Shown here: one piece after another, positions 1 through 64,000 of the stretch
How the letters are laid out: every line of letters begins with the position of its first letter
Numbering within the stretch: the stretch's first letter is position 1
Assembly (NCBI RefSeq): GCF_017875315.1
Contig: NZ_JAGGMM010000001.1
Location: 496,001-560,000 of the forward strand
Direction: 5' to 3'
From: Methanomicrobium sp. W14
GTDB lineage: Archaea; Halobacteriota; Methanomicrobia; Methanomicrobiales; Methanomicrobiaceae
DNA length: 64,000 bases
Program-made: the position numbers and the translations under genes
The notes under the pieces: model-generated
The model's input: the letters and a program-made list of their open reading frames with translations, nothing else
Databases searched by the model: none
Told to the model about the DNA's origin: nothing

Positions 1-164
1 ATCATCCCGAGAGCGATGAGCCATTTTATAACCTTTTCATAAGGCCATTTGCGTACGGTGTCGACATCGACACAAAGCTCCTTTGAAAGGAAGTAGAACT
101 CAAGGTCAAGTCCGACCTCCGCCTCCCAGGTGTCTATGCAGTCTGACCCGTATTCAGAAAATCC
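1..164 (-). pseudogene. Gene fragment open to the left edge, function unknown
   Basis: A reading frame on the minus strand stays open from about 164 to the window edge. It encodes an acidic-then-hydrophobic stretch ending KWPYEKVIKWLIALGM. It has no start codon: a stop lies immediately upstream at the junction with the insertion-sequence relic that begins near 157, so the 5' part of the gene has been lost or displaced. The composition is reminiscent of small phage structural or chaperone proteins, but I do not recognise a family. Confidence 0.3.
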
Positions 165-563
165 TCAAAATTTTCAGTAAATGACAGAAAACATGCAAAA
201 TCATTGATCAGCCAGACTCCAAGAGTAACAAAAAGCCAGTGTTTTATGATGAACAAAGGCTATGATGCAGAATGGATTCATGAATCTATCTGGGGATATA
301 TCGGTGCAAATTCTCGAATTCCTGTAAGAAAATGGGTCGAAAAGATCCACATAGGAGAAGTCCGGTTTGAAATGCTTGATAACCTTGATCAGGAAAAATA
401 CGGACGAATAAATTTTGTTGAATGTGTTTTTTCAATGATTAAACGTAAATATGGGGATGCTTTGTGCTCAAGAAAATACTATAATCAGATTAAGGGAATC
501 AAAGTCAGAATAATTCTTCACAATCTGCTTCTTGAAAAAAGTGATTAGGTTTTCTACAGAGCC
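157..563 (+). mobile_element. Relic of an IS5-like insertion sequence (3' end only)
   Basis: This segment aligns base for base with the 3' part of the complete element at 6724-7703, from its codons for KFPVND onward, with scattered substitutions. It keeps the right terminal repeat AGGTTTTCTACAGAGCC at 547-563, versus AGGATTTCTACAGAGCC in the intact copy. The left end and the first half of the transposase are missing, so it cannot move by itself. It marks the left part of the island as a site of repeated transposition. Confidence 0.85.
204..548 (+). pseudogene. IS5-like transposase, C-terminal fragment
   Basis: The frame covers the last 114 residues of a DDE transposase. It retains the second catalytic Asp region (MNKGYDAEWI) and the third catalytic Glu (NFVECVFSMIKRKYG), but lacks the first Asp and the whole N-terminal half. 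The TTG at 204 is an internal Leu codon in the full-length homologue, not a real start, because the similarity continues upstream to about 157. It is not expected to give a functional product. Confidence 0.85.
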
Positions 564-766
564 GAAATATCTCTTTTTTAGAGTAATAATACATTTGTTA
601 CAAAATGTGCTTTTGATTGAGAACCTTTTGCAGAAATTAAAAAAGGTGATATAGCACTTTTTGTGAAATTTATTATAGACATATTTTTTCTTTGATTATC
701 TTATGCTTTAATTACAGTATCTGCCGAAATAGATATCTGTAACAGGTTAACGGAGCAAAAATTCCT
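564..766. other. AT-rich spacer, probable promoter region
   Basis: This is non-coding, T-rich sequence between the IS relic and the truncated hydrolase gene. I see no hairpin, repeat or small open frame with a ribosome binding site. It probably holds the promoter of the gene at 767. Confidence 0.4.
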
Positions 767-1231
767 ATGAGTCTTCTTTTCAAAGATAAACAATTCGATT
801 TTCAGGCACTGCGTCTTTTGGGTGAAGCTGTTTACGGTTCCGCCGATATCGGGGAAGTGGTATCAACCGCGGAGAAAATCAGGGAAAACGATTACGAAAG
901 CTGGTGTTCGGAATGGACAAAAACCGCTGAAAGACTGAAAAAAAGTGCTGATGAATCCTATTCATCCGGTCATTTTGTGAGCGCCAGAAAGGCATACCTG
1001 CGGGCTTCAAACTACTATCGCACTGCGGAGTTTTACCTCCATGAAAACCCCGGTGATCCAAGGATTTCGAAATTATACAACGAAAGTCTTGCATGCTTCT
1101 CAAAGGTCATGCAGCTAAACGACCCGGTTATAGAAAGTGTAGGAATTCCCTACGAAAAAACGATGCTTCCGGCACATTATTACAGGCTGAAGGGAATGTG
1201 TGAATTTCCAGCCGTATTTTTCGTTGAATAA
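767..1231 (+). CDS. Truncated FrsA/dihydropseudooxynicotine hydrolase-like protein (N-terminal cap only)
   Basis: The 154 residues match the helical N-terminal domain of the FrsA-like alpha/beta hydrolases: SWxxxW, then GHFVSARKAYLRASNYYRTAEF, then DPR, then IPYEKTMLPAHYYR. In full-length relatives (about 380-420 residues) the last motif leads straight into the catalytic hydrolase core with its nucleophile Ser. Here the frame stops about 12 residues later, so the catalytic Ser, Asp and His are absent. The start ATG has a purine-rich leader. I read it as a 3'-deleted remnant, although a free-standing helical domain cannot be excluded. It lies downstream of an IS relic in a decaying region. Confidence 0.75.
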   Translation: MSLLFKDKQFDFQALRLLGEAVYGSADIGEVVSTAEKIRENDYESWCSEWTKTAERLKKSADESYSSGHFVSARKAYLRASNYYRTAEFYLHENPGDPRISKLYNESLACFSKVMQLNDPVIESVGIPYEKTMLPAHYYRLKGMCEFPAVFFVE

Positions 1232-1312
1232 TTTTAAGGAATTACATTCCCGGCAACTGTGTTCTTTAAATATAAAAAAAGAGTAAACCCCTAAAAAAGA
1301 GGTTAATTCATC

Positions 1313-1774
1313 ATGTCAGCTGAAGAGAACAAAGAACTGGTTAAAAAATTTATTAATGCCTACAATAATCGTGATATAGATTTGTTTGACAGTCTTGTAG
1401 CCGCAGATTATATTGACAACACCCACGGGCAAAAGGGCATCGAAAGTTTCAGGCAGCTTTTTCTGGACGCTTTCAGAGCATTTCCGGATTGGCATGAGAA
1501 TATTGAGGACATCATCGCCGAAGGCGACAGAGTGTGGGTCCGTGTTAAGGCAACCGGGACACATACAGGGGAATGGAGTCTTTCCGGAGTTGCACTTCCG
1601 CCGACCGGAAACAGGCTTGAAATGATGATGGTTTTTATCTGGAGAATCGCTGACGGCAGGCTTGCCGAAGGCTGGGAAGTGGACTCAGATTCCGATTTTC
1701 TGATAAAGCTCGGCGTAATGGATTACACCGAAAAGGGGAAGGAAATTTTTGCAGAAAATCCGGGTCAACGTTAG
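1313..1774 (+). CDS. SnoaL-like ester-cyclase family protein
   Basis: This 153-residue protein has the SnoaL/NTF2-like fold signature: an N-terminal helix NKELVKKFINAYNNRDIDLFDSL, then GIESFRQLFLDAFRAFPDWH, IEDIIAEGDRVWVRVKATGTHTGEW, and a C-terminal strand with WEVDSD. Members of this family are small cone-shaped proteins binding hydrophobic substrates; some are polyketide cyclases, most are uncharacterised. A GAGG ribosome binding site lies about 10 nt before the ATG. It is complete in length, ends in TAG, and stands alone. The substrate cannot be predicted. Confidence 0.8.
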   Translation: MSAEENKELVKKFINAYNNRDIDLFDSLVAADYIDNTHGQKGIESFRQLFLDAFRAFPDWHENIEDIIAEGDRVWVRVKATGTHTGEWSLSGVALPPTGNRLEMMMVFIWRIADGRLAEGWEVDSDSDFLIKLGVMDYTEKGKEIFAENPGQR

Positions 1775-1845
1775 TGTAAAATTAAAATGTGCCGCCTATT
1801 CATTTCTGATGTAAAAAATGCAGTCCTGATTCAGGACTCTCAACA

Positions 1846-2229
1846 TCAACAGACACCGCATGACATCGTCATGTTCATGGCCGGCATATTATATTCGTTT
1901 ATGTCTGTCGTTTTTATTGTCCTTGGAGTGGATTTGTTCCTTATTTTCAGGATAATTAAAAGTTTAAGCTCAATTTTATCATCTGATATATCAAGGTTTA
2001 ACTCTATCTGGTGAGGGTTTCCCAGTGCATGCTTTGAAACACCAAACTTTTTTGATGCGTTTGAAATTTCAACTCCTTTAAGGGAGTTCTCTTTATTTAA
2101 GTCAGGTATTATATTATCCAGGTTTAATGAGTGACTGTAATCTTCACCCCTGGTAAAAAAGAACAAGCTGTCATTTTCATAACCATAATCTATTGTATCT
2201 GCATCTGTTTCAACCGGTTCGACAGCCAT
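1846..2229 (-). CDS. DUF2283-like small protein with C-terminal extension
   Basis: The 127-residue protein has a central segment typical of DUF2283: IDYGYENDSLFFF, a short linker, DNIIPDLNKENSLKGVEISNASKKFG. In that family a YDxexDxLY strand is followed by a GIEIxxAS motif. Residues after about 90 (KIRNKSTPRT to the Cys-containing tail) are not part of that domain and may be a chance extension. The function of DUF2283 is unknown. The frame runs over an opposite-strand open frame at 1787-2014, which I consider a shadow. Confidence 0.5.
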   Translation of the reverse strand: MAVEPVETDADTIDYGYENDSLFFFTRGEDYSHSLNLDNIIPDLNKENSLKGVEISNASKKFGVSKHALGNPHQIELNLDISDDKIELKLLIILKIRNKSTPRTIKTTDINEYNMPAMNMTMSCGVC

Positions 2230-2575
2230 TTTGTTTTATCTTTCTGTTTATTTCTTTCCTGTAGCATATAATTAAATTATTATCTCATCCGTTCGTTGTT
2301 CCGGGTCGGTTATATACAGTTAAGGTGTCAAAAGTGTCACGTTGGTTTATTCATTTTCTTAACGGTTTTTCATTTTCTGTGACAGTTGAGAAAAACATTA
2401 TACTAGTCCTGTTTATGTAAATCAGGTTTAATATACAATCATTTTATTTTTTCTGCATTTTAATGTTATATCAGAGATTTTGTTCTTTTAAATCACGCAG
2501 GTGAGTGAAAGAAAAACTTTTCAAGCTTTTTATGGATATAGCAGCAGGACGGGGCGGCAGAAGAGAGTGCTTAAA
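2230..2575. other. Intergenic region between divergent genes
   Basis: This is an AT-rich spacer between the minus-strand DUF2283-like gene and the plus-strand radical SAM gene. It should contain promoters for both; a TATA-like stretch lies near 2463-2470. The frame of the radical SAM gene is open back to a GTG at 2501, so the last 75 bases may be coding. No repeats or RNA gene were recognised. Confidence 0.4.
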
Positions 2576-4324
2576 ATGAGTGTACATTGTATTACAGAAG
2601 AAAAAATAACAACAGACAGAGAAAACTCAACTGGTATATATTCAGTCAGGTGCAGCATCTGCGAGAACCGGTGCACAATAACCGAAGGTGCGACCGGAAG
2701 GTGCAGAATGTATACCGTATCGGACGGTCTGCTTAAGGAGAAGTATCCGGGAATGCTATTCGCCATGTACCCGGTCTCCATAGAAAATATTCCCATACTT
2801 CATTTCATGCCCAACGGAAAGCTCATGCTTATCTCGACAATCGGCTGCAACTTTTCATGTCCGGGATGTGTATCCTGGATGATAATCAAAAGCCCGGATT
2901 CGGTATCAAGGATGCTGAAAAAAGTCAGTCCTGAAGAGGTGGTTAAGTCCGCAAAATCAGAGGACTGTTCAGGAATTGTTTTCTGCCTGAACGAGCCTTC
3001 GGTGTCCTATTACAGTTTTCTTGAATATATCAGGGCCGCAAAGGAGAACGGCCTTGTAGCCGGCTGTTCTACAAACGGATACATGACGAAGGAGGCGGTT
3101 GTTGAATGCTCCAAATATCTTGATTTCGTAAATATCGGCCTTAAAGGGTCAAGCCCTGAAAGATACCGTGAGTGCAAAGCAGCATCCCCTGACTCCGTAT
3201 TCAGAAATATCAGGCTTTTTCATGAAAACGGTGTCCATGTCGAAGTTTCTATAATGCACCTTCTCGGAAGGGAGGAAGAAGTATTGAAAGCCGCGGAGAT
3301 TATCGGGGGAATTTCGCGTGAAATCCCTCTCCAGATAATGCCTTTCATGCCGCATGATGAATCACAGAGAAAGGACCGTCCTTCAGTCGCCGAGTCTGAA
3401 AAACTCTGCACTTCCCTTGAACAATATCTTGACTTTGTATATATTTTCAATACTCCTGAAACAGAACGCCTGAATACCTACTGCCCGTCATGCAAAAGGA
3501 TAATAATAAAAAGAAAGTTCAACGGCCCTATGGGAGCGAAGGTGATAAGCTACAGGGAAGGAGGAGTATGCGAATGCGGGAGGGATATCGGGATTAAGGG
3601 GGAGATAAAACCTCACGGGTTTTCCGAACCAAGATACATCGGGGGATATAGGTCAGTCAAGGCCCTTGACGGAATAGCAGTTCACCTGAAAACACTGGGA
3701 GTTACCGACAGTTCAACGGTGATAGACGTCTGGATAAAAGCTCTTGAAAGCGGTTATCTAAGTGAACTTCATAAGAAAACGTCCACAGTAGAAGGGTTCT
3801 TCAACGACCTCGGTTATTTTGCATCTCTTGTCGGGGCAGAAGAAAAGTACCGGGAAATCTACAGGAAATATCACCCGGTTGTCGAAAAGATATCCAAAGC
3901 CGTTGCCGGAGCAGAAACTCCTCCGGTGTATTCTATTATGGCAAAACCTGTCCTCCCACTGTTCGTGGATAAGATGGACATAGACCTTATACGCATCGCA
4001 GGCGGATACCCGATAAATCTGGAACTGGGACTTGACGATAAGTCAACGGAGATGGAGATCGACCCTGAAGTTATAAATTCGTTCAGGCCGGAATTTGTAT
4101 TTGTCAGCGGCAAGAGAGACGGCAGAGGTCTCACACCCGGTGACTGGCGTGAAGCGGGCTTTGATATCCCGGCTGTTGAAAAAGGAAACGTATTCAGTTT
4201 CTTCTATCCTGGCTCGGACAGCATTTTCGGCTGGACAATTACTCTCATGGACCTTGCAAACCGTATCCACCCTGAAATCTTTTCTTTTGACCTGGAGAGG
4301 GAAAGAAAACTGCTTGCAATATGA
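2576..4324 (+). CDS. Radical SAM protein fused to a periplasmic-binding-like domain
   Basis: The N-terminal half is a PflA/AmmeMemoRadiSam-type radical SAM domain. The cluster motif CNFSCPGC (CxxxCxxC, about residues 91-98) binds the SAM-ligating [4Fe-4S] centre. It is preceded by an extra Cys set CSICENRC and RC near residues 26-43. Further Cys pairs (CPSC and CECG) follow the barrel. The C-terminal ~200 residues (AKPVLPLFVDKMDIDLIRIAG to FRPEFVFVSG to WTITLMDLANRIHPEIFSFDL) resemble the helical-backbone metal/cobalamin-binding proteins of ABC importers, but with no signal peptide, so it acts in the cytoplasm. The frame extends upstream to a GTG at 2501. I prefer the ATG at 2576 because the extra 25 residues are basic and low-complexity, but neither start has a strong ribosome binding site. 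Substrate unknown. Confidence 0.85.
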   Translation: MSVHCITEEKITTDRENSTGIYSVRCSICENRCTITEGATGRCRMYTVSDGLLKEKYPGMLFAMYPVSIENIPILHFMPNGKLMLISTIGCNFSCPGCVSWMIIKSPDSVSRMLKKVSPEEVVKSAKSEDCSGIVFCLNEPSVSYYSFLEYIRAAKENGLVAGCSTNGYMTKEAVVECSKYLDFVNIGLKGSSPERYRECKAASPDSVFRNIRLFHENGVHVEVSIMHLLGREEEVLKAAEIIGGISREIPLQIMPFMPHDESQRKDRPSVAESEKLCTSLEQYLDFVYIFNTPETERLNTYCPSCKRIIIKRKFNGPMGAKVISYREGGVCECGRDIGIKGEIKPHGFSEPRYIGGYRSVKALDGIAVHLKTLGVTDSSTVIDVWIKALESGYLSELHKKTSTVEGFFNDLGYFASLVGAEEKYREIYRKYHPVVEKISKAVAGAETPPVYSIMAKPVLPLFVDKMDIDLIRIAGGYPINLELGLDDKSTEMEIDPEVINSFRPEFVFVSGKRDGRGLTPGDWREAGFDIPAVEKGNVFSFFYPGSDSIFGWTITLMDLANRIHPEIFSFDLERERKLLAI

Positions 4325-4348
4325 TAAATTCGGAAGGCTGCTAAAAAA

Positions 4349-4371
4349 TTAAAGGGATATACCCTTTAAAT
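4349..4371. terminator. Palindrome between convergent genes, probable bidirectional terminator
   Basis: TTAAAGGG-ATATA-CCCTTTAA is a near-perfect inverted repeat that contains the stop codon of the minus-strand AAA+ gene and lies 25 nt after the stop of the plus-strand radical SAM gene. Its position between converging genes suggests a shared transcription end. The T-tract is weak. Confidence 0.45.
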
Positions 4372-6181
4372 CATCCAGGATTATTGTGGACAAATCTTCT
4401 TTTGATGGATTTTCTTTCATAGCAAGTCTGTTTGACATATTCTTATACGCCTGCTCAAAGAAATTCCGGACTTCTCTGCCATTTGCAAAATCCGCTCCCT
4501 TTGTTTTGCATCTTTTTTCAAAGACAGCTTTTGCATAAACCTGACTTTCTTCCGTCAAAGTCATTCCGTTTTTATGGCAACGTATATTGAGGATCTCTAT
4601 CAGTTCGTCAGGAGAATAATCTTCAAAGTTAATAAATTTGTTAAATCTGGAGCGAAGACCGGGATTTGACTGTAAAAATTCCTGCATTAAATCCGGGTAT
4701 CCTGCAACAATAACCAGAAAATCACTGCGATTATCTTCCATTGCCTTTAACAAAGTAGCGATTGCTTCATCACCAAAATCATTTCCCCCTTTTGAATTTG
4801 TCAACGTGTAAGCTTCATCGATAAACAAAATACCTCCCAGTGCACTCTGCACAACTTCCTGAACTTTTAGTGCAGTCTGACCGACATATCCTGCAACAAG
4901 GTCTGATCTGTCCACTTCAACAAGGTTTCCCCTGGAAAGGACGCCCAGTTTGTGATAAATTTCAGCAACCAGTCTTGCTACTGTGGTTTTCCCGGTCCCG
5001 GGGTTTCCGGAGAAGACCATATGTAGTGAAAGTTCAGGTTGATTTAATCCGTTATTCTCGCGGATCTGCCTTAATTTTACTAGATTTATCTGTGAATTTA
5101 TATCTTCTTTTACTGAAGACAAACCTGTAAGTTCGTTAAGTTCTCTGAGTAAGTCTTCCAGTGATTTCCCGTCATTTTCACCGTTAAGGTCACTTAGCAT
5201 ATCGTCAAGACTGCTTTTGCTGCTGTCTTTTATTATTCTTTTAGATTGATCAGACGTTCCTTTCTGCAGTAATTCCTTCACTTCTTCTGTTGATTCAATA
5301 TCGGGATTATATTCCAAAGCGTTATTATATGCTTCATTGCATTCATTTTCAGGTGCATGAGTCATTTTCAGGGCATAATACCGACAGTAACATAAAAAAG
5401 CATTTAAACCCTTAGTTTCTTCATGATCTGGCAAAAGAACCAGTGGATGGTCTAAGGAATCCTGATATTTACCGGAATCACAAAAACAGGTAGTTAAAGT
5501 TGCATTTGCAATATAATATTCAAGGGAATCCTTCTCACATAGTTCTAAAACTGTATATGCAGATTCAATGGCATCATCAGATCTTTCCAGTTCAGCCAAA
5601 ACCAGCATTTTTCCACACCATGCACCGGTTTTTTCCCAATCAACTTTAATAGCATTATTATAAAAATTCAAGGATTTGTCATAATTTTTAAGTTCACGAT
5701 AGACATCACCGATTCTTTTATAAAATTCAGCTATATAAACATCTGGAGAGGATTCTAATCCGTCCTGATATTTCCTAAGAGCAAGACGATATTTCTCGGA
5801 CAACATCAAAAATCTTCCGCGTGATAGATTAAGTAATGCATCAGTTTTTAGTTTATTATCAGAAAAGTCATAACCAAAAGTATCGTCCCAGGAATAAAAA
5901 GCATTATAGCAGGCTTCTAATAAATTCAAAAATTCTTCAATAGAGCCTGTATCATCTTCAAAAACTTCAAAATATTCATTAATCCCGGATTCTAAAATGT
6001 CTATTGAATTATTGTAATATTCAAAAGCTCTTTCGTATTTTGATTTAGCTTTGTTCTCTTTTCCGGATTCGTAATATTTTTTTACATAAGTCAATTCATG
6101 AGTTAAATCATTAAGCATCTCAACAAGTTCATCGGATAAATTCTGTGAGGAATCACTCTGAAATATATTGGAAAAACTCAT
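4349..6181 (-). CDS. TPR-containing CbbX/EccA-type AAA+ ATPase
   Basis: This 610-residue protein (from the ATG at 6181; the frame is open to 6232) has an N-terminal helical half with tetratricopeptide-like repeats (for example AEFYKRIGDVYRELKNYDKSLNFYNNAI in pieces around 150-190). A linker leads to a CbbX/SpoVK-class AAA+ module: Walker A GNPGTGKTT (about 392-400), Walker B ILFIDEA (about 451-457), and the sensor/arginine-finger region NPGLRSRFNKFINFEDY. The architecture, TPR then CbbX-like AAA+, is that of EccA of type VII secretion and of some encapsulated-complex chaperones. I see no ESX genes nearby, so a role as a substrate remodeller is inference. A GGT-rich leader upstream of the ATG at 6181 favours that start. 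Composition is AT-rich like its island neighbours. Confidence 0.8.
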   Translation of the reverse strand: MSFSNIFQSDSSQNLSDELVEMLNDLTHELTYVKKYYESGKENKAKSKYERAFEYYNNSIDILESGINEYFEVFEDDTGSIEEFLNLLEACYNAFYSWDDTFGYDFSDNKLKTDALLNLSRGRFLMLSEKYRLALRKYQDGLESSPDVYIAEFYKRIGDVYRELKNYDKSLNFYNNAIKVDWEKTGAWCGKMLVLAELERSDDAIESAYTVLELCEKDSLEYYIANATLTTCFCDSGKYQDSLDHPLVLLPDHEETKGLNAFLCYCRYYALKMTHAPENECNEAYNNALEYNPDIESTEEVKELLQKGTSDQSKRIIKDSSKSSLDDMLSDLNGENDGKSLEDLLRELNELTGLSSVKEDINSQINLVKLRQIRENNGLNQPELSLHMVFSGNPGTGKTTVARLVAEIYHKLGVLSRGNLVEVDRSDLVAGYVGQTALKVQEVVQSALGGILFIDEAYTLTNSKGGNDFGDEAIATLLKAMEDNRSDFLVIVAGYPDLMQEFLQSNPGLRSRFNKFINFEDYSPDELIEILNIRCHKNGMTLTEESQVYAKAVFEKRCKTKGADFANGREVRNFFEQAYKNMSNRLAMKENPSKEDLSTIILDDLKGISL

Positions 6182-6232
6182 ATTACCACACATCACTGCA
6201 TAATTCTGATTCCAGTTTAAACAAAGCCTCAT

Positions 6233-6396
6233 TTGGAATATCAGATGAAGACCCTGTAAATAAATTATATACGATATGTTTTATGGTTTTGACGCAGAAT
6301 AAATGATTAAAATCATTAAATCGACCCATATTACTATAATTATCATAACAAGATATTAATTTTTTTAAATATTCATAATCAAAATATTTGAAAAAT
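6233..6396. other. AT-rich spacer upstream of the AAA+ gene
   Basis: This is non-coding, very AT-rich sequence between the AAA+ gene start and the IS relic. It likely contains the AAA+ promoter on the minus strand. No direct repeat flanking the IS relic could be found here. Confidence 0.35.
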
Positions 6397-6707
6397 TGGC
6401 TTTGTAGAAAGCTTTAATCACCTTTTTCAAGAAGTGTATTATGAACTATAATTCTTGTCTTAATTTTTCGAGGTGGTTATAACATTTTCTTGAACTCAGA
6501 GTGCTGCTGTACTTATGTTTAATCATTGAAAAAACATACTCAATAAGATTTCTTTGTCCATTTTCTGTGTGTTGTGTGTTCAGGTTCCCAAACATCTCTC
6601 TTCTATGTTTGTCGGATTTTTCCTCGTATATTTGTGGTTAAGTAATATCAGAACTCCTGTATGATCGATCTTTCGGTCGCTATTTTCAGGAAGATTCCCA
6701 CAAAGAG
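6397..6707 (-). mobile_element. Internally deleted, inverted IS relic (MITE-like)
   Basis: Read on the minus strand, this 311-bp segment has both ends of the IS5-like element but almost no transposase. The outer end at 6397 reads GGCTTTGTAGAAAGC, close to the intact terminal repeat. The other end at 6691-6707 is a decayed repeat. Between them are a leader and start codon (MFGNLN...) followed directly by the C-terminal coding part (NLIEYVFSMIKHKYS). The latter has a frameshift before the final VHNTLLEKGD. About 230 codons are deleted. It lies head to head with the intact copy, 16 bp away. Confidence 0.75.
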
Positions 6708-6723
6708 AAAATTTATAAAATTT

Positions 6724-6740
6724 GGCTCTGTAGAAATCCT
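6724..6740 (+). repeat. Left terminal inverted repeat of the IS
   Basis: GGCTCTGTAGAAATCCT, the exact reverse complement of 7687-7703. Confidence 0.95.
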
Positions 6741-6823
6741 CAGATAAAATATCGACCGAAAGATCGATCGTACAAGAGTTCCAACATTATTTAACCACAA
6801 ATAAGTGAGGAACTACCAAATAA

Positions 6824-7687
6824 ATGTTGCAGAACAGGTACATCAATCTTGTGAAAATCTCTCAGGAGGTAATAAAGGAATCAAAAGTACCTCTTCGTTC
6901 ATCTGTTTTCTCTAAGAAGAAATTTAACCAGCATCAACTTCTCTCATTGATCATTTTAAAGGAAGAAAGAGGAGTTAATTACCACAATTTCTGCGACCTT
7001 TTAGAGATTTTAACTCCTATAAGGGACTTATTGAATCTACAGGAAATTCCTCATTTCACTACTCTCCATAAATTTTTTTCAGGATTTCCTGCACGGATTT
7101 TTGCCATAATTTTAACGAAAACAATCAAAAAATTGTTGCAGAAAGGCGAGAAGGTTCCGGTTACATCAATTGATGCAACCGGATTTACCAGTGATTATGC
7201 AAGTCATTACTATTCAAAGCGCATCGGAAAAACGCGTAAAAGCTTTGTAAAAACATCAGTTGCAGTTGATTCAAAAAGTTTACTGGTCCTGGGTTGGAAA
7301 TTTTCAAAATTCCCGGTAAATGACAGGAAACATGCAAAATCATTGATCAACCAGACTCAGAGAGTAACAAAAAGCCAATGTTTTACTATGGATAAAAGCT
7401 ATGATGCAGAATGGATTCATGAATATATTCGGGGATATATCGGTGCAGATTCTCAAATCCCTGTAAGAAAATGGGACGGAAAGATCCACTCCGGAGAAGT
7501 CAGGTTTGAAATGATTGAAAATATTGATCGAAAAAAATATGGTAAAAGAAATCTTGTCGAATGCGTTTTTTTGATGATTAAACGTAAGTACGGAGAGACT
7601 TTACGCTCAAGAAAATATTACAACCAACTCAAAGAAATTAAAACAAGATTTATCATTCACAATATGCTTCTAGAAAAAAGGGATTAA
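6824..7687 (+). CDS. IS5-like DDE transposase
   Basis: This 287-residue transposase, full length for a compact IS5-type enzyme, cuts and joins the element ends. The N-terminal part (about 1-100) is helical and DNA-binding. The RNase H-fold catalytic triad is visible as D117 in SIDATGF, D190 in TMDKSYDAEWI and E246 in NLVECVFLMIKRKYG, the last being the conserved Y/N-R/E-F-K-R-Y-G element of IS4/IS5 enzymes. The ATG is preceded by GTGAGG. The gene fills the element and its stop codon lies at the edge of the right terminal repeat. It appears intact and possibly active. Confidence 0.92.
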   Translation: MLQNRYINLVKISQEVIKESKVPLRSSVFSKKKFNQHQLLSLIILKEERGVNYHNFCDLLEILTPIRDLLNLQEIPHFTTLHKFFSGFPARIFAIILTKTIKKLLQKGEKVPVTSIDATGFTSDYASHYYSKRIGKTRKSFVKTSVAVDSKSLLVLGWKFSKFPVNDRKHAKSLINQTQRVTKSQCFTMDKSYDAEWIHEYIRGYIGADSQIPVRKWDGKIHSGEVRFEMIENIDRKKYGKRNLVECVFLMIKRKYGETLRSRKYYNQLKEIKTRFIIHNMLLEKRD

Positions 7688-8366
7688 GGATTTCTACAGA
7701 GCCGGATGTTTCAACATAAGGCTGATATGAATCAATACCATGGTAACCGTATGGATATTGCCAGTAGCAATCATTCTTTGCATCATCTGCTGCATCTGCA
7801 ATCTTTTCACCGTCCTTTGCGTGTTCCCAAAACTGTTCAGACCAGTAACATGATTTCGATTCAATAATCGATTCATCTAAGCCTATACAAACATCGGCAC
7901 CTTTACCTACTGTCAGCCATGCTAAATTCCCGTGATACTGGCTGTCATGTGAAGAGTAGCATGCAAGATAAACGGCAAGTAAAACACCATCGAGAGCGTT
8001 TGCTCCATAATTTTCGATATAATACCTGCTATTTCCAGGTTGATGATTAGAATTATACTCCCCAATAATCAACGAATTGCTGCCAAATACAATGCCCCCA
8101 CCATTTACTCCATTGTCATATGAAAGTCCGTGACCGTTAAAGAAGAATATTGCATCATCCTCAAAATCGAAATATGCATCTGATGCGGGCCGATTTGTAT
8201 CAGAATAACCAGAGTATCCCATTGCTTCCTGATCATCTTCTGCATCTTCTGCCGTTGGAGTTGTATCCAAAGTACTGTCGGAGATATCATAATTATGTGC
8301 CGGATAAGCACTTGCAGAGCACACAATCAGCGATATCAAGCTTATTAAAAGAATAATTTTTTTCAT
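7653..8366 (-). CDS. Secreted clan CD (caspase/C25-like) peptidase-like protein, truncated by the IS
   Basis: From the ATG at 8366 the protein starts with a clear signal peptide (MKKIILLISLISLIVCSASA). The mature part contains AIFFFNGHG (His about residue 79) and, 57 residues later, LLAVYLACYSS (Cys about 136). A hydrophobic strand ending in HG followed by a hydrophobic strand ending in AC is the catalytic dyad arrangement of clan CD cysteine peptidases (caspases, gingipains, CHAT). Export suggests an extracellular or pseudoperiplasmic role. The native frame ends near residue 220 at 7704, where the IS right end begins; the last ~17 codons and stop are IS sequence. The native C-terminus is therefore missing. 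No activity is shown; a non-peptidase relative with the same fold is possible. Confidence 0.7.
   Translation of the reverse strand: MKKIILLISLISLIVCSASAYPAHNYDISDSTLDTTPTAEDAEDDQEAMGYSGYSDTNRPASDAYFDFEDDAIFFFNGHGLSYDNGVNGGGIVFGSNSLIIGEYNSNHQPGNSRYYIENYGANALDGVLLAVYLACYSSHDSQYHGNLAWLTVGKGADVCIGLDESIIESKSCYWSEQFWEHAKDGEKIADAADDAKNDCYWQYPYGYHGIDSYQPYVETSGSVEILNPFFLEAYCE
7687..7703 (-). repeat. Right terminal inverted repeat of the IS
   Basis: AGGATTTCTACAGAGCC, paired with 6724-6740. It begins inside the transposase stop codon. Confidence 0.95.
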
Positions 8367-8538
8367 AATTTTTACTTCCACTAGAATCTTTCATTTAGAC
8401 TCTATGAAGCAATATTTGATTCTCAGTGGGGACCTTATAAAATAAAAGGCAATAGTTCGGAAAAAAACGAATGATAATAATATCCAGACCTTTCCAGCAA
8501 TATTTTAGTATGAATTAATCCGGAAATTTATTCAAAAC

Positions 8539-9342
8539 TTAAGGAGCATCAGGACACATATAGCTGTTTTCACAGGTTATTTTTGGGATATCCGGAGCGT
8601 CACTTGCCTTCAAAACAAAATACACATATTCTCTGGGAATATTTTCAATATCACATTCATCGCAATTATCACAAATTTCAGACATCGTATATGTCTCATT
8701 ATTACCATCTATAAAAAAAGATGGCAAATATATAGTCAGAATCAGTTCAAATACCTCACCAGGTTCTGGCCTGAGCAGTTCTCCGGTAACTCTGTACTCC
8801 TTGTATTCTCCGGCAGGAAGATCAGTTACCTCGATATCTTCAACAGGAATCTCTCCTGCTGCTTCTTCATGATAATATCCCGTACTTAGATTAATTTCAA
8901 CGACAGTAAATGTCACATTATACAGGGCTTTACCGCAATCAATTCCCGCTCCATTATATGCAGAATAATCAATACTGAGATTATTTCCTTCAACGGATAT
9001 GTCAGGAGTATACCAGAGATCTTCATATAATTCGGGTTTTGAAATATCCTTACTGAAATAATTTCCTACAAACAGGGGTTTGCTCCATTTTTCCGGATCC
9101 TGAAGCTGAAATGAATCGTTTTCGATATAATATATAATAGTGGGAGTCATATTTTCAGTTCTGGGATTTGTAGAGTCTATAGCATATCCTGAGAACCAGT
9201 CTAGTCTGGTTGGTTCACTGGAGTAAACATGTGCTGATTCATAATGTGGGGCTGCAAAAATTATCAGATTCAATAAAACAAGAGTGATTGCCGCTGCAAC
9301 GATTGCCAACACTTTTACCGGTTTTGAAATTTTTTTATCCAT
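8539..9342 (-). CDS. Membrane-anchored extracytoplasmic protein, unknown function
   Basis: The 267-residue protein has an N-terminal lysine-rich segment followed by one hydrophobic helix (VKVLAIVAAAITLVLLNLIIF), a signal anchor or signal peptide. A polar, acidic extracytoplasmic domain with Asn-x-Thr/Ser sites and a Cys-rich patch near the C-terminus (EICDNCDECDIENI) follows. I do not recognise a family. It is transcribed in the same direction as the truncated clan CD gene, 170 bp upstream of it, and shares its low GC and acidic, exported character, so the two may work at the cell surface together. Confidence 0.65.
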   Translation of the reverse strand: MDKKISKPVKVLAIVAAAITLVLLNLIIFAAPHYESAHVYSSEPTRLDWFSGYAIDSTNPRTENMTPTIIYYIENDSFQLQDPEKWSKPLFVGNYFSKDISKPELYEDLWYTPDISVEGNNLSIDYSAYNGAGIDCGKALYNVTFTVVEINLSTGYYHEEAAGEIPVEDIEVTDLPAGEYKEYRVTGELLRPEPGEVFELILTIYLPSFFIDGNNETYTMSEICDNCDECDIENIPREYVYFVLKASDAPDIPKITCENSYMCPDAP

Positions 9343-9453
9343 ATATCTGCTAAAACCCCAAGGAACAATACTAAGATAGTTGTTTTAAAAAAAGAACATA
9401 TAAATTACTATGCAATGATTCGGAAAAAAACAAACAGTTCTTAAAAAAATAAG

Positions 9454-9681
9454 TTAAAAGTCCTCCTGCTTATTTTCTTCAACGGGCTTTTGAGGCAGTG
9501 TCGGGATGAAAAAATCTGTATGATCGATTTTTCGGTCACCGACAAACTCAAAGCCGTATTCGGTTTCCAGCAGTTTTTTTGTCATTTCTTTTCCGCCTTT
9601 TATTCCAAGCTGACCGGCGAGCGGTGCAAGGGTTTTCTGTTACCAGCTTTCAAAGTCCTGGAGCTGTGCAACGACGGTCAT
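9454..9681 (-). pseudogene. Small gene with an early in-frame stop, coupled to an RHH gene
   Basis: An ATG at 9681 overlaps the stop of the upstream ribbon-helix-helix gene as ATGA. It has a perfect GGAGG ribosome binding site 7 nt before it. The frame reads MTVVAQLQDFESW, then TAA, then continues open for 61 more codons (QKTLAPLAGQLGIKGGKEMT to ENKQEDF) to a second stop. One C-to-T change (CAA to TAA) would explain the interruption. The overlap suggests a two-gene operon in which the second protein, about 75 residues, was inactivated. Family unknown. Confidence 0.5.
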
Positions 9682-9833
9682 ACGGAAGCCTCCGCAGCAG
9701 TCATATGAGGTTTCAGGATGTTCCTGATAACTTTCGATCTTTCGCATCCTTCACGTGCCGCAATCGCATCGAGGGCTGAAACCCATGATGCAGGCAGACG
9801 AAAGGATATTTTTGTCATTTTCGTGGTGGTCAT
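9678..9833 (-). CDS. Ribbon-helix-helix (CopG/Arc-type) DNA-binding protein
   Basis: A 51-residue protein (MTTTKMTKISFRLPASWVSAL to KPHMTAAEASV). A basic beta strand (KISFRLP) is followed by two helices (SWVSALDAIAAREG and SKVIRNILKPHM), the compact RHH fold that dimerises to bind operator DNA. The ATG at 9833 has GAGGT about 10 nt upstream. Longer frames begin without a ribosome binding site. Its stop overlaps the start of a now-broken partner gene. Such pairs are typical of antitoxin or copy-control regulators. It is divergent from two further RHH genes at 9945. Confidence 0.75.
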   Translation of the reverse strand: MTTTKMTKISFRLPASWVSALDAIAAREGCERSKVIRNILKPHMTAAEASV

Positions 9834-9944
9834 ATTGTCCGACCTCGTAGCATAATTAGGCACATCTACATAAATATCTTGTCCTACAATAGAGTATTAT
9901 TAAGCACATAAACTATTATTTTTTTAATGGTATTTTTTATTAGA

Positions 9945-10220
9945 ATGGTCAAGATTAGCGAAAAGGAAAAAGTCAGTGTCAGGATCAATGCTGATTATAT
10001 CAAAATACTAGATAAATTAGCAATTGAAAATGATAGAGACCGTTCTGGAGAAATTAATCACGCAATAAAATTTTATTTGGATTTTGCACACGAGGCTTGC
10101 AAAAAAGGTATGAGTGCTGAAGAATTGCATCAATGGCTATACAAAGAAGTTGAAGAGCTGTCTAAGAAGTATGATCGGCTTGAAGAAATTGTTGAGAAGA
10201 TAGCTGATAAAAAATCTTAA
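9945..10220 (+). CDS. Ribbon-helix-helix regulator, first of a tandem pair
   Basis: About 91 residues from the ATG at 9945. The frame also contains an ATG at 9927, and neither has a clear ribosome binding site, so a leaderless transcript is possible. The N-terminal strand KVSVRINADYIKILDKLA plus RDRSGEINHAIKFYLDFA forms an RHH domain. The C-terminal ~40 residues are a charged predicted coiled coil (EELSKKYDRLEEIVEKIADKK). It shares most residues with the next gene, so the two arose by tandem duplication. RHH proteins of this size usually repress their own operon, here the nuclease gene downstream. Confidence 0.75.
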   Translation: MVKISEKEKVSVRINADYIKILDKLAIENDRDRSGEINHAIKFYLDFAHEACKKGMSAEELHQWLYKEVEELSKKYDRLEEIVEKIADKKS

Positions 10221-10224
10221 TGAA

Positions 10225-10509
10225 ATGGCTCGTAAACCCCGCGAAGAAGATTATACCAAGATTAGTGTGCGTGTTGCTAATAAATCATTGAATATAATTG
10301 ATGAATTAGCAGTCGAAAACGAAAGAGACAGATCCGGAGAGATAAACGTCGCACTTAAGTTTTACACGCGCTTTGCTTCGCAGGCTCAGAAGAAAGGTAT
10401 GTCGGTTGATGAGCTTCAGGGATGGTTATTCAAAGAGGTTATTGATTTATCGGAAAAATACGATCAGCTTGAGGATCTTGTCAATAAGATGAAATCAGAA
10501 AAGGAATAA
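10225..10509 (+). CDS. Ribbon-helix-helix regulator, second of a tandem pair
   Basis: 94 residues. The paralogue of the preceding gene: KISVRVANKSLNIIDELA, then NERDRSGEINVALKFYTRFA, then a coiled-coil tail LSEKYDQLEDLVNKM. It begins 4 nt after the preceding stop, so they are co-transcribed and could form a heterodimer. It ends 25 nt before the nuclease-like gene. Antitoxin or transcription repressor roles fit the context, but nothing in the sequence distinguishes them. Confidence 0.75.
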   Translation: MARKPREEDYTKISVRVANKSLNIIDELAVENERDRSGEINVALKFYTRFASQAQKKGMSVDELQGWLFKEVIDLSEKYDQLEDLVNKMKSEKE

Positions 10510-10534
10510 ATCTTTTTGGGTTATGGGTTAAGTA

Positions 10535-11869
10535 ATGGCAAATACAAAAAAAATAACGATAATTAGTGATGATCTATATCATCCACGCAATCGAAGATAC
10601 TCAAAATCCAAATATTACGATATATTAAAAATAATCAATCCATTGTCAAAAGAAAACATCTTTGATTCGGATTTTATAATAATTGACATTGAAAATTTTT
10701 TCAAATCATATGGATATTTACTTAATGATTTCATCTCAGAAGGATCATTTTATAGTTACTCTATACGAAATAGTTGTTTTCCGCAAATAAATCAGGATTT
10801 TAAAGAAATTCTTCAAAGTAAAAAAAGCATCTATTTTATTACATGGGAAGAATCACCATTAAACCGAAATATTCCGATAGATTCCGTTTCAATGATTTTG
10901 CCGTTTGATATATACATATCAGATTATACTGGAAAAGAAGTACAGTGCATAAATCAAAAATATCAGGATTTTTACAAAAAATTGAAGGATTTTTTTAAAT
11001 ATCGGGCTTATTACAGTAACCTGCCTCAACAAAACGAAAAAACAACCGTATCAGAAATATTCTGCATAGAAAATAATCCAAATAGAATTCTTGGATTTGA
11101 ATGGAGCGAGGGGTCTGGAAAAATTGTATTTCTTCCATATTTAGATTTGGATTCAGAAGCATTGGATATTTTAATAGAAGCAATAACTGAATTAGAAAAT
11201 CCTGAGAAACGTGAATATTTTCTGCCCGAATGGAGTAACAATTATAAGATACCCTCTGAAAAAGAAACGTCTCAGGAAATAGAAAAATTAAATAAAGAAC
11301 TTGAGAAAATCGACAAGGACATTTCTGGTAAGAATCAGAGGCTTTTGGAATTGCAAAATATGAAAGCTCTGTTTTCAGGTGATGGTATACCACTAGAGGA
11401 ACAGTGCCTTAAAGTGTTTTTAGAGCTTGGATTTAAACAAATACCTGGAAAGAAAAATCGCAGTGACCTGATATTATCTTACGGCGATAAATTTGCAGTA
11501 GTTGAAATAAAGGGGCTTTCGAAAAGTGCTGCTGAGAAGAATTCTGCCCAGTTGGAAAAATGGGTTTCAGAATTTATTTATGAGCATGGGAATAAAAATC
11601 TAAAGGGAATTTTAGTAGTAAATGGCTATAAAGATACTCACTTAGAGCAAAGAAATCAGCCCGTATTTCCTCATTCTATGGTTGAATTTTCCAAAAAAAG
11701 AGATCACTGCCTGATTAGTGGTCTTCAATTTGCCTGTATATATTTTGACATTCTTAAAAATCCTGAAAAAAAGCCTGAAATAGTGGAAAAAATTTTTGAC
11801 ACCATTGGTGTTTTTGAAGGTTACGAAAATTGGAAAGATTATATTGAGTATATTCCAGAGAAATTATGA
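10535..11869 (+). CDS. PD-(D/E)XK nuclease-like protein with N-terminal Rossmann-like domain and coiled coil
   Basis: 444 residues in three parts. Residues 1-230 are alternating alpha/beta with FDSDFIIIDIENF and EGSGKIVFLPYLD, like a glutamine-amidotransferase or Rossmann fold without visible catalytic residues. Residues 244-275 are a charged coiled coil. Residues 285-400 carry the PD-(D/E)XK pattern: a Glu on a helix (LEEQCLKVFLELGF), D311 in RSDLIL, and E324-x-K326 in AVVEIKG, then KGILVVNGYKD. This is the core of restriction-type and Holliday-type nucleases. It follows two RHH regulators within 25 nt, so a regulated effector is likely. Target (DNA, RNA, self or invader) unknown. AT-rich codon use. 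Confidence 0.7.
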   Translation: MANTKKITIISDDLYHPRNRRYSKSKYYDILKIINPLSKENIFDSDFIIIDIENFFKSYGYLLNDFISEGSFYSYSIRNSCFPQINQDFKEILQSKKSIYFITWEESPLNRNIPIDSVSMILPFDIYISDYTGKEVQCINQKYQDFYKKLKDFFKYRAYYSNLPQQNEKTTVSEIFCIENNPNRILGFEWSEGSGKIVFLPYLDLDSEALDILIEAITELENPEKREYFLPEWSNNYKIPSEKETSQEIEKLNKELEKIDKDISGKNQRLLELQNMKALFSGDGIPLEEQCLKVFLELGFKQIPGKKNRSDLILSYGDKFAVVEIKGLSKSAAEKNSAQLEKWVSEFIYEHGNKNLKGILVVNGYKDTHLEQRNQPVFPHSMVEFSKKRDHCLISGLQFACIYFDILKNPEKKPEIVEKIFDTIGVFEGYENWKDYIEYIPEKL

Positions 11870-11890
11870 AAGTCAAATGAAAAAATTTAT

Positions 11891-11929
11891 TCTGTCGGAC
11901 GTCCAGCAATTATTAGTCATATATAAAAA
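11891..11929 (+). promoter_or_regulatory. Promoter with TCTGTCGGAC element upstream of the PIN gene
   Basis: TCTGTCGGAC at 11891-11900 is followed by a TATA box (TATATAAAA at 11920-11928), about 30 nt before the TTG start at 11960. The same ten bases occur at 13454-13463 before another TATA box. GTCGGAC also overlaps the 5' leader of the RHH gene at 9833. A shared operator for an RHH protein is a reasonable guess. Confidence 0.4.
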
Positions 11930-11959
11930 CATATGATAGATTAAAAGAGGGATGTCTAA

Positions 11960-13249
11960 TTGGAGACTAAATTTTTTGAATATTACAAATATCCTGATAA
12001 AAGATTAGATCAGATCTGGGATAATTGCATATTTGTTTTTGATACAAATGTGCTTTTGAATTTCCATGTATATAATCAACAAACTGTAAAAGAATTTTTG
12101 AAAGATTTCAAATTAAAACCAGATAGATTTTGGATACCTTACCACGTAGGAAAAGAATATCACAATCATTTGTATTGCATAATATTAGAGCAAATTGTAG
12201 CTTACCAAGATATTTCATCAAAACTAGAAGAGTCAAAACAGAAAGTAATTGATTTTTGCAATAAATACAGCAAGCATCCCTATTTGAAATTAGAAAAGAA
12301 TATCCAAAAAATAGAATCTGCATATGATTCCTGTTTAGAAGCACTAAAGAAATGTGAAGAGGAAAATCCTTCAGGAGTTAATGAAACAGAAGTAACAGGA
12401 ATTATAAAAAAATTTTTTTCAGGCAGAGTTGGTGATAAATTATCTGATGATGAAATTGAAAAAATAGAAAAAGAAGGTGAAATAAGATACTCTAAAAAGA
12501 TTCCTCCGGGCTTTGAGGATAATTCTAAAAATGAAAATAAATTTGGAGATTTAATAATCTGGAATGAAATAATTAAATATTCTCAAGAAATTCAAAAACC
12601 TGTAATATTTATTACTGAAGACAGGAAAGATGATTTTTGGTTTAATATAAGTGGAAGAACGATAGGTCCTGCTCCCTCTTTATTAAGAGAGTTTTATGAA
12701 AAAACAGGGCAATATTATTATCAATATAGATTTGATCGGTTTTTAGAGTTTTATCATGAAAAATATGGAGTCAAAACAGATAAATTGATACTTGAAGTTC
12801 AGGACTTAAATAAAAAGAAAGAAGAAAGCGACAAGGAAAAAATTGAAGATTATAATATAGATTATAAATTTGATTCTTTCAAGAATCTAAGACATAATAT
12901 AAACGAAGATTCGCCCCAAAAAGGGAATAAATTTGATCCTTATTTCTCATATAATTCTTCAAGAGAGATTGAATTTCAGCGGAATATTCTTTATTCAGAA
13001 TTAAAAAAATTAGAATCTGATCTTGTGATTTACAGTGATATAATATCAAATGGATTTAAACAACTAGATAAAATTAGTCCCAGCGATTCTATGTATAAAA
13101 AAATTATTTTACAAATAGAATATATGAATAAACAGACATATACTACAAGGGATAAGATATCCCGTATAAAATCCCAGTTATCCAAATTTGATGAATCCAA
13201 ATGGTGCAATCAACGTAATAACTACAATAATGATACCAAAGATTATTAA
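11960..13249 (+). CDS. PIN-like (DUF4935/PIN_8-type) nuclease
   Basis: 429 residues from a TTG start with AGAGGG 9-10 nt upstream. The N-terminal IFVFDTNVLLNFH carries the first PIN-domain acid (D28). E66 lies in GKEYHNH, D197 in NKFGDLIIWNEII, and further acids follow in FITEDRKDDFW (about 219-225). This order of four acidic sites around a long helical insert is typical of the PIN_8 (DUF4935) family of predicted ribonucleases, which often occurs in defence islands. The C-terminal ~170 residues are a charged helical region. A good promoter precedes it, so it is transcribed separately from the RHH-nuclease operon. Cellular target unknown. Confidence 0.8.
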   Translation: METKFFEYYKYPDKRLDQIWDNCIFVFDTNVLLNFHVYNQQTVKEFLKDFKLKPDRFWIPYHVGKEYHNHLYCIILEQIVAYQDISSKLEESKQKVIDFCNKYSKHPYLKLEKNIQKIESAYDSCLEALKKCEEENPSGVNETEVTGIIKKFFSGRVGDKLSDDEIEKIEKEGEIRYSKKIPPGFEDNSKNENKFGDLIIWNEIIKYSQEIQKPVIFITEDRKDDFWFNISGRTIGPAPSLLREFYEKTGQYYYQYRFDRFLEFYHEKYGVKTDKLILEVQDLNKKKEESDKEKIEDYNIDYKFDSFKNLRHNINEDSPQKGNKFDPYFSYNSSREIEFQRNILYSELKKLESDLVIYSDIISNGFKQLDKISPSDSMYKKIILQIEYMNKQTYTTRDKISRIKSQLSKFDESKWCNQRNNYNNDTKDY

Positions 13250-13574
13250 ATCTTTATAAAATGAAGTTTTTATACCATCTATTCCCTAAGTTCTCACATT
13301 TTTGACTTGATCAATATAATGTAGTATTCTTTTTTGAGACGATAAATAGGGATATCTATGGGAAATAACTCCCCCTAAAAAGAATTGACAGACAAGAAGA
13401 ATACTTTTCATCTAATTTTTTTAAAATCCTAATGTTATGAAAACGTTTATTTTCTGTCGGACAAATAAAAATACTATATAAAATGCAGGTCTTGAAAATC
13501 CGGGGAGATTGGGATTTTGACCTGAAATAAAATGAGAAGACTTTTGTCTTAATATTAAATGCGGGGATAATATT
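13250..13574. promoter_or_regulatory. Long leader with TCTGTCGGAC element and TATA box
   Basis: Mostly non-coding. TCTGTCGGAC lies at 13454-13463 and a TATA box (TATATAAAA) at 13476-13484, about 90 nt before the TTG at 13575, so a long 5' leader is predicted. The rest is AT-rich with no recognisable RNA or gene. Opposite-strand open frames here look like chance. Confidence 0.4.
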
Positions 13575-14855
13575 TTGACGGATAATTCTAAGGATGATTT
13601 GGAAAATAAAACACTTAATTGCTGTAATATTAATCATTCAGAATGTGTATATAGCGAAGATCTATTCTTCAAGTTCATCTCTAAGGAGAAGGATGCACTT
13701 AAAATTGAAATAAACCAGTTAAAACAAGGACAGATAGCTCTTCTGACAGGAACAATCTCTGCAGTGGCTTTAATATTTACTTTTCTTTTCAATTTTTACT
13801 TAGTGATAGACAGTAAATTCTATGCGTATTACATGTTTCTGCCTTTATTGGTTCTAATACCTTCTGAAGTTATATTTTTCCATAAAGGTTATGAAATCAA
13901 TGAAAAAACAGCATATATTCAGTTAATTAACAAAAAAACTTTGAATCATTATTTTTTTAAAGGTTACCAGGGATATGAAAATTATAAACCTGATTTTGAC
14001 TCGGAAAACATTAATTTAAAATCTACAAAGAGAAAAAAAAGCAAAGCAGAGTCTATATGTGAAATATTCTTTGCAAATATCGGGAATAGATTTTGGAGCA
14101 TGGCTTTCTGGGCTTATACAGGATTGATAATTATTAATTTTATAGTACCTATACATCTTCTGAATTCAGATAGTGTAACTGAAATAGATCCAGTGTGGGT
14201 TTATTTTACTGATATCTTATCAATAGGTATTATTATACCATACATAATAGGCAAATCATACAGTAGATCAAAAAATTACTGGAAAAGATACGGCTTATGT
14301 GTATATTCAGCCGTAATTATGCTACCTTTTATGAGTTTGTTCACATATTACGTTATATCAGGCATTATTATCCACAATACAGACGAAATTCTCAAAACTT
14401 CATCATTGCTAATTACGCTCATGCCTTATTTAATAATAGGATTATTAATTTTTTCAGTATATATAATCGCGACTGGAATCTCAAGTTTTTACGATGAAAA
14501 CTCAATGCTCTGTAAAAACAAAACCGAGATATTACCCTTAGTTATAACAATGATATCTATATTTATATTTGCAGGACTCATTTCTGCGTCATTCTCAGCC
14601 ATTGGAACACTAATATCTTATATCGTCATTCTTGTATCATTTGCTATGATTATATTCAGCTTTTCAGAAGCATGGAATCTAAAATTTGGGAATAAATCAA
14701 TACCACAATTAGAGAGCAAATGGGAAATATTTGTGAATAATTATACTTCAGAGATGACCAAATTTAAAGACGAAACAAGAAAATATGACAATAGAAAGGA
14801 AAATGATGAAGTGGAATTTGAAGCGATAAAAATTATACCTGTTGAAAAAGAATAA
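13575..14855 (+). CDS. Multi-pass membrane protein, unknown function
   Basis: About 426 residues from a TTG start after GGGGATAATATT. An N-terminal soluble segment of about 60 residues contains CCNINHSEC. A first pair of hydrophobic helices (about 55-100) is followed by a basic cytoplasmic loop (KSTKRKKSKAE), then about six more helices up to residue 380, and a charged C-terminal tail. I do not recognise a transporter signature. It sits next to predicted nucleases and shares their upstream TCTGTCGGAC element. A membrane effector or sensor is therefore plausible, but this is inference from position only. Confidence 0.6.
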   Translation: MTDNSKDDLENKTLNCCNINHSECVYSEDLFFKFISKEKDALKIEINQLKQGQIALLTGTISAVALIFTFLFNFYLVIDSKFYAYYMFLPLLVLIPSEVIFFHKGYEINEKTAYIQLINKKTLNHYFFKGYQGYENYKPDFDSENINLKSTKRKKSKAESICEIFFANIGNRFWSMAFWAYTGLIIINFIVPIHLLNSDSVTEIDPVWVYFTDILSIGIIIPYIIGKSYSRSKNYWKRYGLCVYSAVIMLPFMSLFTYYVISGIIIHNTDEILKTSSLLITLMPYLIIGLLIFSVYIIATGISSFYDENSMLCKNKTEILPLVITMISIFIFAGLISASFSAIGTLISYIVILVSFAMIIFSFSEAWNLKFGNKSIPQLESKWEIFVNNYTSEMTKFKDETRKYDNRKENDEVEFEAIKIIPVEKE

Positions 14856-14862
14856 ATTATTT

Positions 14863-15360
14863 TTAATGAAACGCTTTAGTTTTTTTAATTGATTCAATAA
14901 TATCAGGCAATTTTAGTTTAGATTTGCTTAATAAGGACCTTTTATGTATCTTCGTGATTTTTTCAGCTTGTTCCCAGCTCTTTGTTTTATTGTATACGAA
15001 AATTACTGTCGCAATTACTTCAAGCCATTCATATTCATCTAATCCAATCCCTTCAGGAGGTTTTAGAAGAGGTTTAATTCTGTCTAAACTTTCACAGTCT
15101 CCCCGATTAAGTTTATACTCTTCATATGAACGGTCTCCAACATTTATCGCGACCTGAGCACTATAATAACGATCAGCTAATTGAGGACTATATGGGCCTA
15201 AGTGGTAAAGATTGAAATTATAATTCCCAATATCTACACCTGCACATTGACCGATAAGTACTAACTTTTGAATTTTTACTCTATCTTTGAGTTCATTAAT
15301 TTTTAGTTCTTCGCCTAATGCACTCAAGTAACTCATTAAATCTATATCTCTAAGATCCAT
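14863..15360 (-). CDS. Panacea/DUF4065-like protein
   Basis: 165 residues, with a strong ribosome binding site (GGGGGTGA) before the ATG. The segment DRVKIQKLVLIGQCAG to YNFNLYHLGPYSPQLADRYY matches the pattern (R)xKLQKLxYL...Y.F..Y.yGPYS..L of the Panacea (DUF4065/SocA-like) domain, common in antitoxins and phage-linked proteins. The remainder is helical and ends KKTKAFH. It converges on the membrane protein gene with only 7 nt between stops. If it is an antitoxin, the toxin is not obvious; the membrane protein or PIN nuclease are candidates. Confidence 0.55.
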   Translation of the reverse strand: MDLRDIDLMSYLSALGEELKINELKDRVKIQKLVLIGQCAGVDIGNYNFNLYHLGPYSPQLADRYYSAQVAINVGDRSYEEYKLNRGDCESLDRIKPLLKPPEGIGLDEYEWLEVIATVIFVYNKTKSWEQAEKITKIHKRSLLSKSKLKLPDIIESIKKTKAFH

Positions 15361-15436
15361 AATTTCACCCCCTCAATTATGATCTAAATAATAATTTCTT
15401 TGTCATCTACTCTGTCCATCTTATTATATTTAATAT

Positions 15437-15571
15437 TTACATACATAATATCTTTTTAATCCTTTTTTCTTGTTTCCGAATTTTATCCAGGGTGTCAATA
15501 ATCTTTGAAAGTTTTCTGTATTCTTCATCGTCAGGCCAAGGCCATTCAAAAAAATCATCTTCATATACCAC
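15437..15571 (-). CDS. Small acidic/basic protein, possible
   Basis: A 44-residue frame from GTG at 15571, with GGGTGA 5-6 nt upstream. It reads MVYEDDFFEWPWPDDEEYRKL, then a basic helix (DTLDKIRKQEKRIKKILCM). The same frame stays open upstream, without a start, to about 15690 with a His/Phe-rich stretch, so this may be the end of a broken longer gene. It lies directly downstream of the integrase, a usual place for excisionase-like or accessory genes. No family recognised. Confidence 0.4.
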   Translation of the reverse strand: MVYEDDFFEWPWPDDEEYRKLSKIIDTLDKIRKQEKRIKKILCM

Positions 15572-15707
15572 TGATTCACCCTGATGAAAACTGTCATACG
15601 TTCTCAGATATACGGTACAGGCGTGCGGGGCGTGAAAGTGAAAAAATGTTAAGTTATAATGTATTGAGACTGCTCGGATCTGTCTTCATTCTAAAATAAA
15701 ATAGTTG

Positions 15708-16918
15708 TCATGATTTTTCCTCCATTTGTTTCTGAAGGAAAAGAGCAACCATCTCCTGGACCATCTCTGGAGTTATGTTTTTGGAGAAGTTTTCAACTGT
15801 TTTCGCGGCTTCCTTTGTCAGAGGCCTGTTGCACGAGAAGCAGAAAAGAGACCCGGGAGGGTTTACATACCCGCAGTCCGGACAGAGTATCGGTTCTGTT
15901 TTTTCAGGAGCATTTTGAGCGTTATTCTGCTTAAGCCCGTAATGCCTGAGAACAATGTCGTCCACGCTGCCGAACATGTGAGCGTACCTGTCAAGCTCCA
16001 TAGCATTGACCTTTCCCCAGCATATGAGGCCGACCGTCTCCCGGTTCATACCTTCCTGTATCATATGGGTTATCCGGGTATGTCTCAGGAGGTGAGGGGG
16101 AAGAGATGTCTTTAGACCAGCTCTATTTGCAAGGACCCTGAGACGCTTTCTGAGTGCAGGATATTGATAAGGTTCTTTGTATCTGTTTAGGAAAACCGGT
16201 TTTCCGGGTTCAGGGTCCTTTGTGTTTCTCCACAATGTAATATATTCTTTGTATAGAATTATCGGGATCTGGCGTGGGTATCCGGTCTTAAAATTGATGT
16301 TCAGGTTCACGTGAGTTTTATGAAAGTCTATCATATCCCATGTAAGGGTCCCTATCTCACCTATCCTGAGAGCACCTTCATAGAGCAGTGTAAATATTGC
16401 AAGCTCTTCAAGGTCCTTGTAGGCACCGATCAGGGTCTTAATGTCATCTATTGTAAGAATGTCATCTTCAGAATATTTGCTCCTGGCAGTCCTCGGGGGT
16501 TTTAATTTACCTATCTGTTTTTCAGTGATATCAGAAGGCCCTCATCTATCAGCCACTTGTAAAACTGTTTTATTATATGGATATAGTCGGACAATGTTTC
16601 AGGACTGAACTCAGTTCCTTTTACTGTCTTTGAGTTCTCCAAAACCAGAATGCCCCTGGCAAGATCACCAATAGTGTTGGATTCGTATTCACCGATGTAT
16701 TTTCTCCAGGTTGTTAAATGATAAACAAGTTTTCTTATTCTGCTAATGGTAATCTGAGAGCATCCGCGTTTAAGGTTGATATACTCAGAGATAAGGTCAT
16801 AATCCCTTTTGGAAATTCTGTTTGAATCAAGAGCTGTATTCAGAGTTTTAAAAGCCTTCTCAATTGAAAGGTTATGAAAAGTGTCTCCCGTTAATTTATG
16901 CGTGGTGGTTGGTGACAT
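15708..16918 (-). pseudogene. Archaeal tyrosine integrase with a frameshift
   Basis: The N-terminal core-binding domain is encoded at 16511-16918 (MSPTTTHKLTGDTFH to IKQFYKWLIDEG). At about 16537-16543 a one-base loss shifts the frame. The catalytic half (PSDITEKQIGKLKPP...) then runs on in the next frame to 15708. Catalytic residues are visible: Arg in YEGALRIGEIGTL, HxxR in PPHLLRHTRITH, and Tyr in ELDRYAHMF. A C-terminal zinc ribbon (CPDCGY...CFSC) is typical of archaeal integrases. The gene begins 50 bp from the 3' end of tRNA-Thr, its likely integration site. It is inactive unless the shift is a sequencing error or programmed. Confidence 0.85.
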
Positions 16919-16967
16919 AACCAGAATTATGTCATAATCATATAAAAGAGCTGAACTTCAGGGAATA

Positions 16968-17039
16968 AGCCTCAAGCGGGAGTTGAACCCGCGACCTCGT
17001 CCTTACCAAGGACGCGCTATGCCACTAAGCCACTGAGGC
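16968..17039 (-). tRNA. tRNA-Thr(GGT)
   Basis: Folds as a cloverleaf. The acceptor stem pairs GCCTCAG with TTGAGGC, the anticodon stem pairs CGTCC with GGACG around loop TTGGTAA (anticodon GGT), and the T-stem is GCGGG/CCCGC with TTCAACT. The discriminator is T and no CCA is encoded. TATA-like sequences lie upstream on the minus strand near 17070-17090. Its 3' end faces the frameshifted integrase, making it the probable attachment site of the island. Confidence 0.95.
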
Positions 17040-17164
17040 AGATGTTTTTTGATCTGAATTGCATTATAAAGTCGATGTGATACATATAAAATCTTAACTA
17101 AATATCCCCGGAAAGTCTGCCTGTTTTCTTCACTGAAAAAATATGCCAAAAATTATCAAAACAG

Positions 17165-17881
17165 CTATTTATGGCGCTTTAATATGTTAACACTGCGTTT
17201 TGCACTGTCAAATGTTGCAGTCTCCACTATCGGGCATCCCCTGCTTTCTGCAATCTTTTCATAGACAGGCGCAAAATCTATATTGCCGTCCCCTATCGCA
17301 AGGTGCGAGTCCAAAAAACCCTCGTTGTCATGGATATGGAAATGTGAAACCTCGGCTTTAAGAAATTCATCCAGGCAGTTGTTCATGTGTGCATGCCCGA
17401 CATCAAGCGCCAGTGGAAAATCCTTTATTAAGGAGAGGTCTTCTGGTGTCTGGAGGAAAAAATAGTCCCACTTAGGCATATTCTCGATGAAAAAAGGCAT
17501 TGAGTATTCGTCGGATATTTGATTTATCTCTATCAGTGACTTTTCTAGCTGAAAAACACCTACGTCCTTTTCAACGGTCCATGTAAAATATCCCGGGTGG
17601 ACTACAACACCCTTTGCTTCAATATCAGAGCCTATTTTCAGGCAGTCCTTTATTACCTTAACGCTTGCCTTTCTTATGGGTTCAAGCTGGGACGCAATGT
17701 TCACACCACGTGCAGGTGCATGAAGAAAATACGTATATGAAAATGACTCCGGAACTTCGGCTGAATCAAGATAATGGAGACCGTCGTCCATAATTTCAAC
17801 TGTTGAGGTGATGTCTGACAGAAGAGCGAGGGCATCTTCAAGTTTTGTCTCTAAAAGGCAGTTTGTTGAAACACCGTACAT
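17165..17881 (-). CDS. Sugar phosphate isomerase/epimerase-like TIM-barrel protein
   Basis: 238 residues of the xylose isomerase-like/AP endonuclease 2 TIM-barrel superfamily. Metal ligands are visible in order: VEIMDD, the HAPARG strand, VVVHPGYF, FIENMPK, ALDVGHAHM, SHFHIHDNEG, and the final PIVETATF. These acidic and His residues bind divalent metals in isomerases or AP endonucleases. At 238 residues it is shorter than endonuclease IV, so an isomerase-like role is more likely. It is the first core-type gene beyond tRNA-Thr. It stands alone. Confidence 0.8.
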   Translation of the reverse strand: MYGVSTNCLLETKLEDALALLSDITSTVEIMDDGLHYLDSAEVPESFSYTYFLHAPARGVNIASQLEPIRKASVKVIKDCLKIGSDIEAKGVVVHPGYFTWTVEKDVGVFQLEKSLIEINQISDEYSMPFFIENMPKWDYFFLQTPEDLSLIKDFPLALDVGHAHMNNCLDEFLKAEVSHFHIHDNEGFLDSHLAIGDGNIDFAPVYEKIAESRGCPIVETATFDSAKRSVNILKRHK

Positions 17882-17950
17882 TAATTTACCTTCATAGTCC
17901 TTATTTTAAAAAATTTACTGTTAAATTCATATTTCCAGTTAAATCAGTTC

Positions 17951-18835
17951 TTATTCACCCCAAAGTCCTGTAATTCCGGATATTTTAGAAAAAACCTCCC
18001 TGATTTTTTCAGACGCGGGGCAGTTGTAATACGTTACCGGCTTCAGGTTCTTTATTGCTGAAAAGACTTTCAGGTCATAGGGAATTTTTCCTGCGACAGT
18101 TATTTTCTCATCAGAACAGAAGTCTTCTATCTTCTTGGTAATATCGGGGTTTAAATCGAAGCGGTTGATTATTACAAACATCTCTGCACCAAAATTTCTG
18201 ATGACCTCAATTGCACGCTTCAAGTCATGCAGCGATGAAAGACCCGGTTCTGCAACGATTACAGCGTAGTCAACTCCGCTGACGGCCGCGATAAAAGGGC
18301 AGCCTATTCCCGGCGGGCCGTCTATAAGAATAACACCATTATTTTGAGACAAATCTTCGGCCTCTTTTTTGACTTCCTTTACAAGAAGGCCGCTTGACCC
18401 GCACCCGGGAAGGAGGTCTGCATGGACGATTTTAAAATCTCCTGTTGAAGAGACCGTAATATTCCCGGTTTTCTTTCTTGAAAGGGAGACTGCCTTATTC
18501 TCACAGACAAGGGTGCACACTGCACAGCCCTCGCATTTTATTCCGTTAACTTCAAAACAGTCTAAACTGTTGTTGTATGAAATTGCGTCAAACCTGCAGT
18601 TTTCCTCGCACAGGCCACAGCAGATGCATTTGTCACAGTCTATTTCCGATGCATCGGAACCGAAGAAATCCTTTTTGTGATCGTCCGCTGCACTGAAAAG
18701 CAGGTTTATATTTGCCGCATCTACATCACAGTCTGCAACAGTCAGTCTCTCTTTTGCAAGGAGGGAGGCAAAACCCGCTGTAATTGTAGTTTTCCCGGTC
18801 CCTCCTTTCCCGCTCACGACCGCAACCGACTTCAT
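17951..18835 (-). CDS. MinD-family ATPase with inserted ferredoxin domain
   Basis: 294 residues. The deviant Walker A GKGGTGKTT lies at the N-terminus, followed by DCDVDAAN. An inserted two-cluster ferredoxin then appears (CDKCICCGLCEENCRFDAI in part, and CEGCAVCTLVCENKAV). The switch motif LIDGPPGIGCP and ADP-loop residues follow. These soluble P-loop proteins, with or without clusters, are thought to deliver or insert metal cofactors or Fe-S clusters. The start overlaps the stop of the paralogue upstream (ATGA-type, 4 nt), so the pair is translationally coupled and probably forms a heterodimer. The third gene of the operon is the NifX-like protein. Confidence 0.9.
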   Translation of the reverse strand: MKSVAVVSGKGGTGKTTITAGFASLLAKERLTVADCDVDAANINLLFSAADDHKKDFFGSDASEIDCDKCICCGLCEENCRFDAISYNNSLDCFEVNGIKCEGCAVCTLVCENKAVSLSRKKTGNITVSSTGDFKIVHADLLPGCGSSGLLVKEVKKEAEDLSQNNGVILIDGPPGIGCPFIAAVSGVDYAVIVAEPGLSSLHDLKRAIEVIRNFGAEMFVIINRFDLNPDITKKIEDFCSDEKITVAGKIPYDLKVFSAIKNLKPVTYYNCPASEKIREVFSKISGITGLWGE

Positions 18836-19686
18836 ACGTCACCACCCCTGATTACATTGCAAAGTCTGCCGTAAAGGGATGTAAATTTATCAGTCCACTC
18901 CGGGTATATTTCTGAAAACAGTTCCCCTCTGTTTTGTATTTCGGCAATTTTTATGTCATTTGGAATTTTCATTATAACTTCAAGCGAATTCAGCCTGCAA
19001 AACTCCTCCACATCGCAGTCGTCGCCGAGGCTTTTGTTTATAACCACTCCTGTCGGAACACCTGTCGCCTTTGCCGCCTCATATGCGGCCTTTAGGTCAT
19101 GCAGCCCGAAAGGAGTCGGCTCGGTGACAAGAATGCAGTAGTCGCTGTCGGAAACTGCCTCAAGGAAAAGGCATGCAGAGCCCGGCGGGGCATCTGAAAT
19201 TACAGTCTCTTTTTTTTCGCATTTCCCCTTAAGAGCCTTTATTATACCAGTCCCTGACGGCTGGCCCGGGTAAAGTCTTCCTTCTGCAAGCGTAAGGTTT
19301 GGAGAAACTTTCACAACTGATATTTCCCCGGTTGAAACCTCTGTCTCTGAGATTGCATTTTCAGGACATATTATAGTGCACCCTCCGCAGGAATGGCAGA
19401 CGGGATCAGATATTAAAACCCTGTTCTTAAGGACGTTTATGGCACCAAAACGGCAGAACCCTGCGCATTTCCCGCAGAATGTGCATAATCCCGCGTCAAC
19501 ACGTGGTTTTTTTGCAAAAACCTCCTCTGACGTCTTTTCCCCGCCAAAGAATATGTGAAGGTTGGGTTCCTCAACATCGCAGTCGGTGAGCATTACCCTG
19601 TTATTTTTTGAGACGGACCACGCAAAGTTTGCAGAGAATGTTGTCTTCCCTGTTCCTCCCTTACCGCTTGCAACAGTAATCCTCAC
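18832..19686 (-). CDS. MinD-family ATPase with inserted ferredoxin domain (paralogue)
   Basis: Same architecture as the gene downstream: ASGKGGTGKTT at the N-terminus, LTDCDVEEPN, ferredoxin insert (CTFCGKCAGFCRFGAI, CHSCGGCTIICPENAI), then VISDAPPGSACLF. I place the start at the GTG at 19686 (MRITVASGKGG) because GGTG lies 5 nt upstream and MinD proteins start this close to the P-loop. A longer frame from TTG 19719 overlaps the preceding gene but has no ribosome binding site. About 284 residues. Confidence 0.9.
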   Translation of the reverse strand: MRITVASGKGGTGKTTFSANFAWSVSKNNRVMLTDCDVEEPNLHIFFGGEKTSEEVFAKKPRVDAGLCTFCGKCAGFCRFGAINVLKNRVLISDPVCHSCGGCTIICPENAISETEVSTGEISVVKVSPNLTLAEGRLYPGQPSGTGIIKALKGKCEKKETVISDAPPGSACLFLEAVSDSDYCILVTEPTPFGLHDLKAAYEAAKATGVPTGVVINKSLGDDCDVEEFCRLNSLEVIMKIPNDIKIAEIQNRGELFSEIYPEWTDKFTSLYGRLCNVIRGGDV

Positions 19687-19715
19687 ATTTACACCTTTTT
19701 TCACGAGTAAACTTT

Positions 19716-20042
19716 TCAACAGGAGTTCTTTATTTCAAAATCGTTAATTGCCTCTTTAAGCGTCGCCCCCGGACCGGCTTTTATTATATGTATCCCTGCG
19801 GCCTTCAGGGCATCCACAGCATTTCCTCCGGTCATCCCTGTGATGACATACTCTGCACCGCTGTCTATTACGGCCTGTGCAGTTTTCCTTCCTGCTCCGC
19901 TTGCCATAGCACTGCTTGTGTTCTCTATAAATTCAGTCTTTTTTGTCTGCGTGTCATATACTGCCAGGTAGGGTGTCCTGCCAAAGTTTTTTTCCACTGC
20001 AGTTTCCATGTTGCCGTTTTTTACTGTAATACAGATTTTCAT
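19716..20042 (-). CDS. NifX/NifB-C-like dinitrogenase cofactor family protein
   Basis: 108 residues: MKICITVKNG, then VEKNFGRTPYLAVYD, then GAGRKTAQAVIDSGAEYVITGMTGGNAVDALKAAGI. This is the RNase H-like fold that binds FeMo-cofactor precursors in NifX/NafY. In archaea many family members (COG1433) occur outside nitrogen fixation, beside MinD-ferredoxin ATPases as here. First gene of the operon, with GGGGGATT before the ATG. Probably a metal-cluster carrier. Confidence 0.9.
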   Translation of the reverse strand: MKICITVKNGNMETAVEKNFGRTPYLAVYDTQTKKTEFIENTSSAMASGAGRKTAQAVIDSGAEYVITGMTGGNAVDALKAAGIHIIKAGPGATLKEAINDFEIKNSC

Positions 20043-20129
20043 AATAATCCCCCGATAAAGTCGGTTGACATAAACTTACTACTGACACTACTAAATATCT
20101 ATTGAATCTAATATTTTACGCAGGGATTT

Positions 20130-21065
20130 ATGCATCATAAATACATTTTCGGCCCTGTACCTTCCAGAAGGCTTGGGATATCACTTGGAGTGGACCTTGT
20201 GCCTCTCAAGACCTGCTCCTACAACTGTATATATTGTGAGTGCGGAAGAACCACAAATCTTACAACCCAGAGAAAAGAGTATGTTTCTTCCGATGATGTC
20301 ATAAGAGAGCTGGACTGCGTTCTGAAAAATCACCCCCCCCTGGACTATATCACGTATGCGGGCTCAGGAGAGCCTACACTAAATAGAGGCATCGGGAAAA
20401 TAACCGCTTTTCTCAAAAAAAATTACCCGGAATACAAAATAGCCCTTCTCACCAACGGCAGCCTTTTTACCGACGAAGAAGTCCGCAGGGAATGCATGGA
20501 TATTGACCTTGTGATACCATCTCTTGACAGCGCCAAGAATGATTCCTTCAGGCTGCTTGACAGGCCCCACAGCTCTCTTGATGTGGATTCGGTAAACCGT
20601 GGAATTATAGATTTCAGCCGTGAATTCAGGGGAAAAATCTGGATGGAAATATTTGTCGTCAGCGGCATAAATACCACAGATGCAGAAATAAACGCAATAA
20701 ACAGGGTTATTGAAAAGATAAAGCCTGAAAAAATCCAGCTTAATACTCTCGACAGACCCGGCGCGGTGGACTGGATAAGAGCTGCCGACGACAGGACGAT
20801 GACCGACGTGAAGAACAGGATAAACCATGATAATGTGGAAATTGCCGGAAAACCTGCAGAACGAATCCAGAATAAAGCTTTTTTAGGTGATATCATGGAT
20901 TTGATTCTTCAGACCATAGCCCGCAGGCCGTGCACCATTGAGGATATCTGCAGTATTACGTCGCTGCATATGAATGAGGTCAACAAATATCTTAGTATAC
21001 TTGAAGAAAAAGATCTTATTATCGAAACCAAAGGAGAAAGAGGAATTTTCTATTCCGTGAAATAA
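20130..21065 (+). CDS. Radical SAM protein (COG0731-like) with C-terminal winged helix
   Basis: 311 residues. The N-terminus FGPVPSRRLGISLGVDLVPLKTCSYNCIYCECG carries the CxxxCxxC cluster motif and typifies the COG0731 Fe-S oxidoreductases. Residues ~255-311 (CTIEDICSITSLHMNEVNKYLSILEEKDLI) form a winged-helix unit, an arrangement seen in methanogen members. It is divergent from the NifX/MinD operon with about 90 bp between them, and may modify or regulate in the same pathway. A run of eight C near 20332 is a potential slippage or sequencing-error site, but the frame is intact. Confidence 0.85.
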   Translation: MHHKYIFGPVPSRRLGISLGVDLVPLKTCSYNCIYCECGRTTNLTTQRKEYVSSDDVIRELDCVLKNHPPLDYITYAGSGEPTLNRGIGKITAFLKKNYPEYKIALLTNGSLFTDEEVRRECMDIDLVIPSLDSAKNDSFRLLDRPHSSLDVDSVNRGIIDFSREFRGKIWMEIFVVSGINTTDAEINAINRVIEKIKPEKIQLNTLDRPGAVDWIRAADDRTMTDVKNRINHDNVEIAGKPAERIQNKAFLGDIMDLILQTIARRPCTIEDICSITSLHMNEVNKYLSILEEKDLIIETKGERGIFYSVK

Positions 21066-21196
21066 TTTTTTTTATTAATAATGCAGCACGCCGTCAAAGG
21101 GGTTGACGGTTTGTTTCATCTATAAATATTATAAACGATATATAACGGGTAGGAATAATTTGGATCTCAATCCTTATATCTCAGAGCGGGGTAAAT

Positions 21197-22225
21197 ATGG
21201 AAAAAACGTATTCATCTGTGGATTTTTGCAGTGAGTTTATATCACTGATAAACACGATTCCTGATGCTGTTGTTTTGTTTGACAACAGCGGCTCTATGGT
21301 TGTATGGAATAAAGCTGCAGAACAGATCTTGGGTTATAGTATGGATGAGATCACCGGCAGAAATTTTACTGAAATAATTAGTCTCTGCCTAGGAAAAGAT
21401 AAAGCCCTGAAAATGTCCGAGAGGTTTGAAAGTTTTGTCTCCGAAGAAACCGGTCTTAAAAACAGTTTTTTCAAAAAAGGAAAACTGAAAAGAAAGGACG
21501 GGACAAAGATTACCGTTGAAGTATCCGTATCTTCGGTTTTAATCAACAATAAATGGTATGCAGTGAGCATTGCAAGGGATGTCTCAGACCAGATGAAGGC
21601 TGAATACGAGAACGCATATCTCTCGAATGTTGTTAAGTCCTCAAACGAAGCGTTTATTGGTTTGGATTTGAACGGGGACATAATCAGCTGGAACGATTCC
21701 GCCGAGAGGATTCTGGGATACATGTCCTCTGAAATTATCGGCAGAAATCTGTCTGTGATAATTCCGGAAGAGAAGTTGGATGAAATTTCCGGGGAAATTA
21801 ACAGGATGGAAGACTCCTGTCATACAGGTGGTTTTGAAACAGGAATGCTGGCAAAATCCGGTAAAATTGTGACAGTCATTATGAATGTTTCTCCTGTCAG
21901 GGATAATTCCTGTTCCGTTATAGGCACTTCCATTATTGCGACAGATATCAGCCGGGAAAAGGAGATGTTTAAGACGATGATCAACTATATATCGGAAGCG
22001 GCAATGAGGCTTAAGACTCCTGCGGAAATGGTCCGGATGAACCTTTTAAATATAATTGATCATGTCAAAAACGATACTATAAGCAAAGAAAACCTTGTAT
22101 TGAACCTCTCAATCCAGATGAAGAGTACGGAGCAGATTGTCCACAACTTAAGGGAGCTTAACCAGGCTATCATAGGAAGCTATGAGGAAATACCGGAAGA
22201 ATATGTAACATATTTTAACAAATAA
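21197..22225 (+). CDS. Double-PAS protein with degenerate histidine-kinase dimerisation helix
   Basis: 342 residues. Two PAS domains (NTIPDAVVLFDNSGSMVVWN... and KSSNEAFIGLDLNGDIISWN...) each end with PAC-type motifs (KDGTKITVEVSVS, SGKIVTVIMNVS). The C-terminal helix INYISEAAMRLKTPAEM resembles the H-box of HisKA but has Ala in place of His, and no ATPase domain follows. It therefore cannot be a classical sensor kinase; it may be a sensor that binds partners. Ribosome binding site GCGGGGTAAAT precedes ATG. Soluble, no membrane helix. Confidence 0.85.
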   Translation: MEKTYSSVDFCSEFISLINTIPDAVVLFDNSGSMVVWNKAAEQILGYSMDEITGRNFTEIISLCLGKDKALKMSERFESFVSEETGLKNSFFKKGKLKRKDGTKITVEVSVSSVLINNKWYAVSIARDVSDQMKAEYENAYLSNVVKSSNEAFIGLDLNGDIISWNDSAERILGYMSSEIIGRNLSVIIPEEKLDEISGEINRMEDSCHTGGFETGMLAKSGKIVTVIMNVSPVRDNSCSVIGTSIIATDISREKEMFKTMINYISEAAMRLKTPAEMVRMNLLNIIDHVKNDTISKENLVLNLSIQMKSTEQIVHNLRELNQAIIGSYEEIPEEYVTYFNK

Positions 22226-22257
22226 TTTTTGACTGCTTTTCTTTGGAACTCTTCCGT

Positions 22258-22280
22258 TTAATTTTTTTTCAAAAAATTAA
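22258..22280 (+). terminator. Hairpin with T-tract after the PAS gene
   Basis: TTAATTTTTT - TTC - AAAAAATTAA forms an inverted repeat 33 nt after the PAS gene stop and 80 nt before hypD; its T-run would promote archaeal termination. Confidence 0.45.
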
Positions 22281-22359
22281 CCGTATTTAAAATTATTTTC
22301 CTGTTTTTTTTGAGCACAAATAAATTTGATTAGTTATATAGGATATATAAGAGGTATCA

Positions 22360-23388
22360 ATGGCAGGCGGTAGTGAGATTAAAAAGGCGCTTGATGAAAT
22401 TGTGGACCGTGAATATACTTTTATGCACATATGCGGTACGCACGAGGCGGCAATTGCAAAGTCCGGTCTTAGAAGCATTCTGCCAAAAGGGCTTAAAATT
22501 GTTATGGGGCCGGGGTGTCCAGTGTGCATTACTCCACAGGGGGAGATTGATGCGGCACTTGAACTGGCTGAAAAAGGCTGCATTATCGCAACATACGGTG
22601 ACCTGATGCGTGTTCCCGGTACAAAAGGCTCTCTTGATTCGTGCGGCGGTGATGTGAGGGTCGTGCAGGGTGTCCATAAGGCCGTTGAAATTGCAAAAGA
22701 GACTGACAAAGAGGTAGTCTTTATATCGGTCGGCTTTGAAACGACTGCGCCGACAGTTGCGGCGGCTATTTTAACGAACCCGCCTGACAATTTCAGTATA
22801 CTGTGTTCGCACAGGTTCGTTCCGCCTGCAATGAAATTTCTGATTGAACAGGGAGAGGCATCGCTTGACGGGTTTATGCTGCCGGGTCATGTATGCGTCG
22901 TTGCAGGGTATGAAATGTATGAACAGTTTCATATTCCGCAGGTCGTTGCGGGTTTTGAGCCTGAAGATATCCTCCTCGGGCTTTACATGCTGGTAAAGCA
23001 GGTGAAGGAGGGACGTGCCGAGGTTGAAAACGCATATCCGAGGGCAGTTGTAAGGGAAGGAAACAAAAAGGCGATGCAGATGGTCTACAAAGTCTTTGAG
23101 CCGTGCGATGTCGAATGGAGGGGTTTTCCTGTCATTCCCGACTCCGGCCTGAGGCTTAAGGAGGAATTCGGCAAATACGATGCGCTGAAAAAGTTCGGTG
23201 TCGAGGTTAAGCATGTCGAGAAGAATTCGGCATGCATCTGCGATAAGGTCCTGCGTGGAATATCCGACCCTACGGACTGCAAACTATTCGGGAAGGCCTG
23301 TACGCCTAAAAATCCTGTCGGTCCGTGCATGGTAAGCCACGAGGGTGCATGCAGGATATGGGCCCTCTACAACGAGAAGAGATATTAG
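22360..23388 (+). CDS. hypD: Hydrogenase maturation protein HypD
   Basis: 342 residues, full length. HypD works with HypC to assemble the Fe(CN)2CO centre of [NiFe] hydrogenases. The conserved motifs are present: HICGTHEAAI near the N-terminus, GPGCPVCITPQGEID, VGFETTAPT, LPGHVCVVAG, and the C-terminal [4Fe-4S] Cys set (CICDKVLRG, CKLFGKACTP, GPCMVSHEGAC). No other hyp genes are in the window, as is common in Methanomicrobiales, where they are scattered. A TATA-like element lies near 22325-22345. Confidence 0.97.
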   Translation: MAGGSEIKKALDEIVDREYTFMHICGTHEAAIAKSGLRSILPKGLKIVMGPGCPVCITPQGEIDAALELAEKGCIIATYGDLMRVPGTKGSLDSCGGDVRVVQGVHKAVEIAKETDKEVVFISVGFETTAPTVAAAILTNPPDNFSILCSHRFVPPAMKFLIEQGEASLDGFMLPGHVCVVAGYEMYEQFHIPQVVAGFEPEDILLGLYMLVKQVKEGRAEVENAYPRAVVREGNKKAMQMVYKVFEPCDVEWRGFPVIPDSGLRLKEEFGKYDALKKFGVEVKHVEKNSACICDKVLRGISDPTDCKLFGKACTPKNPVGPCMVSHEGACRIWALYNEKRY

Positions 23389-23738
23389 AGGGTAAGGGGT
23401 ATTCTGCTGCAATTGCAAAAATGCAAAAATTAAATTACAAAATTTTTTAGTTTTACTTAAGTCCGATTAAAATTGATTCTGTATCCTATAAATATTTTAA
23501 AAGAAAGAGAATACAAGAAAATAGAAGAAGAATAAACTAAATTTTTGAGTCTGATATTCTGGTAGGATATTGGGACTGAAATCCCCTTATCTACCTCTTG
23601 ATATTTTCTAAAATCTTTCGAAAACAGCCTTTAAAGTATCTTCCTAAATATTTTTGGGATGATTGTTTTTTGGAATAAGGAAGAAATAACAGACATAGTC
23701 GTAACAAATAAACTTGTTTAATCTAAAAGACATCATCT
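23389..23738. other. AT-rich intergenic region
   Basis: 350 bases without a supported gene, RNA or repeat. Sequence composition drops sharply from hypD, marking the left edge of a second AT-rich patch that ends around 25,700. Confidence 0.4.
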
Positions 23739-24320
23739 ATGAGTATATTGATCTCCGAATTTGAAGATATACCTGTAGATATGGTTATCACCCGTATAAT
23801 TCGACTTAATGAGGATCTAAATCATTTTTGGATAAAAGCTGATGGTTGGGCACCGATTGAAGCTGCTCATCTACTAAGTAAATCGCGTCTTGATTAGCAA
23901 GTATCATTATCAAAATGCTTGAAAATTTGGTTGATAGAATCTTCTGTTGATGAGAATAATGGTCGTCTAATCTTAGCTTGGGTTAATTTGGGAAGTCTTG
24001 TTGAAGGAACGATGAAATTATTTTTATCTGTCTGGTATGAAGATTACAAAAAAGATATTGACGCAATTAGGCACAAGGGGGATTTGATTGATCCTGATAG
24101 TTTAAGTTTAGATAAATTACGTGAATTTTTTAAAAAGAAAATTTGGGTAAAGGATGGCGATGATTGGGATACCTGGATTCTAAAGATCCAGCGGCGGCGA
24201 AATGCAATTCATGCGTATAAAAATAGAGATATTGGGACTTTTGAAGAATTCTATTATGATGTTCGTGTTTATTTAAAATTTTTACTACGTATAAATAATC
24301 AACTTCTATATCCTTGGTAA
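23739..24320 (+). pseudogene. Conserved unknown protein gene interrupted by an in-frame TAG
   Basis: A 52-codon frame from the ATG at 23739 (MSILISEFEDIPVDMVITRII to SKSRLD) ends at TAG 23895-23897. The same frame then continues without another stop to 24320 (QVSLSKCLKIWLIESSV to NNQLLYPW). Both halves look like one ~193-residue protein. The likely ancestral codon at the break is TGG (Trp), one base from TAG. The second half is helical, with VNLGSLVEGTMKLFL, IQRRRNAIHAYKNRD and YLKFLLRINN, a pattern that recalls HEPN-like helical proteins but is not enough to assign a family. Low GC; near tRNA-Arg. Confidence 0.6.
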
Positions 24321-24627
24321 ATGTAATCAAAGAACCTATGATAATTTAGTGAATTCTTGGAACTTATCATTGCAAAATTTAAGGATATTTAACTTAATTT
24401 TGTGTAAGTGTATTCAGAGACGGTAAAATTAAATTCCTAATTTGTAGATTGACATTGATTTAAGGTGACCTGAATTTTGTGAGATCATTAGAATTCCATT
24501 CAAAATAAAAAAATTAATCTATTAAAGAGTAAATCTATTTTTATCACTATTCAGTTAGTATTATTAATAACTGAAGCATATCTAATAGAGCTTTAATTTA
24601 AAATCAGGCATAAATATATTGTTTCCT
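24321..24627. other. AT-rich spacer before tRNA-Arg
   Basis: No gene or repeat recognised. TATA-like AAATATATT at about 24612-24620 is positioned as part of the tRNA-Arg promoter. Confidence 0.4.
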
Positions 24628-24699
24628 GTCCCGGTAGGGTAGTGGATATCCTGAGAGCCTCCGGAGCTTTCGACCCGGGTTCGAATCCCGGCCGGGGCG
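24628..24699 (+). tRNA. tRNA-Arg(CCG)
   Basis: A cloverleaf with acceptor GTCCCGG paired with CCGGGGC and discriminator G. The anticodon arm pairs AGAGC with GCTTT around loop CTCCGGA (anticodon CCG, reading CGG), and the T-arm is CCGGG-TTCGAAT-CCCGG. No intron, and CCA is not encoded. It sits in an AT-rich patch with foreign-looking genes on both sides. Confidence 0.93.
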
Positions 24700-24841
24700 T
24701 GATTACTTTTTGGTTCAAAGCGTTTACAATTTGTTATATTTTAATAATTACTAAGAATTATCGTAAATAATTCGCAACAAAAAGAGATCAAATCTATAAA
24801 TTCTAAAGATTTTGCCGTCATTAATTCGAATTCATATTCAT

Positions 24842-25384
24842 TTATTTTCTTTTTGCAGTTTTTTCTAGTAAGACACGTAATTCAGGAATTAAACCCTTTG
24901 CATTTGTCAATTGTTCAATTAACCTTTCTCTATATTGAATCATTGGCTGTTCCGTAAAAATTTTCCGCGTTCTTTCTGCAGATAAAATATACGAATAAAA
25001 AATATCCAATTTTTGACACAAATCAGTTGGTAAATCATAGACTTTTTCTTTTAATATATTCCAGGTTCCTATATCAGAATAGATCTCGTTCTTAAATAAT
25101 TGAAGAATATTATAACTTATTTTGAGGTTTCTCTCGTCTTCAGGACCCACTTCTACATCTTCAATTTCTTTTATTTTATTTAGAAAATCATTAATCATGG
25201 ACTCTAAAAAATCAAATTCAATTAAAAATCCAGATGCAACATTTTTTTGCACATGTTTAATTTGTTTATTCCATAGATTTACAGCAGACCAATGACCAAA
25301 AATCGCGCCAAAAATCACGCCAAAAACACCGCTGATAACACTAATATTATTTAATAGTTCAAATACACACATTATCTCACTCAC
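24842..25384 (-). CDS. Small membrane-anchored helical protein, unknown function
   Basis: 180 residues. One N-terminal hydrophobic helix (ISVISGVFGVIFGAIFGHWSAV) is followed by a long charged helical domain (HVQKNVASGFLIEFDFLESMINDFLNKIKEIE...). The topology is that of a signal-anchored cytoplasmic protein. The frame is well formed but very AT-rich, and I do not recognise a family. It lies on the opposite strand 140 bp after tRNA-Arg, a common site for integrated genes. Confidence 0.55.
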   Translation of the reverse strand: MSEIMCVFELLNNISVISGVFGVIFGAIFGHWSAVNLWNKQIKHVQKNVASGFLIEFDFLESMINDFLNKIKEIEDVEVGPEDERNLKISYNILQLFKNEIYSDIGTWNILKEKVYDLPTDLCQKLDIFYSYILSAERTRKIFTEQPMIQYRERLIEQLTNAKGLIPELRVLLEKTAKRK

Positions 25385-25713
25385 AATAAATTAATTTTTT
25401 TGAATTTACTCATTGTTATATCCATAATACCAGATTTATATTAGGAACTATGTTCAACCAATTGTAATTTTTCAACAAAAATCTAATTTTATCATTCTTC
25501 CTAAAATAAGAGATTTAATCATTTAATTCTTCTAATACCAGATTCTTCCAGACGGTTTTATCCTCATCAGAATCCCTATCAGTCCAATGCAATAAAGTAG
25601 ATAAGCAGATAAATGCAGCCATTCAAGCATAGTTTCAATGAATGTCTTTCATCTGTATTTCATGAGAAAATTATAAAAAACGGGAAGAAAAAAAAATAAA
25701 TTTTTTTAATGAA
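25385..25713. other. Intergenic region with one possible tiny membrane peptide
   Basis: Mostly AT-rich non-coding. On the minus strand, 25532-25630 could encode a 32-residue peptide (MLEWLHLSAYLLYCIGLIGIL, then basic MRIKPSGRIWY) with one transmembrane helix resembling the first helix of NuoK-like subunits, but there is no ribosome binding site, so I give it little weight. Confidence 0.3.
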
Positions 25714-26886
25714 CTACTTTCTTTTTGCAATGAATACCAGTGCGGCAACGAGTGCCAGAATTACAAAAGCCACAGATACCGGGGATTTGTTCGCAGAACC
25801 GGAGTCTTCATCTTCATGACTGTTCCCGCTTCCCTTGTATACTGTGGCACCGTTCCCGTTCACTTCTGAACCTGAGAATTCAAGGGTTCCATAGGTGTTG
25901 TCGCCGAAAAGAAATGTAGTACTTGCGGGCACGGTAAATTCAGCGTTTTCCGGGACTGCAAGAGACTTCCCTTTCGGTATTTCGAAGGTTTCGTCTTTCA
26001 GGAGTGAAACGCTTTTTGCCAGGATGGCATTTTTCCTGAGGATGTAATTTTCATTGTTCTTCCCTTCCGATGTAAACACCACCGCATTGCCACCTGAAAT
26101 TGTTGTGATGTTTTCGTTGTATGCAAAATTGTCTCTTGACCCGCTTTCGTCCTCTTTTATGAAAATTACAGAACTGCCGGATATATTTACCGTTCCGTAT
26201 TTGGAATCTATGCCGTAATTTCTGGTTGAGGCTGAATTTGAAACTACATTCACGTATCCGCCTGAGATTATTATGCCGCCGTCTGTGTCCTGGTTTGTAG
26301 TTACGTCTCCCCCGTCAAGTCCGAAGGTGTTGCTGCCGCCGTGCTGGTAAGCGTTTATGCTGCCACCTGTAACGGTGATATAATGTGAAGCATAGATTCC
26401 CTTGTTTTTATGGCACTCTGTGTCTTCCAGTGTTGTTATGCTGCCGCCGGAAACTGTAACGTTTCCAGAGTCCGCGTATATTCCGAAAGCGCTGCCGCTT
26501 CCGTTCTGGCCCTGTCCTGTTACTTTAATGTTCAGGTTTCCGCTTTCAACGTAAACGTCGGGCGCTTTGATGCCATACAGCCTATCACTGCTGTTGTTAA
26601 CGATAATAGTAAGAGTGCTGTCGTCTGTTCCCTTTATTTTAACAGGAACGTCCGATTCAATCCCGAAGCTGCCGCCTGTATTTATTTCTGCATTTTCAGT
26701 GATGTTTATTATAAGAGTGTCAGCTCCGGTGTAGCTGATACCTTCTCCGAACTGCTCCGCCGAGGTGCTGTTAAGGGTAATCTCAACTGCATATGCAGAC
26801 TGTACAAAAACAATAAGACTTAGAGCAAAAACCAAAATCACTCTGCATCCGGGTGTTAACCGTGTATTTAGCCAGTTATTAGCCAT
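25714..26886 (-). CDS. Secreted beta-helix surface protein with C-terminal membrane anchor
   Basis: About 390 residues from ATG 26886, which has AGGA 7 nt upstream (the frame opens at 26904). A signal peptide (VILVFALSLIVFVQSAYA) is followed by many short strands with GG turns (GSITTLEDTECHKNKGIYAS, GGSINAYQHGG, GGYVNVVSNSAS), the pattern of a right-handed parallel beta-helix. The C-terminus has an acidic-Ser linker, a hydrophobic helix (SVAFVILALVAALVFIA) and KRK. It is therefore exported and membrane-anchored, probably at the cell surface. Ligand unknown; carbohydrate-binding repeats are possible. Confidence 0.75.
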   Translation of the reverse strand: MANNWLNTRLTPGCRVILVFALSLIVFVQSAYAVEITLNSTSAEQFGEGISYTGADTLIINITENAEINTGGSFGIESDVPVKIKGTDDSTLTIIVNNSSDRLYGIKAPDVYVESGNLNIKVTGQGQNGSGSAFGIYADSGNVTVSGGSITTLEDTECHKNKGIYASHYITVTGGSINAYQHGGSNTFGLDGGDVTTNQDTDGGIIISGGYVNVVSNSASTRNYGIDSKYGTVNISGSSVIFIKEDESGSRDNFAYNENITTISGGNAVVFTSEGKNNENYILRKNAILAKSVSLLKDETFEIPKGKSLAVPENAEFTVPASTTFLFGDNTYGTLEFSGSEVNGNGATVYKGSGNSHEDEDSGSANKSPVSVAFVILALVAALVFIAKRK

Positions 26887-27036
26887 ATAAAAGTCCTGTG
26901 GCATTCAATGCCCTTTTCAGGTAAAGGTTTGATATGAAAAATTCATATCGTTTGCGTTAATTTAATATGATCTCAGGCATTTTACAAAAATACGGCATAT
27001 ATCACAGGATTCTGTTAAGCGAAACACTGCTTTTTT

Positions 27037-27056
27037 ACCGGCATTTGAATGCCGGT
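27037..27056. repeat. Perfect palindrome between divergent genes
   Basis: ACCGGCATT-TG-AATGCCGGT, a 9-bp perfect inverted repeat preceded by six T. It lies in the 260-bp region between the divergent surface-protein gene and the membrane-protein gene, 90 bp before the latter. It could be an operator or a hairpin. Confidence 0.6.
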
Positions 27057-27146
27057 TCAGGAAGGTAGACACTATTTATATCATATGATATATAATTTGT
27101 ATTTGTTTGTATCAGTGATTTTTATACTTAGAGGGGAGAGATCAAA

Positions 27147-27986
27147 ATTACGGGTGAAATTGCCGGGATAGTAGGCCAGATCTTTGATTTTATCTTAGAA
27201 CTTCCGCAAAAGGCTTTGTCAGGAGACCTTTTTGCAATCCTGTTATCCCTTGTCATAATTTATTCGGTTGTATATCTTGCCATAAAATCGGCAAGGTTCA
27301 TGATGCATATCCTTAAAAAAATTGTACTGCTTGTCATAATTCTTATTGCAGTATACATATTCCTGAATAATTTCCTTTTCAGGATTGTCACGTACGGCTT
27401 TACCCCTGACGTGGTAGTCGTCGGATTCACCGGTCTTGCATGCGGTATTTTTGCTCTGGTTGTCGCTGTGGTCAAGGTAAGAGCGGCATTAAAAAGCCGG
27501 AAGAAAGAGCACCCCGGGGAAGTTGCTGCCGGTGCTGGTTTAAAAGGCGGCGATAACGTTTCAGCTGTTCAGGTTTCAGAGGAGAACAATATTCTGTCCT
27601 CACCTTATATTCCTTCGCAGCTCTCAAACTTCGCAAAGGATAATTCAGTCGGAATGGTTATAATTTATTTAATCGTAGCGGAGTTCGGTATTTTTTCGTC
27701 AAAAACGATTGCCGCTGTCAGTGTTGATTCAGGATTTGCGGTATTTGTCATATTCATGGTCGCTGCCTTAATCTTTGTAAGGCTTACATACAATGACTAT
27801 AAAAAAGGCCTTGCCCACCTTGCCGTCGCCTTTGTATTCGGTTTTATACTGTCGGTGCTGCTTGGGTATTTCTGGGGCGGGACACCCATGGATGTTCTTT
27901 TGTCAAAACAGTACTTCGCAACTGATGCCCTTGTGGCCCTGATAACCGGGCTTTCCTTAAGTCTTTTTATGAGCAAAAAAGGGTGA
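27147..27986 (+). CDS. Multi-pass membrane protein, unknown; probable AUU start
   Basis: About 279 residues if translation starts at ATT 27147. No ATG, GTG or TTG exists between the in-frame stop at 27129 and TTG 27216. A strong ribosome binding site (GAGGGGAG at 27131-27138) lies exactly 8 nt before the ATT, and the extra residues (ITGEIAGIVGQIFDFILELPQKA) look like real protein. Two N-terminal helices, a third after ~60, a polar linker (KSRKKEHPGEVAAG...), then four more helices follow in the C-terminal half, ending MSKKG. Function unknown. Convergent with the purine permease gene. Confidence 0.7.
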   Translation: MTGEIAGIVGQIFDFILELPQKALSGDLFAILLSLVIIYSVVYLAIKSARFMMHILKKIVLLVIILIAVYIFLNNFLFRIVTYGFTPDVVVVGFTGLACGIFALVVAVVKVRAALKSRKKEHPGEVAAGAGLKGGDNVSAVQVSEENNILSSPYIPSQLSNFAKDNSVGMVIIYLIVAEFGIFSSKTIAAVSVDSGFAVFVIFMVAALIFVRLTYNDYKKGLAHLAVAFVFGFILSVLLGYFWGGTPMDVLLSKQYFATDALVALITGLSLSLFMSKKG

Positions 27987-28005
27987 TATTAAAATAACTT
28001 TTTTT

Positions 28006-29313
28006 TCAGTACGGGTAGAAGATGAAAAATAACAGGCACAGTGCAAACAAAAACCATGTAGGTCTGCTGATTTCTTTCCATTTTCCGCCGACTGTTTTAA
28101 ACAGCGGGTACAGGACAAATCCGCTGCAAAGCCCGACTCCGATATTGTATGTAAAACTCATAAGGACAATTACAGCTATTGCCGGGATCATTTCCGAGTA
28201 ATCGGAGAAATTCATCTTTTTTATAGGCTGCGTCATCAAAAGCCCTACCATTATCATTGCAGGGCCTGTTGCCGCTGAAGGTATGGAGGTAAGGACAGGT
28301 GAAAAGAACAGGCACAGTGCAAACAAAACTGCTACAACCACAGCTGTCAGACCTGTCCTCCCGCCCGCCCGGATTCCTGTTGCGGATTCCGCAAATGCAC
28401 CACTTGTCGTAGTCCCTACAAGAGGAGCTATAATGTTTGCGACGGCGTCGGAAAGGAAAGGCTTTTCGACTTCAGGCAGGTTTCCCTTTTCGTCCAGGAA
28501 ACCGGCCTGTGCTGATATCCCGATAAGCCCTGCCATAGTGTCCAGGAAAGACATGGTGAAAATCGTCAGGATAACCGCAAAGAACCCCCATGTAAGGGCT
28601 CCTGCAATATCAAGCTGGAACAGTACCGGTGTTATATCGGGGGGCACACTGACAATTGCTTCAGGTACAGCTGCAATGCCTGATATAAAGCCTATCAGAG
28701 ATGTTGCAAGGATTCCCACCAGGATAGCCCCCTTGATTTTCCGGACTGTCAGTGTAGAAATAAGCAGAAACCCGAAAATAGCCAGAATAACCTCCGGGCT
28801 TCCGAGGTCTCCCAGGTGCAGGGGGGCAGACTCTGTACCGAGGGCTACGATTTTGGAATTAACAAGACCTATAAAAGCGATAAAAAGTCCTATACCAACT
28901 GAAAAACTGTATTTCAGGTTTGTTGGTATGGCTTCGCACATAACTTTTCTTCCGCCGGCAATGGTAAGCAGGGCCAGAAGTATACCGCTTATGAAAACCG
29001 CTCCAAGGGCGGTCTGCCATGAATAACCAAGTACACCACATACAGTGTATGCAATAAAGGCGTTTTCGCCCATGTAAGGTGCAATTGCAAAAGGTCTGTT
29101 AGCATAAATTCCCATTATCAGCGTGCCGAACACAGCGGTGATGATGGTCGCGACCATTGAAGGGCCTATGGGAATTCCTGCCGCAACGAGTATGGCAGGG
29201 TTTACGATGACAATATAGGCCATTGTCATGAATGTAACGATACCTGCATTAACCTCGGTTTTAACGTCAGTTTTGTGATCTTTGAGTTTGAACAGTCGTT
29301 CAGAAAAATGCAT
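28006..29313 (-). CDS. NCS2-family purine permease (AzgA-like)
   Basis: 435 residues, about 12 transmembrane helices. The N-terminus DHKTDVKTEVNAGIVTFMTMAYIVIVNPAIL and the segment YMGENAFIAYTV are characteristic of the AzgA branch of nucleobase:cation symporters for adenine, guanine and hypoxanthine. Also seen are FLDTMAGLIGISAQAGFL and GTTTSGAFAESATGIRAGGRTGLTA, the substrate-binding half-helix motif. Full length. No riboswitch was recognised in the 5' region. Confidence 0.92.
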   Translation of the reverse strand: MHFSERLFKLKDHKTDVKTEVNAGIVTFMTMAYIVIVNPAILVAAGIPIGPSMVATIITAVFGTLIMGIYANRPFAIAPYMGENAFIAYTVCGVLGYSWQTALGAVFISGILLALLTIAGGRKVMCEAIPTNLKYSFSVGIGLFIAFIGLVNSKIVALGTESAPLHLGDLGSPEVILAIFGFLLISTLTVRKIKGAILVGILATSLIGFISGIAAVPEAIVSVPPDITPVLFQLDIAGALTWGFFAVILTIFTMSFLDTMAGLIGISAQAGFLDEKGNLPEVEKPFLSDAVANIIAPLVGTTTSGAFAESATGIRAGGRTGLTAVVVAVLFALCLFFSPVLTSIPSAATGPAMIMVGLLMTQPIKKMNFSDYSEMIPAIAVIVLMSFTYNIGVGLCSGFVLYPLFKTVGGKWKEISRPTWFLFALCLLFFIFYPY

Positions 29314-29708
29314 CTAAAAACCTCTACAAAATAAATTCTGATTTAAAAAAATAAAACTTGTGCATTTTACAAAAATAAGCCAAATCCGTTTGTTATTTAA
29401 ATCATTTAAATTGTTGTCATCAAAAACCATTTTATTTTACACCTGCCGTGTAAATGTTCTCTTTGTTTTTAATGCAAAACTAGAATCGGGGCCTGTATTG
29501 GTGTTTATAAAATAGTACCCGGGACAGCATTTTTTGGTCTTCTTCCAGAAAGAAAGAACAAATAATAAATATAGGTTTTTTGGGAGGTGGCCGTTTTGTA
29601 TTTCTATAGGTTTTATACTCGCGGATATTTCATTTTCATCAAAAAGGCGCACTTTTATTTTGAAAGCGGGGACATTGCATCGGATTAAATTTAGATAAAT
29701 GAAAAAAA
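29314..29708. other. Intergenic region
   Basis: 395 bases. The minus strand has an open frame (29437-29790) that overlaps the 3' end of the 2H gene and has non-archaeal-looking composition, so I do not accept it. Otherwise it contains the permease promoter on the right edge. No hairpin recognised. Confidence 0.4.
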
Positions 29709-30338
29709 TCAAAAAGAATTTGTGTATTCTCTCAGGATTTTTTTGCACGTGCAGTGGTTTCCCAGGTGGCATACTGCAAGACTTTTGCATGTGAATTTTT
29801 CGGGGGCAAAAGGGACATTTTTAAGGCAGTATACATCGCCGTTTCCAAGTGTTATATGCGGTGAAAAATTTTCGCCTGTTGAATTTTCCGGGTAATCTGA
29901 TGAATATTCCAGGGTAAATCCGGTTATTTCCTCCCTGTCAGGGTATACCATCTCTTTTTTTACAGGTCCTGTTCTGTAACTGAAAAAAGCTGATATTATC
30001 TCGTCCTGCAGGTCCGTGAAACTGCCGGTCTTTATCAGGTCCATTCCTGACACCGTATTGTTTTCAGAGGTCTTAACCGATGCAAGGCCTTTATAAAGAG
30101 TCTCAAAAGGGATGTATTTGTCACCTATTGCTCTCAGTTCTTCATAGAAATCGTTTAGATCAGAGACTTTCAGGGCGCCCATTGCAAGGGAAATATGCGG
30201 AATTGTCGTAGTTTTTCCGAGGACAAGGGAATAGTCTTTTGTCATTTCGTTAAGCATTTTGTTGATCCTGACTGCATAATCCGTTATTTCGTCAGGAGGT
30301 CTTAATATTACATCAACTGCAACTGTTTCGGATAACAC
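29709..30338 (-). CDS. 2H phosphoesterase (2'-5' RNA ligase/cyclic phosphodiesterase-like)
   Basis: 209 residues with two HxS/T motifs, PHISLAMG (about residue 47) and PHITLGNG (about 163). Their paired histidines define the 2H superfamily, which hydrolyses or forms 2',5' or 2',3'-cyclic phosphates on RNA or nucleotides. Archaeal ThpR/LigT proteins are about 180 residues; this is slightly larger with a Cys-rich tail (CKSLAVCHLGNHCTCKK). Third gene of a redox operon, 26 bp after the FTR gene. Substrate uncertain. Confidence 0.75.
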   Translation of the reverse strand: MLSETVAVDVILRPPDEITDYAVRINKMLNEMTKDYSLVLGKTTTIPHISLAMGALKVSDLNDFYEELRAIGDKYIPFETLYKGLASVKTSENNTVSGMDLIKTGSFTDLQDEIISAFFSYRTGPVKKEMVYPDREEITGFTLEYSSDYPENSTGENFSPHITLGNGDVYCLKNVPFAPEKFTCKSLAVCHLGNHCTCKKILREYTNSF

Positions 30339-30364
30339 GATAAAGGATTTAAAAATTTTAATAT

Positions 30365-30880
30365 TTAGAAGTATTTTTCAAATCTGTCCGCCCCGACCCC
30401 GCAGATGGGACATTTCTCAGGCGGGTTTTGCCTTGAACAGAGATATCCGCAGACTTTGCACCTGTATACAGGATATTTAAGATTCAGGGCGTTTTTTATG
30501 GAAACTTTGGTCTTTTCTTCTGTTTCGGTTTTCTCTTTTTCCTCAAGTCTCCTGTCGGGGATTGGTTCAACTTTCTTTTTTTCCGAACAGACGTCTTCAG
30601 AGACATACAGGGCGCAGAAGCATGACCCGTAATCCGAAAGGTCTTCGTCGCGGTAATAGCACGGACAGATTATGTCCAGGTTCTTCTCTTTTTTGCCTAT
30701 TACAAGCCTGCACGGGCATGATTCAAATCCGTATCTCTCATCATTTTTAACCAGCCCGGATACCAGGTCTTTTACCATTGATTCATCAGGGTTGAGATGG
30801 TATCCGCCTTTCTCTGCGTCTTCTCTCAGTTTTTTAAGTCTGAGTTCAACTTTTTTGTCATTTGGTTCTGCTTCAGTCAT
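30365..30880 (-). CDS. Ferredoxin:thioredoxin reductase catalytic subunit fused to rubredoxin
   Basis: 171 residues. The FTR catalytic domain shows the three Cys pairs C55-P-C57, C72-P-C74 and C87-F-C89, which hold the redox disulfide and [4Fe-4S] cluster. The third pair is CFC rather than the plant CHC, so the active-site His is replaced. After a charged linker (KKKVEPIPDRRLEEKEK...) a rubredoxin-like domain follows (YRCKVCGY...EKCPICG). Such fusions occur in methanogens and pass electrons to thioredoxin- or glutaredoxin-like proteins. The upstream glutaredoxin-like gene overlaps by 8 nt. Confidence 0.9.
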   Translation of the reverse strand: MTEAEPNDKKVELRLKKLREDAEKGGYHLNPDESMVKDLVSGLVKNDERYGFESCPCRLVIGKKEKNLDIICPCYYRDEDLSDYGSCFCALYVSEDVCSEKKKVEPIPDRRLEEKEKTETEEKTKVSIKNALNLKYPVYRCKVCGYLCSRQNPPEKCPICGVGADRFEKYF

Positions 30881-31163
30881 TTATACCAAGAGCCTTTTTT
30901 ATTTCGTCAATTCTTGAGCCGACTATAACATCTTTTCCGTCGAATACAAGCGTCGGAAAAGAGCCGCGTGGATTGAATTTTTTCATTTCATCATATACCT
31001 TTTCAAGTCCGCGTTCATCAAGCAAATCTACATATATATAGTCATAGGCAACTTTTGAGTTGTCCAGAAATTCCTTTGTTCTTTTGCAGTGACCACAGGT
31101 ACTCAAAGCATAGAGTTTCAGGTCTCTTTTTTTTCTGCCTTCTATATGAGTCCATTCTGTCAT
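30873..31163 (-). CDS. Glutaredoxin-like protein
   Basis: 96 residues with the thioredoxin fold. The active site is LSTCGHCKRTKEFL, with cis-Pro motif GSFPTLVFDG and C-terminal VGSRIDEIKKALGI. A ~15-residue basic N-terminal extension precedes the fold. It overlaps the FTR-rubredoxin gene (8 nt), so it is the likely electron acceptor of that reductase, an arrangement known from methanogens. CGHC differs from the classical CPYC of glutaredoxins. Confidence 0.88.
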   Translation of the reverse strand: MTEWTHIEGRKKRDLKLYALSTCGHCKRTKEFLDNSKVAYDYIYVDLLDERGLEKVYDEMKKFNPRGSFPTLVFDGKDVIVGSRIDEIKKALGIND

Positions 31164-31436
31164 TATAAGTGCAAATATTATTGTTATCCAATATAAACCA
31201 TTGCGTCCCGCTTTGCAGAAAATTCAACCTGAAATGAATGAAAATTGAAATAATATGTTTTTCTGTATCTTTTTCGGCCGGTCATGCAGAAAACGGACAG
31301 GACAGACACCACTGAAAAGAACGGTGGAGTAATTATAAAATGATATTTCGTTTTTCATACATATGTCAAAAAAATATATCTGTTTCCAGGAAAATATGAG
31401 AACGTCTATGTTTTTTCGCCGGGGGCCTGGGATGAT

Positions 31437-32792
31437 ATGACTGAAGAGTCTTTTTACAATTCTTCTATTGAAAAGATGGAGAGAAATGAGCTGGATAGTC
31501 TCGTTGACGAGAGAGTGCAAAATACCGTGTTATATGCCGCAGAGAACTCTCCTTTTTACAGGAAGTGGTTCGAGAAAAACAGGACAGACCCGCGTGATAT
31601 TAAATCCCATGATGACTTAAGAGAGCTTCCGGTAATATCCGGCGGCGTCATAAGAAAAAACCAGCCGCCTGCTGCAAAAGAGTTCCTTTTCAGGAGTGTA
31701 AAATGCAGTGACGTATATACGATTCACGAGACAAGCGGAACAAGCGGTGTCCCGAAGAGCTTTTTTCTTGCATGGGACGACTGGAAAAGATACGCCGAGA
31801 AGTATTCGAGAATATTTGTATCTCAGGGCCTGAAAAAAGGTGACCGGATGGCGGTCTGTGCTTCATACGGGATGAACGTAGGGGCGAATACGATGACTCT
31901 TGCTGCGCACAGGGTAGGGTTTACGGTAATTCCTGAAGGGAGATGCAGTTTTCAGGTAAGAGTCATAGAAAATTACCGTCCGACAGCAATAGTCGGAAGC
32001 GTATTCAAACTCCTTCACCTTGCGCAGAGGCTTGAAGAGGCCGGAATAAATCCACGTGAGTCCGGGGTTGAAAAACTTATTGTCGGCGGGGAAAGTTTTG
32101 CGAAAGAGTCAAGGGATTATCTTGACGAAGTCTGGGGTATTGAAGTATGCAACACCTACGGAAGTACAGAAGGCACTATGTGCGGGGAATGCCGTGAAAG
32201 GGCAGGTCTTCATGTCGCAGAGGATTTGATTCACATGGACCTCTATGACTCTTCAATGAAGAATTTCGTTGATGACGGAAAGAAAGGAAAAATTGTCCTT
32301 ACAACACTTGTACCGAAAGGAGAAAAAGCAGCAAACGTTTTGATAAATTATGACACCGAGGATATTACAAAAGTTATAAGCAGGGATAAGTGCAGGTGCG
32401 GCAGGACTCACATGAGAATAGACAATCCCTTCCGCGAGGCTGAAACTATATATATATCTGACTCCCCCGTAAACCGCGTAGATATAGAAAGCGGCGTTTT
32501 TCAAACGGAAAATATGGGCTACATAACAGGAGACTACGAGGCATTTTTATACGGGGGAAGAGATGAAGGTGAAACTGTTCTCAGGGTAAGTCTTGAGTGC
32601 AAAGATCTTTCGTCATGCGACAAAAGACTTGTTGAAAACAATTTTACCGGGGCCCTGCTGAAAAAAATACCCGGTCTTACGGAAGATTATTTGGACGGAT
32701 ATTTCAGGATAATGTTTAACTTTACAAATAAAGGCGGACTTGAGCTTCACAAAATAACAGGCAGGCCAAAAAGGTTCGTTGACAGAAGATAG
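31437..32792 (+). CDS. Coenzyme F390 synthetase/phenylacetate-CoA ligase-like adenylating enzyme
   Basis: 451 residues of the PaaK-like adenylate-forming family. The P-loop TSGTSGVPKSF (about residues 99-109), the motif NTYGSTEGTMCGECR (about 240), and a Zn-type Cys set (CGECRERAGLH, CRCGRTH) are present. In methanogens this group includes coenzyme F390 synthetase, which adenylates F420 under oxidative stress, so that is the likely role. CoA ligase activity is an alternative. The start ATG at 31437 follows GGGATGAT. Located near redox genes. Confidence 0.8.
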   Translation: MTEESFYNSSIEKMERNELDSLVDERVQNTVLYAAENSPFYRKWFEKNRTDPRDIKSHDDLRELPVISGGVIRKNQPPAAKEFLFRSVKCSDVYTIHETSGTSGVPKSFFLAWDDWKRYAEKYSRIFVSQGLKKGDRMAVCASYGMNVGANTMTLAAHRVGFTVIPEGRCSFQVRVIENYRPTAIVGSVFKLLHLAQRLEEAGINPRESGVEKLIVGGESFAKESRDYLDEVWGIEVCNTYGSTEGTMCGECRERAGLHVAEDLIHMDLYDSSMKNFVDDGKKGKIVLTTLVPKGEKAANVLINYDTEDITKVISRDKCRCGRTHMRIDNPFREAETIYISDSPVNRVDIESGVFQTENMGYITGDYEAFLYGGRDEGETVLRVSLECKDLSSCDKRLVENNFTGALLKKIPGLTEDYLDGYFRIMFNFTNKGGLELHKITGRPKRFVDRR

Positions 32793-32805
32793 TACAACAG
32801 TAATT

Positions 32806-32849
32806 AAAAATTAAAAGGTCCCTTTGGGAATAAAGGAATTTTAATTTTT
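32806..32849. terminator. Long inverted repeat between convergent genes
   Basis: AAAAATTAAAA at 32806-32816 pairs with TTTTAATTTTT at 32839-32849. An inner TCCCTTTGGGA-type hairpin lies in the loop. It sits between the convergent ligase gene and the PAS regulator gene and overlaps the latter's stop, so it likely ends transcription from both sides. Confidence 0.55.
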
Positions 32850-33671
32850 GTCATCTATTTCAGCATATTTTTTAAGAAATTCACGGATGTTTTCAGCTTC
32901 CTTCCAGCCTATGTTGATTTCCTTTAATTTGTTGTCTATCTGCACCGCCTGGCTGTACACAAGATTTGCGTTTTTACCACCTTCAAGGTCGGTTAACCCG
33001 ACGATTGCCTGGAGGGGGTTTCTTATATCGGCGTTTATTTTTTCAAGCTCCTTGATGTCGCCCAGAAATTCTCCGATGCTTTCAATAAGCTCCTTTAGCT
33101 GTGCCTCACTTTCCTTAAGGGCCTCCATTGATTCCTGGTACGCCGTTATGTCTTCCATTATTACTGTAAAGCCGGGGGTTCCGTCATTAAAGACAGCAGA
33201 CAGAATTTTCATCCTGAAATAATGTTCTTTTTCGTTTCTGCATACTGACACGTCTCTTACTACTTCGTCCCCGCCGGAAGCTTCTGCGAGCAGACTCTCT
33301 ATTTCAGGGCAAAACTCGCCGAACAGCCCTTTTGCATTCTTTTCATCTGTTATATCCTCATCAAGGCCCATAAAGTCGGTAAATTTTTTATTTGCCCTGA
33401 CTATCCTGAATTTATCAGACAGAATTACAACGTAATCGGATGTAAAATCCATCAGTGAAAAAAGAGGAACTCTTTTGGACAGGTAAAACACTTTTGCCTG
33501 CCCGTAGGATTCCATGTCCACACTGCCTGAAAGAAGCATTATATCAAGATAATGGCCTACAGAGATTCTGTTTACGCCTATGGCCTCTGATATCTGCTTT
33601 ACAGACATTCCCCTGGGATTTTCCTTAAGAATTTCAATGATATTTGAAAATTCCTTATTATAATCTCCCAT
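32841..33671 (-). CDS. Winged-helix/PAS regulator with degenerate H-box
   Basis: 276 residues. The N-terminal ~60 residues form a winged helix (IIEILKENPRGMSVKQISEAIGVNRISVGHYLDIML). A PAS domain follows (SLMDFTSDYVVILSDKFRIVRANKKF to PGFTVIMEDITAY), then a helical segment ELEKINADIRNPLQAIVG. This resembles the histidine-kinase dimerisation helix (NHDIRNPL) but with Ala in place of His. No ATPase domain follows. Probably a DNA-binding sensor of a small ligand or redox state. Confidence 0.82.
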   Translation of the reverse strand: MGDYNKEFSNIIEILKENPRGMSVKQISEAIGVNRISVGHYLDIMLLSGSVDMESYGQAKVFYLSKRVPLFSLMDFTSDYVVILSDKFRIVRANKKFTDFMGLDEDITDEKNAKGLFGEFCPEIESLLAEASGGDEVVRDVSVCRNEKEHYFRMKILSAVFNDGTPGFTVIMEDITAYQESMEALKESEAQLKELIESIGEFLGDIKELEKINADIRNPLQAIVGLTDLEGGKNANLVYSQAVQIDNKLKEINIGWKEAENIREFLKKYAEIDDKN

Positions 33672-33866
33672 ATATTTAGTGGTTTTATCCCCCCAATCAA
33701 AAGAAGTTTTCCTATTTGATTAATGTTTTGACCAGACTTTTTTCACTTTTGTGCGGCTTTAACATTTTTAAGATTCATTTATTTACAGAGATACCCGGGA
33801 TTTTGCCTGCCCAAATGAAAAATACTACAAAACTAAATATTTTATAATACCGGTTTAGAAGTTTTT

Positions 33867-35000
33867 TTAAATTACATCTTTTCTGAAACTGTTGTTTGAA
33901 GGGTCAAGAAGGATTTCGTTTGAAAGTCCCCTGAATGATATTGCTGCGACAGCACCGATTATGCCTCTCTTCCCTTTTACAAATATTTTATTGATATTAG
34001 CGATGTTTTCTGCATCCTCTTCCGTGATTCTGTTGCACCTTGCCGATATGCCGTAATCCCTGAGGCTTTCAGGGATTACAAACCCTGTTTTTATTGCAAT
34101 ACCCCAGTCCTCTGACAATGACTCGTTTTCGACGAAACGTACAGCAATATCACTTATTTTCTTTGCTTCCCGGGGGATTACCGCAAGTTCAATGAAACTG
34201 CATGAATTTCCTGCCGTGCAGTCTTTAATGTCCGGGTTTAGCATAACCACCCTGTGTGATATCGGTATTACGCTCTTCAGCCTGCTTAAAAACTGAAGAA
34301 GACCCAAGGCCAGGGCAAATGTTGCACCTTCGTTTTTTGTGTCGGTATCATCGACCCCTATTATCAGATGGGACATAGAATATGTATATACGTCCCCTTC
34401 AGTAACCGGCCCCTCATTACAGATTCTGATGTCATATACCCCTTCTGCCATCTTCATCATGCCGGTCAGAGAGTATGCAGGTCCTCCTACACACCTTATT
34501 TTCTGGACAATAAAATTACCTTTCTTCTGTACATCAACAACGCCGACAGCGGGTGACGGGTAGAGTCCTATTTCCGTGTCAGGGAAAGTGTATCCTGTTT
34601 TAAGACAGGACTTCTCTATAAGCAGGTTTCCGTCTCTCTGCGCACTTATGATAACCCCTTTTGCGAAAAGATGGTGATAATGGCAGAAAGCAGCACAGCC
34701 GTTGCTTCTGCATTCGTGAAAAATAAGGACAAAATCCCCGTCGACTGTTGTGAATATTCTTTTGCATGCACTCTGGGGAGTAACGCTTTTTGTTACATAT
34801 CTGGCAGGAGAACGTCCTCTTTTCTCCTCTTTTATTATGACACAGTTCTCATCAACGAGACGGTTTATCCAGTCCTGAACTGTGCTCCTGGGAAGATTTG
34901 TTTTTTCCTCGATGTCGTGAACTATAAAGTACCCCCTGTCCAGGGTGCACTCTCTCATTAACTCCAGCAGTTCTCTTCTTTTTTCAATTACGCCTGCCAT
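33867..35000 (-). CDS. HTH protein with methanogenesis marker 11-like domain
   Basis: About 377 residues from the ATG at 35000, which has GTGG 5 nt upstream (the frame is open to 35009). An N-terminal winged helix (ELMRECTLDRGYFIVHDIEEKTNLPRSTVQDWINRLVDE) precedes a Cys/His-rich stretch (CRSNGCAAFCHYHH). The main domain carries LIIGVDDTDTKNEGATFALALGLLQ, with the DDTD motif shared by TiaS and methanogenesis marker protein 11. Marker 11 proteins occur only in methanogens and their function is unknown. Fusion to the HTH appears to be a Methanomicrobiales-type variant; this assignment rests on motif memory. It overlaps the hom stop by 17 nt. Confidence 0.65.
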   Translation of the reverse strand: MAGVIEKRRELLELMRECTLDRGYFIVHDIEEKTNLPRSTVQDWINRLVDENCVIIKEEKRGRSPARYVTKSVTPQSACKRIFTTVDGDFVLIFHECRSNGCAAFCHYHHLFAKGVIISAQRDGNLLIEKSCLKTGYTFPDTEIGLYPSPAVGVVDVQKKGNFIVQKIRCVGGPAYSLTGMMKMAEGVYDIRICNEGPVTEGDVYTYSMSHLIIGVDDTDTKNEGATFALALGLLQFLSRLKSVIPISHRVVMLNPDIKDCTAGNSCSFIELAVIPREAKKISDIAVRFVENESLSEDWGIAIKTGFVIPESLRDYGISARCNRITEEDAENIANINKIFVKGKRGIIGAVAAISFRGLSNEILLDPSNNSFRKDVI

Positions 35001-35970
35001 TGCAACCACTTATAAAAAGCAGGTCGGAGATTATTGCGCTTGCAGTCTCAACGGAACCCGCTCCTTTTCCGATAAAAGTCACATCACCGGCGAGGTCTGT
35101 CTCTGCCGTGACTGCATTAAGTGTACCGGAAACGACAAGCGTATGATTCTTGGGAAGGACTCTTGGCGATACCCGGAGAACTTTATCTTCGGCGTTTATC
35201 TCACCGATAAGCCTGATTGTCTTTTCTTCCTCGTGTGCAAGTTGCAGAGCTTCAGACGGTACATTGTCAATTCCGGTTATTTCAACATCATCCAGGGTTT
35301 TGTCGAATCCGAATATTGTATTTGCAAGGATTACAAGTTTGATTGCCGTGTCGATGCCCTTGATATCATATGTCGGGTCGGCTTCGGCATATCCGAGCTC
35401 TCTCGCCTCGGAAAGCGCCTGTTTGTATGTCAGTTTCTCATTAGACATGCGTGTCAGGATATAGTTGCATGTACCGTTGAATATCCCGTATATCCGTTTT
35501 ATTTTATTCCCGGCAAGTCCGTGCTGGAGTGCATGAATCAGGGGAATCGCACCACAGACCGTTGCTTCGTATTTAAAATAGCAGTTTTTTGATTCAGCAA
35601 TTTCCATAAGATTTTTGAATTCCAGTGCAACAGGACCTTTGTTTGAAGTTACAACGCTTTTTCCCCTGGAGAGGGCACATTTTATGTAGTTTAAGGCCGG
35701 CTGTCCCGATATCGCATTTGTAGGAGTCACTTCCACGAGAACGTCATAGTCCGCTGACTTTATAATATCTTCTGCAGTTATATTTTTGTCCCCGCAAAGG
35801 CCTGTCTTTCGTTTATTCTCAAGGATTTGGGGGATATTAAGTCCCTGATTGTCTATAATCCCGCTTTTTGAATCCGCAACCGCTGTAATTGTGATGCCAA
35901 GGTTCTTCCTGGAGATAATCCCGGCAAGCCCCTTTCCTACCGACCCGAAGCCAATTATAGCGATTTTCAT
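34984..35970 (-). CDS. hom: Homoserine dehydrogenase
   Basis: 328 residues. An N-terminal Rossmann fold (MKIAIIGFGSVGKGLAGII), VEVTPTNAISGQPAL, and SNKGPVAL lead into the catalytic region YEATVCGAIPLIHAL, IYGIFNGTCNYILTRM, and ELGYAEADPTYDIKGIDTAIKL, which contain the Glu/Asp/Lys residues of the aspartate-semialdehyde/homoserine reaction. It lacks a C-terminal ACT domain; a separate ACT protein is encoded just upstream with a 4-nt ATGA overlap. It serves threonine, methionine and isoleucine synthesis. Confidence 0.93.
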   Translation of the reverse strand: MKIAIIGFGSVGKGLAGIISRKNLGITITAVADSKSGIIDNQGLNIPQILENKRKTGLCGDKNITAEDIIKSADYDVLVEVTPTNAISGQPALNYIKCALSRGKSVVTSNKGPVALEFKNLMEIAESKNCYFKYEATVCGAIPLIHALQHGLAGNKIKRIYGIFNGTCNYILTRMSNEKLTYKQALSEARELGYAEADPTYDIKGIDTAIKLVILANTIFGFDKTLDDVEITGIDNVPSEALQLAHEEEKTIRLIGEINAEDKVLRVSPRVLPKNHTLVVSGTLNAVTAETDLAGDVTFIGKGAGSVETASAIISDLLFISGCNGRRN

Positions 35971-36470
35971 AATGTCCCCTCCAGTGGTTCGACTATCAGG
36001 ATTTTTTTCTGCTTTGCGACTTTTTTGAGTATTTCCATTGCACGGTTGATGTTCTCAATGCTGTCTGATTTAATCGTCATTTTGGCTGAAGTCGGTTCAT
36101 TTATTGCAGGCATAAGCATTGAAAGTTCGCCTACCTCGGCAAATCCTGTGGCGTCAATTCTGTCAACTGTATCGCTTAAGTCGGTATGCATGAGATGACC
36201 TATCAGGATTACCGATCTTCTTACAAGATATCTTTCCTCCCCTATCCGAAGGATGGAAACACCGTTTTTTCTAAGCATCTCCTTTAAAGATTCAAGCTTT
36301 TCCTCTGGCATCTCAAGAGTTATTTCAACATCCAGAGTTTCTTTATCGGACACCGGGTCCCTTTCGTGTATAACTGATTTGATATTTCCTCCAAGATCAG
36401 ACACCGGTTTCAGCGCTGTTATAAGCTGCCCGGGAGAGTCCCTGATTTCAAGTTTCATGGATACCTGCAT
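35967..36470 (-). CDS. ACT-domain amino-acid-binding protein
   Basis: About 167 residues from the ATG at 36470 (AAGGTG about 10 nt upstream; the frame opens at 36506). An N-terminal ACT fold (MKLEIRDSPGQLITALKPVSDLGGNIKSVIHERD to VDVEITLEM) is followed by a second ACT-like unit (FAEVGELSMLMPAINEPTSAKMTIKSD). Its stop overlaps the start of hom by 4 nt. It is probably the detached regulatory domain giving feedback control to homoserine dehydrogenase. Confidence 0.88.
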   Translation of the reverse strand: MQVSMKLEIRDSPGQLITALKPVSDLGGNIKSVIHERDPVSDKETLDVEITLEMPEEKLESLKEMLRKNGVSILRIGEERYLVRRSVILIGHLMHTDLSDTVDRIDATGFAEVGELSMLMPAINEPTSAKMTIKSDSIENINRAMEILKKVAKQKKILIVEPLEGTL

Positions 36471-36579
36471 ATATCTGAAAACACCTTTTATTTGATTTGG
36501 ACTCAAAAGAAGATAAGCCTTCTATAATAATTTATGAAGAAAATATAAAGATTTTGAGAAAGGGACTGTTTATGACTGT

Positions 36580-37386
36580 TCACAGGTTTTTCAGTTTTTT
36601 GTCGACTTTTGCAAAGAAGTTTTTGCCTGCATTGATGAACAGTGCCGGCTCCGGGGACTTTTCGACGTACAATACATTTCCGTTGTAAAGCTCCATTATG
36701 TGCTGTCCGTCGATAACAAGGTCAGCCGGTTTAATGCTGTCAAGCTCAATTCTCAGTCTTCTTTTGCTGCTCACAAGATGCGGCCTCGACGACAGGTAAT
36801 ACGGTGCCAGGGGGACCACAAGAAAACCGTCTATCCAGGGGTCGACTATCGGACCTCCGGCACTCATCGCGTAGCCGGTCGAACCTGTCGGAGTACTTAC
36901 AAGGACTCCGTCAGCCCTGAACTGTTCGGCCGGGACATAATCTATATTTATAATAAGCTGGAGAATTTTTGCAGGTCTGGATGTCACAATAACGGCTTCG
37001 TTTAAGGCTTCACCCACATATTCCCCGTCAACAAGAAGGTGAAGGCGCATCCTCTGCTCTACAGTATAGTCTCCGGACTCTATCTTCAGGAGGTATTCCT
37101 TTGCCTCATCCGGTTCAAGTTCGGTCAGAAAACCCACACGTCCCCTGTTGATTCCTATTATCGGCACCTGCTCTTTGAGCTGCCTCACGGTATGAAGGAC
37201 TGTCCCGTCGCCTCCTATAACTATCGCGGCATCTCCTTTGAGGTCTTTAAAATCCGTGCCGAAGGCTTTTCCCAGGGCAGTTGAGGTCCGGGTCTCATAA
37301 ACTACAGCATGTCCTCTTTCCGCCAGAAACGATGATATGTCGTCTGCCAGTACCAGTGCCTTTTTGTCATCAGGTCTTGCAACCAA
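36580..37386 (-). CDS. nadK: NAD kinase
   Basis: Phosphorylates NAD to NADP. GGDGTVLH (about residue 58), NRGRVGFL, ADGVLVSTPTGSTGYAMSAGGP and the LVIDGQH region match NAD/diacylglycerol kinase-fold enzymes. The listed start is TTG 37386, but it lies 17 nt from the only ribosome binding site (GAGGTGA, overlapping the stop of the upstream gene). The frame upstream reads ATT-ATC-AGA-TTT-ATA-TTG. The ATC at 37398 has ideal spacing and would give the usual N-terminus MRFILVARPDD, so a non-canonical start is likely. Confidence 0.92.
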   Translation of the reverse strand: MVARPDDKKALVLADDISSFLAERGHAVVYETRTSTALGKAFGTDFKDLKGDAAIVIGGDGTVLHTVRQLKEQVPIIGINRGRVGFLTELEPDEAKEYLLKIESGDYTVEQRMRLHLLVDGEYVGEALNEAVIVTSRPAKILQLIINIDYVPAEQFRADGVLVSTPTGSTGYAMSAGGPIVDPWIDGFLVVPLAPYYLSSRPHLVSSKRRLRIELDSIKPADLVIDGQHIMELYNGNVLYVEKSPEPALFINAGKNFFAKVDKKLKNL

Positions 37387-37402
37387 TATAAATCTGATAA
37401 TC

Positions 37403-38179
37403 TCACCTCAGGTATTCTATGGTTTTTTTATGGATCAGCCCGTTTGTAGCTATAAGGCACTGGCCGCAGCTGACATCGTCCGAAAATTTAACGGGGTTGC
37501 CGCATTTATCGGATATAGTCCCTCCTGCTTCACTGCAGAAAAGCATTCCCGCTGCGGCGTCAGTAATTCTGAGAGTGTTTCTTATATCAATAAATCCGTC
37601 AAGGCGTCCGCACCCTACATAGCACAGTTCCAGCGCCGATGCCCCGTAGAGCCTCCACCTGCGGATCTTCTCTCCCAGTTTTACAATTGTCTCAGGGTCA
37701 AATTTTTTCCCGTAAATACTGATTGTACTTTTTTCAAGAAGTTTTGTCGATGAAACTTTTACTTTCTTTGTGTTGTTGTACGCTCCGAGACCCTTTTCCG
37801 CGTAAAAATACTCCCCACGCGCAAGGTCCTTCACGTAGGCCTTTTTTATTACACCATCTTCTGCATAGGCAATTGATAAGGCATAGAACGGGTTTCCGGT
37901 GACTGCGTTGTGCGTGCCGTCGACTGGGTCAAGATATACCGTTCCTTTTTCTCCTCCTATGCTGACGCAGCCGGCTTCTTCGCTGATAAGAGTCCTTCCA
38001 AGTGAGTTTTCCTTCAGGTAATTCAGGACTATGTCCTCTGCGACCTGGTCTATTTTTTTTGTAGGTGTTCCGTCCGCGCCCTGCCTGACAACCAGTGCGC
38101 CGTCTCGTGTACCTATAAGTGGAGATATGCCTTCAATGACTTCTCTTGCGATCTCCTCGCAGCGTTCAGGGAATTCCAT
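37403..38179 (-). CDS. Archaeal inositol monophosphatase/fructose-1,6-bisphosphatase
   Basis: 258 residues of the Li+-sensitive phosphatase family. The metal-binding motifs are LISEEAG, YLDPVDGTHNAVTGNPFYALSIAY and ITDAAAGMLFCSEAGG. Archaeal members dephosphorylate both inositol-1-phosphate and fructose-1,6-bisphosphate, serving lipid-precursor synthesis and gluconeogenesis. Coupled to nadK, as in several archaea where the two domains are even fused (NADK plus MJ0917-like phosphatase). Confidence 0.92.
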   Translation of the reverse strand: MEFPERCEEIAREVIEGISPLIGTRDGALVVRQGADGTPTKKIDQVAEDIVLNYLKENSLGRTLISEEAGCVSIGGEKGTVYLDPVDGTHNAVTGNPFYALSIAYAEDGVIKKAYVKDLARGEYFYAEKGLGAYNNTKKVKVSSTKLLEKSTISIYGKKFDPETIVKLGEKIRRWRLYGASALELCYVGCGRLDGFIDIRNTLRITDAAAGMLFCSEAGGTISDKCGNPVKFSDDVSCGQCLIATNGLIHKKTIEYLR

Positions 38180-38260
38180 TCTATCTAACCTGTATATTTC
38201 ATGATTCTTCGCTGAATTTATTTAAGTTGATTGTAATATACATAATAGAGTTTGATCATT

Positions 38261-38641
38261 ATGAAAGAACAGACTGAAGTAGGAAAATTAAAAGAGGGAC
38301 GATATGTCGTCGTTGAAGATGAACCGTGTAAAATTCTTGGAATTGCAATATCAAAACCGGGTAAGCACGGAGCAGCAAAGTCAAGGATTGATGTAGTAGG
38401 AATTTTTGACGGTGTAAAACGCTCAATCGTACAGCCGGTAACGGCAAAGACCTACATCCCTATTGTAGAGCGAAAATCCGCACAGATTATCTCGATTTCC
38501 GGAAACAACGTCCAGTTGATGGATGTAAAGGACTTTGAGATGTTTGAGCTGACTCTCCCCGAGGATGAAGTTGCAAAACTTGAAGCAGGTACTGAAATTC
38601 CTTATATTTCATCGATGGGCAAGAGAAAACTTGACAATTAA
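38261..38641 (+). CDS. Translation factor aIF-5A
   Basis: 126 residues, start ATG at 38261. It binds the ribosome E site and relieves stalling at proline-rich stretches. The hypusination/deoxyhypusination loop SKPGKHGAAK is intact (Lys of KHG). SH3-like N-domain (GRYVVVEDEPCKILGIAI) and OB-fold C-domain (VQLMDVKDFEMFELTLPEDE). Stands alone with its own TATA-like region (ATATACATAATA) about 20 nt upstream. The TTG at 38252 is a less likely start. Confidence 0.96.
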   Translation: MKEQTEVGKLKEGRYVVVEDEPCKILGIAISKPGKHGAAKSRIDVVGIFDGVKRSIVQPVTAKTYIPIVERKSAQIISISGNNVQLMDVKDFEMFELTLPEDEVAKLEAGTEIPYISSMGKRKLDN

Positions 38642-38779
38642 TGATAAATATTAATATCTTTGTCATTTTTTACTGTAAAATCATATTCTGGTGTTAAATC
38701 TTCCAAAGAAGATTAAAAAATGTTTTAAATTATATTCCCGGTATTGCTTCTTTGATATTGCAGTTTTAGTATTATGAGA

Positions 38780-39463
38780 TTACAGGTTTAGTATTTTTGC
38801 AATCTCCGAGAATTTTTCTATTGTATAGTCCGGTATAACCTGTGGAGAAGGAATTTTCAGCCAGTCGCCATACTTTGCGTATACTGTTGTCATACCAAGT
38901 TTGTTGCACGGCTCTATCTCTCTTCTCGGGCTGTCGCCGACAACCATCGAATCCGAAGGGTCTGTAGACAGTCTGTCCAGGGCCATTATAAACGTGTTGG
39001 GTTCAGGCTTTCTCCTGCCTGATTTATCAGGGGATATTATATCCCTGAAATATCTGCGTATCCCTATCTTCTCCACCCTTTTTTCCGCCTGTGAACTTTC
39101 GGCATCGGTTACTATCGACATTTTAATCCCTGCATCCGAGATGAGGGGAAGGGTCTCGTAAACACCGGGGTAAGCTACTATTGACTCAAGTTTGACTGAC
39201 TCATAAATCCCGGCGGCTTTTTTGAACGTTTCTTCTCCCGTGATATTTTTGTCTGTCATAAACTGGCTGATGTTTCTGTGGTCTTCAAACCCGAACCCGC
39301 TGTAAAGAAAATATCTTAGGAGTTCTTCTCCAGTCCCGGCTCCTATATAATCAACGACGGCCGTACAGGCCTTCAGCTTTGCATCCGAGAAATCATACAG
39401 TGTATTATCCATATCAAAAAGAATAACGTCAGGTCTTCTGACAACTGTATCCTTTTGATTCAT
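38780..39463 (-). CDS. HAD-family hydrolase (phosphatase)
   Basis: 227 residues from ATG 39463; the frame opens at 39520. It has the HAD motifs: DMDNTLYD (nucleophile Asp), IVTDA (motif II), KPEPNTFIMAL (motif III Lys), and GDSPRREIEPCNKLGMTTVYAKYG (motif IV). The C1 cap lies between. A generic phosphatase; substrate not predictable, perhaps phosphoglycolate-like or nucleotide. The start is uncertain because neither ATG has a clear ribosome binding site. Confidence 0.87.
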   Translation of the reverse strand: MNQKDTVVRRPDVILFDMDNTLYDFSDAKLKACTAVVDYIGAGTGEELLRYFLYSGFGFEDHRNISQFMTDKNITGEETFKKAAGIYESVKLESIVAYPGVYETLPLISDAGIKMSIVTDAESSQAEKRVEKIGIRRYFRDIISPDKSGRRKPEPNTFIMALDRLSTDPSDSMVVGDSPRREIEPCNKLGMTTVYAKYGDWLKIPSPQVIPDYTIEKFSEIAKILNL

Positions 39464-39682
39464 GTTATTATATTTGGCCTGCGGTTTCATAAAAGCAGTG
39501 ACCGTTGCATTGAGAGTCATGAACCAGGCAAAAAAGCGGACATATTAATATCTATGTTATTTCCATTAAAAAACAGATATTTATTTATGCCAAAATGCAG
39601 AGTTTATTTTTATTGGGTGTTTCTTTTTCCTAAGACCTGAAATAAAAAAGAGATTCCTGTATGAAAAGGGGGGAATAATAAA

Positions 39683-41428
39683 ATGACTTCAGATTACGAA
39701 TCGGGGATAACAATTCTTACTAAGATTCTTAATCAGTCATATAAGCCTGACTCATTCATCTTTGATGCATCAAACGGTGCAAATATAATTCTTGACCTCT
39801 CAGGGGAAGTAATTATTGCAAATTCAGCATTTTTCAGAATTTTTGGCACGAACTATGCATCTTTTTCAGGGGGAATATTTTTGTCGGACTTTTTTGATGA
39901 AAACGAGACTTCAAAGCTGAGACTGTTCCTGAAAGAAAGAGTCGGTGACCAGTATAATTCCCCGAAAACAATCGTTCTTTATAAAAATCCCCGTTCAGAC
40001 CAAAAAGGGGAAGTCATTATTACAGGTGTAAGAATCCCGGGCACGGGCAGTATTTTTATTTCAGCAGTGGAAGCAAGACTTGATATGGTGCAGGAAAGTG
40101 TTTTAAAACTGGAAAGAGACCTGCAAAGACCTTATTCAAAAGTTCTGCCTGAGAATGAAGTGATCTCACGCCGTGAAAATAACAAGGTTACAAACAATGC
40201 AGGTGAAAAGAAACTTCCAAAAAAAGGCAGCCAGAAAAGTTTTCAGCTGAAACTTATCAACAGGATTCTTGTTTCCGCAGGTTCAGTTTTTATATTTGGA
40301 AAAATGCTTGATTCAATCTTAAAAATAATTTTAACCGACCTGAAACTGGATATAGGCTATATAAGCATAAAAAGTGCTGACGGTAAAACCGCAAATATAG
40401 CTTCGTCGTCCGATGTTCCTGCAGGCTTTATAGAAAAATACGGTATCCGGAATATAAGGAGCTGGCCGGACAACCTGGTATTTTATGCAGGGCAGCCAAT
40501 GTTTGTCGAAAATCTTCCCAATATAGAACTCGGGAAAAACGATCTTGATATTCTTGAAAGTCTTAATGCGCTTTCATATTCAATAGTGCCTTTTATCACT
40601 GACAACACGGTAATAGGGGCTTTATTCGTAGCTAAAGCTGATGAGTACAGGTTTACGCAGTTTGAAAAGGAAACTCTGGCTCTGATAGGAAGAAAGGCAG
40701 GCAGCATTATACTGCGCGGGATGCTTCAGGAGAAACTTGAAAGCGAATGCAATGAAGCCAGGAAATGTTTCGGCCTGATATTTGAGGATATTTTTGATAT
40801 TAATGAAAACCTTCTGCTCTCTATGGAAAGCATAGGCGATACAGGCATGCCGCGTGGCGATCTGACTGAAAAAATAGTTTCCGATATAAAAAGCAACAGA
40901 AAACTGCTTAGCAACCTGAAGACTCTTCGTGAGAGCTGCAGCACGTCTTTGTTTAGTTCAAAAGAGATATCTGTTGACGATTCAATGCACAGAACCCTGG
41001 AAAGATTCCATGAAACCGTAATAGATTACAGGGACTGCGGGGGGTATGTTTATGCAGACGATAACCTGGCTGAAGTATTCAGCAACCTCATTGATTTTAT
41101 GGTCGAGACTGGCAGAAATGAAAAGAATAACAATAGTATAATCGTAACTCCTGAGATATTGCCTGGAAACGTCATAATTTCTTTTGAAAATGCAGGGACT
41201 TCTCTTACCGAAGAGAAAAAAATGTCCCTTTTTTCAAAATTTGAAAATGAGAATCTGCACCTTGACCTGACATCAACGGGCCTTTATACTGCATATTCTC
41301 TTGTAAAAAAATACGGCGGGACAATTGAAGCTGTTGATCGTATAGCGGGGGACAGCAAAAAAGGGCTCAAATTGAAAGTTTATCTGCTAAGATCATATAG
41401 TTATAAGCCGGAGAATTTACTGACCTGA
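39683..41428 (+). CDS. PAS-GAF protein with degenerate histidine-kinase core
   Basis: 581 residues: an N-terminal PAS-like domain (FDASNGANIILDLSGEVIIANSAFF), a linker, a GAF domain (LVSAGSVFIFGKMLDSILKIILTDLKLDIGYISI to AGSIILRGML), then a kinase-like region. The H-box position (FGLIFEDIFDINENLLLSM) has Glu-Asp with no His. The N-box (LAEVFSNLIDFMVET) keeps one Asn, and the ATP lid (VIISFENAGTSLTEEKK) is degenerate, but GLYTAYSLVKKYGG is preserved. It looks like a pseudo-kinase sensor. Soluble. Confidence 0.8.
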   Translation: MTSDYESGITILTKILNQSYKPDSFIFDASNGANIILDLSGEVIIANSAFFRIFGTNYASFSGGIFLSDFFDENETSKLRLFLKERVGDQYNSPKTIVLYKNPRSDQKGEVIITGVRIPGTGSIFISAVEARLDMVQESVLKLERDLQRPYSKVLPENEVISRRENNKVTNNAGEKKLPKKGSQKSFQLKLINRILVSAGSVFIFGKMLDSILKIILTDLKLDIGYISIKSADGKTANIASSSDVPAGFIEKYGIRNIRSWPDNLVFYAGQPMFVENLPNIELGKNDLDILESLNALSYSIVPFITDNTVIGALFVAKADEYRFTQFEKETLALIGRKAGSIILRGMLQEKLESECNEARKCFGLIFEDIFDINENLLLSMESIGDTGMPRGDLTEKIVSDIKSNRKLLSNLKTLRESCSTSLFSSKEISVDDSMHRTLERFHETVIDYRDCGGYVYADDNLAEVFSNLIDFMVETGRNEKNNNSIIVTPEILPGNVIISFENAGTSLTEEKKMSLFSKFENENLHLDLTSTGLYTAYSLVKKYGGTIEAVDRIAGDSKKGLKLKVYLLRSYSYKPENLLT

Positions 41429-41439
41429 TAAAACCGGAA

Positions 41440-41499
41440 AGCCTAACGGGCGGAGTTGAAACCTGACAACTCAGTCCTTACCGGTGACGTGCTATGCCA
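41440..41499 (-). pseudogene. Decayed tRNA-Thr-like sequence
   Basis: On the minus strand this matches the body of tRNA-Thr (16968-17039): the T-arm GGAGTTGAAACC corresponds to GGAGTTGAACCC, and the anticodon arm GTCCTTACC and the D-arm GCTATGCCA are identical. Acceptor stem pairing is lost and several positions differ, including a small insertion. It cannot fold well and ends after GCCA. It looks like an integration scar or an abandoned duplicate. Confidence 0.7.
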
Positions 41500-41603
41500 T
41501 AAAAATAAAGATAATGTTCTAAGTTTAACAATTGTTACTGGAGTTTTTTGTAATCAGCCTGTAAAACAATTGCACTTGTTTTTGCGGTTATACGGAGTTT
41601 AAG

Positions 41604-43220
41604 ATGAACAAAATATATGTAATCGGGCATAAAAATCCTGACACCGATTCTGTATGCAGTGCTGTAGGGTATGCAGAACTTATGAATGAAAAAGACGACG
41701 GCAGATACGTGGCGGCGTGCTGCGGCGAGATAAATGAAGAGACACGTTTTGCAATTGAGACTTTCGGTGCGGAGGTCCCGGAATACATTGAAAGTGTTGA
41801 GGCAAACATTTCAGACCTCCCGTTTACTTACACGTTCAGTGCCGAAGAGGATGTTCCGACAATAGACGTCATCTCCATGATGGACGAACATAACGTCAGG
41901 AATATGCCTATAACAGACTCAAAAGGTATTCTTAAAGGGCTTATGAGCGAGCATGGCCTTGCACAGGCATATGTGAGACGCCAGAAAATTGAGCAGTTGT
42001 CAATAACACCAATAAAGCTTGATACTCTTACAAGGATACTTAACGCCAGGATTATTGTTCCCTCAAAAGACCTCCTTGAAGGAAGGGTCTATATTGCAAT
42101 AGACGCACTGCACGTAACGCTTTCCAAATTAACCAGAAATGATGTGGCGGTTGTAGGGGACAATGAACCTGCCCAGCTTGCTCTGATTTCAGTCGGAATT
42201 GCGGCCCTGATAATAGCGGACGGGGCTCCGGTAGGAGAACGCGTTAAAAAAGCCGCTGAAGAGAAAAATGTCGCTCTTATATCCACAAACCTTGACGCAT
42301 TCGGTGTCGGCAAGATGATAAACCTCTCTCTTCCCGCAAGCAAGGTAATGGCAAAGGATGTCCCTGTCGTGACTAAAGAGGACACGATAGACTATGCAAA
42401 ACAGCTCGTCTCAAGTTCAAGGTACCGTACGGCGTGCGTAGTTGACAACAACAGAAAATTTCTGGGGATGATCTCCAGGAACACGTTTCTGGATAATGTG
42501 CAGAAGCAGGTAATTCTCGTTGATCACAACGAATATTCGCAGGCTGTCGACGGGATAGAAAATGCGGATATTCTTGAGGTTATCGATCACCACCGTCTCG
42601 GTGCGATAACCACCCTGAAACCGATAAGATTTTTAAACGAGCCTGTAGGTTCGACTTCCACAATCATCGCCGGGAAATACCTTGAAAAAGGCATAAAACC
42701 TGATAAGAGGACAGCCGGACTTTTGCTGTCAGGAATATTGTCTGATACCCTTGTCCTGAGACTTTCAACGACAACTCCGAAAGACAAAAAGATGGTTGAG
42801 TATCTCGGAGACATTGCAGGTGTGGACTACAATGAATTCGGGACTGAATTAATAAAAAAAGGGATGGAGCTTGACGGTGTCAACATAAAGCTTCTGCTTA
42901 TGAGGGATACCAAAGTGTATGAGCTTTTTGGGAGGAAAGTCATCATCTCGCAGATTATGATACCTACATATGAGTTTTCCGTTGAAAACAGGGAAGAGAT
43001 TTTAAAGGACATCAAAGAGCTTAAAAAAGAGAACAGTGCCGATGTATTTGCTGCCCTTTTTACAAGTGTTTTTGAAAACGGGAGTGAAATATACATAAAT
43101 GCTGACAGTGTAATTCTCAGCCAGAGCGGTGTTAAAACGCAGCCTGTAAGAAAAGACGGGATGATGTCACGTAAAAACGATTTTCTCCCGTGGTTCGGCC
43201 AGATACTTAAAAATAATTAA
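41604..43220 (+). CDS. ppaC: Mn-dependent inorganic pyrophosphatase with CBS and DRTGG domains
   Basis: 538 residues of the DHH family (family II PPase). The N-terminus YVIGHKNPDTDSVCSA carries the metal-binding His/Asp/Asp. Two CBS units (VPTIDVISMMDEHNVRNMPITDS and KDVPVVTKEDTIDYAKQLVSSSRYRTACVVD) flank a DRTGG domain. The catalytic DHH motif is VIDHHRLG and the DHHA2 domain ends the protein. CBS domains bind adenine nucleotides and tune activity to energy charge. Its stop overlaps that of the next, convergent gene by 3 nt. Confidence 0.93.
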   Translation: MNKIYVIGHKNPDTDSVCSAVGYAELMNEKDDGRYVAACCGEINEETRFAIETFGAEVPEYIESVEANISDLPFTYTFSAEEDVPTIDVISMMDEHNVRNMPITDSKGILKGLMSEHGLAQAYVRRQKIEQLSITPIKLDTLTRILNARIIVPSKDLLEGRVYIAIDALHVTLSKLTRNDVAVVGDNEPAQLALISVGIAALIIADGAPVGERVKKAAEEKNVALISTNLDAFGVGKMINLSLPASKVMAKDVPVVTKEDTIDYAKQLVSSSRYRTACVVDNNRKFLGMISRNTFLDNVQKQVILVDHNEYSQAVDGIENADILEVIDHHRLGAITTLKPIRFLNEPVGSTSTIIAGKYLEKGIKPDKRTAGLLLSGILSDTLVLRLSTTTPKDKKMVEYLGDIAGVDYNEFGTELIKKGMELDGVNIKLLLMRDTKVYELFGRKVIISQIMIPTYEFSVENREEILKDIKELKKENSADVFAALFTSVFENGSEIYINADSVILSQSGVKTQPVRKDGMMSRKNDFLPWFGQILKNN

Positions 43221-44512
43221 TTCTTGTTTTTTCTGCTGATTAACGCAGCAGCGACAATGCCTATTGCCAGTGCAAATACAGTGACTGCAGCAGGAGGTGC
43301 CGAACTTCTATTTCCTGATGATTTTGATGCTGACATAACAGCAGAAACTCTTGTTTCCTGACCGCCGCTGATCTCTTCGGTCCAGTCATCATACCCGGGC
43401 ATGCGAAGCATCAAAATATGGTTTCCCTGTGCTATATCTTCTGCTTCAATCGGTGTTATTCCGATATACGAGTTGTCTATGTAAACGTCTGCACCGGACG
43501 GAGTTGAGTTAATATAAACTACACCTGCTCCTGTTAGATTGATGACAGGCTCGCATGACGGGAGAGGCTCGGGTGTTGCCGCAACAATTCCCGGGACTGA
43601 CAAATAATACAGGTTTTCGTCATTTGATGCGACCGAAAGGTATGTCCCGGTGTATGAGAGGGATACCCCCCTGACGTTTCCGTATGTCGCATATTTCAGT
43701 ATCTCCTGTTTATCGTCACCATATAACCGTGCATAATTGTCGTTTGATCCTACAGCTATGTACTGTCCGTAATATGAAGAGGAGACTCCGTTTACCGGGA
43801 CTTTGACGTTCGTGGCCCACACTTTCGTCCCGTTGCCGTCAAGAATTACAACACGCCCGTCAGCACATCCCGCAACAATCCTGCTGCCGTCAGGTGACAT
43901 GTCTACGTCGTTTATTTGATCGTCAGTCCTGTACTTCCACAGGTTCTCCCCTTTGAGGTTATAGAGATAGGCATAAAACACCTTTGTACCTGCTGTTATA
44001 AGGCTCCCGTCTGCATTCATCGAGACGCAGTAAACTTCATCGGCAAGTCTCTTCTTCCATACCAGTTCTCCGCTGCTTTTGTAAAGGTAAAGATTAGCGT
44101 CGTTTGAGCCTGCCGCAATGTAAATTCCGCCTGAGGATATTGCAGTATCATATACTACCTGTCCGAGCGTTTTTTTCCAGAGTGTGTTCCCATGGTAATC
44201 GAAAAGGTACAAAGTCCCGTTTTTCGTTCCCGCAACGGAATACTCACCGTTGTCCGAGACAGAGACTCCGCTGACGGCCCCGTCTACTGTTTTTTCCCAT
44301 ATCAGTCTTCCGCTGCTGTCAAGAAGATATACTTCCGAGTTTGTTCCCCCTGCGATTACATAGCCTTCATCCGGCGAGATAGCTGTATCCGCAAAATTCG
44401 TGACCTGCGTGAATTCCCACAGAAGAGAGGCGTCTTCCGCACATGCCGCCGCCGGGATAAGCATGATGCACAGACTGATTATTGTTATGTATGCGATATC
44501 TGAAGTCTTCAT
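43217..44512 (-). CDS. Exported PQQ/WD-like beta-propeller protein with PEGA domain
   Basis: 431 residues. A signal peptide (IAYITIISLCIMLIPAAACA) is followed by about seven repeats of the type SPDEGYVIAGGTNSEVYLLDSSGRLIWEKT, a PQQ/quinoprotein-like propeller. Then comes a PEGA domain (VVYINSTPSGADVYIDNSYIGITP) and a C-terminal anchor helix (VTVFALAIGIVAAALISRKNKN). It is probably an extracellular scaffold or binding protein on the archaeal surface. Confidence 0.85.
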   Translation of the reverse strand: MKTSDIAYITIISLCIMLIPAAACAEDASLLWEFTQVTNFADTAISPDEGYVIAGGTNSEVYLLDSSGRLIWEKTVDGAVSGVSVSDNGEYSVAGTKNGTLYLFDYHGNTLWKKTLGQVVYDTAISSGGIYIAAGSNDANLYLYKSSGELVWKKRLADEVYCVSMNADGSLITAGTKVFYAYLYNLKGENLWKYRTDDQINDVDMSPDGSRIVAGCADGRVVILDGNGTKVWATNVKVPVNGVSSSYYGQYIAVGSNDNYARLYGDDKQEILKYATYGNVRGVSLSYTGTYLSVASNDENLYYLSVPGIVAATPEPLPSCEPVINLTGAGVVYINSTPSGADVYIDNSYIGITPIEAEDIAQGNHILMLRMPGYDDWTEEISGGQETRVSAVMSASKSSGNRSSAPPAAVTVFALAIGIVAAALISRKNKN

Positions 44513-44695
44513 TTTATTTTCACGGATATTATTCTATGCAGTTATTTTTATTAAAAATATTATCTTTACAATCTCTTACCATGAAGAAAAGTATCCGCAC
44601 GGGAAAAAGGCAACTATATTAAAATTGCTATTCCCGGACGCAAAATCATTTCCAAAACTTTCTGAATATCTGAACTGCTGCTAAAAAAGTTAATA

Positions 44696-47600
44696 TTAGT
44701 TATAATTGTGGTAATGACTCAGGGGTTCAAGTGTTATGTCCTGCTTTTTCATTGCTTCTATAGCCATGGCAGCAGCCCTTGCCGCCTGCATGGTCGTGAT
44801 GTAGGGGATACCGTAATCCAGAGCGTAACGCATTATCTGCAGGTGGTCCTGCCGGGAGTATTTTCCCGAGGGAGTGTTTATTATCAGGTTCGCCTCTCCT
44901 CTTCTCATCATGTCTATGACATTCGGAGAGCCTTCCTGAACTTTTCTTACTAGTTTTGCTTCTATATCGTGCTCTTCAAGATATTCGACTGTCCCGCTTG
45001 TCCCGAGGATTGACAGACCAAGTTCACGAAGTTTTTTTGCGACAGGAACGATTTCGGCTTTGTTGTCATCTCCTATTGATATGAACACAGTCCCTTCAAG
45101 AGGCAGTTGGTTGTCGGCAGATGTGCTGGCCTTGAAATAAGCACGACCAAAATCATAGTCTATGCCCATAACTTCACCAGTACTCTTCATCTCCGGGCCC
45201 AGGACCGTATCAACGCCCGGAAGCTTGTTGAAAGGCAATAGCACCTCTTTTACCGCGACATGGCTTATTGTGTGCTCCCTGTAATCCATGTCTTTCAATT
45301 TGCACCCGCACATGACACGTGCGGCGATTTTTGCGAGAGGGATTCCGGTTGCCTTTGAGACGAAAGGAACCGTTCTGCTTGCACGAGGATTCGCTTCGAT
45401 TATGTAAACAACACTGTCCTTTATGGCGTACTGTATGTTTATAAGGCCGACAACTCCGATTCCGAGCGCAAGTTTTCTTGTATAGTCCCTGACAGTTTCA
45501 ACTACCTTGTCCGAAAGCGACTGCGTCGGAATCACACATGCAGAGTCGCCGCTGTGAACGCCCGCCTCTTCTATGTGCTCCATAATTCCGCCGATTAGAA
45601 CGTCTTCTCCGTCGCAGACGGCGTCGACGTCCAGCTCAATTGCATTCTGGAGGAATGAGTCCAAAAGGACAGGATGCTTTTTGCTGACACGTACAGCTTC
45701 CTTTATGTAGTTCTGGAGTTCTATGTCGTCATGGACAAGCTCCATCGCCCTTCCCCCAAGTACATATGACGGACGGACGAGAAGAGGATACCCTATTCTC
45801 TTGGCTATTTTAAACGCTTCCCCCTCGGAATATGCGGAGCCGTTTGCAGGAGACGGTATTTTCAGCTTCTCAAGCAGCTGGCTGAACCTGTCTCTGTCTT
45901 CAGCCATGTCCATTGAGTCCGGGGATGTCCCGAGAATTTTTGTTTTAAGGCCAAGCTCTTTTATTTTGTTCTCTATGGGCAGGGCGAGGTTTACCGAGTT
46001 CTGTCCTCCAAACTGGACCATAACACCCGAATAGTTGTCCTTTTTGAGGATGTTCATTATGTCCTCGAGCTTCATAGGCTCAAAGAACAGCCTGTCAGAC
46101 GTGTCAAAGTCTGTCGAGACTGTTTCGGGGTTGTTGTTTACTATATGAACCTCGATTCCCATGTTTCGTAGTGACATTACCGCATGGACAGTGCAGTAGT
46201 CAAACTCGATTCCCTGGCCTATTCTTATAGGTCCTGAACCGATAATCAGGACTTTCTGTTTGTCGCTTCTTTTTATCTCGCACTGTGAGTCATGCGTTGA
46301 ATAGAAGTACGGGGTCGATGCCGGAAATTCGGCTGCACAGGTATCAACGATTTTGTATACAGGGTCTCCCGTAATTCCTTCAACGTATTTTTCGTCCTTT
46401 TTTGTAATCTCACTTATTTCGGTTACAGTGAAGCCCTGCACGCGTGCGGTCTTTATGTCATCAGCTGAAGGACTGCCTTTAAGCTTGTTCTCGGTTTCGA
46501 TGATGTTTTCAATCTTTTTTAGGAAGAATTTGTCTATGCTTGTCAGTGATGTTACTTCTTCGACGGTAAAACCCTGCCTGAATGCATCGAAAAGGCAGCC
46601 GAACCTCTCGTCAGTCGGGTTCTGGAGAAGCATAGATATCTCTTTTCTTGACGTATGTTCATTGATATCAGTGTCAATGGACCTCATGGCTTTCATAAAG
46701 GCTTCTTCAAGAGTGCGGCCTATTGCCATTACCTCTCCGGTGCTTTTCATTGATGTCGTAAGAGTTCTGTCAGCGTTCTTGAACTTGTCAAAAGGCCACC
46801 GCGGAATTTTTACGACGACATAGTCTATTGCAGGTTCAAATGACGCAGGGGTGCACCCCGTAACGCTGTTTGTTATTTCATCAAGACGGAGCCCTACGGC
46901 AATTTTTGCCGCAACTCTTGCTATTGGATATCCTGTTGCTTTTGATGCAAGAGCAGATGAGCGTGATACACGCGGATTTACTTCGATGATTCTGTAGTCC
47001 CCGTCCTTAAACGCCATCTGGACATTGCATCCGCCCTGAACACCGAGTGCACGGATTATTTTTATTGCGGCGCTTCGAAGCATCTGGAACTCGTCATCAC
47101 GCAGGGTCAGAATCGGCGCTACAACTACGCTTTCCCCGGTATGGATTCCCATGGGGTCGACGTTCTCCATACCGCAGACTATTATGCATGTATCACATGA
47201 GTCACGCATCACCTCGAATTCAATCTCTTTCCAGCCCATTACACTCTCTTCAATAAGGACCTGGTGAATTCTCGAGCGCTGAAGGCCAAGCTCCACTATC
47301 CTTCTAAGCTCTTCCTGGTTGTGCGCAATTCCTCCCCCTGCTCCTCCGAGGGTATAGGCAGGTCTTATGATTGCCGGAAGGCCGACTTTTTCGTAGACTT
47401 CATCGAGCTGGTTCATCGACTCAAGGATAAGGCTTTTCGGGACGGGTTCGCCTATGTCATTCATAAGCTCCTTGAACTTCTCCCTGTCCTCTCCCTTGTA
47501 TATCGCATCAAGAGGTGTACCGAGGATTTCCACGTCTTTGAGGGCACCCATTTCGGCAAGTTCTGCTGTCAGGTTAAGTGCGGTCTGGCCTCCCATGCCG

Positions 47601-47863
47601 CTTAAAATCCCGTCAGGCTTTTCTTTTTCTATAATTTTTGCAACAATCGGAGCTTTCAGCGGCTCGACATATATGATGTCAGCCGTATCCGGGTCAGTCT
47701 GTATTGTTGCAGGGTTTGAATTGACAAGAATTACCTCGATTCCCTCTTCTCTTAAAGACCTGCATGCCTGTGTCCCCGAAAAATCGAATTCCGCTGCCTG
47801 ACCAATCTGGATTGGTCCCGAACCTATTAGTATTACTTTTTTTATGTCTTTTCTAAGCGGCAT
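44696..47863 (-). CDS. carB: Carbamoyl-phosphate synthase large subunit
   Basis: 1055 residues, full length. Makes carbamoyl phosphate from bicarbonate, ammonia (from CarA) and 2 ATP, for arginine and pyrimidines. Two homologous ATP-grasp halves start IGSGPIQIGQAAEFDFSGTQA and IGSGPIRIGQGIEFDYCTVHA. The N-terminal motif ILVNSNPATIQTDPD is mirrored by IVNNNPETVSTDFD. The C-terminal MGS-like allosteric domain (SILGTSGTVEYLEEHDIEAKLV) is intact. Starts 3 nt after carA. Confidence 0.98.
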   Translation of the reverse strand: MPLRKDIKKVILIGSGPIQIGQAAEFDFSGTQACRSLREEGIEVILVNSNPATIQTDPDTADIIYVEPLKAPIVAKIIEKEKPDGILSGMGGQTALNLTAELAEMGALKDVEILGTPLDAIYKGEDREKFKELMNDIGEPVPKSLILESMNQLDEVYEKVGLPAIIRPAYTLGGAGGGIAHNQEELRRIVELGLQRSRIHQVLIEESVMGWKEIEFEVMRDSCDTCIIVCGMENVDPMGIHTGESVVVAPILTLRDDEFQMLRSAAIKIIRALGVQGGCNVQMAFKDGDYRIIEVNPRVSRSSALASKATGYPIARVAAKIAVGLRLDEITNSVTGCTPASFEPAIDYVVVKIPRWPFDKFKNADRTLTTSMKSTGEVMAIGRTLEEAFMKAMRSIDTDINEHTSRKEISMLLQNPTDERFGCLFDAFRQGFTVEEVTSLTSIDKFFLKKIENIIETENKLKGSPSADDIKTARVQGFTVTEISEITKKDEKYVEGITGDPVYKIVDTCAAEFPASTPYFYSTHDSQCEIKRSDKQKVLIIGSGPIRIGQGIEFDYCTVHAVMSLRNMGIEVHIVNNNPETVSTDFDTSDRLFFEPMKLEDIMNILKKDNYSGVMVQFGGQNSVNLALPIENKIKELGLKTKILGTSPDSMDMAEDRDRFSQLLEKLKIPSPANGSAYSEGEAFKIAKRIGYPLLVRPSYVLGGRAMELVHDDIELQNYIKEAVRVSKKHPVLLDSFLQNAIELDVDAVCDGEDVLIGGIMEHIEEAGVHSGDSACVIPTQSLSDKVVETVRDYTRKLALGIGVVGLINIQYAIKDSVVYIIEANPRASRTVPFVSKATGIPLAKIAARVMCGCKLKDMDYREHTISHVAVKEVLLPFNKLPGVDTVLGPEMKSTGEVMGIDYDFGRAYFKASTSADNQLPLEGTVFISIGDDNKAEIVPVAKKLRELGLSILGTSGTVEYLEEHDIEAKLVRKVQEGSPNVIDMMRRGEANLIINTPSGKYSRQDHLQIMRYALDYGIPYITTMQAARAAAMAIEAMKKQDITLEPLSHYHNYN

Positions 47864-47866
47864 TTA

Positions 47867-48922
47867 TTAGCAGATCCTCCTGTACATCATATCGAAAATT
47901 GGTTTTTCAGTATCAAGCGGCCCCCCGTGGGCTTCCGGGTGGAACTGTACGCAGAACACGTCAAGGTCTTCGGAGCAGAACCCTTCAAGCGTACCGTCGT
48001 TTACGTTTGAGAAGAAAATTTTGCAGTCTTCGGGAAGGGTGTTGCCGTCGACCGCAAATCCGTGGTTCTGTGTTGTTATGTATATTGATCCGTCGAAGTG
48101 CCTGACCGGCTGGTTTGACCCCCTGTGACCGAATTTCATCTTGTATGTATCAGCACCAAAGGCCCTTCCGAGAACCTGGTTTCCCATGCATATCCCAAAG
48201 ACCGGAATCCGGCCTATGAAATATTTTGCGCATTCAACTGCATCAGTTGCACATGCAGGGTCTCCCGGGCCGTTTGTAATGAATATGGCCTCAGGGTCGC
48301 ATGCCATAAGGTCGGATGGTTTCGAATTGTAAGGATAGATATACAAGTCCGCATCGCGTTTCCTGAGAGACACAGCGATGTTTTTCTTTATACCCAAATC
48401 TATCACAGCAATCCTTTTTCCTTTCCCGGGTATTCTGAAAGGCTTTTTGCATGATACCTGATTCAACAGGTCTATGTCAGATATCGGTTTTAAAGCCCTT
48501 GCGCATTCAACAGCGTATTCCCCGTTGTCGTCTCCGGCAATCAGTGCAGCCCGGAGAGTCCCTGTAATCCTTGTATCTACAGTTAACTTTCTGGTATCAA
48601 CACCTGAAATACCTAATAAATTGTTTTGTTCAAAAAAAGACTGCAATGACATACCTGAAGACGGATACCGGCAAAGTTCATGGACAACACAGCCCATTGC
48701 ATTTACTTTTGGACTCTGGAAATTCTGCGGGTCGACCCCGTAATTTCCGATAAGAGGATAAGTAAACATCAGAATCTGGCCCGCATAGCTTGGGTCAGTC
48801 AGTGCCTCCATATAACCACTCATCTGGGTTGTAAACACAAGCTCTCCTGCACATGAGCCTTCTGCACCGAATCCTTCTCCAATTACATATTCACCGTTTT
48901 CTAGACCCAGAACTGCCTTCAT
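47867..48922 (-). CDS. carA: Carbamoyl-phosphate synthase small (glutaminase) subunit
   Basis: 351 residues from ATG 48922 (MKAVLGLENGEYV; the frame opens at 48934 with no better ribosome binding site). Class I glutamine amidotransferase: catalytic Cys in VFGICMGNQVLG, with His/Glu in VQFHPEAHGG. Delivers ammonia to CarB. First gene of the carAB operon. The N-terminal CPSase_sm domain (GEGFGAEGSCAGELVFTTQMSGY) is complete. Confidence 0.97.
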   Translation of the reverse strand: MKAVLGLENGEYVIGEGFGAEGSCAGELVFTTQMSGYMEALTDPSYAGQILMFTYPLIGNYGVDPQNFQSPKVNAMGCVVHELCRYPSSGMSLQSFFEQNNLLGISGVDTRKLTVDTRITGTLRAALIAGDDNGEYAVECARALKPISDIDLLNQVSCKKPFRIPGKGKRIAVIDLGIKKNIAVSLRKRDADLYIYPYNSKPSDLMACDPEAIFITNGPGDPACATDAVECAKYFIGRIPVFGICMGNQVLGRAFGADTYKMKFGHRGSNQPVRHFDGSIYITTQNHGFAVDGNTLPEDCKIFFSNVNDGTLEGFCSEDLDVFCVQFHPEAHGGPLDTEKPIFDMMYRRIC

Positions 48923-49192
48923 CGAAATAATCATTATTATTTAGAAGTAATCCCTATTAATTCCTCTCCCTGTCTTGGAAAATTGTTTAACAATCCTGTT
49001 TTAACCTGAAATGAATGCCTGATATCCATGAAGGTTTGTATGTATAATTAAGAGAGGAATACAGCATGAAAATCCCAGAATTCAAGCATTTTTACGTGTT
49101 CTGCAGTTATTTTGAAGAATCGTCTTTCTTTACAGTATTTTACTTGTATTTTTCTGCAAAATCAATATACTAACAGGTACTAAATAATCAGT

Positions 49193-49531
49193 ATGGCCAA
49201 AGCAGTAACAGTGGAAATTGTGGGGTTCAGCTATTCACCGTGCGGTCCGTTTCCGTGCGACGGGGACAGGACGTGCGAGCTTGAGAAGTGTGCACCCTCA
49301 GAAGAGCTTGTAAAAGCGTTTGAAGCGTTAAAAGAAAGGTTAAACCATATTTACGGGGACAATGTTGAGTTAAAGCTTACAATAATAGATGACAAAGTCC
49401 CTGACTATATTGTGGAAATTGTCGAAAAAGATCACCCCCCTATACCTATGGTACTTGTAAACGGCAGAATAACGCCCATAGGAAGAATTTCTCTTCCAAT
49501 GATAAGAGATGAGATTGACAAGGTCCTTTGA
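49193..49531 (+). CDS. Conserved small protein, thioredoxin-like fold
   Basis: 112 residues with FSYSPCGPFPCDGDRTCELEKCAP, a Cys-rich segment, followed by a ferredoxin/thioredoxin-like alpha/beta pattern and a cis-Pro-like motif (HPPIPMVLVNGRITPIGRIS). Resembles the thioredoxin-like proteins of methanogens without a known partner. Four close Cys could bind metal or act as a redox site. Divergent from carA across a 270-bp region. Confidence 0.65.
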   Translation: MAKAVTVEIVGFSYSPCGPFPCDGDRTCELEKCAPSEELVKAFEALKERLNHIYGDNVELKLTIIDDKVPDYIVEIVEKDHPPIPMVLVNGRITPIGRISLPMIRDEIDKVL

Positions 49532-49661
49532 AGATAACCCTGAAAGTCCCTTGATATCCTAATATATCAATGAGCAAAGAGTAATGACAGGCTTTAAATT
49601 TCCGGATAATCCGGATTTTTTTATAAATATGAAAGTATTTGTCTTATTTTTCTGAATCCAT

Positions 49662-50612
49662 ATGAACGGCAAAAAAACAACTGCAATAGCTGTTGATATC
49701 GGTGCGACCCATATAAGGGCGGCTTATTTCAAAGGCGGCAATTTTACAAAAAGTGTCTCTTTTAAAACCCCGCAAAAAGGAAATTCGGGTGATATAATCT
49801 CTAAAATGATTATTAAGGAAATTCATTCCGTATTTTCCCGGGATGAAATAGGTTCCGCAGAATTTGTAGGGGTTTCTTCGGCAGGTCCCCTTGACGTTAT
49901 GAAGGGGAAAATCGTAAATTCTCCAAATATGGCCTTTCCGGAAATAAAAATACAGGAACCCCTGGAAAATGACCTCTTGAAAGACGTATATTTAGTTAAC
50001 GACTGCCGCTCCGGGGTTCTCGGAGAAGTCATTACAGATCCTGACCTGAAAGACAAAACCGTGGTGTACATCACATTTTCGACCGGAATCGGTGCAGGGG
50101 TATATTCTGAAAAACGTCTGCTCCTTGGAAGGAACGGAAACGCCGGTGAAATTGGGCACATCTTTGTTGACGGAAAGTATCTTCTTCCATGCAGGTGCGG
50201 ATTCTCCGGACACTGGGAAGCCTATTCATCCGGTACAGGAATACCCGGATTTTTCAGGGAATTCTGTATGCGCAGAAAAGAAGACTCCTGTGCTTTCGGT
50301 GACCTGTCAGCCGGAGAGATACTTGAAAACGCAAAAGAAGAGAAAGGAATATTTCGTGAGTTTACAGAAGAACTCGGGATAATCAATTCACGCGGGATTG
50401 CAGCAGTAATCGCAGCCTATTCGCCGGAAATAATAATCATTGACGGCCCGGTAGTCCGGAACAACAGTCATGTTATTTTGGAGGGTATAACAAAGCATAC
50501 TGACAGATACCTTAATTTTCCGGTTATCAGGCTTAGCGGTCTGAAGGGTTTTGCGCCCCTTTACGGTGCGATTTTTTATGCTCTTTTAAAAAGAGGCGAA
50601 GAGAGGAAATAA
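49662..50612 (+). CDS. ROK-family sugar kinase (glucokinase-like)
   Basis: 316 residues. An N-terminal phosphate loop AIAVDIGATHIRAAYF, LVNDCRSGVLGEV, VYITFSTGIGAGV, and the ROK Zn motif GEIGHIFVDGKYLLPCRCGFSGHWEAYSSG (CxCGxxGxxE type) are present. Phosphorylates a hexose such as glucose or N-acetylated sugars. Complete length. A methanogen use may be in glycogen or exopolysaccharide metabolism. Confidence 0.85.
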   Translation: MNGKKTTAIAVDIGATHIRAAYFKGGNFTKSVSFKTPQKGNSGDIISKMIIKEIHSVFSRDEIGSAEFVGVSSAGPLDVMKGKIVNSPNMAFPEIKIQEPLENDLLKDVYLVNDCRSGVLGEVITDPDLKDKTVVYITFSTGIGAGVYSEKRLLLGRNGNAGEIGHIFVDGKYLLPCRCGFSGHWEAYSSGTGIPGFFREFCMRRKEDSCAFGDLSAGEILENAKEEKGIFREFTEELGIINSRGIAAVIAAYSPEIIIIDGPVVRNNSHVILEGITKHTDRYLNFPVIRLSGLKGFAPLYGAIFYALLKRGEERK

Positions 50613-50723
50613 AAGGAAACCAGGCATATCAGCATATTTCTGTAAAAATCAGTTATCCCCTTAAACCGACACGTTTTTTCAGATAACTAACCATAAATAT
50701 TAATATAGGAGATAACATTCCTC

Positions 50724-51287
50724 ATGTTGGAAGAGAAAAACAGGCTTCGGGACATTATGCGTGAAAAAAGGGAGAAACTTACGCAAAAAGAGCGTCTTTC
50801 TAAAAGCGAAACCATATGTCAAAATGTACTTTCGATAATAAAACCCGGCGAAACGGTTATGGGGTTCGCTTCAAAGGAGCTTGAGGTGAATACAGAGCCT
50901 CTTCTAAAGATGCTTCTTAAAAATAAAAATCCCCTTGTAATGCCTATAATTGTCAAAGAGGACAAAAGCCTCCGCCTTTCTTATTTAAAAGACCTGTCAC
51001 ATCTTGTGCCAAGTACTTTCGGGGTCCCTGAACCCATAGGACATGAAATTCCTGTCCCCGAAGGAGCTGTAGACGTTGTAATTCTGCCAATGCTTGCCTT
51101 TGACAAAAGGGGAGGAAGGCTGGGCTACGGCTCGGGATACTATGACAGGTTTCTTGAGAAGAATACAGACGTAAAAAAGATAGCGGTAGCGTTTGCGTGC
51201 CAGGAAACTGAAGAAGTGCCTCTTGAGGACAACGACGTCCTCATGGACTACGTGATTACCGAAAACGGAGTTGCATTCAAAAGATAA
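50724..51287 (+). CDS. 5-Formyltetrahydrofolate cyclo-ligase family protein
   Basis: 187 residues. An N-terminal helix (LRDIMREKREKLTQKERLSKSETI), NPLVMPIIVKEDKSLRL, and the ATP/folate motif LAFDKRGGRLGYGSGYYDRFL identify the MTHFS family. In methanogens, which use H4MPT, the substrate could be a formyl-pterin salvage. The gene overlaps the open frame of ftr but ends 16 nt before its ATG, so they form an operon. Function with H4MPT is inference from context. Confidence 0.88.
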   Translation: MLEEKNRLRDIMREKREKLTQKERLSKSETICQNVLSIIKPGETVMGFASKELEVNTEPLLKMLLKNKNPLVMPIIVKEDKSLRLSYLKDLSHLVPSTFGVPEPIGHEIPVPEGAVDVVILPMLAFDKRGGRLGYGSGYYDRFLEKNTDVKKIAVAFACQETEEVPLEDNDVLMDYVITENGVAFKR

Positions 51288-51303
51288 AAGGAGGGGATTA
51301 AAG

Positions 51304-52203
51304 ATGAAGATCAACGGTGTTGAGATAATCGACACCTATGCAGAGGCTTTTCCTATGTGGTTTTCAAGAATCATAATAACAGCCGATGATTACGATCTTG
51401 CAAATACTGCGGCGGTTGAGGCGACCGGTTTTGCGACGTCTGCAATAGGATGCCCGTGCGAGGCAGGCATTGAAAGGAAATACCTTCCTGAGGAGACACC
51501 TGACAAAAGGCCCGGAGTATCCATATTCATATGTTCTGCAAGAAAGAATATGCGTGAGCGTGTCGCAGAAAGAATATCACAGTGTATTCTTACTGCCGCG
51601 ACGGCGTCGGCATTCGACGGGTTTCCCGAGGCCTTGACCAGGTTTTCAACAAGGATGCACTACTTCGGCGATTCATACGAGTCGGGGTGTGTGGTAGGCG
51701 GGAGAAAGTGCTGGAAAATACCTACTATGCAGGGCTACTATACAGGAGAAGAGACTTTCGGGGCTGTCAAGGGAATTGCCGGCGGAAATTTCTTTATAAT
51801 GGGAGACTCACAGAAATCAGCCCTTGCCGGGGCAATGGCAGCGGTAAAGGCGTTTTCAAATAGTGAAGGCATTATTGCAGGTTTTCCCGGAGGAATCGTT
51901 GCAAGCGGTTCGAAGGTCGCAAGCAAAAACTACCATTTCCCGATGCCTGCAAGCACAAATCACAGGTTCTGCCCCGCTTTAAAGGATATAATAAGCGACT
52001 CTCTGGTGCCCGAGGGTGTCACATCAATATATGAAATTGTCATAAACGGCCTTAACGAAAAGGTGATATCAGAAGCCATGAGAAAAGGGATTCTTGCGGC
52101 AGTCAGGGAGAAAGGAGTAATGTACATAAGCGCCGGCAACTATGAGGGAAAACTCGGCACGAGCAACTTCCACCTTCATGAGATTTTAAAGGATTTCTCG
52201 TGA
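51304..52203 (+). CDS. ftr: Formylmethanofuran:tetrahydromethanopterin formyltransferase
   Basis: 299 residues, full length. Transfers the formyl group from formylmethanofuran to H4MPT, the second step of CO2 reduction to methane. The start ATG 51304 has GGAGGGG 8-11 nt upstream. Characteristic segments include KINGVEIIDTYAEAFPMWFSRIIITA, FATSAIGCPCEAGIER, GGRKCWKIPTMQGYYTGEE, and the C-terminal GVMYISAGNYEGKLG with LHEIL. The best single marker of a hydrogenotrophic methanogen in the window. Confidence 0.97.
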   Translation: MKINGVEIIDTYAEAFPMWFSRIIITADDYDLANTAAVEATGFATSAIGCPCEAGIERKYLPEETPDKRPGVSIFICSARKNMRERVAERISQCILTAATASAFDGFPEALTRFSTRMHYFGDSYESGCVVGGRKCWKIPTMQGYYTGEETFGAVKGIAGGNFFIMGDSQKSALAGAMAAVKAFSNSEGIIAGFPGGIVASGSKVASKNYHFPMPASTNHRFCPALKDIISDSLVPEGVTSIYEIVINGLNEKVISEAMRKGILAAVREKGVMYISAGNYEGKLGTSNFHLHEILKDFS

Positions 52204-52253
52204 GAAATATTCAAAAATAACCCTGAATAAACAAAAATCAGATATAAGAAAAA

Positions 52254-52979
52254 TTATTCTTTGTAAAGGCTTACGACTTCGCCGATTACAATTATCGCCG
52301 GAGCTTTCACGCCTTTTTTTTGTGCAGTTTCTGCTATATTTTCAAGTGTTCCTGTTGTAACCCTCTGATCAGGCCTTAGCCCTCTCTCGATTATTGCAAC
52401 GGGCTTGTCTTTTTTCATCCCGTTTTCAATAAGCGCTTTTGCAATATTCGGCAGGTTTTTGACTCCCATAAGGATGACGATTGTCCCCGGAGACCCTGCA
52501 AGCCATTCCCAGTTTATGGCAGAGTCTTTCTTTGAAGGGTCTTCGTGACCTGTAAGAAACGTTACCTGCGATGCAAATTTCCTGTGAGTTACGGGAATTC
52601 CGACGCATTCCGGGACAGCTATTGCACTTGTGACACCGGGGACCATCTCTGCATTTATCCCGTACTTCCTGAGAGTCTCAAGCTCCTCCCCGCCGCGGCC
52701 GAAAAGGAAAGGGTCTCCTCCCTTAAGCCGGACGACTGTCTTGTCCTCTTTTGCGTATTTAACCATCAAAAGCTCTATTTCATCCTGCTCCTTTGTGTGC
52801 TTACCGCCGTATTTTCCCACATCTATTTTTTCCACGTCGGGAAGAGCCGAGATTATCTCCTCTCCGGGGAGCTGATCATAAAGGATCACATCAGCGCTGT
52901 CTATAACTTCTCTTGCCCGGAATGTCATCAGACCAAGGCCGCCCGGGCCTGATCCTACAAGATACACTTTGCCTGTCAT
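52254..52979 (-). CDS. cobA: Uroporphyrinogen-III C-methyltransferase
   Basis: 241 residues. Methylates uroporphyrinogen III twice with SAM to precorrin-2, the entry to siroheme, F430 and cobalamin. YLVGSGPGGLGLMTFRAREVI at the N-terminus, DVILYDQLPG, VVRLKGGDPFLFGRGGEE, VPGVTSAIAVP, and GIPVTHR are signature motifs. Last gene of the six-gene tetrapyrrole operon, 13 nt after hemC. No hemD (uroporphyrinogen-III synthase) adjoins it. Confidence 0.96.
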   Translation of the reverse strand: MTGKVYLVGSGPGGLGLMTFRAREVIDSADVILYDQLPGEEIISALPDVEKIDVGKYGGKHTKEQDEIELLMVKYAKEDKTVVRLKGGDPFLFGRGGEELETLRKYGINAEMVPGVTSAIAVPECVGIPVTHRKFASQVTFLTGHEDPSKKDSAINWEWLAGSPGTIVILMGVKNLPNIAKALIENGMKKDKPVAIIERGLRPDQRVTTGTLENIAETAQKKGVKAPAIIVIGEVVSLYKE

Positions 52980-52992
52980 TTCTCTGCCTCTT

Positions 52993-53880
52993 TTAGTTAT
53001 CAGTTATTCCAAGTTCGCTTCTTGCTTCCTCAATCAGGTCATAAGCCATTGCCTTAAGTTTTTTCCCGATAAGCCGGCCTTCTTCGGTTGTCTCTCCATT
53101 GTCCTCGATTCTCTGGTACCTTTTGCCGTCAAGAGAGAGAACCTCGGCTATAAGAAAACCGTCGCAACAGTACACGCCCTGCGGCGTGAAGCACCCTCCT
53201 TCAATCTCCTCCATAACTGCACGCTCAACACCAGAATCGTTTCGGGTCTGCGGGTCATCAAGGCATGAAAGGACCTTTTCTGTTTCAGGGTCGTCCCTGC
53301 ATACAACGGCAATAATGCCCTGGTTCGGAGACGGCACGTACCACTGCGGGATAAGCCTTGTCCCCGGAAGTTTCAGGCCCAAACGCTGCATGCCTGCCTC
53401 GGCAAGAACTATCGCGTCATATTCCCCTTCTTTCAGTTTTCTTATCCTTGTGTCGACGTTTCCCCTAAGCTCTTTTATCTCGGGGTTCAGGTTTCCCCTC
53501 AGGAGCTGTGCCTTTCGTCTCGTGCTTGATGTGCCTACGACTTTAACGTCCTCAAGCGGGCATTCATGGACAAGAAAATCACATGGGGAATCCCTTTTGA
53601 GGACTGCACAGGTTACAACGCCTTTTGGCCTTTTGGCAGGTATGTCTTTCATACTGTGGACCGCGAAATCGACCTCTCCGTTTATTATTGCGTCGTCAAG
53701 GGCCCTTACAAATATTCCCTGCCCCCCCACCTTGTGCATCGGGACTCCGGTTTTCTCATCTCCAGTGGTCTTCACCACCACAGTCTCGGTGTCTATTCCT
53801 CTTTCGTTAAGCATACCGCAGACTCTTTTTGTCTGGGCCATCGCAAGGCGCGAGCCTCTTGTACCTACCTTCAAAGACAT
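52993..53880 (-). CDS. hemC: Porphobilinogen deaminase (hydroxymethylbilane synthase)
   Basis: 295 residues. Polymerises four porphobilinogens. The N-terminus [17 protein letters not shown], the segment [44 protein letters not shown], and the dipyrromethane cofactor Cys in [14 protein letters not shown] are all present. Overlaps the hemL stop by 10 nt, so translation is coupled. Confidence 0.97.
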
Positions 53881-55112
53881 CTGCAGTAAGCCTCAGCTAT
53901 TTTTTCAATGTCGTCTCTGCTGTGAGCTGCAGAGATGAAATTGGTCTCAAACTGCGATGGAGGAAGGAATATTCCGGATTTAAGCATCTTCTTCCAGAAA
54001 AAGGAGAACTTTTCCGTGTCGCTCTCCTTTGCTTCTACGTAGTTTTTTGGGTGCGTCTTCCTGAAGAAGAGCTTGAACATGGACCCGAGCCTCACGAACG
54101 AGTCCCGGTACTTTTCAGGCAGAGTCTCCTGGATGGTCCGGGTATTTTCATCAAGCCTGTCGTAGAGGTTTTTGTCTTTGTGAATTTCCTCCAGGTTTGC
54201 AATCCCGGAGGCCATCGTAAGCGGGTTGCCGCTGAATGTCCCTGCCTGGTAGACAGGTCCTGCGGGTGCGACAAGCTCCATTATGTCGCGCCTTCCACCA
54301 AATACTCCTATGGGAAGACCTCCGCCTGCTACTTTTCCAAGAGTTGTAAGGTCAGGTGTTATCCCGTACTTTACCTGGGCTCCACCTATTCCTATCCTGT
54401 AACCGCAGATGACCTCGTCGCATATTAAAAGGACGTCGTTTTCGCGGGTTATCTTTCTGACTTCTTTGAGGTAGTCTTTTTCGGGAAGGACAGGCCCGAT
54501 GTTTCCCATAACAGGTTCGATAATAAAGGCTGCAATGTCATCACCTTTTGAGACAATCTCTTCAAGTGATTCTATATCGTTATACGGCACCTGTGCGGTA
54601 TGGGACACAATCTCAGGGATTACTCCGGCAGAGTCGGGGACGCCCATCGTCGTCGCACCGGAACCTGCCTGGATTAAAACACCGTCATGTGCACCGTGGA
54701 AACCTCCTTCGACTTTTATTATGTCTTTTTTTCCTGTAAACCCACGTGCAAGTCTTATTGCAGCCATAGTCGCTTCCGAGCCGCTTGAAACGAACCTGCA
54801 CATGTCAACCGAAGGGTGGTCGGTGATAATTCTCTCGGCAAGCTTAATCTCAAGTTCGCACGGAGTGCCGTAAAGCCACCCCTTCTCGAGCTGCGCCTTT
54901 ATAGCCTCTTCAACTTCCTTTGGCCTGTGACCGAGAAGAAGCGGTCCGTAGCCCATGCAGCAGTCTGTCAGGACATTGCCGTCTTCGGTTGTAATCTTTG
55001 ATCCTTCGGCCGATTTTACGTAGAACGGGTAAGGTTTTATCGCTCTTACGGGACTGCTGACTCCTCCAGGCATCAGTCCTTTTGCTTTTTCAAAAAGTTC
55101 ACTGCTTTTCAT
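53871..55112 (-). CDS. hemL: Glutamate-1-semialdehyde 2,1-aminomutase
   Basis: 413 residues from ATG 55112, preceded by GGGTGG. The frame is open to 55184, but the start is set by the ribosome binding site and by the typical N-terminus ([20 protein letters not shown]). PLP-dependent: the catalytic Lys lies in [18 protein letters not shown], with [14 protein letters not shown] before it. Makes 5-aminolevulinate in the C5 pathway. Overlaps hemB by 14 nt. Confidence 0.96.
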
Positions 55113-56082
55113 CAAGCCACCCTGCCGCATTTTCTGCATAATATGTAATGATAAGGTCTGCCCCTGCTCTTTTAATCGATACAAGGCTTTCCAGAACTAT
55201 TCTTTTCTCGTCAATCCACCCGTTTTCAGAGGCCGCCTTTATCATCGAGTACTCGCCGCTTACCTGGTAGGCTGCAACGGGCAGACCGAGAGTTGCGACA
55301 GAGGCTATTACATCATGATAAAATCCGGCAGGTTTTACCATCAAAATATCAGCACCCTCATCAAGGTCGGTTTCGGATTCGAGAAACGCTTCTCTTGAAT
55401 TCTCATAGGCCATCTGGTATGTCGAGCGGTCGCCGAAACTCATACCGGAGTCTGCTGCGTCCCTGAAAGGCCCGTAAAGTGCACTCGAAAATTTCGTTGA
55501 GTATGACATTACCGGGACCTCTTCGAACCCCGCGTCGTCAAGTGCCTCTCTTATTTTGAGGACCATCCCGTCAAGCATGCATGACGGTGCAACCATATCG
55601 CAGCCTGATTCTGCATGAGATACCGCAATACGGGCCATAAGCTCAAGCGATTCGTCGTTTAAAAGGTCAGGACCGCCGCAGGTCTCTCCTATTATCCCGC
55701 AGTGGCCGTGGTCAGTGTACTCACATGCGCACACATCGGTTATGACAACCATCCCCGGAACCTTTGATTTAATCTCCGCGACAGCTTTCTGGACGACTCC
55801 GTCTTTAATCCAGGCGGATGTTCCGGCAGGGTCTTTGTCTTTTGGGATTCCGAATATAAGCATGGCACGGATTCCCTTTGATTTTACTCTCTCTGCAACG
55901 GCGCCTGCTTCAGATACAGGATACCTGAACTGGCCGGGCATTGATTCAACAGGTTTTTTTTCAGAGATTGTTTCGTCAAAGAAATACGGTGCAATAAGAT
56001 CATCTTTTGTAAGTACCGTCTCCTTGAACAGAGGCTGGAGTATTCTTTTTCTTAATCTTCTAAGTCTTCTTTGGGGGAACAT
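55099..56082 (-). CDS. hemB: Porphobilinogen synthase (delta-aminolevulinate dehydratase)
   Basis: 327 residues, full length. Condenses two 5-aminolevulinates. [29 protein letters not shown] at the N-terminus, [17 protein letters not shown] with the Cys-type Zn site, [11 protein letters not shown] (Schiff-base Lys in [18 protein letters not shown]), and [15 protein letters not shown] are seen. Overlaps hemA by 31 nt. Confidence 0.97.
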
Positions 56083-57341
56083 GGTTTTTCACCTCTGGTA
56101 ATTGCAAGAACGAGTTTTTCTGCGTTTCTCATATCTCCACATTCAGCGCAGCTTCTTACTGCAAATGTGGCATCTGTAAGAAGTTTTTTTACTATAACTC
56201 TTGAAAAATCATCCAGTATCTCTTTTGTCCTGTCATCGGCATAAGAGATTCTTCCAAGGGCCTTGTCACGCTCCCGGACGCGGATAGATTCCGCCCATGT
56301 GTATAAATCACCAAGCGCCTCGTTTGCAGAGGCGCGATTTATGAGGGAGACAAAATTTTTTTCTTCCTCAAGGAGGTAGGCTTCGGCCATCTCGGCCTCA
56401 TGGCGGCGTGTGTCCATGTTGCTCTCGCTGACGCTTTTAAGGTCGTCGATTGTAAATACCTTCACGCCGTCGATATCCGGGATATTCTCGTCAATGTCCC
56501 TTGGCTGGGCGATATCAATGAGAATAAGAGGATTATTCATATGTTCTGTTTCTATGGGCCATCTCTGTTTATCCAGGGTCTCTTTAAGCGGTTCATAGTG
56601 GATGACAGTATGGGGGGCTGCGGTGCACGAGATGACTACATCGGAAAGCGAGATGTAGTGATAAAGCTCATCCATTTTTACCGCTTTACCTCCGATTATT
56701 TCAGCAAGTCTCTGTGCAGCTTCATAGGTCCTGTTGGTTACATACATAGCCATAAGGTTCTTGGCTGCAAGTGCCTGTGCGACCAGTTTTCCCATCTCGC
56801 CTACGCCTACCACAAGGATATGTCTTCCTTCAAGACTTCCCAAAAGCTCTTCTGCAAGCTGTACTGCAGCAGAACCAATGGAAACGGCCCCGTTGTTTAT
56901 ATGAGTCCGTGTTCTGACTTCCACTCCGGCGTGGACAGCCTTATTGATGCACAGGTCAAGGACAGGGCTGCATGCACCTGTCTCCTGCGAGACTGAAAGA
57001 GCTTTTTTAAGCTGGCCGATTATCTGGTCCTCGCCCACTATCATTGAGTCTATCCCGGATGCAAGCCTTAAAAGGTGGTTTAAGGTACTGCATCCGTCAA
57101 GAGTCCGGTAACCTTCGCGGCCTTTTGATTTTAGGTAACTGTCAAGAGTTTCAGCTTCACCCTGGACATAAATTTCAACCCTGTTGCATGTCTGGAGGAG
57201 GACAACTCCCTTGAAGTGCTCTCTTGCCTCCTCAAGGAATTCCTTTTCATCAGAAAACCGGAATTTCTCAAGCTGTTCAATATTTGCCTCGTGGTGTGTA
57301 ATCCCTGCACATGCCACAGGGGTCAGCAGTCTGTACTTCAT
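56052..57341 (-). CDS. hemA: Glutamyl-tRNA reductase
   Basis: 429 residues. Reduces glutamyl-tRNA(Glu) to glutamate-1-semialdehyde, the first step of the C5 pathway. The active-site Cys lies in LLQTCNRVEIYVQG; also VGEDQIIGQLKKAL, GAVSIGSAAVQLAEELLG, NADPH-binding LVVGVGEMGKLVAQAL, and the C-terminal dimer helix. The 4-nt overlap (ATGA) with sirC suggests translational coupling. Confidence 0.97.
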   Translation of the reverse strand: MKYRLLTPVACAGITHHEANIEQLEKFRFSDEKEFLEEAREHFKGVVLLQTCNRVEIYVQGEAETLDSYLKSKGREGYRTLDGCSTLNHLLRLASGIDSMIVGEDQIIGQLKKALSVSQETGACSPVLDLCINKAVHAGVEVRTRTHINNGAVSIGSAAVQLAEELLGSLEGRHILVVGVGEMGKLVAQALAAKNLMAMYVTNRTYEAAQRLAEIIGGKAVKMDELYHYISLSDVVISCTAAPHTVIHYEPLKETLDKQRWPIETEHMNNPLILIDIAQPRDIDENIPDIDGVKVFTIDDLKSVSESNMDTRRHEAEMAEAYLLEEEKNFVSLINRASANEALGDLYTWAESIRVRERDKALGRISYADDRTKEILDDFSRVIVKKLLTDATFAVRSCAECGDMRNAEKLVLAITRGEKPCSPKEDLED

Positions 57342-57961
57342 TGCAAATACTTTCCTCTGATGTAATTCATTGCAGAATCTCTGCTGTTTTCAAGTTCTTT
57401 CCATACGGTTTTGTCGTTAATTACAGCTTTCAGTATAGAATCTCTTTTTTTTTGATCAGGTTCGGCCTTTTTAAGATATCCTCTTGTATCCATCTGGATG
57501 TCTATCATTTCATCTATTAAAGGGCAGTGTGATTCAAGGTATTCCCTTATATATCGCGACATTCCCGGGCTTTTACCGCCGGTTGATATTGCTATCTGAT
57601 AATTTTTTCCGTTGATTACTGATGGAATAATGATGTCCCCGCAGTCGCCGCTGGCATTATTGAACAGGATATTTTCTTTACTGCATATTCTTTTGATCCT
57701 GTTGTTTAATCCGCTGTCGGAAGTTGCCGCGACAACAACATAACAGCCGTTAATTAAACATTTTATACCGTCATCCGAAAGCAGTTTCAGGTCCTGCTTT
57801 CTGGTGGTGATACCCGAACCAAAAAACTCGTCGCAGAATGCCCTGCTGACAACAATAACCTCTGCTTCAGGATAAAAAAAAGACGCTTTGCGAAACCCCA
57901 CTTTTCCTCCTCCAAAGATTAAAACTTTTTTCCCTTTGAAGTCATGAATTAGAGGAATCAT
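57338..57961 (-). CDS. Precorrin-2 dehydrogenase/sirohydrochlorin ferrochelatase-like protein
   Basis: 207 residues. An N-terminal NAD-binding Rossmann fold (KKVLIFGGGKVGFRKASFFYPEAEVIVVSR), SGDCGDIIIPSVINGKNYQIAISTGGKSPGMSRYIREYLE: the SirC/Met8p dehydrogenase signature. It oxidises precorrin-2 to sirohydrochlorin; many archaeal members are dehydrogenase-only. First gene of the operon, with its promoter in the 130-bp gap before larC. Confidence 0.93.
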   Translation of the reverse strand: MIPLIHDFKGKKVLIFGGGKVGFRKASFFYPEAEVIVVSRAFCDEFFGSGITTRKQDLKLLSDDGIKCLINGCYVVVAATSDSGLNNRIKRICSKENILFNNASGDCGDIIIPSVINGKNYQIAISTGGKSPGMSRYIREYLESHCPLIDEMIDIQMDTRGYLKKAEPDQKKRDSILKAVINDKTVWKELENSRDSAMNYIRGKYLQ

Positions 57962-58091
57962 AAAAATATGATTTGATGCGAAGAAAATTAAAACTTTGTC
58001 TGAAGAATGGGTTCAGTATTTAATACTGCAGATCGCTGCATAAACTAAAAGAAATATTGAATTTCTGAAGACTAAAATTTTAAATACAACC

Positions 58092-59339
58092 TTATTCTCT
58101 GGACTTTATGCTATCTGTTTCCGACCGGAGTTTTTCACCGGTCACGGACTTCATCTGCCTGTTAACTTCCAATGCAACTTCCCTTAAAGAAACCTGAAGC
58201 TTTTGGGCTATTTTTTTCATATCTTCAAACTCCGGTTTGGCTGTGAATGTTTTGCCTTTGTGTTTTGAAATTTTGACCCTGACAGGATAAATGTTTCCTT
58301 TAATCCTGAAATTATACACCTCTCTCTTTCTTTCGGCAACAATCCGCGGCTCTTCTCTAATCCTTACGCCAAGAGTCCCCGTTTCTTTCATCAGGATTCT
58401 GGTTATCTCCATGTATTTGTCCTGTCCTGTAATCACGGACATGATAAACACAGGACGGTTTTTTTTCCCGAAACCCTGTGTCACGAATACGTCAACGGCA
58501 CCTGCGTTCAAAAGCCTTTCAATGGTATATCCCATTACCTCTCCTGTAACATCGTCAAGATTTGTTTCAAGGATAACTATCCTTTCGTCCGTAAGGTCAC
58601 TGATTTCACCTTCAATTACCCTGATGATATTATACCCGTTTTTACTTTCTTTAGTGCCGGCGCCGTATCCTGTTTTAACAGGAGTATATTGGGGAAATTC
58701 CTCTCTTACCACTGCAAGATTTGCCAGAAGAGCCGCACCAGTAGGGGTTGTAAGCTCCATATCACTGGAATTTTCTGCAACAGGTATCCTGTGCATGGCG
58801 CAGATCTCAAGTGCTGCCGGCGCAGGTCCTCCTATAATCCCGTTTTCCGTCTGTATAACACCGCTTCCAAGAGCGGGAGGAGTGGAATATATCGGACATT
58901 GGAGAAGTCCGGAATCTTCAAGAATCAATATCGGGCAGATTATGTCAAAGATTGTATCGGCAGAAAAAAAATTTTTGTTGTTGGAATTTTTGCCGTGAAA
59001 CCTGCTGTAGACCGTGTTTAAATCAGACAGGACTGAAGCGGCTTTTTCCGACGCATAAGAGGACATTTCCAGATAATCCAGCAGCCCGCAGAGCTCATTT
59101 TCAAGATTTACTGAGGGTTTACTACGGTTTTCGCTTATTTTTACGGAAAGCTGTTTTGCGTTAAAGCCTTTCTTAGCCGTGACTAATCTTGCGTCAAAAT
59201 TTGAGCATCCTTCAAGAGTAGAGACAGCCTCTGCTACTTTTTCTATCGATTCGGTACAGCCGGTAAGGTCGGCAAGAGACGCAGTAAGCATGTCTCCTGC
59301 TATTCCCCCGGCTTTAGGGTCTATTAACAGTGTTTTCAT
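58092..59339 (-). CDS. larC: LarC-family nickel-insertion protein
   Basis: 415 residues. LarC is a CTP-dependent Ni cyclometallase that makes the nickel-pincer nucleotide cofactor of lactate racemase. The motifs FDPKAG-like start (LLIDPKAGGIAGDMLTASLADL), TPTGAALLA, KTGYGAGTKE, and VLETNLDDVTGEVMGYTIERLLNAGAVDVF are clear. In many bacteria it is split by a programmed frameshift; here it is one continuous frame. It overlaps the upstream 616-residue gene by 4 nt. The window has no larA, so its client is unknown. Confidence 0.92.
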   Translation of the reverse strand: MKTLLIDPKAGGIAGDMLTASLADLTGCTESIEKVAEAVSTLEGCSNFDARLVTAKKGFNAKQLSVKISENRSKPSVNLENELCGLLDYLEMSSYASEKAASVLSDLNTVYSRFHGKNSNNKNFFSADTIFDIICPILILEDSGLLQCPIYSTPPALGSGVIQTENGIIGGPAPAALEICAMHRIPVAENSSDMELTTPTGAALLANLAVVREEFPQYTPVKTGYGAGTKESKNGYNIIRVIEGEISDLTDERIVILETNLDDVTGEVMGYTIERLLNAGAVDVFVTQGFGKKNRPVFIMSVITGQDKYMEITRILMKETGTLGVRIREEPRIVAERKREVYNFRIKGNIYPVRVKISKHKGKTFTAKPEFEDMKKIAQKLQVSLREVALEVNRQMKSVTGEKLRSETDSIKSRE

Positions 59340-61186
59340 TCTAAAGGCGGAAACTGTTCATTCAGTTTTTCGTATATCTTCTGTGAAATTCTTGCCGCTT
59401 CAAAAGCCTTATCCTTTGCGCCGGGTATTGCACGGGTCAGGTATGCACCGTTTTCAGAACCCTTCGCAGCTTCTTTTGCCTCCATTCCCATGAGGGCCGC
59501 AACAGCAGCCGGAACAACTACGTTTATTATTGTATGCCCTATATACTGAAGCTCCTGGGACAATACCGCTCCGCAGAAAAGTACAGTGGGCCAGTCAGGA
59601 TTATCCCTGTTTTTGCCGTTCAATGCAAAATCAGGAACTTCTTTGGCGCTTAGATTTTCAACGTGATACTCTTTGCCGTCAAGTTTTATGTCATATGATA
59701 TGTAGGAATCAAAACTCCAGTAATGCTCGGTAAACTTGTCTTTCCTTCTTCCGTGAGATTTGAGAGCTGTAAATTTCAGTTCAACTTCATGCCCGGTAAA
59801 GCCTGAAAGGATAACAGAGCCTCTTTTCTCGACATATGACTTTCTTTCCTCGTCCAGAATTCTCGATACGTCTGACACAGTTTTGCCGCTTTTAATCATA
59901 TCGTATGTACGCGATGCACGCCTGTGGATGGCTCTGTCCCTTACTCCTTCTGATGCCAGTATGCATGCTTTTGTCACTTTTCCACGGCTGACCTGTTCTG
60001 CCTTGCGGGATATTGTGTTAAGGCTGCACAGGGCAAGCTCGGGGTCTATAAAAGAATTCATCTTATAGTCCTTTATAGCCCCGGCGACAGCAAATACATC
60101 CCCTTCATGCTTTATTAAAAGCCTTAAGGCTGGAACACAGTCTCCTTCTACGTGACCCAGAGGGGGGTTTACAGGCCCGCCGGAGAACCCTGCTCCTATA
60201 CTTGCAGATTCTTCGAAGGCTGCAAATATCTCCGAAAGTGCCATTGAGCCTATTACAGAGGGACCCCCTATGTCCTTTAATATAAGACCAAAATCTCCCA
60301 GAAGTTTTGCAGTATCATACTCCTCGTGTGTTCCTCTGATATGCAGTTTTTCAGGAAGTTTGGCTGCATCTCTTGCGCCTTTCCCGGCAAGATACGATGA
60401 GTCAACGGTTCCGAACTGCCCAAACTCTTCACCCAGTATTGCATCAGGGTGTACAATCTCCATTGTAACAGCAGAGCCTATAAGTGCCGGCCAAAGCCCG
60501 AGAGGTGTAACTCCTGCTCCTGCCATGGCGTTAAGCATTGCTTCGGTTCCGATTTTTGCGGCGTTATAGGCAAGCTCAGGGATATTATAGTCTTCACCGA
60601 GTGCCGAATGACCGTAGATAGTCCCTCCCGAGATAAAAGGCGGAAGAATCCTGCCGTCAACTTTTGTAAGCTTTTTTTCTCCCAGAGCTTTGTATATCGC
60701 TTCATATGCAGGAAAAGCCTGTATCCTGTGCGTTGATTTTCCTGTCACAAGCGCAATTGCACTGGTTCTTGCAACTTTAGCATGAATTCTTGCTATTGCA
60801 CCAAGCTTCCTGTTGCCCAAAGGTACTCCTGACCTGGCACAGGAACCTGCGAAATAAGCCAGTGAGGCAACTATAAGTGCTGCGTTTTCAGGTGACGCTC
60901 CAGCTTCAATTGCGTGATTCACTGCTTTTTCTATAACCATGTCTACGGGGAGTTCTCCCTGTGAAGCGTCTACTACTGTCATCCTCCCGACAAGACTCAT
61001 TTCAGGACCTGCAACCGAGCAGAAAAGATCTTCTGCTATCGAGTTTGCAGCAGCGTATACCGGGATAACCAGAGAGCCGTGCCCTTTTGTGGCGGCCTCA
61101 AGTTTGTCGTTTGTTATAATATCCGGCTCAAATGCCGATGCCATGCATGCGGCAAAAACTATTTTCTCTTTTGATTCGTCGTTCAT
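59336..61186 (-). CDS. Conserved unknown protein coupled to LarC
   Basis: 616 residues, complete, soluble, no signal peptide. Rich in small residues in the N-terminal two thirds (SVAGPEMSLVGRMTVVDASQGE, LIVASLAYFAGSCARSGVPLGN, GAGVTPLGLWPALIGSAVTMEIVHP, GSMALSEIFAAFEESASIGAGFSGGPVNPPLGHVEGD). The C-terminal part holds KSYVEKRGSVILSGFTGHEVELKF and HTIINVVVPAAVAALMGMEAKEAAKG. I do not recognise it. Conserved His, Asp and Glu in HPDAILGEEFGQF and GHVEGD could bind metal. Translationally coupled to larC (ATGA), so a role in nickel or the pincer cofactor is suggested by context. Confidence 0.7.
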   Translation of the reverse strand: MNDESKEKIVFAACMASAFEPDIITNDKLEAATKGHGSLVIPVYAAANSIAEDLFCSVAGPEMSLVGRMTVVDASQGELPVDMVIEKAVNHAIEAGASPENAALIVASLAYFAGSCARSGVPLGNRKLGAIARIHAKVARTSAIALVTGKSTHRIQAFPAYEAIYKALGEKKLTKVDGRILPPFISGGTIYGHSALGEDYNIPELAYNAAKIGTEAMLNAMAGAGVTPLGLWPALIGSAVTMEIVHPDAILGEEFGQFGTVDSSYLAGKGARDAAKLPEKLHIRGTHEEYDTAKLLGDFGLILKDIGGPSVIGSMALSEIFAAFEESASIGAGFSGGPVNPPLGHVEGDCVPALRLLIKHEGDVFAVAGAIKDYKMNSFIDPELALCSLNTISRKAEQVSRGKVTKACILASEGVRDRAIHRRASRTYDMIKSGKTVSDVSRILDEERKSYVEKRGSVILSGFTGHEVELKFTALKSHGRRKDKFTEHYWSFDSYISYDIKLDGKEYHVENLSAKEVPDFALNGKNRDNPDWPTVLFCGAVLSQELQYIGHTIINVVVPAAVAALMGMEAKEAAKGSENGAYLTRAIPGAKDKAFEAARISQKIYEKLNEQFPPLE

Positions 61187-61469
61187 GATTCACCCCTTTC
61201 TGCACGCGTGAAAATATGGTTTTATTCTAATTAAATGTTGACAAAACTTAAGTATGCCAAAGAATATTGAATCGTTTTTCCGGCAGTATAAGGTTAACAC
61301 CTAATTATAATAAATAATAAATATTATGAAATAAGGGCCAGATCTAAAAATTCTGCCAGGAACAGAATTTTTAAAATTTATTTTTTATTTAACGGAATAA
61401 AAGTCAGTTTATGCCTTTGTATTATTTTCTGCTTTTCAGGAGGGTATTTTCTGTAAAAGCTTATTATTT
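61187..61469. other. Divergent promoter region
   Basis: 283 bases, T/A-rich, between the larC-operon start and trkH. TATA-like stretches occur on both strands (TTATAATAAATAATAAATAT around 61305). No other element recognised. Confidence 0.4.
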
Positions 61470-62945
61470 ATGACTAAAATTAAGTATTACCTACTGAAAA
61501 TGTATGAACTTGCATCTCCCGTAAGGCTGAAAGTGATAATGAAATACCTTTCCCAGGTGCTTATCGGAGCTGCATTCGTCATTTTTATCCCGTTTCTTGC
61601 AGCCGCGTTCAGCGGAGAAACTTTTGTTGCAGCCATATATCTTTTAATTACAGCAGTTATTTTCCTGGCAGGATTTGTCATTAACAAAATACTGCCTGAA
61701 GATGAGATGGAGCGAAAAGAAGCTGTAATTATCGTTGCACTGGTATTTCCTCTCCTTGCACTTATATGCACTTATCCTCTGACTCTTTTAACCGACATCT
61801 CTTTTACTGACGCATTTTTTGAAGCTGTTTCAGGAGTTACGACAACCGGACTTTCAGTATCCCCGCAAAATCCCGGAGATCTGTTTTTGTTTATGCGCTC
61901 CTGGCTCCAGTGGATAGGCGGAATAGGAATTCTTGTTATAGCGCTTATAACATTCTCAAACCCTGGAGCAAGCGCTTACAGGCTCTACAGTGTTAATACG
62001 GGCGACAGGAAACTCAGGCCTACGGTCTTTGCGACGGCAAAAGTCATAATAAGCCTGTATGTAATACTGACACTTATATCGTTTGTCCTCCTTTTAGCGG
62101 GAGGAATGCCGGTTTTTGATGCCCTGTGCCACTCAATGTCTTCGGTCTCAACAGGGGGTTTTTCGACGAGCGGTGAATCTGTCTCAGGCTTTCCCGGATA
62201 TTTCCTTCCTTTGATTGTTACCGTAAGCTGTATTCTGGGGGCGATAAACTTTGGTCTTTACCCAAGTTCACTTGAAAATATCAGAAATTTGTTTTCAGAT
62301 ATCCAGATAAAATATTTCTTTGCAATAGGTATTTTCGGGTCCGTAGTCCTTCTTATAACTCTTGGCAACAGTTATTCTTTTGATGAAAGCATATCCGTAT
62401 CCTTTTTCCAGGCATTTTCTGCACTGACTACATCAGGATTTTCTACTGTTGATACGGGGTCACTGCCTGATGTTTCAAAAGTTGTCATTTCCGCTCTTAT
62501 GTGGGCCGGTGGGTGCATGGGTTCCACGGCGGGAGGAATTAAAATAATAAGGCTGATAATCCTTTTAAAAATAATCCAGCTTGTTTATATAAGATTTTTC
62601 CTGCCCAAAGAAGCCCTTACACCATTAAAAATAGGTTCAGAAAGTATTGATCCTGAAATAGTATATAATACAATAACAGTATTTCTGCTTTATTTTATTG
62701 TAATCTTTGTTTCTGCGTTTATATTTATGATTTACGGGTTTAATCCTGTTGATTCCCTGTTTGAAGTTTCAAGTGCACTGGGAACAGTAGGACTTTCATG
62801 CGGGATTACCTGTGCAGGGATGCCTGTTTTTTTAAAGGTGGTCCTGATTTTTGATATGCTTCTCGGAAGGATAGAAATTATTCCGCTATTTATATTGCTG
62901 TTACCGCGAACATGGATTAAGAGAGAGAAAAGAGTATGCGGGTAA
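61470..62945 (+). CDS. trkH: TrkH-family potassium transporter
   Basis: 491 residues, about 10-12 transmembrane segments and four selectivity-filter-like repeats: GVTTTGLSV, SVSTGGFST, ALTTSGFST and GTVGLSCGI. The P-loop Gly residues of the K+ filter are kept. Also WIGGIGILV and CMGSTAGGIKIIRL. Works with the TrkA-like nucleotide-binding protein encoded immediately downstream (overlap 10 nt). Full length. Confidence 0.93.
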   Translation: MTKIKYYLLKMYELASPVRLKVIMKYLSQVLIGAAFVIFIPFLAAAFSGETFVAAIYLLITAVIFLAGFVINKILPEDEMERKEAVIIVALVFPLLALICTYPLTLLTDISFTDAFFEAVSGVTTTGLSVSPQNPGDLFLFMRSWLQWIGGIGILVIALITFSNPGASAYRLYSVNTGDRKLRPTVFATAKVIISLYVILTLISFVLLLAGGMPVFDALCHSMSSVSTGGFSTSGESVSGFPGYFLPLIVTVSCILGAINFGLYPSSLENIRNLFSDIQIKYFFAIGIFGSVVLLITLGNSYSFDESISVSFFQAFSALTTSGFSTVDTGSLPDVSKVVISALMWAGGCMGSTAGGIKIIRLIILLKIIQLVYIRFFLPKEALTPLKIGSESIDPEIVYNTITVFLLYFIVIFVSAFIFMIYGFNPVDSLFEVSSALGTVGLSCGITCAGMPVFLKVVLIFDMLLGRIEIIPLFILLLPRTWIKREKRVCG

Positions 62946-63607
62946 TTATAGTCGGGGCAAGCGCCCTTGGTCTTGACCTTTCCAGGATGCTTATCAAAAG
63001 AGGTTACGAAGTAGTACTGATTGAACAGGACTCACAGACGGCAGAAAGTCTTTCTGAAAGCATGGACTGCACTGTAATCAATGCCGAGGGGACAAGCCCT
63101 GACATTCTTGAAAAGGCCGAGATAGGAAAAGCTGATGCAATTGTCGCATGCGGAGGCCATGACCAGGACAATATACTGACGGGACTTATTGCCCGCGGAT
63201 ATAATGTACCGGATATCATTATCACGACAAAAAATACCGAATTTATGAATGTCGCAAAAAAACTTGGGTTTCACCATGTTGTAAACCCTCCGCAGACAGC
63301 TTCAGTCAGCATATATAATACGCTTAAAGGAATTGACACAATCGAACTTTCCACGATGATGAGAGGCAATGTAAGATTCATAAGCATTATCGCAGGCGAA
63401 AGTCACAAAGGAGAAAAACTGTCTGATATTCAGCTTCCGAAAAAAAGCGAATTCATAGGCCTGTACAGAAATGATGACTTCTTCCTTGTGACAGAAAACC
63501 CTGCTGTTGAAATCAATGATGAACTTCTAATTGTAACTCTTTCAGAGCATGTAACTGAAATCGATGAGATTTTCCGTGATTACCAAAAAGAGACTATACA
63601 AAGCTGA
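62936..63607 (+). CDS. trkA: TrkA-type potassium uptake regulator (RCK domain)
   Basis: 223 residues. An N-terminal Rossmann fold (MRVIIVGASALGLDLSRMLIKRGYEVVLIEQD) binds NAD(H)/ATP. GTSPDILEKAEIGKADAIVACGGHDQDN and a C-terminal TrkA-C domain (ELSTMMRGNVRFISIIAGESHKGEKLSDIQLP) follow. One Rossmann/TrkA-C unit, half of the E. coli TrkA, as usual in archaea. Start overlaps trkH by 10 nt. Confidence 0.93.
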   Translation: MRVIIVGASALGLDLSRMLIKRGYEVVLIEQDSQTAESLSESMDCTVINAEGTSPDILEKAEIGKADAIVACGGHDQDNILTGLIARGYNVPDIIITTKNTEFMNVAKKLGFHHVVNPPQTASVSIYNTLKGIDTIELSTMMRGNVRFISIIAGESHKGEKLSDIQLPKKSEFIGLYRNDDFFLVTENPAVEINDELLIVTLSEHVTEIDEIFRDYQKETIQS

Positions 63608-63742
63608 ATTTCACGGATAAACTGCAATTACTTCCGCATTTCTTACAGACATCGGTACCATATTCCGGTTAACCCGGGATGTGAATTATTTTATATATTA
63701 TTTTTTACTATAACAGACTACATGAAAATTTAAAGTGGTAAT

Positions 63743-64000
63743 ATGCTTTTAAAACAATTTTTCACGGAAAAATTAGCTCACAACTCATACCTTATCGGAG
63801 GCAGTGAGAGATGTGCAGTTATTGACCCCGACAGGGACGTTGAAAAATACATGTCTGCCGCAGAAGAAGAGGGCTTAAAAATCACACACGTTATTGAAAC
63901 ACATCTGCATGCGGACTTTGTATCCGGTCACCTTGACCTTGCAGGAAAGACAGGAGCCCTAATATATGCTCCGGCTGAAGGGAAATGTCTCTTTGACCAT
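63743..64000 (+). CDS. MBL-fold hydrolase, ETHE1/persulfide dioxygenase-like (partial)
   Basis: The gene continues past the right edge; 86 codons are visible from ATG 63743. NSYLIGGSERCAVIDPDRDV, then HVIETHLHADFVSGHLDLAGKTGALIYAP: ETHLHADFVSGH is the metal-binding HxHxDxxxGH site of the ETHE1/glyoxalase-II branch of metallo-beta-lactamase fold proteins. Many of these have a C-terminal rhodanese domain, which could lie beyond the window. Confidence 0.9.
   Translation, partial: MLLKQFFTEKLAHNSYLIGGSERCAVIDPDRDVEKYMSAAEEEGLKITHVIETHLHADFVSGHLDLAGKTGALIYAPAEGKCLFDH

Follow-up and report, generated by a model that had tools for sequence, protein, structure and literature searches.

Which protein uses the nickel-pincer nucleotide (NPN) in a methanogen whose larC gene is coupled to a gene of an undescribed family? 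To our knowledge, no protein family other than LarA has been found to use this cofactor. The question is raised by a stretch of 64,000 nucleotides from Methanomicrobium sp. W14 (the window), which carries on its minus strand a larC gene preceded by an open reading frame for a 616-residue protein, here called U. About 15% of surveyed genomes, for example those of cyanobacteria, contain larB, larE, and larC without larA, and NPN proteins that differ from LarA in sequence and fold have been predicted, with none named (PMC11796402).

The W14 genome has a larB (on C4), a larE (C3:330975; 269 bits, cut-off 150), and a second, housekeeping larC (C1:789295), so NPN can probably be made in this organism. 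No convincing larA was found in the genome, the best match to Lar_N (PF09861) having an E value of 5e-5, compared to roughly 1e-30 to 1e-76 for the clear LarA proteins of the phylum, and LarA is therefore not the NPN user there.

An undescribed protein coupled to LarC

The U gene lies at positions 59336..61186 of the window and larC at 58092..59339, both on the minus strand, and the stop codon of U and the start codon of larC share the ATGA at 59336..59339, indicating translational coupling, as the earlier note had described. The spacing of the two genes in relatives is the same as or close to this 4-base overlap. Searches of Pfam, NCBIfam, and the PDB with the single sequence and with a profile gave no family match and no credible PDB match for U, no relatives were found in viral contigs, and we found no paper describing the protein in the open-access literature. 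A match to Fe-ADH_2 (E 0.0095), seen in only 4 of 25 cases, was rejected as not credible.

Homologues of U are found in archaea and rhizobia and are 41 to 82% identical to the protein of the window. Across 25 to 26 diverse homologues spanning this range, nearly 100 positions are invariant, including five histidines (H36, H193, H246, H282, and H345), five lysines (K87, K127, K150, K304, and K395), and many Asp, Glu, and Arg residues. The conserved His/Asp/Glu patches remarked on in the earlier note are thus real. Of the Gly/Ala-rich repeats also claimed there, the composition holds (Ala 13%, Gly 9%) but the repeats do not, since a profile self-alignment gave no internal repeat (best off-diagonal probability 0.4%). 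There is no clear transmembrane segment (top 19-residue hydropathy, 1.76). In-frame stops in some homologues are only apparent, as they are located at the natural C terminus. Two AlphaFold models built on shallow alignments, with pLDDT values of 56 and 59, are mostly alpha-helical at low confidence, and a Foldseek search with the first of them returned no credible match.

A sequence relationship to LarA (PF09861/COG3875) was not borne out. Alignment of the U profile with nine archaeal LarA proteins by hhalign indicated no relation (probability 0.1%), and U has no Lar_N or other Pfam match. LarA proteins have an NPN-binding lysine with the nickel-ligand histidine 16 residues on, and a catalytic histidine. 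The nine LarA proteins show H191-K201-H217; no Lys/His pair with this spacing of 16 occurs among the invariant residues of U. Like LarA, U has invariant histidines and lysines; unlike LarA, it is 594 to 616 residues long, compared to about 405 to 436 residues, is mostly alpha-helical in the low-confidence prediction, and is accompanied by a LarC, or a LarC C-terminal domain, of its own.

A dedicated LarC paralogue

The gene coupled to U is, by sequence, a genuine larC. Its product matches Pfam Ni_insertion with an E value of 9e-89 and clears both NCBIfam cut-offs, with 103.9 bits for LarC1 (TIGR00299; cut-off 90) over residues 85 to 242 (58614..59087, minus strand) and 122.4 bits for the LarC2 C-terminal domain (cut-off 50) over residues 254 to 375 (58215..58580, minus strand), the latter being homologous to PDB 6bwo. 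It thus resembles known LarC (TIGR00299, NF052512, PF01969) in being full length and in conserving the residues of the CTP-binding C-terminal domain, but it differs from housekeeping LarC in its clade and in a less conserved N-terminal domain. In a tree, 19 U-linked LarC proteins formed a single clade (support, 100/100) that excluded 21 LarC proteins of housekeeping or rhizobial type; long branches are present, and the split was nonetheless recovered in 200/200 bootstrap trees.

The two halves of the U-linked LarC have fared differently. All 19 proteins retain the conserved C-terminal residues E258, T259, D262, D263, G266, E267, D283, K292, R295, G321, R326, R337, K356, and E370, whereas the N-terminal half drifts and retains fewer of the positions conserved in housekeeping LarC. 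In some lineages, U is accompanied by a stand-alone LarC C-terminal domain, and in these domains, from archaea and rhizobia, D283 is replaced by N in 13/13 and D263 by N or S in 9/13, sites that are otherwise invariant. Taken together, the retained residues, the N-terminal drift, and the stand-alone versions make the C-terminal domain the constant companion of U. U itself is the better conserved of the two proteins, with a median identity of 71% compared to 45% for its LarC partner, as expected of an enzyme with a maturation partner.

The C-terminal domain of LarC binds CTP. In the LarC reaction, CTP serves to cytidinylylate the substrate (PMC11796402), and we may speculate that the CTP step is altered in the making of the cofactor of U.

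A separate, fast-diverging clade with an N-terminal domain that has lost conserved positions could also mean that the U-linked LarC has taken on a new job apart from NPN, the insertion of a metal, nickel or otherwise, either straight into U or into some other cofactor. We regard this as quite improbable, because the full-length partners retain all of the conserved C-terminal residues of LarC and because U clusters with the NPN-specific LarB in Methanosarcinaceae and rhizobia and with LarE in rhizobia.

The stand-alone C-terminal domains with the D283-to-N change form a distinct group (L053-L056 and L075-L085), and a possible relative of this group is Methanopyrus MK0293, an uncharacterised stand-alone LarC C-terminal domain whose structure has been solved (PDB 3c19). 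The joining of larC1 and larC2 by frameshifting occurs in Lactiplantibacillus. In one Archaeoglobus-like genome (G106; L068:9661-10889), a frameshift somewhere between residues ~77 and 97 interrupts the U-linked larC, which is intact in two relatives (L069 and L070); the interruption might reflect a sequencing error, decay, or recoding.

Co-occurrence of U with an additional larC

The phyletic co-occurrence of U and larC, to which the earlier note had pointed, was followed through 296 genomes of the phylum. U was found in 38 of them, larC in 277, and LarB in 281, and 156 have a LarA match that exceeds the cut-off. The genomes with U belong to the Methanomicrobiales and to putative Methanosarcinaceae, Methanocellaceae, and Archaeoglobus-like groups. 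Two or more larC matches are present in 34 of the 38 genomes with U compared to 14 of the 258 without it (Fisher p 6e-29, odds ratio 148, uncorrected for kinship), and the pairing is far beyond chance. It is not the case that U occurs mostly without larC, nor does a larA lie beside the U-linked larC in relatives.

U and LarA do coexist in Methanosarcinaceae, in Methanocellaceae, and in at least two Archaeoglobus-like genomes. Nearly all Methanomicrobiales have larB and a housekeeping larC, none has a strong LarA match, and most are without U, so U would not be the sole non-LarA user. The Methanomicrobiales may contain at least one more NPN user, or larB and larC may have another role there.

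The pairing has exceptions: in G273, in G225, and in G192 and its relative L007, no larC adjoins U. In three other genomes the U gene is broken (G196, G282, and G244), with damage to the linked larC as well in G282 (broken) and G244 (truncated); in G003 and G212, U is missing and only a truncated U-type larC is left. This joint decay of U and its larC argues for a common function. The patchy distribution of U, and the likely gene transfer indicated by an Archaeoglobus-like U that is 68 to 69% identical to that of the window, might suggest that the two genes are neighbors without a functional link, brought together by chance or in a mobile cassette. Such a reading is very hard to credit given an association that holds in bacteria as well as archaea and over differing LarC architectures, a LarC clade specific to U, and the joint decay, and it is contradicted by the rhizobial operons described below. 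The locus at L086:7500-9400 (G282) is a joint pseudogene in which both U and its larC are multiply broken.

Gene order around U

U is directly followed by LarC in 18/19 Methanomicrobiales loci, and by LarC or a stand-alone LarC C-terminal domain in nearly all of the other archaeal and rhizobial loci. Three architectures can be recognized. In Methanomicrobiales and the Archaeoglobus-like family, U precedes a full-length LarC. In Methanosarcinaceae and Methanocellaceae it precedes a stand-alone C-terminal domain (larC_CTD), and in most Methanosarcinaceae loci larB and the housekeeping larC come next. The third architecture is that of the Rhizobium and Ciceribacter plasmids, where U is 41% identical to that of the window and the order is U-larC_CTD-larC-larE-larB, and in the Rhizobium plasmids a HoxN/NixA-type nickel transporter comes after larB; the rhizobial lar genes pass the NCBIfam equivalog cut-offs, and the transporter passes its NCBIfam cut-off. 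In the latter two architectures, the dedicated partner thus differs from a full LarC in consisting of the C-terminal domain only, with the altered D283.

An R. ruizarguesonis plasmid, by comparison, has the operon larA-larC-larE-larB. LarA occurs on 15 plasmids, which include none of the five that carry U, and the comparison of the two operons indicates that U occupies the place of LarA. On the Rhizobium and Ciceribacter plasmids, U is thus linked to larB, larE, and larC and holds the position of the user: like LarA, it is first in a larX-larC-larE-larB operon and is the sole gene that is not biosynthetic. The arrangement appears to be that of a lar operon in which the enzyme has been swapped.

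An alternative is that U is an accessory of cofactor making, which would convert NPN to a derivative, supply nickel to LarC, or store the cofactor, with the altered stand-alone LarC C-terminal domain acting together with U and possibly keeping the cytidinylylated cofactor. This would agree with the presence of a LarC C-terminal domain beside U even when a gene for a full LarC is present too, and with the alteration of that domain at otherwise invariant sites. However, every gene of the rhizobial operon other than U belongs to NPN synthesis or nickel uptake, and U has the position that larA has elsewhere, so an accessory role would leave this operon without a user; moreover, the archaeal full-length LarC partners retain their conserved C-terminal residues. 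We therefore think it unlikely that U is an accessory rather than an enzyme that uses the cofactor.

In the window, U and larC lie upstream of a tetrapyrrole cluster of hemL, hemB, hemA, and cysG-like genes, identified from their translations (53871-57961), on the same strand as larC and directly downstream of it. This arrangement would fit a role of U in methanogen metabolism of tetrapyrroles or of nickel F430, the latter being a link that the earlier note had drawn. Rhizobia and Archaeoglobus make no methane with F430. The link is not supported, since hem or cysG genes are near U in none of the other archaeal loci and since U is present in rhizobia and Archaeoglobus-like genomes, and we consider such a role extremely improbable. 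The sole neighbors common to distant lineages in a consistent place are LarC and LarB, and besides the lar genes there are no conserved neighbors of U that hint at a substrate.

Proposed function of U

The occurrence of U beside NPN genes in distant lineages and in the place of LarA in some rhizobia makes it a good candidate for an NPN enzyme, and we consider U likely to be an enzyme that depends on NPN, has no detectable relation to LarA, and is matured by its own LarC. U would then resemble the predicted non-LarA NPN proteins (PMC11796402) in occurring with NPN genes, without LarA, and in being unlike LarA; the likeness to the predicted cyanobacterial NPN protein (PMC11796402) is by description only, and U is known here from archaea and rhizobia. 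Of the suggestion from which this analysis started, namely that U is a new client of the nickel cofactor of LarC, the core is strongly supported by genomic context, that is, by the adjacency in 18/19 loci, the LarC clade, the joint decay, and the rhizobial operons, whereas the F430 link, homology to LarA, and the repeats are not supported.

In the pathway that we envisage, LarB and LarE, encoded elsewhere in the genome, would make the dithiolated pyridinium mononucleotide, into which LarC would insert nickel, and the LarC paralogue coupled to U, as a putative nickel-insertion or maturation partner, would finish the cofactor or deliver it to U. The U apoprotein would then use NPN, presumably for hydride transfer as NPN performs in LarA, in which a hydroxy compound may be racemised, epimerised, or oxidised. 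Among the invariant lysines and histidines, one would hold the cofactor and nickel, probably with NPN bound through a lysine thioamide or a noncovalent equivalent and a histidine on the nickel. The U-larC coupling, the co-occurrence, the joint decay, the LarC clade, the operons with U in the position of LarA, and the lack of a detectable relation to LarA are observed; the NPN binding, the hydride chemistry, and the residue roles we infer. A further proposal, which seems to us about evenly balanced between right and wrong, is that U founds a second, structurally unrelated class of NPN enzymes with a dedicated LarC or LarC C-terminal domain and possibly a modified, e.g., cytidinylylated, cofactor.

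If NPN binding holds, U would be the first family of NPN enzymes other than LarA. A second class would extend this nickel biochemistry beyond the 2-hydroxyacid isomerases and a methanogen protein that is highly conserved but has no name would gain a function. As a concrete candidate that can be expressed, with versions from rhizobia that can be cultivated, U turns the matter of other NPN users into a question about one protein.

Other lar gene arrangements were also seen on plasmids. In Pseudosulfitobacter and Sulfitobacter, larE-larB pairs with no larC or larA beside them are present (L131:7199-8672 and L132:7199-8672), and such pairs recur on many related plasmids, adjoining genes for 2-hydroxyacid and sugar-acid catabolism.
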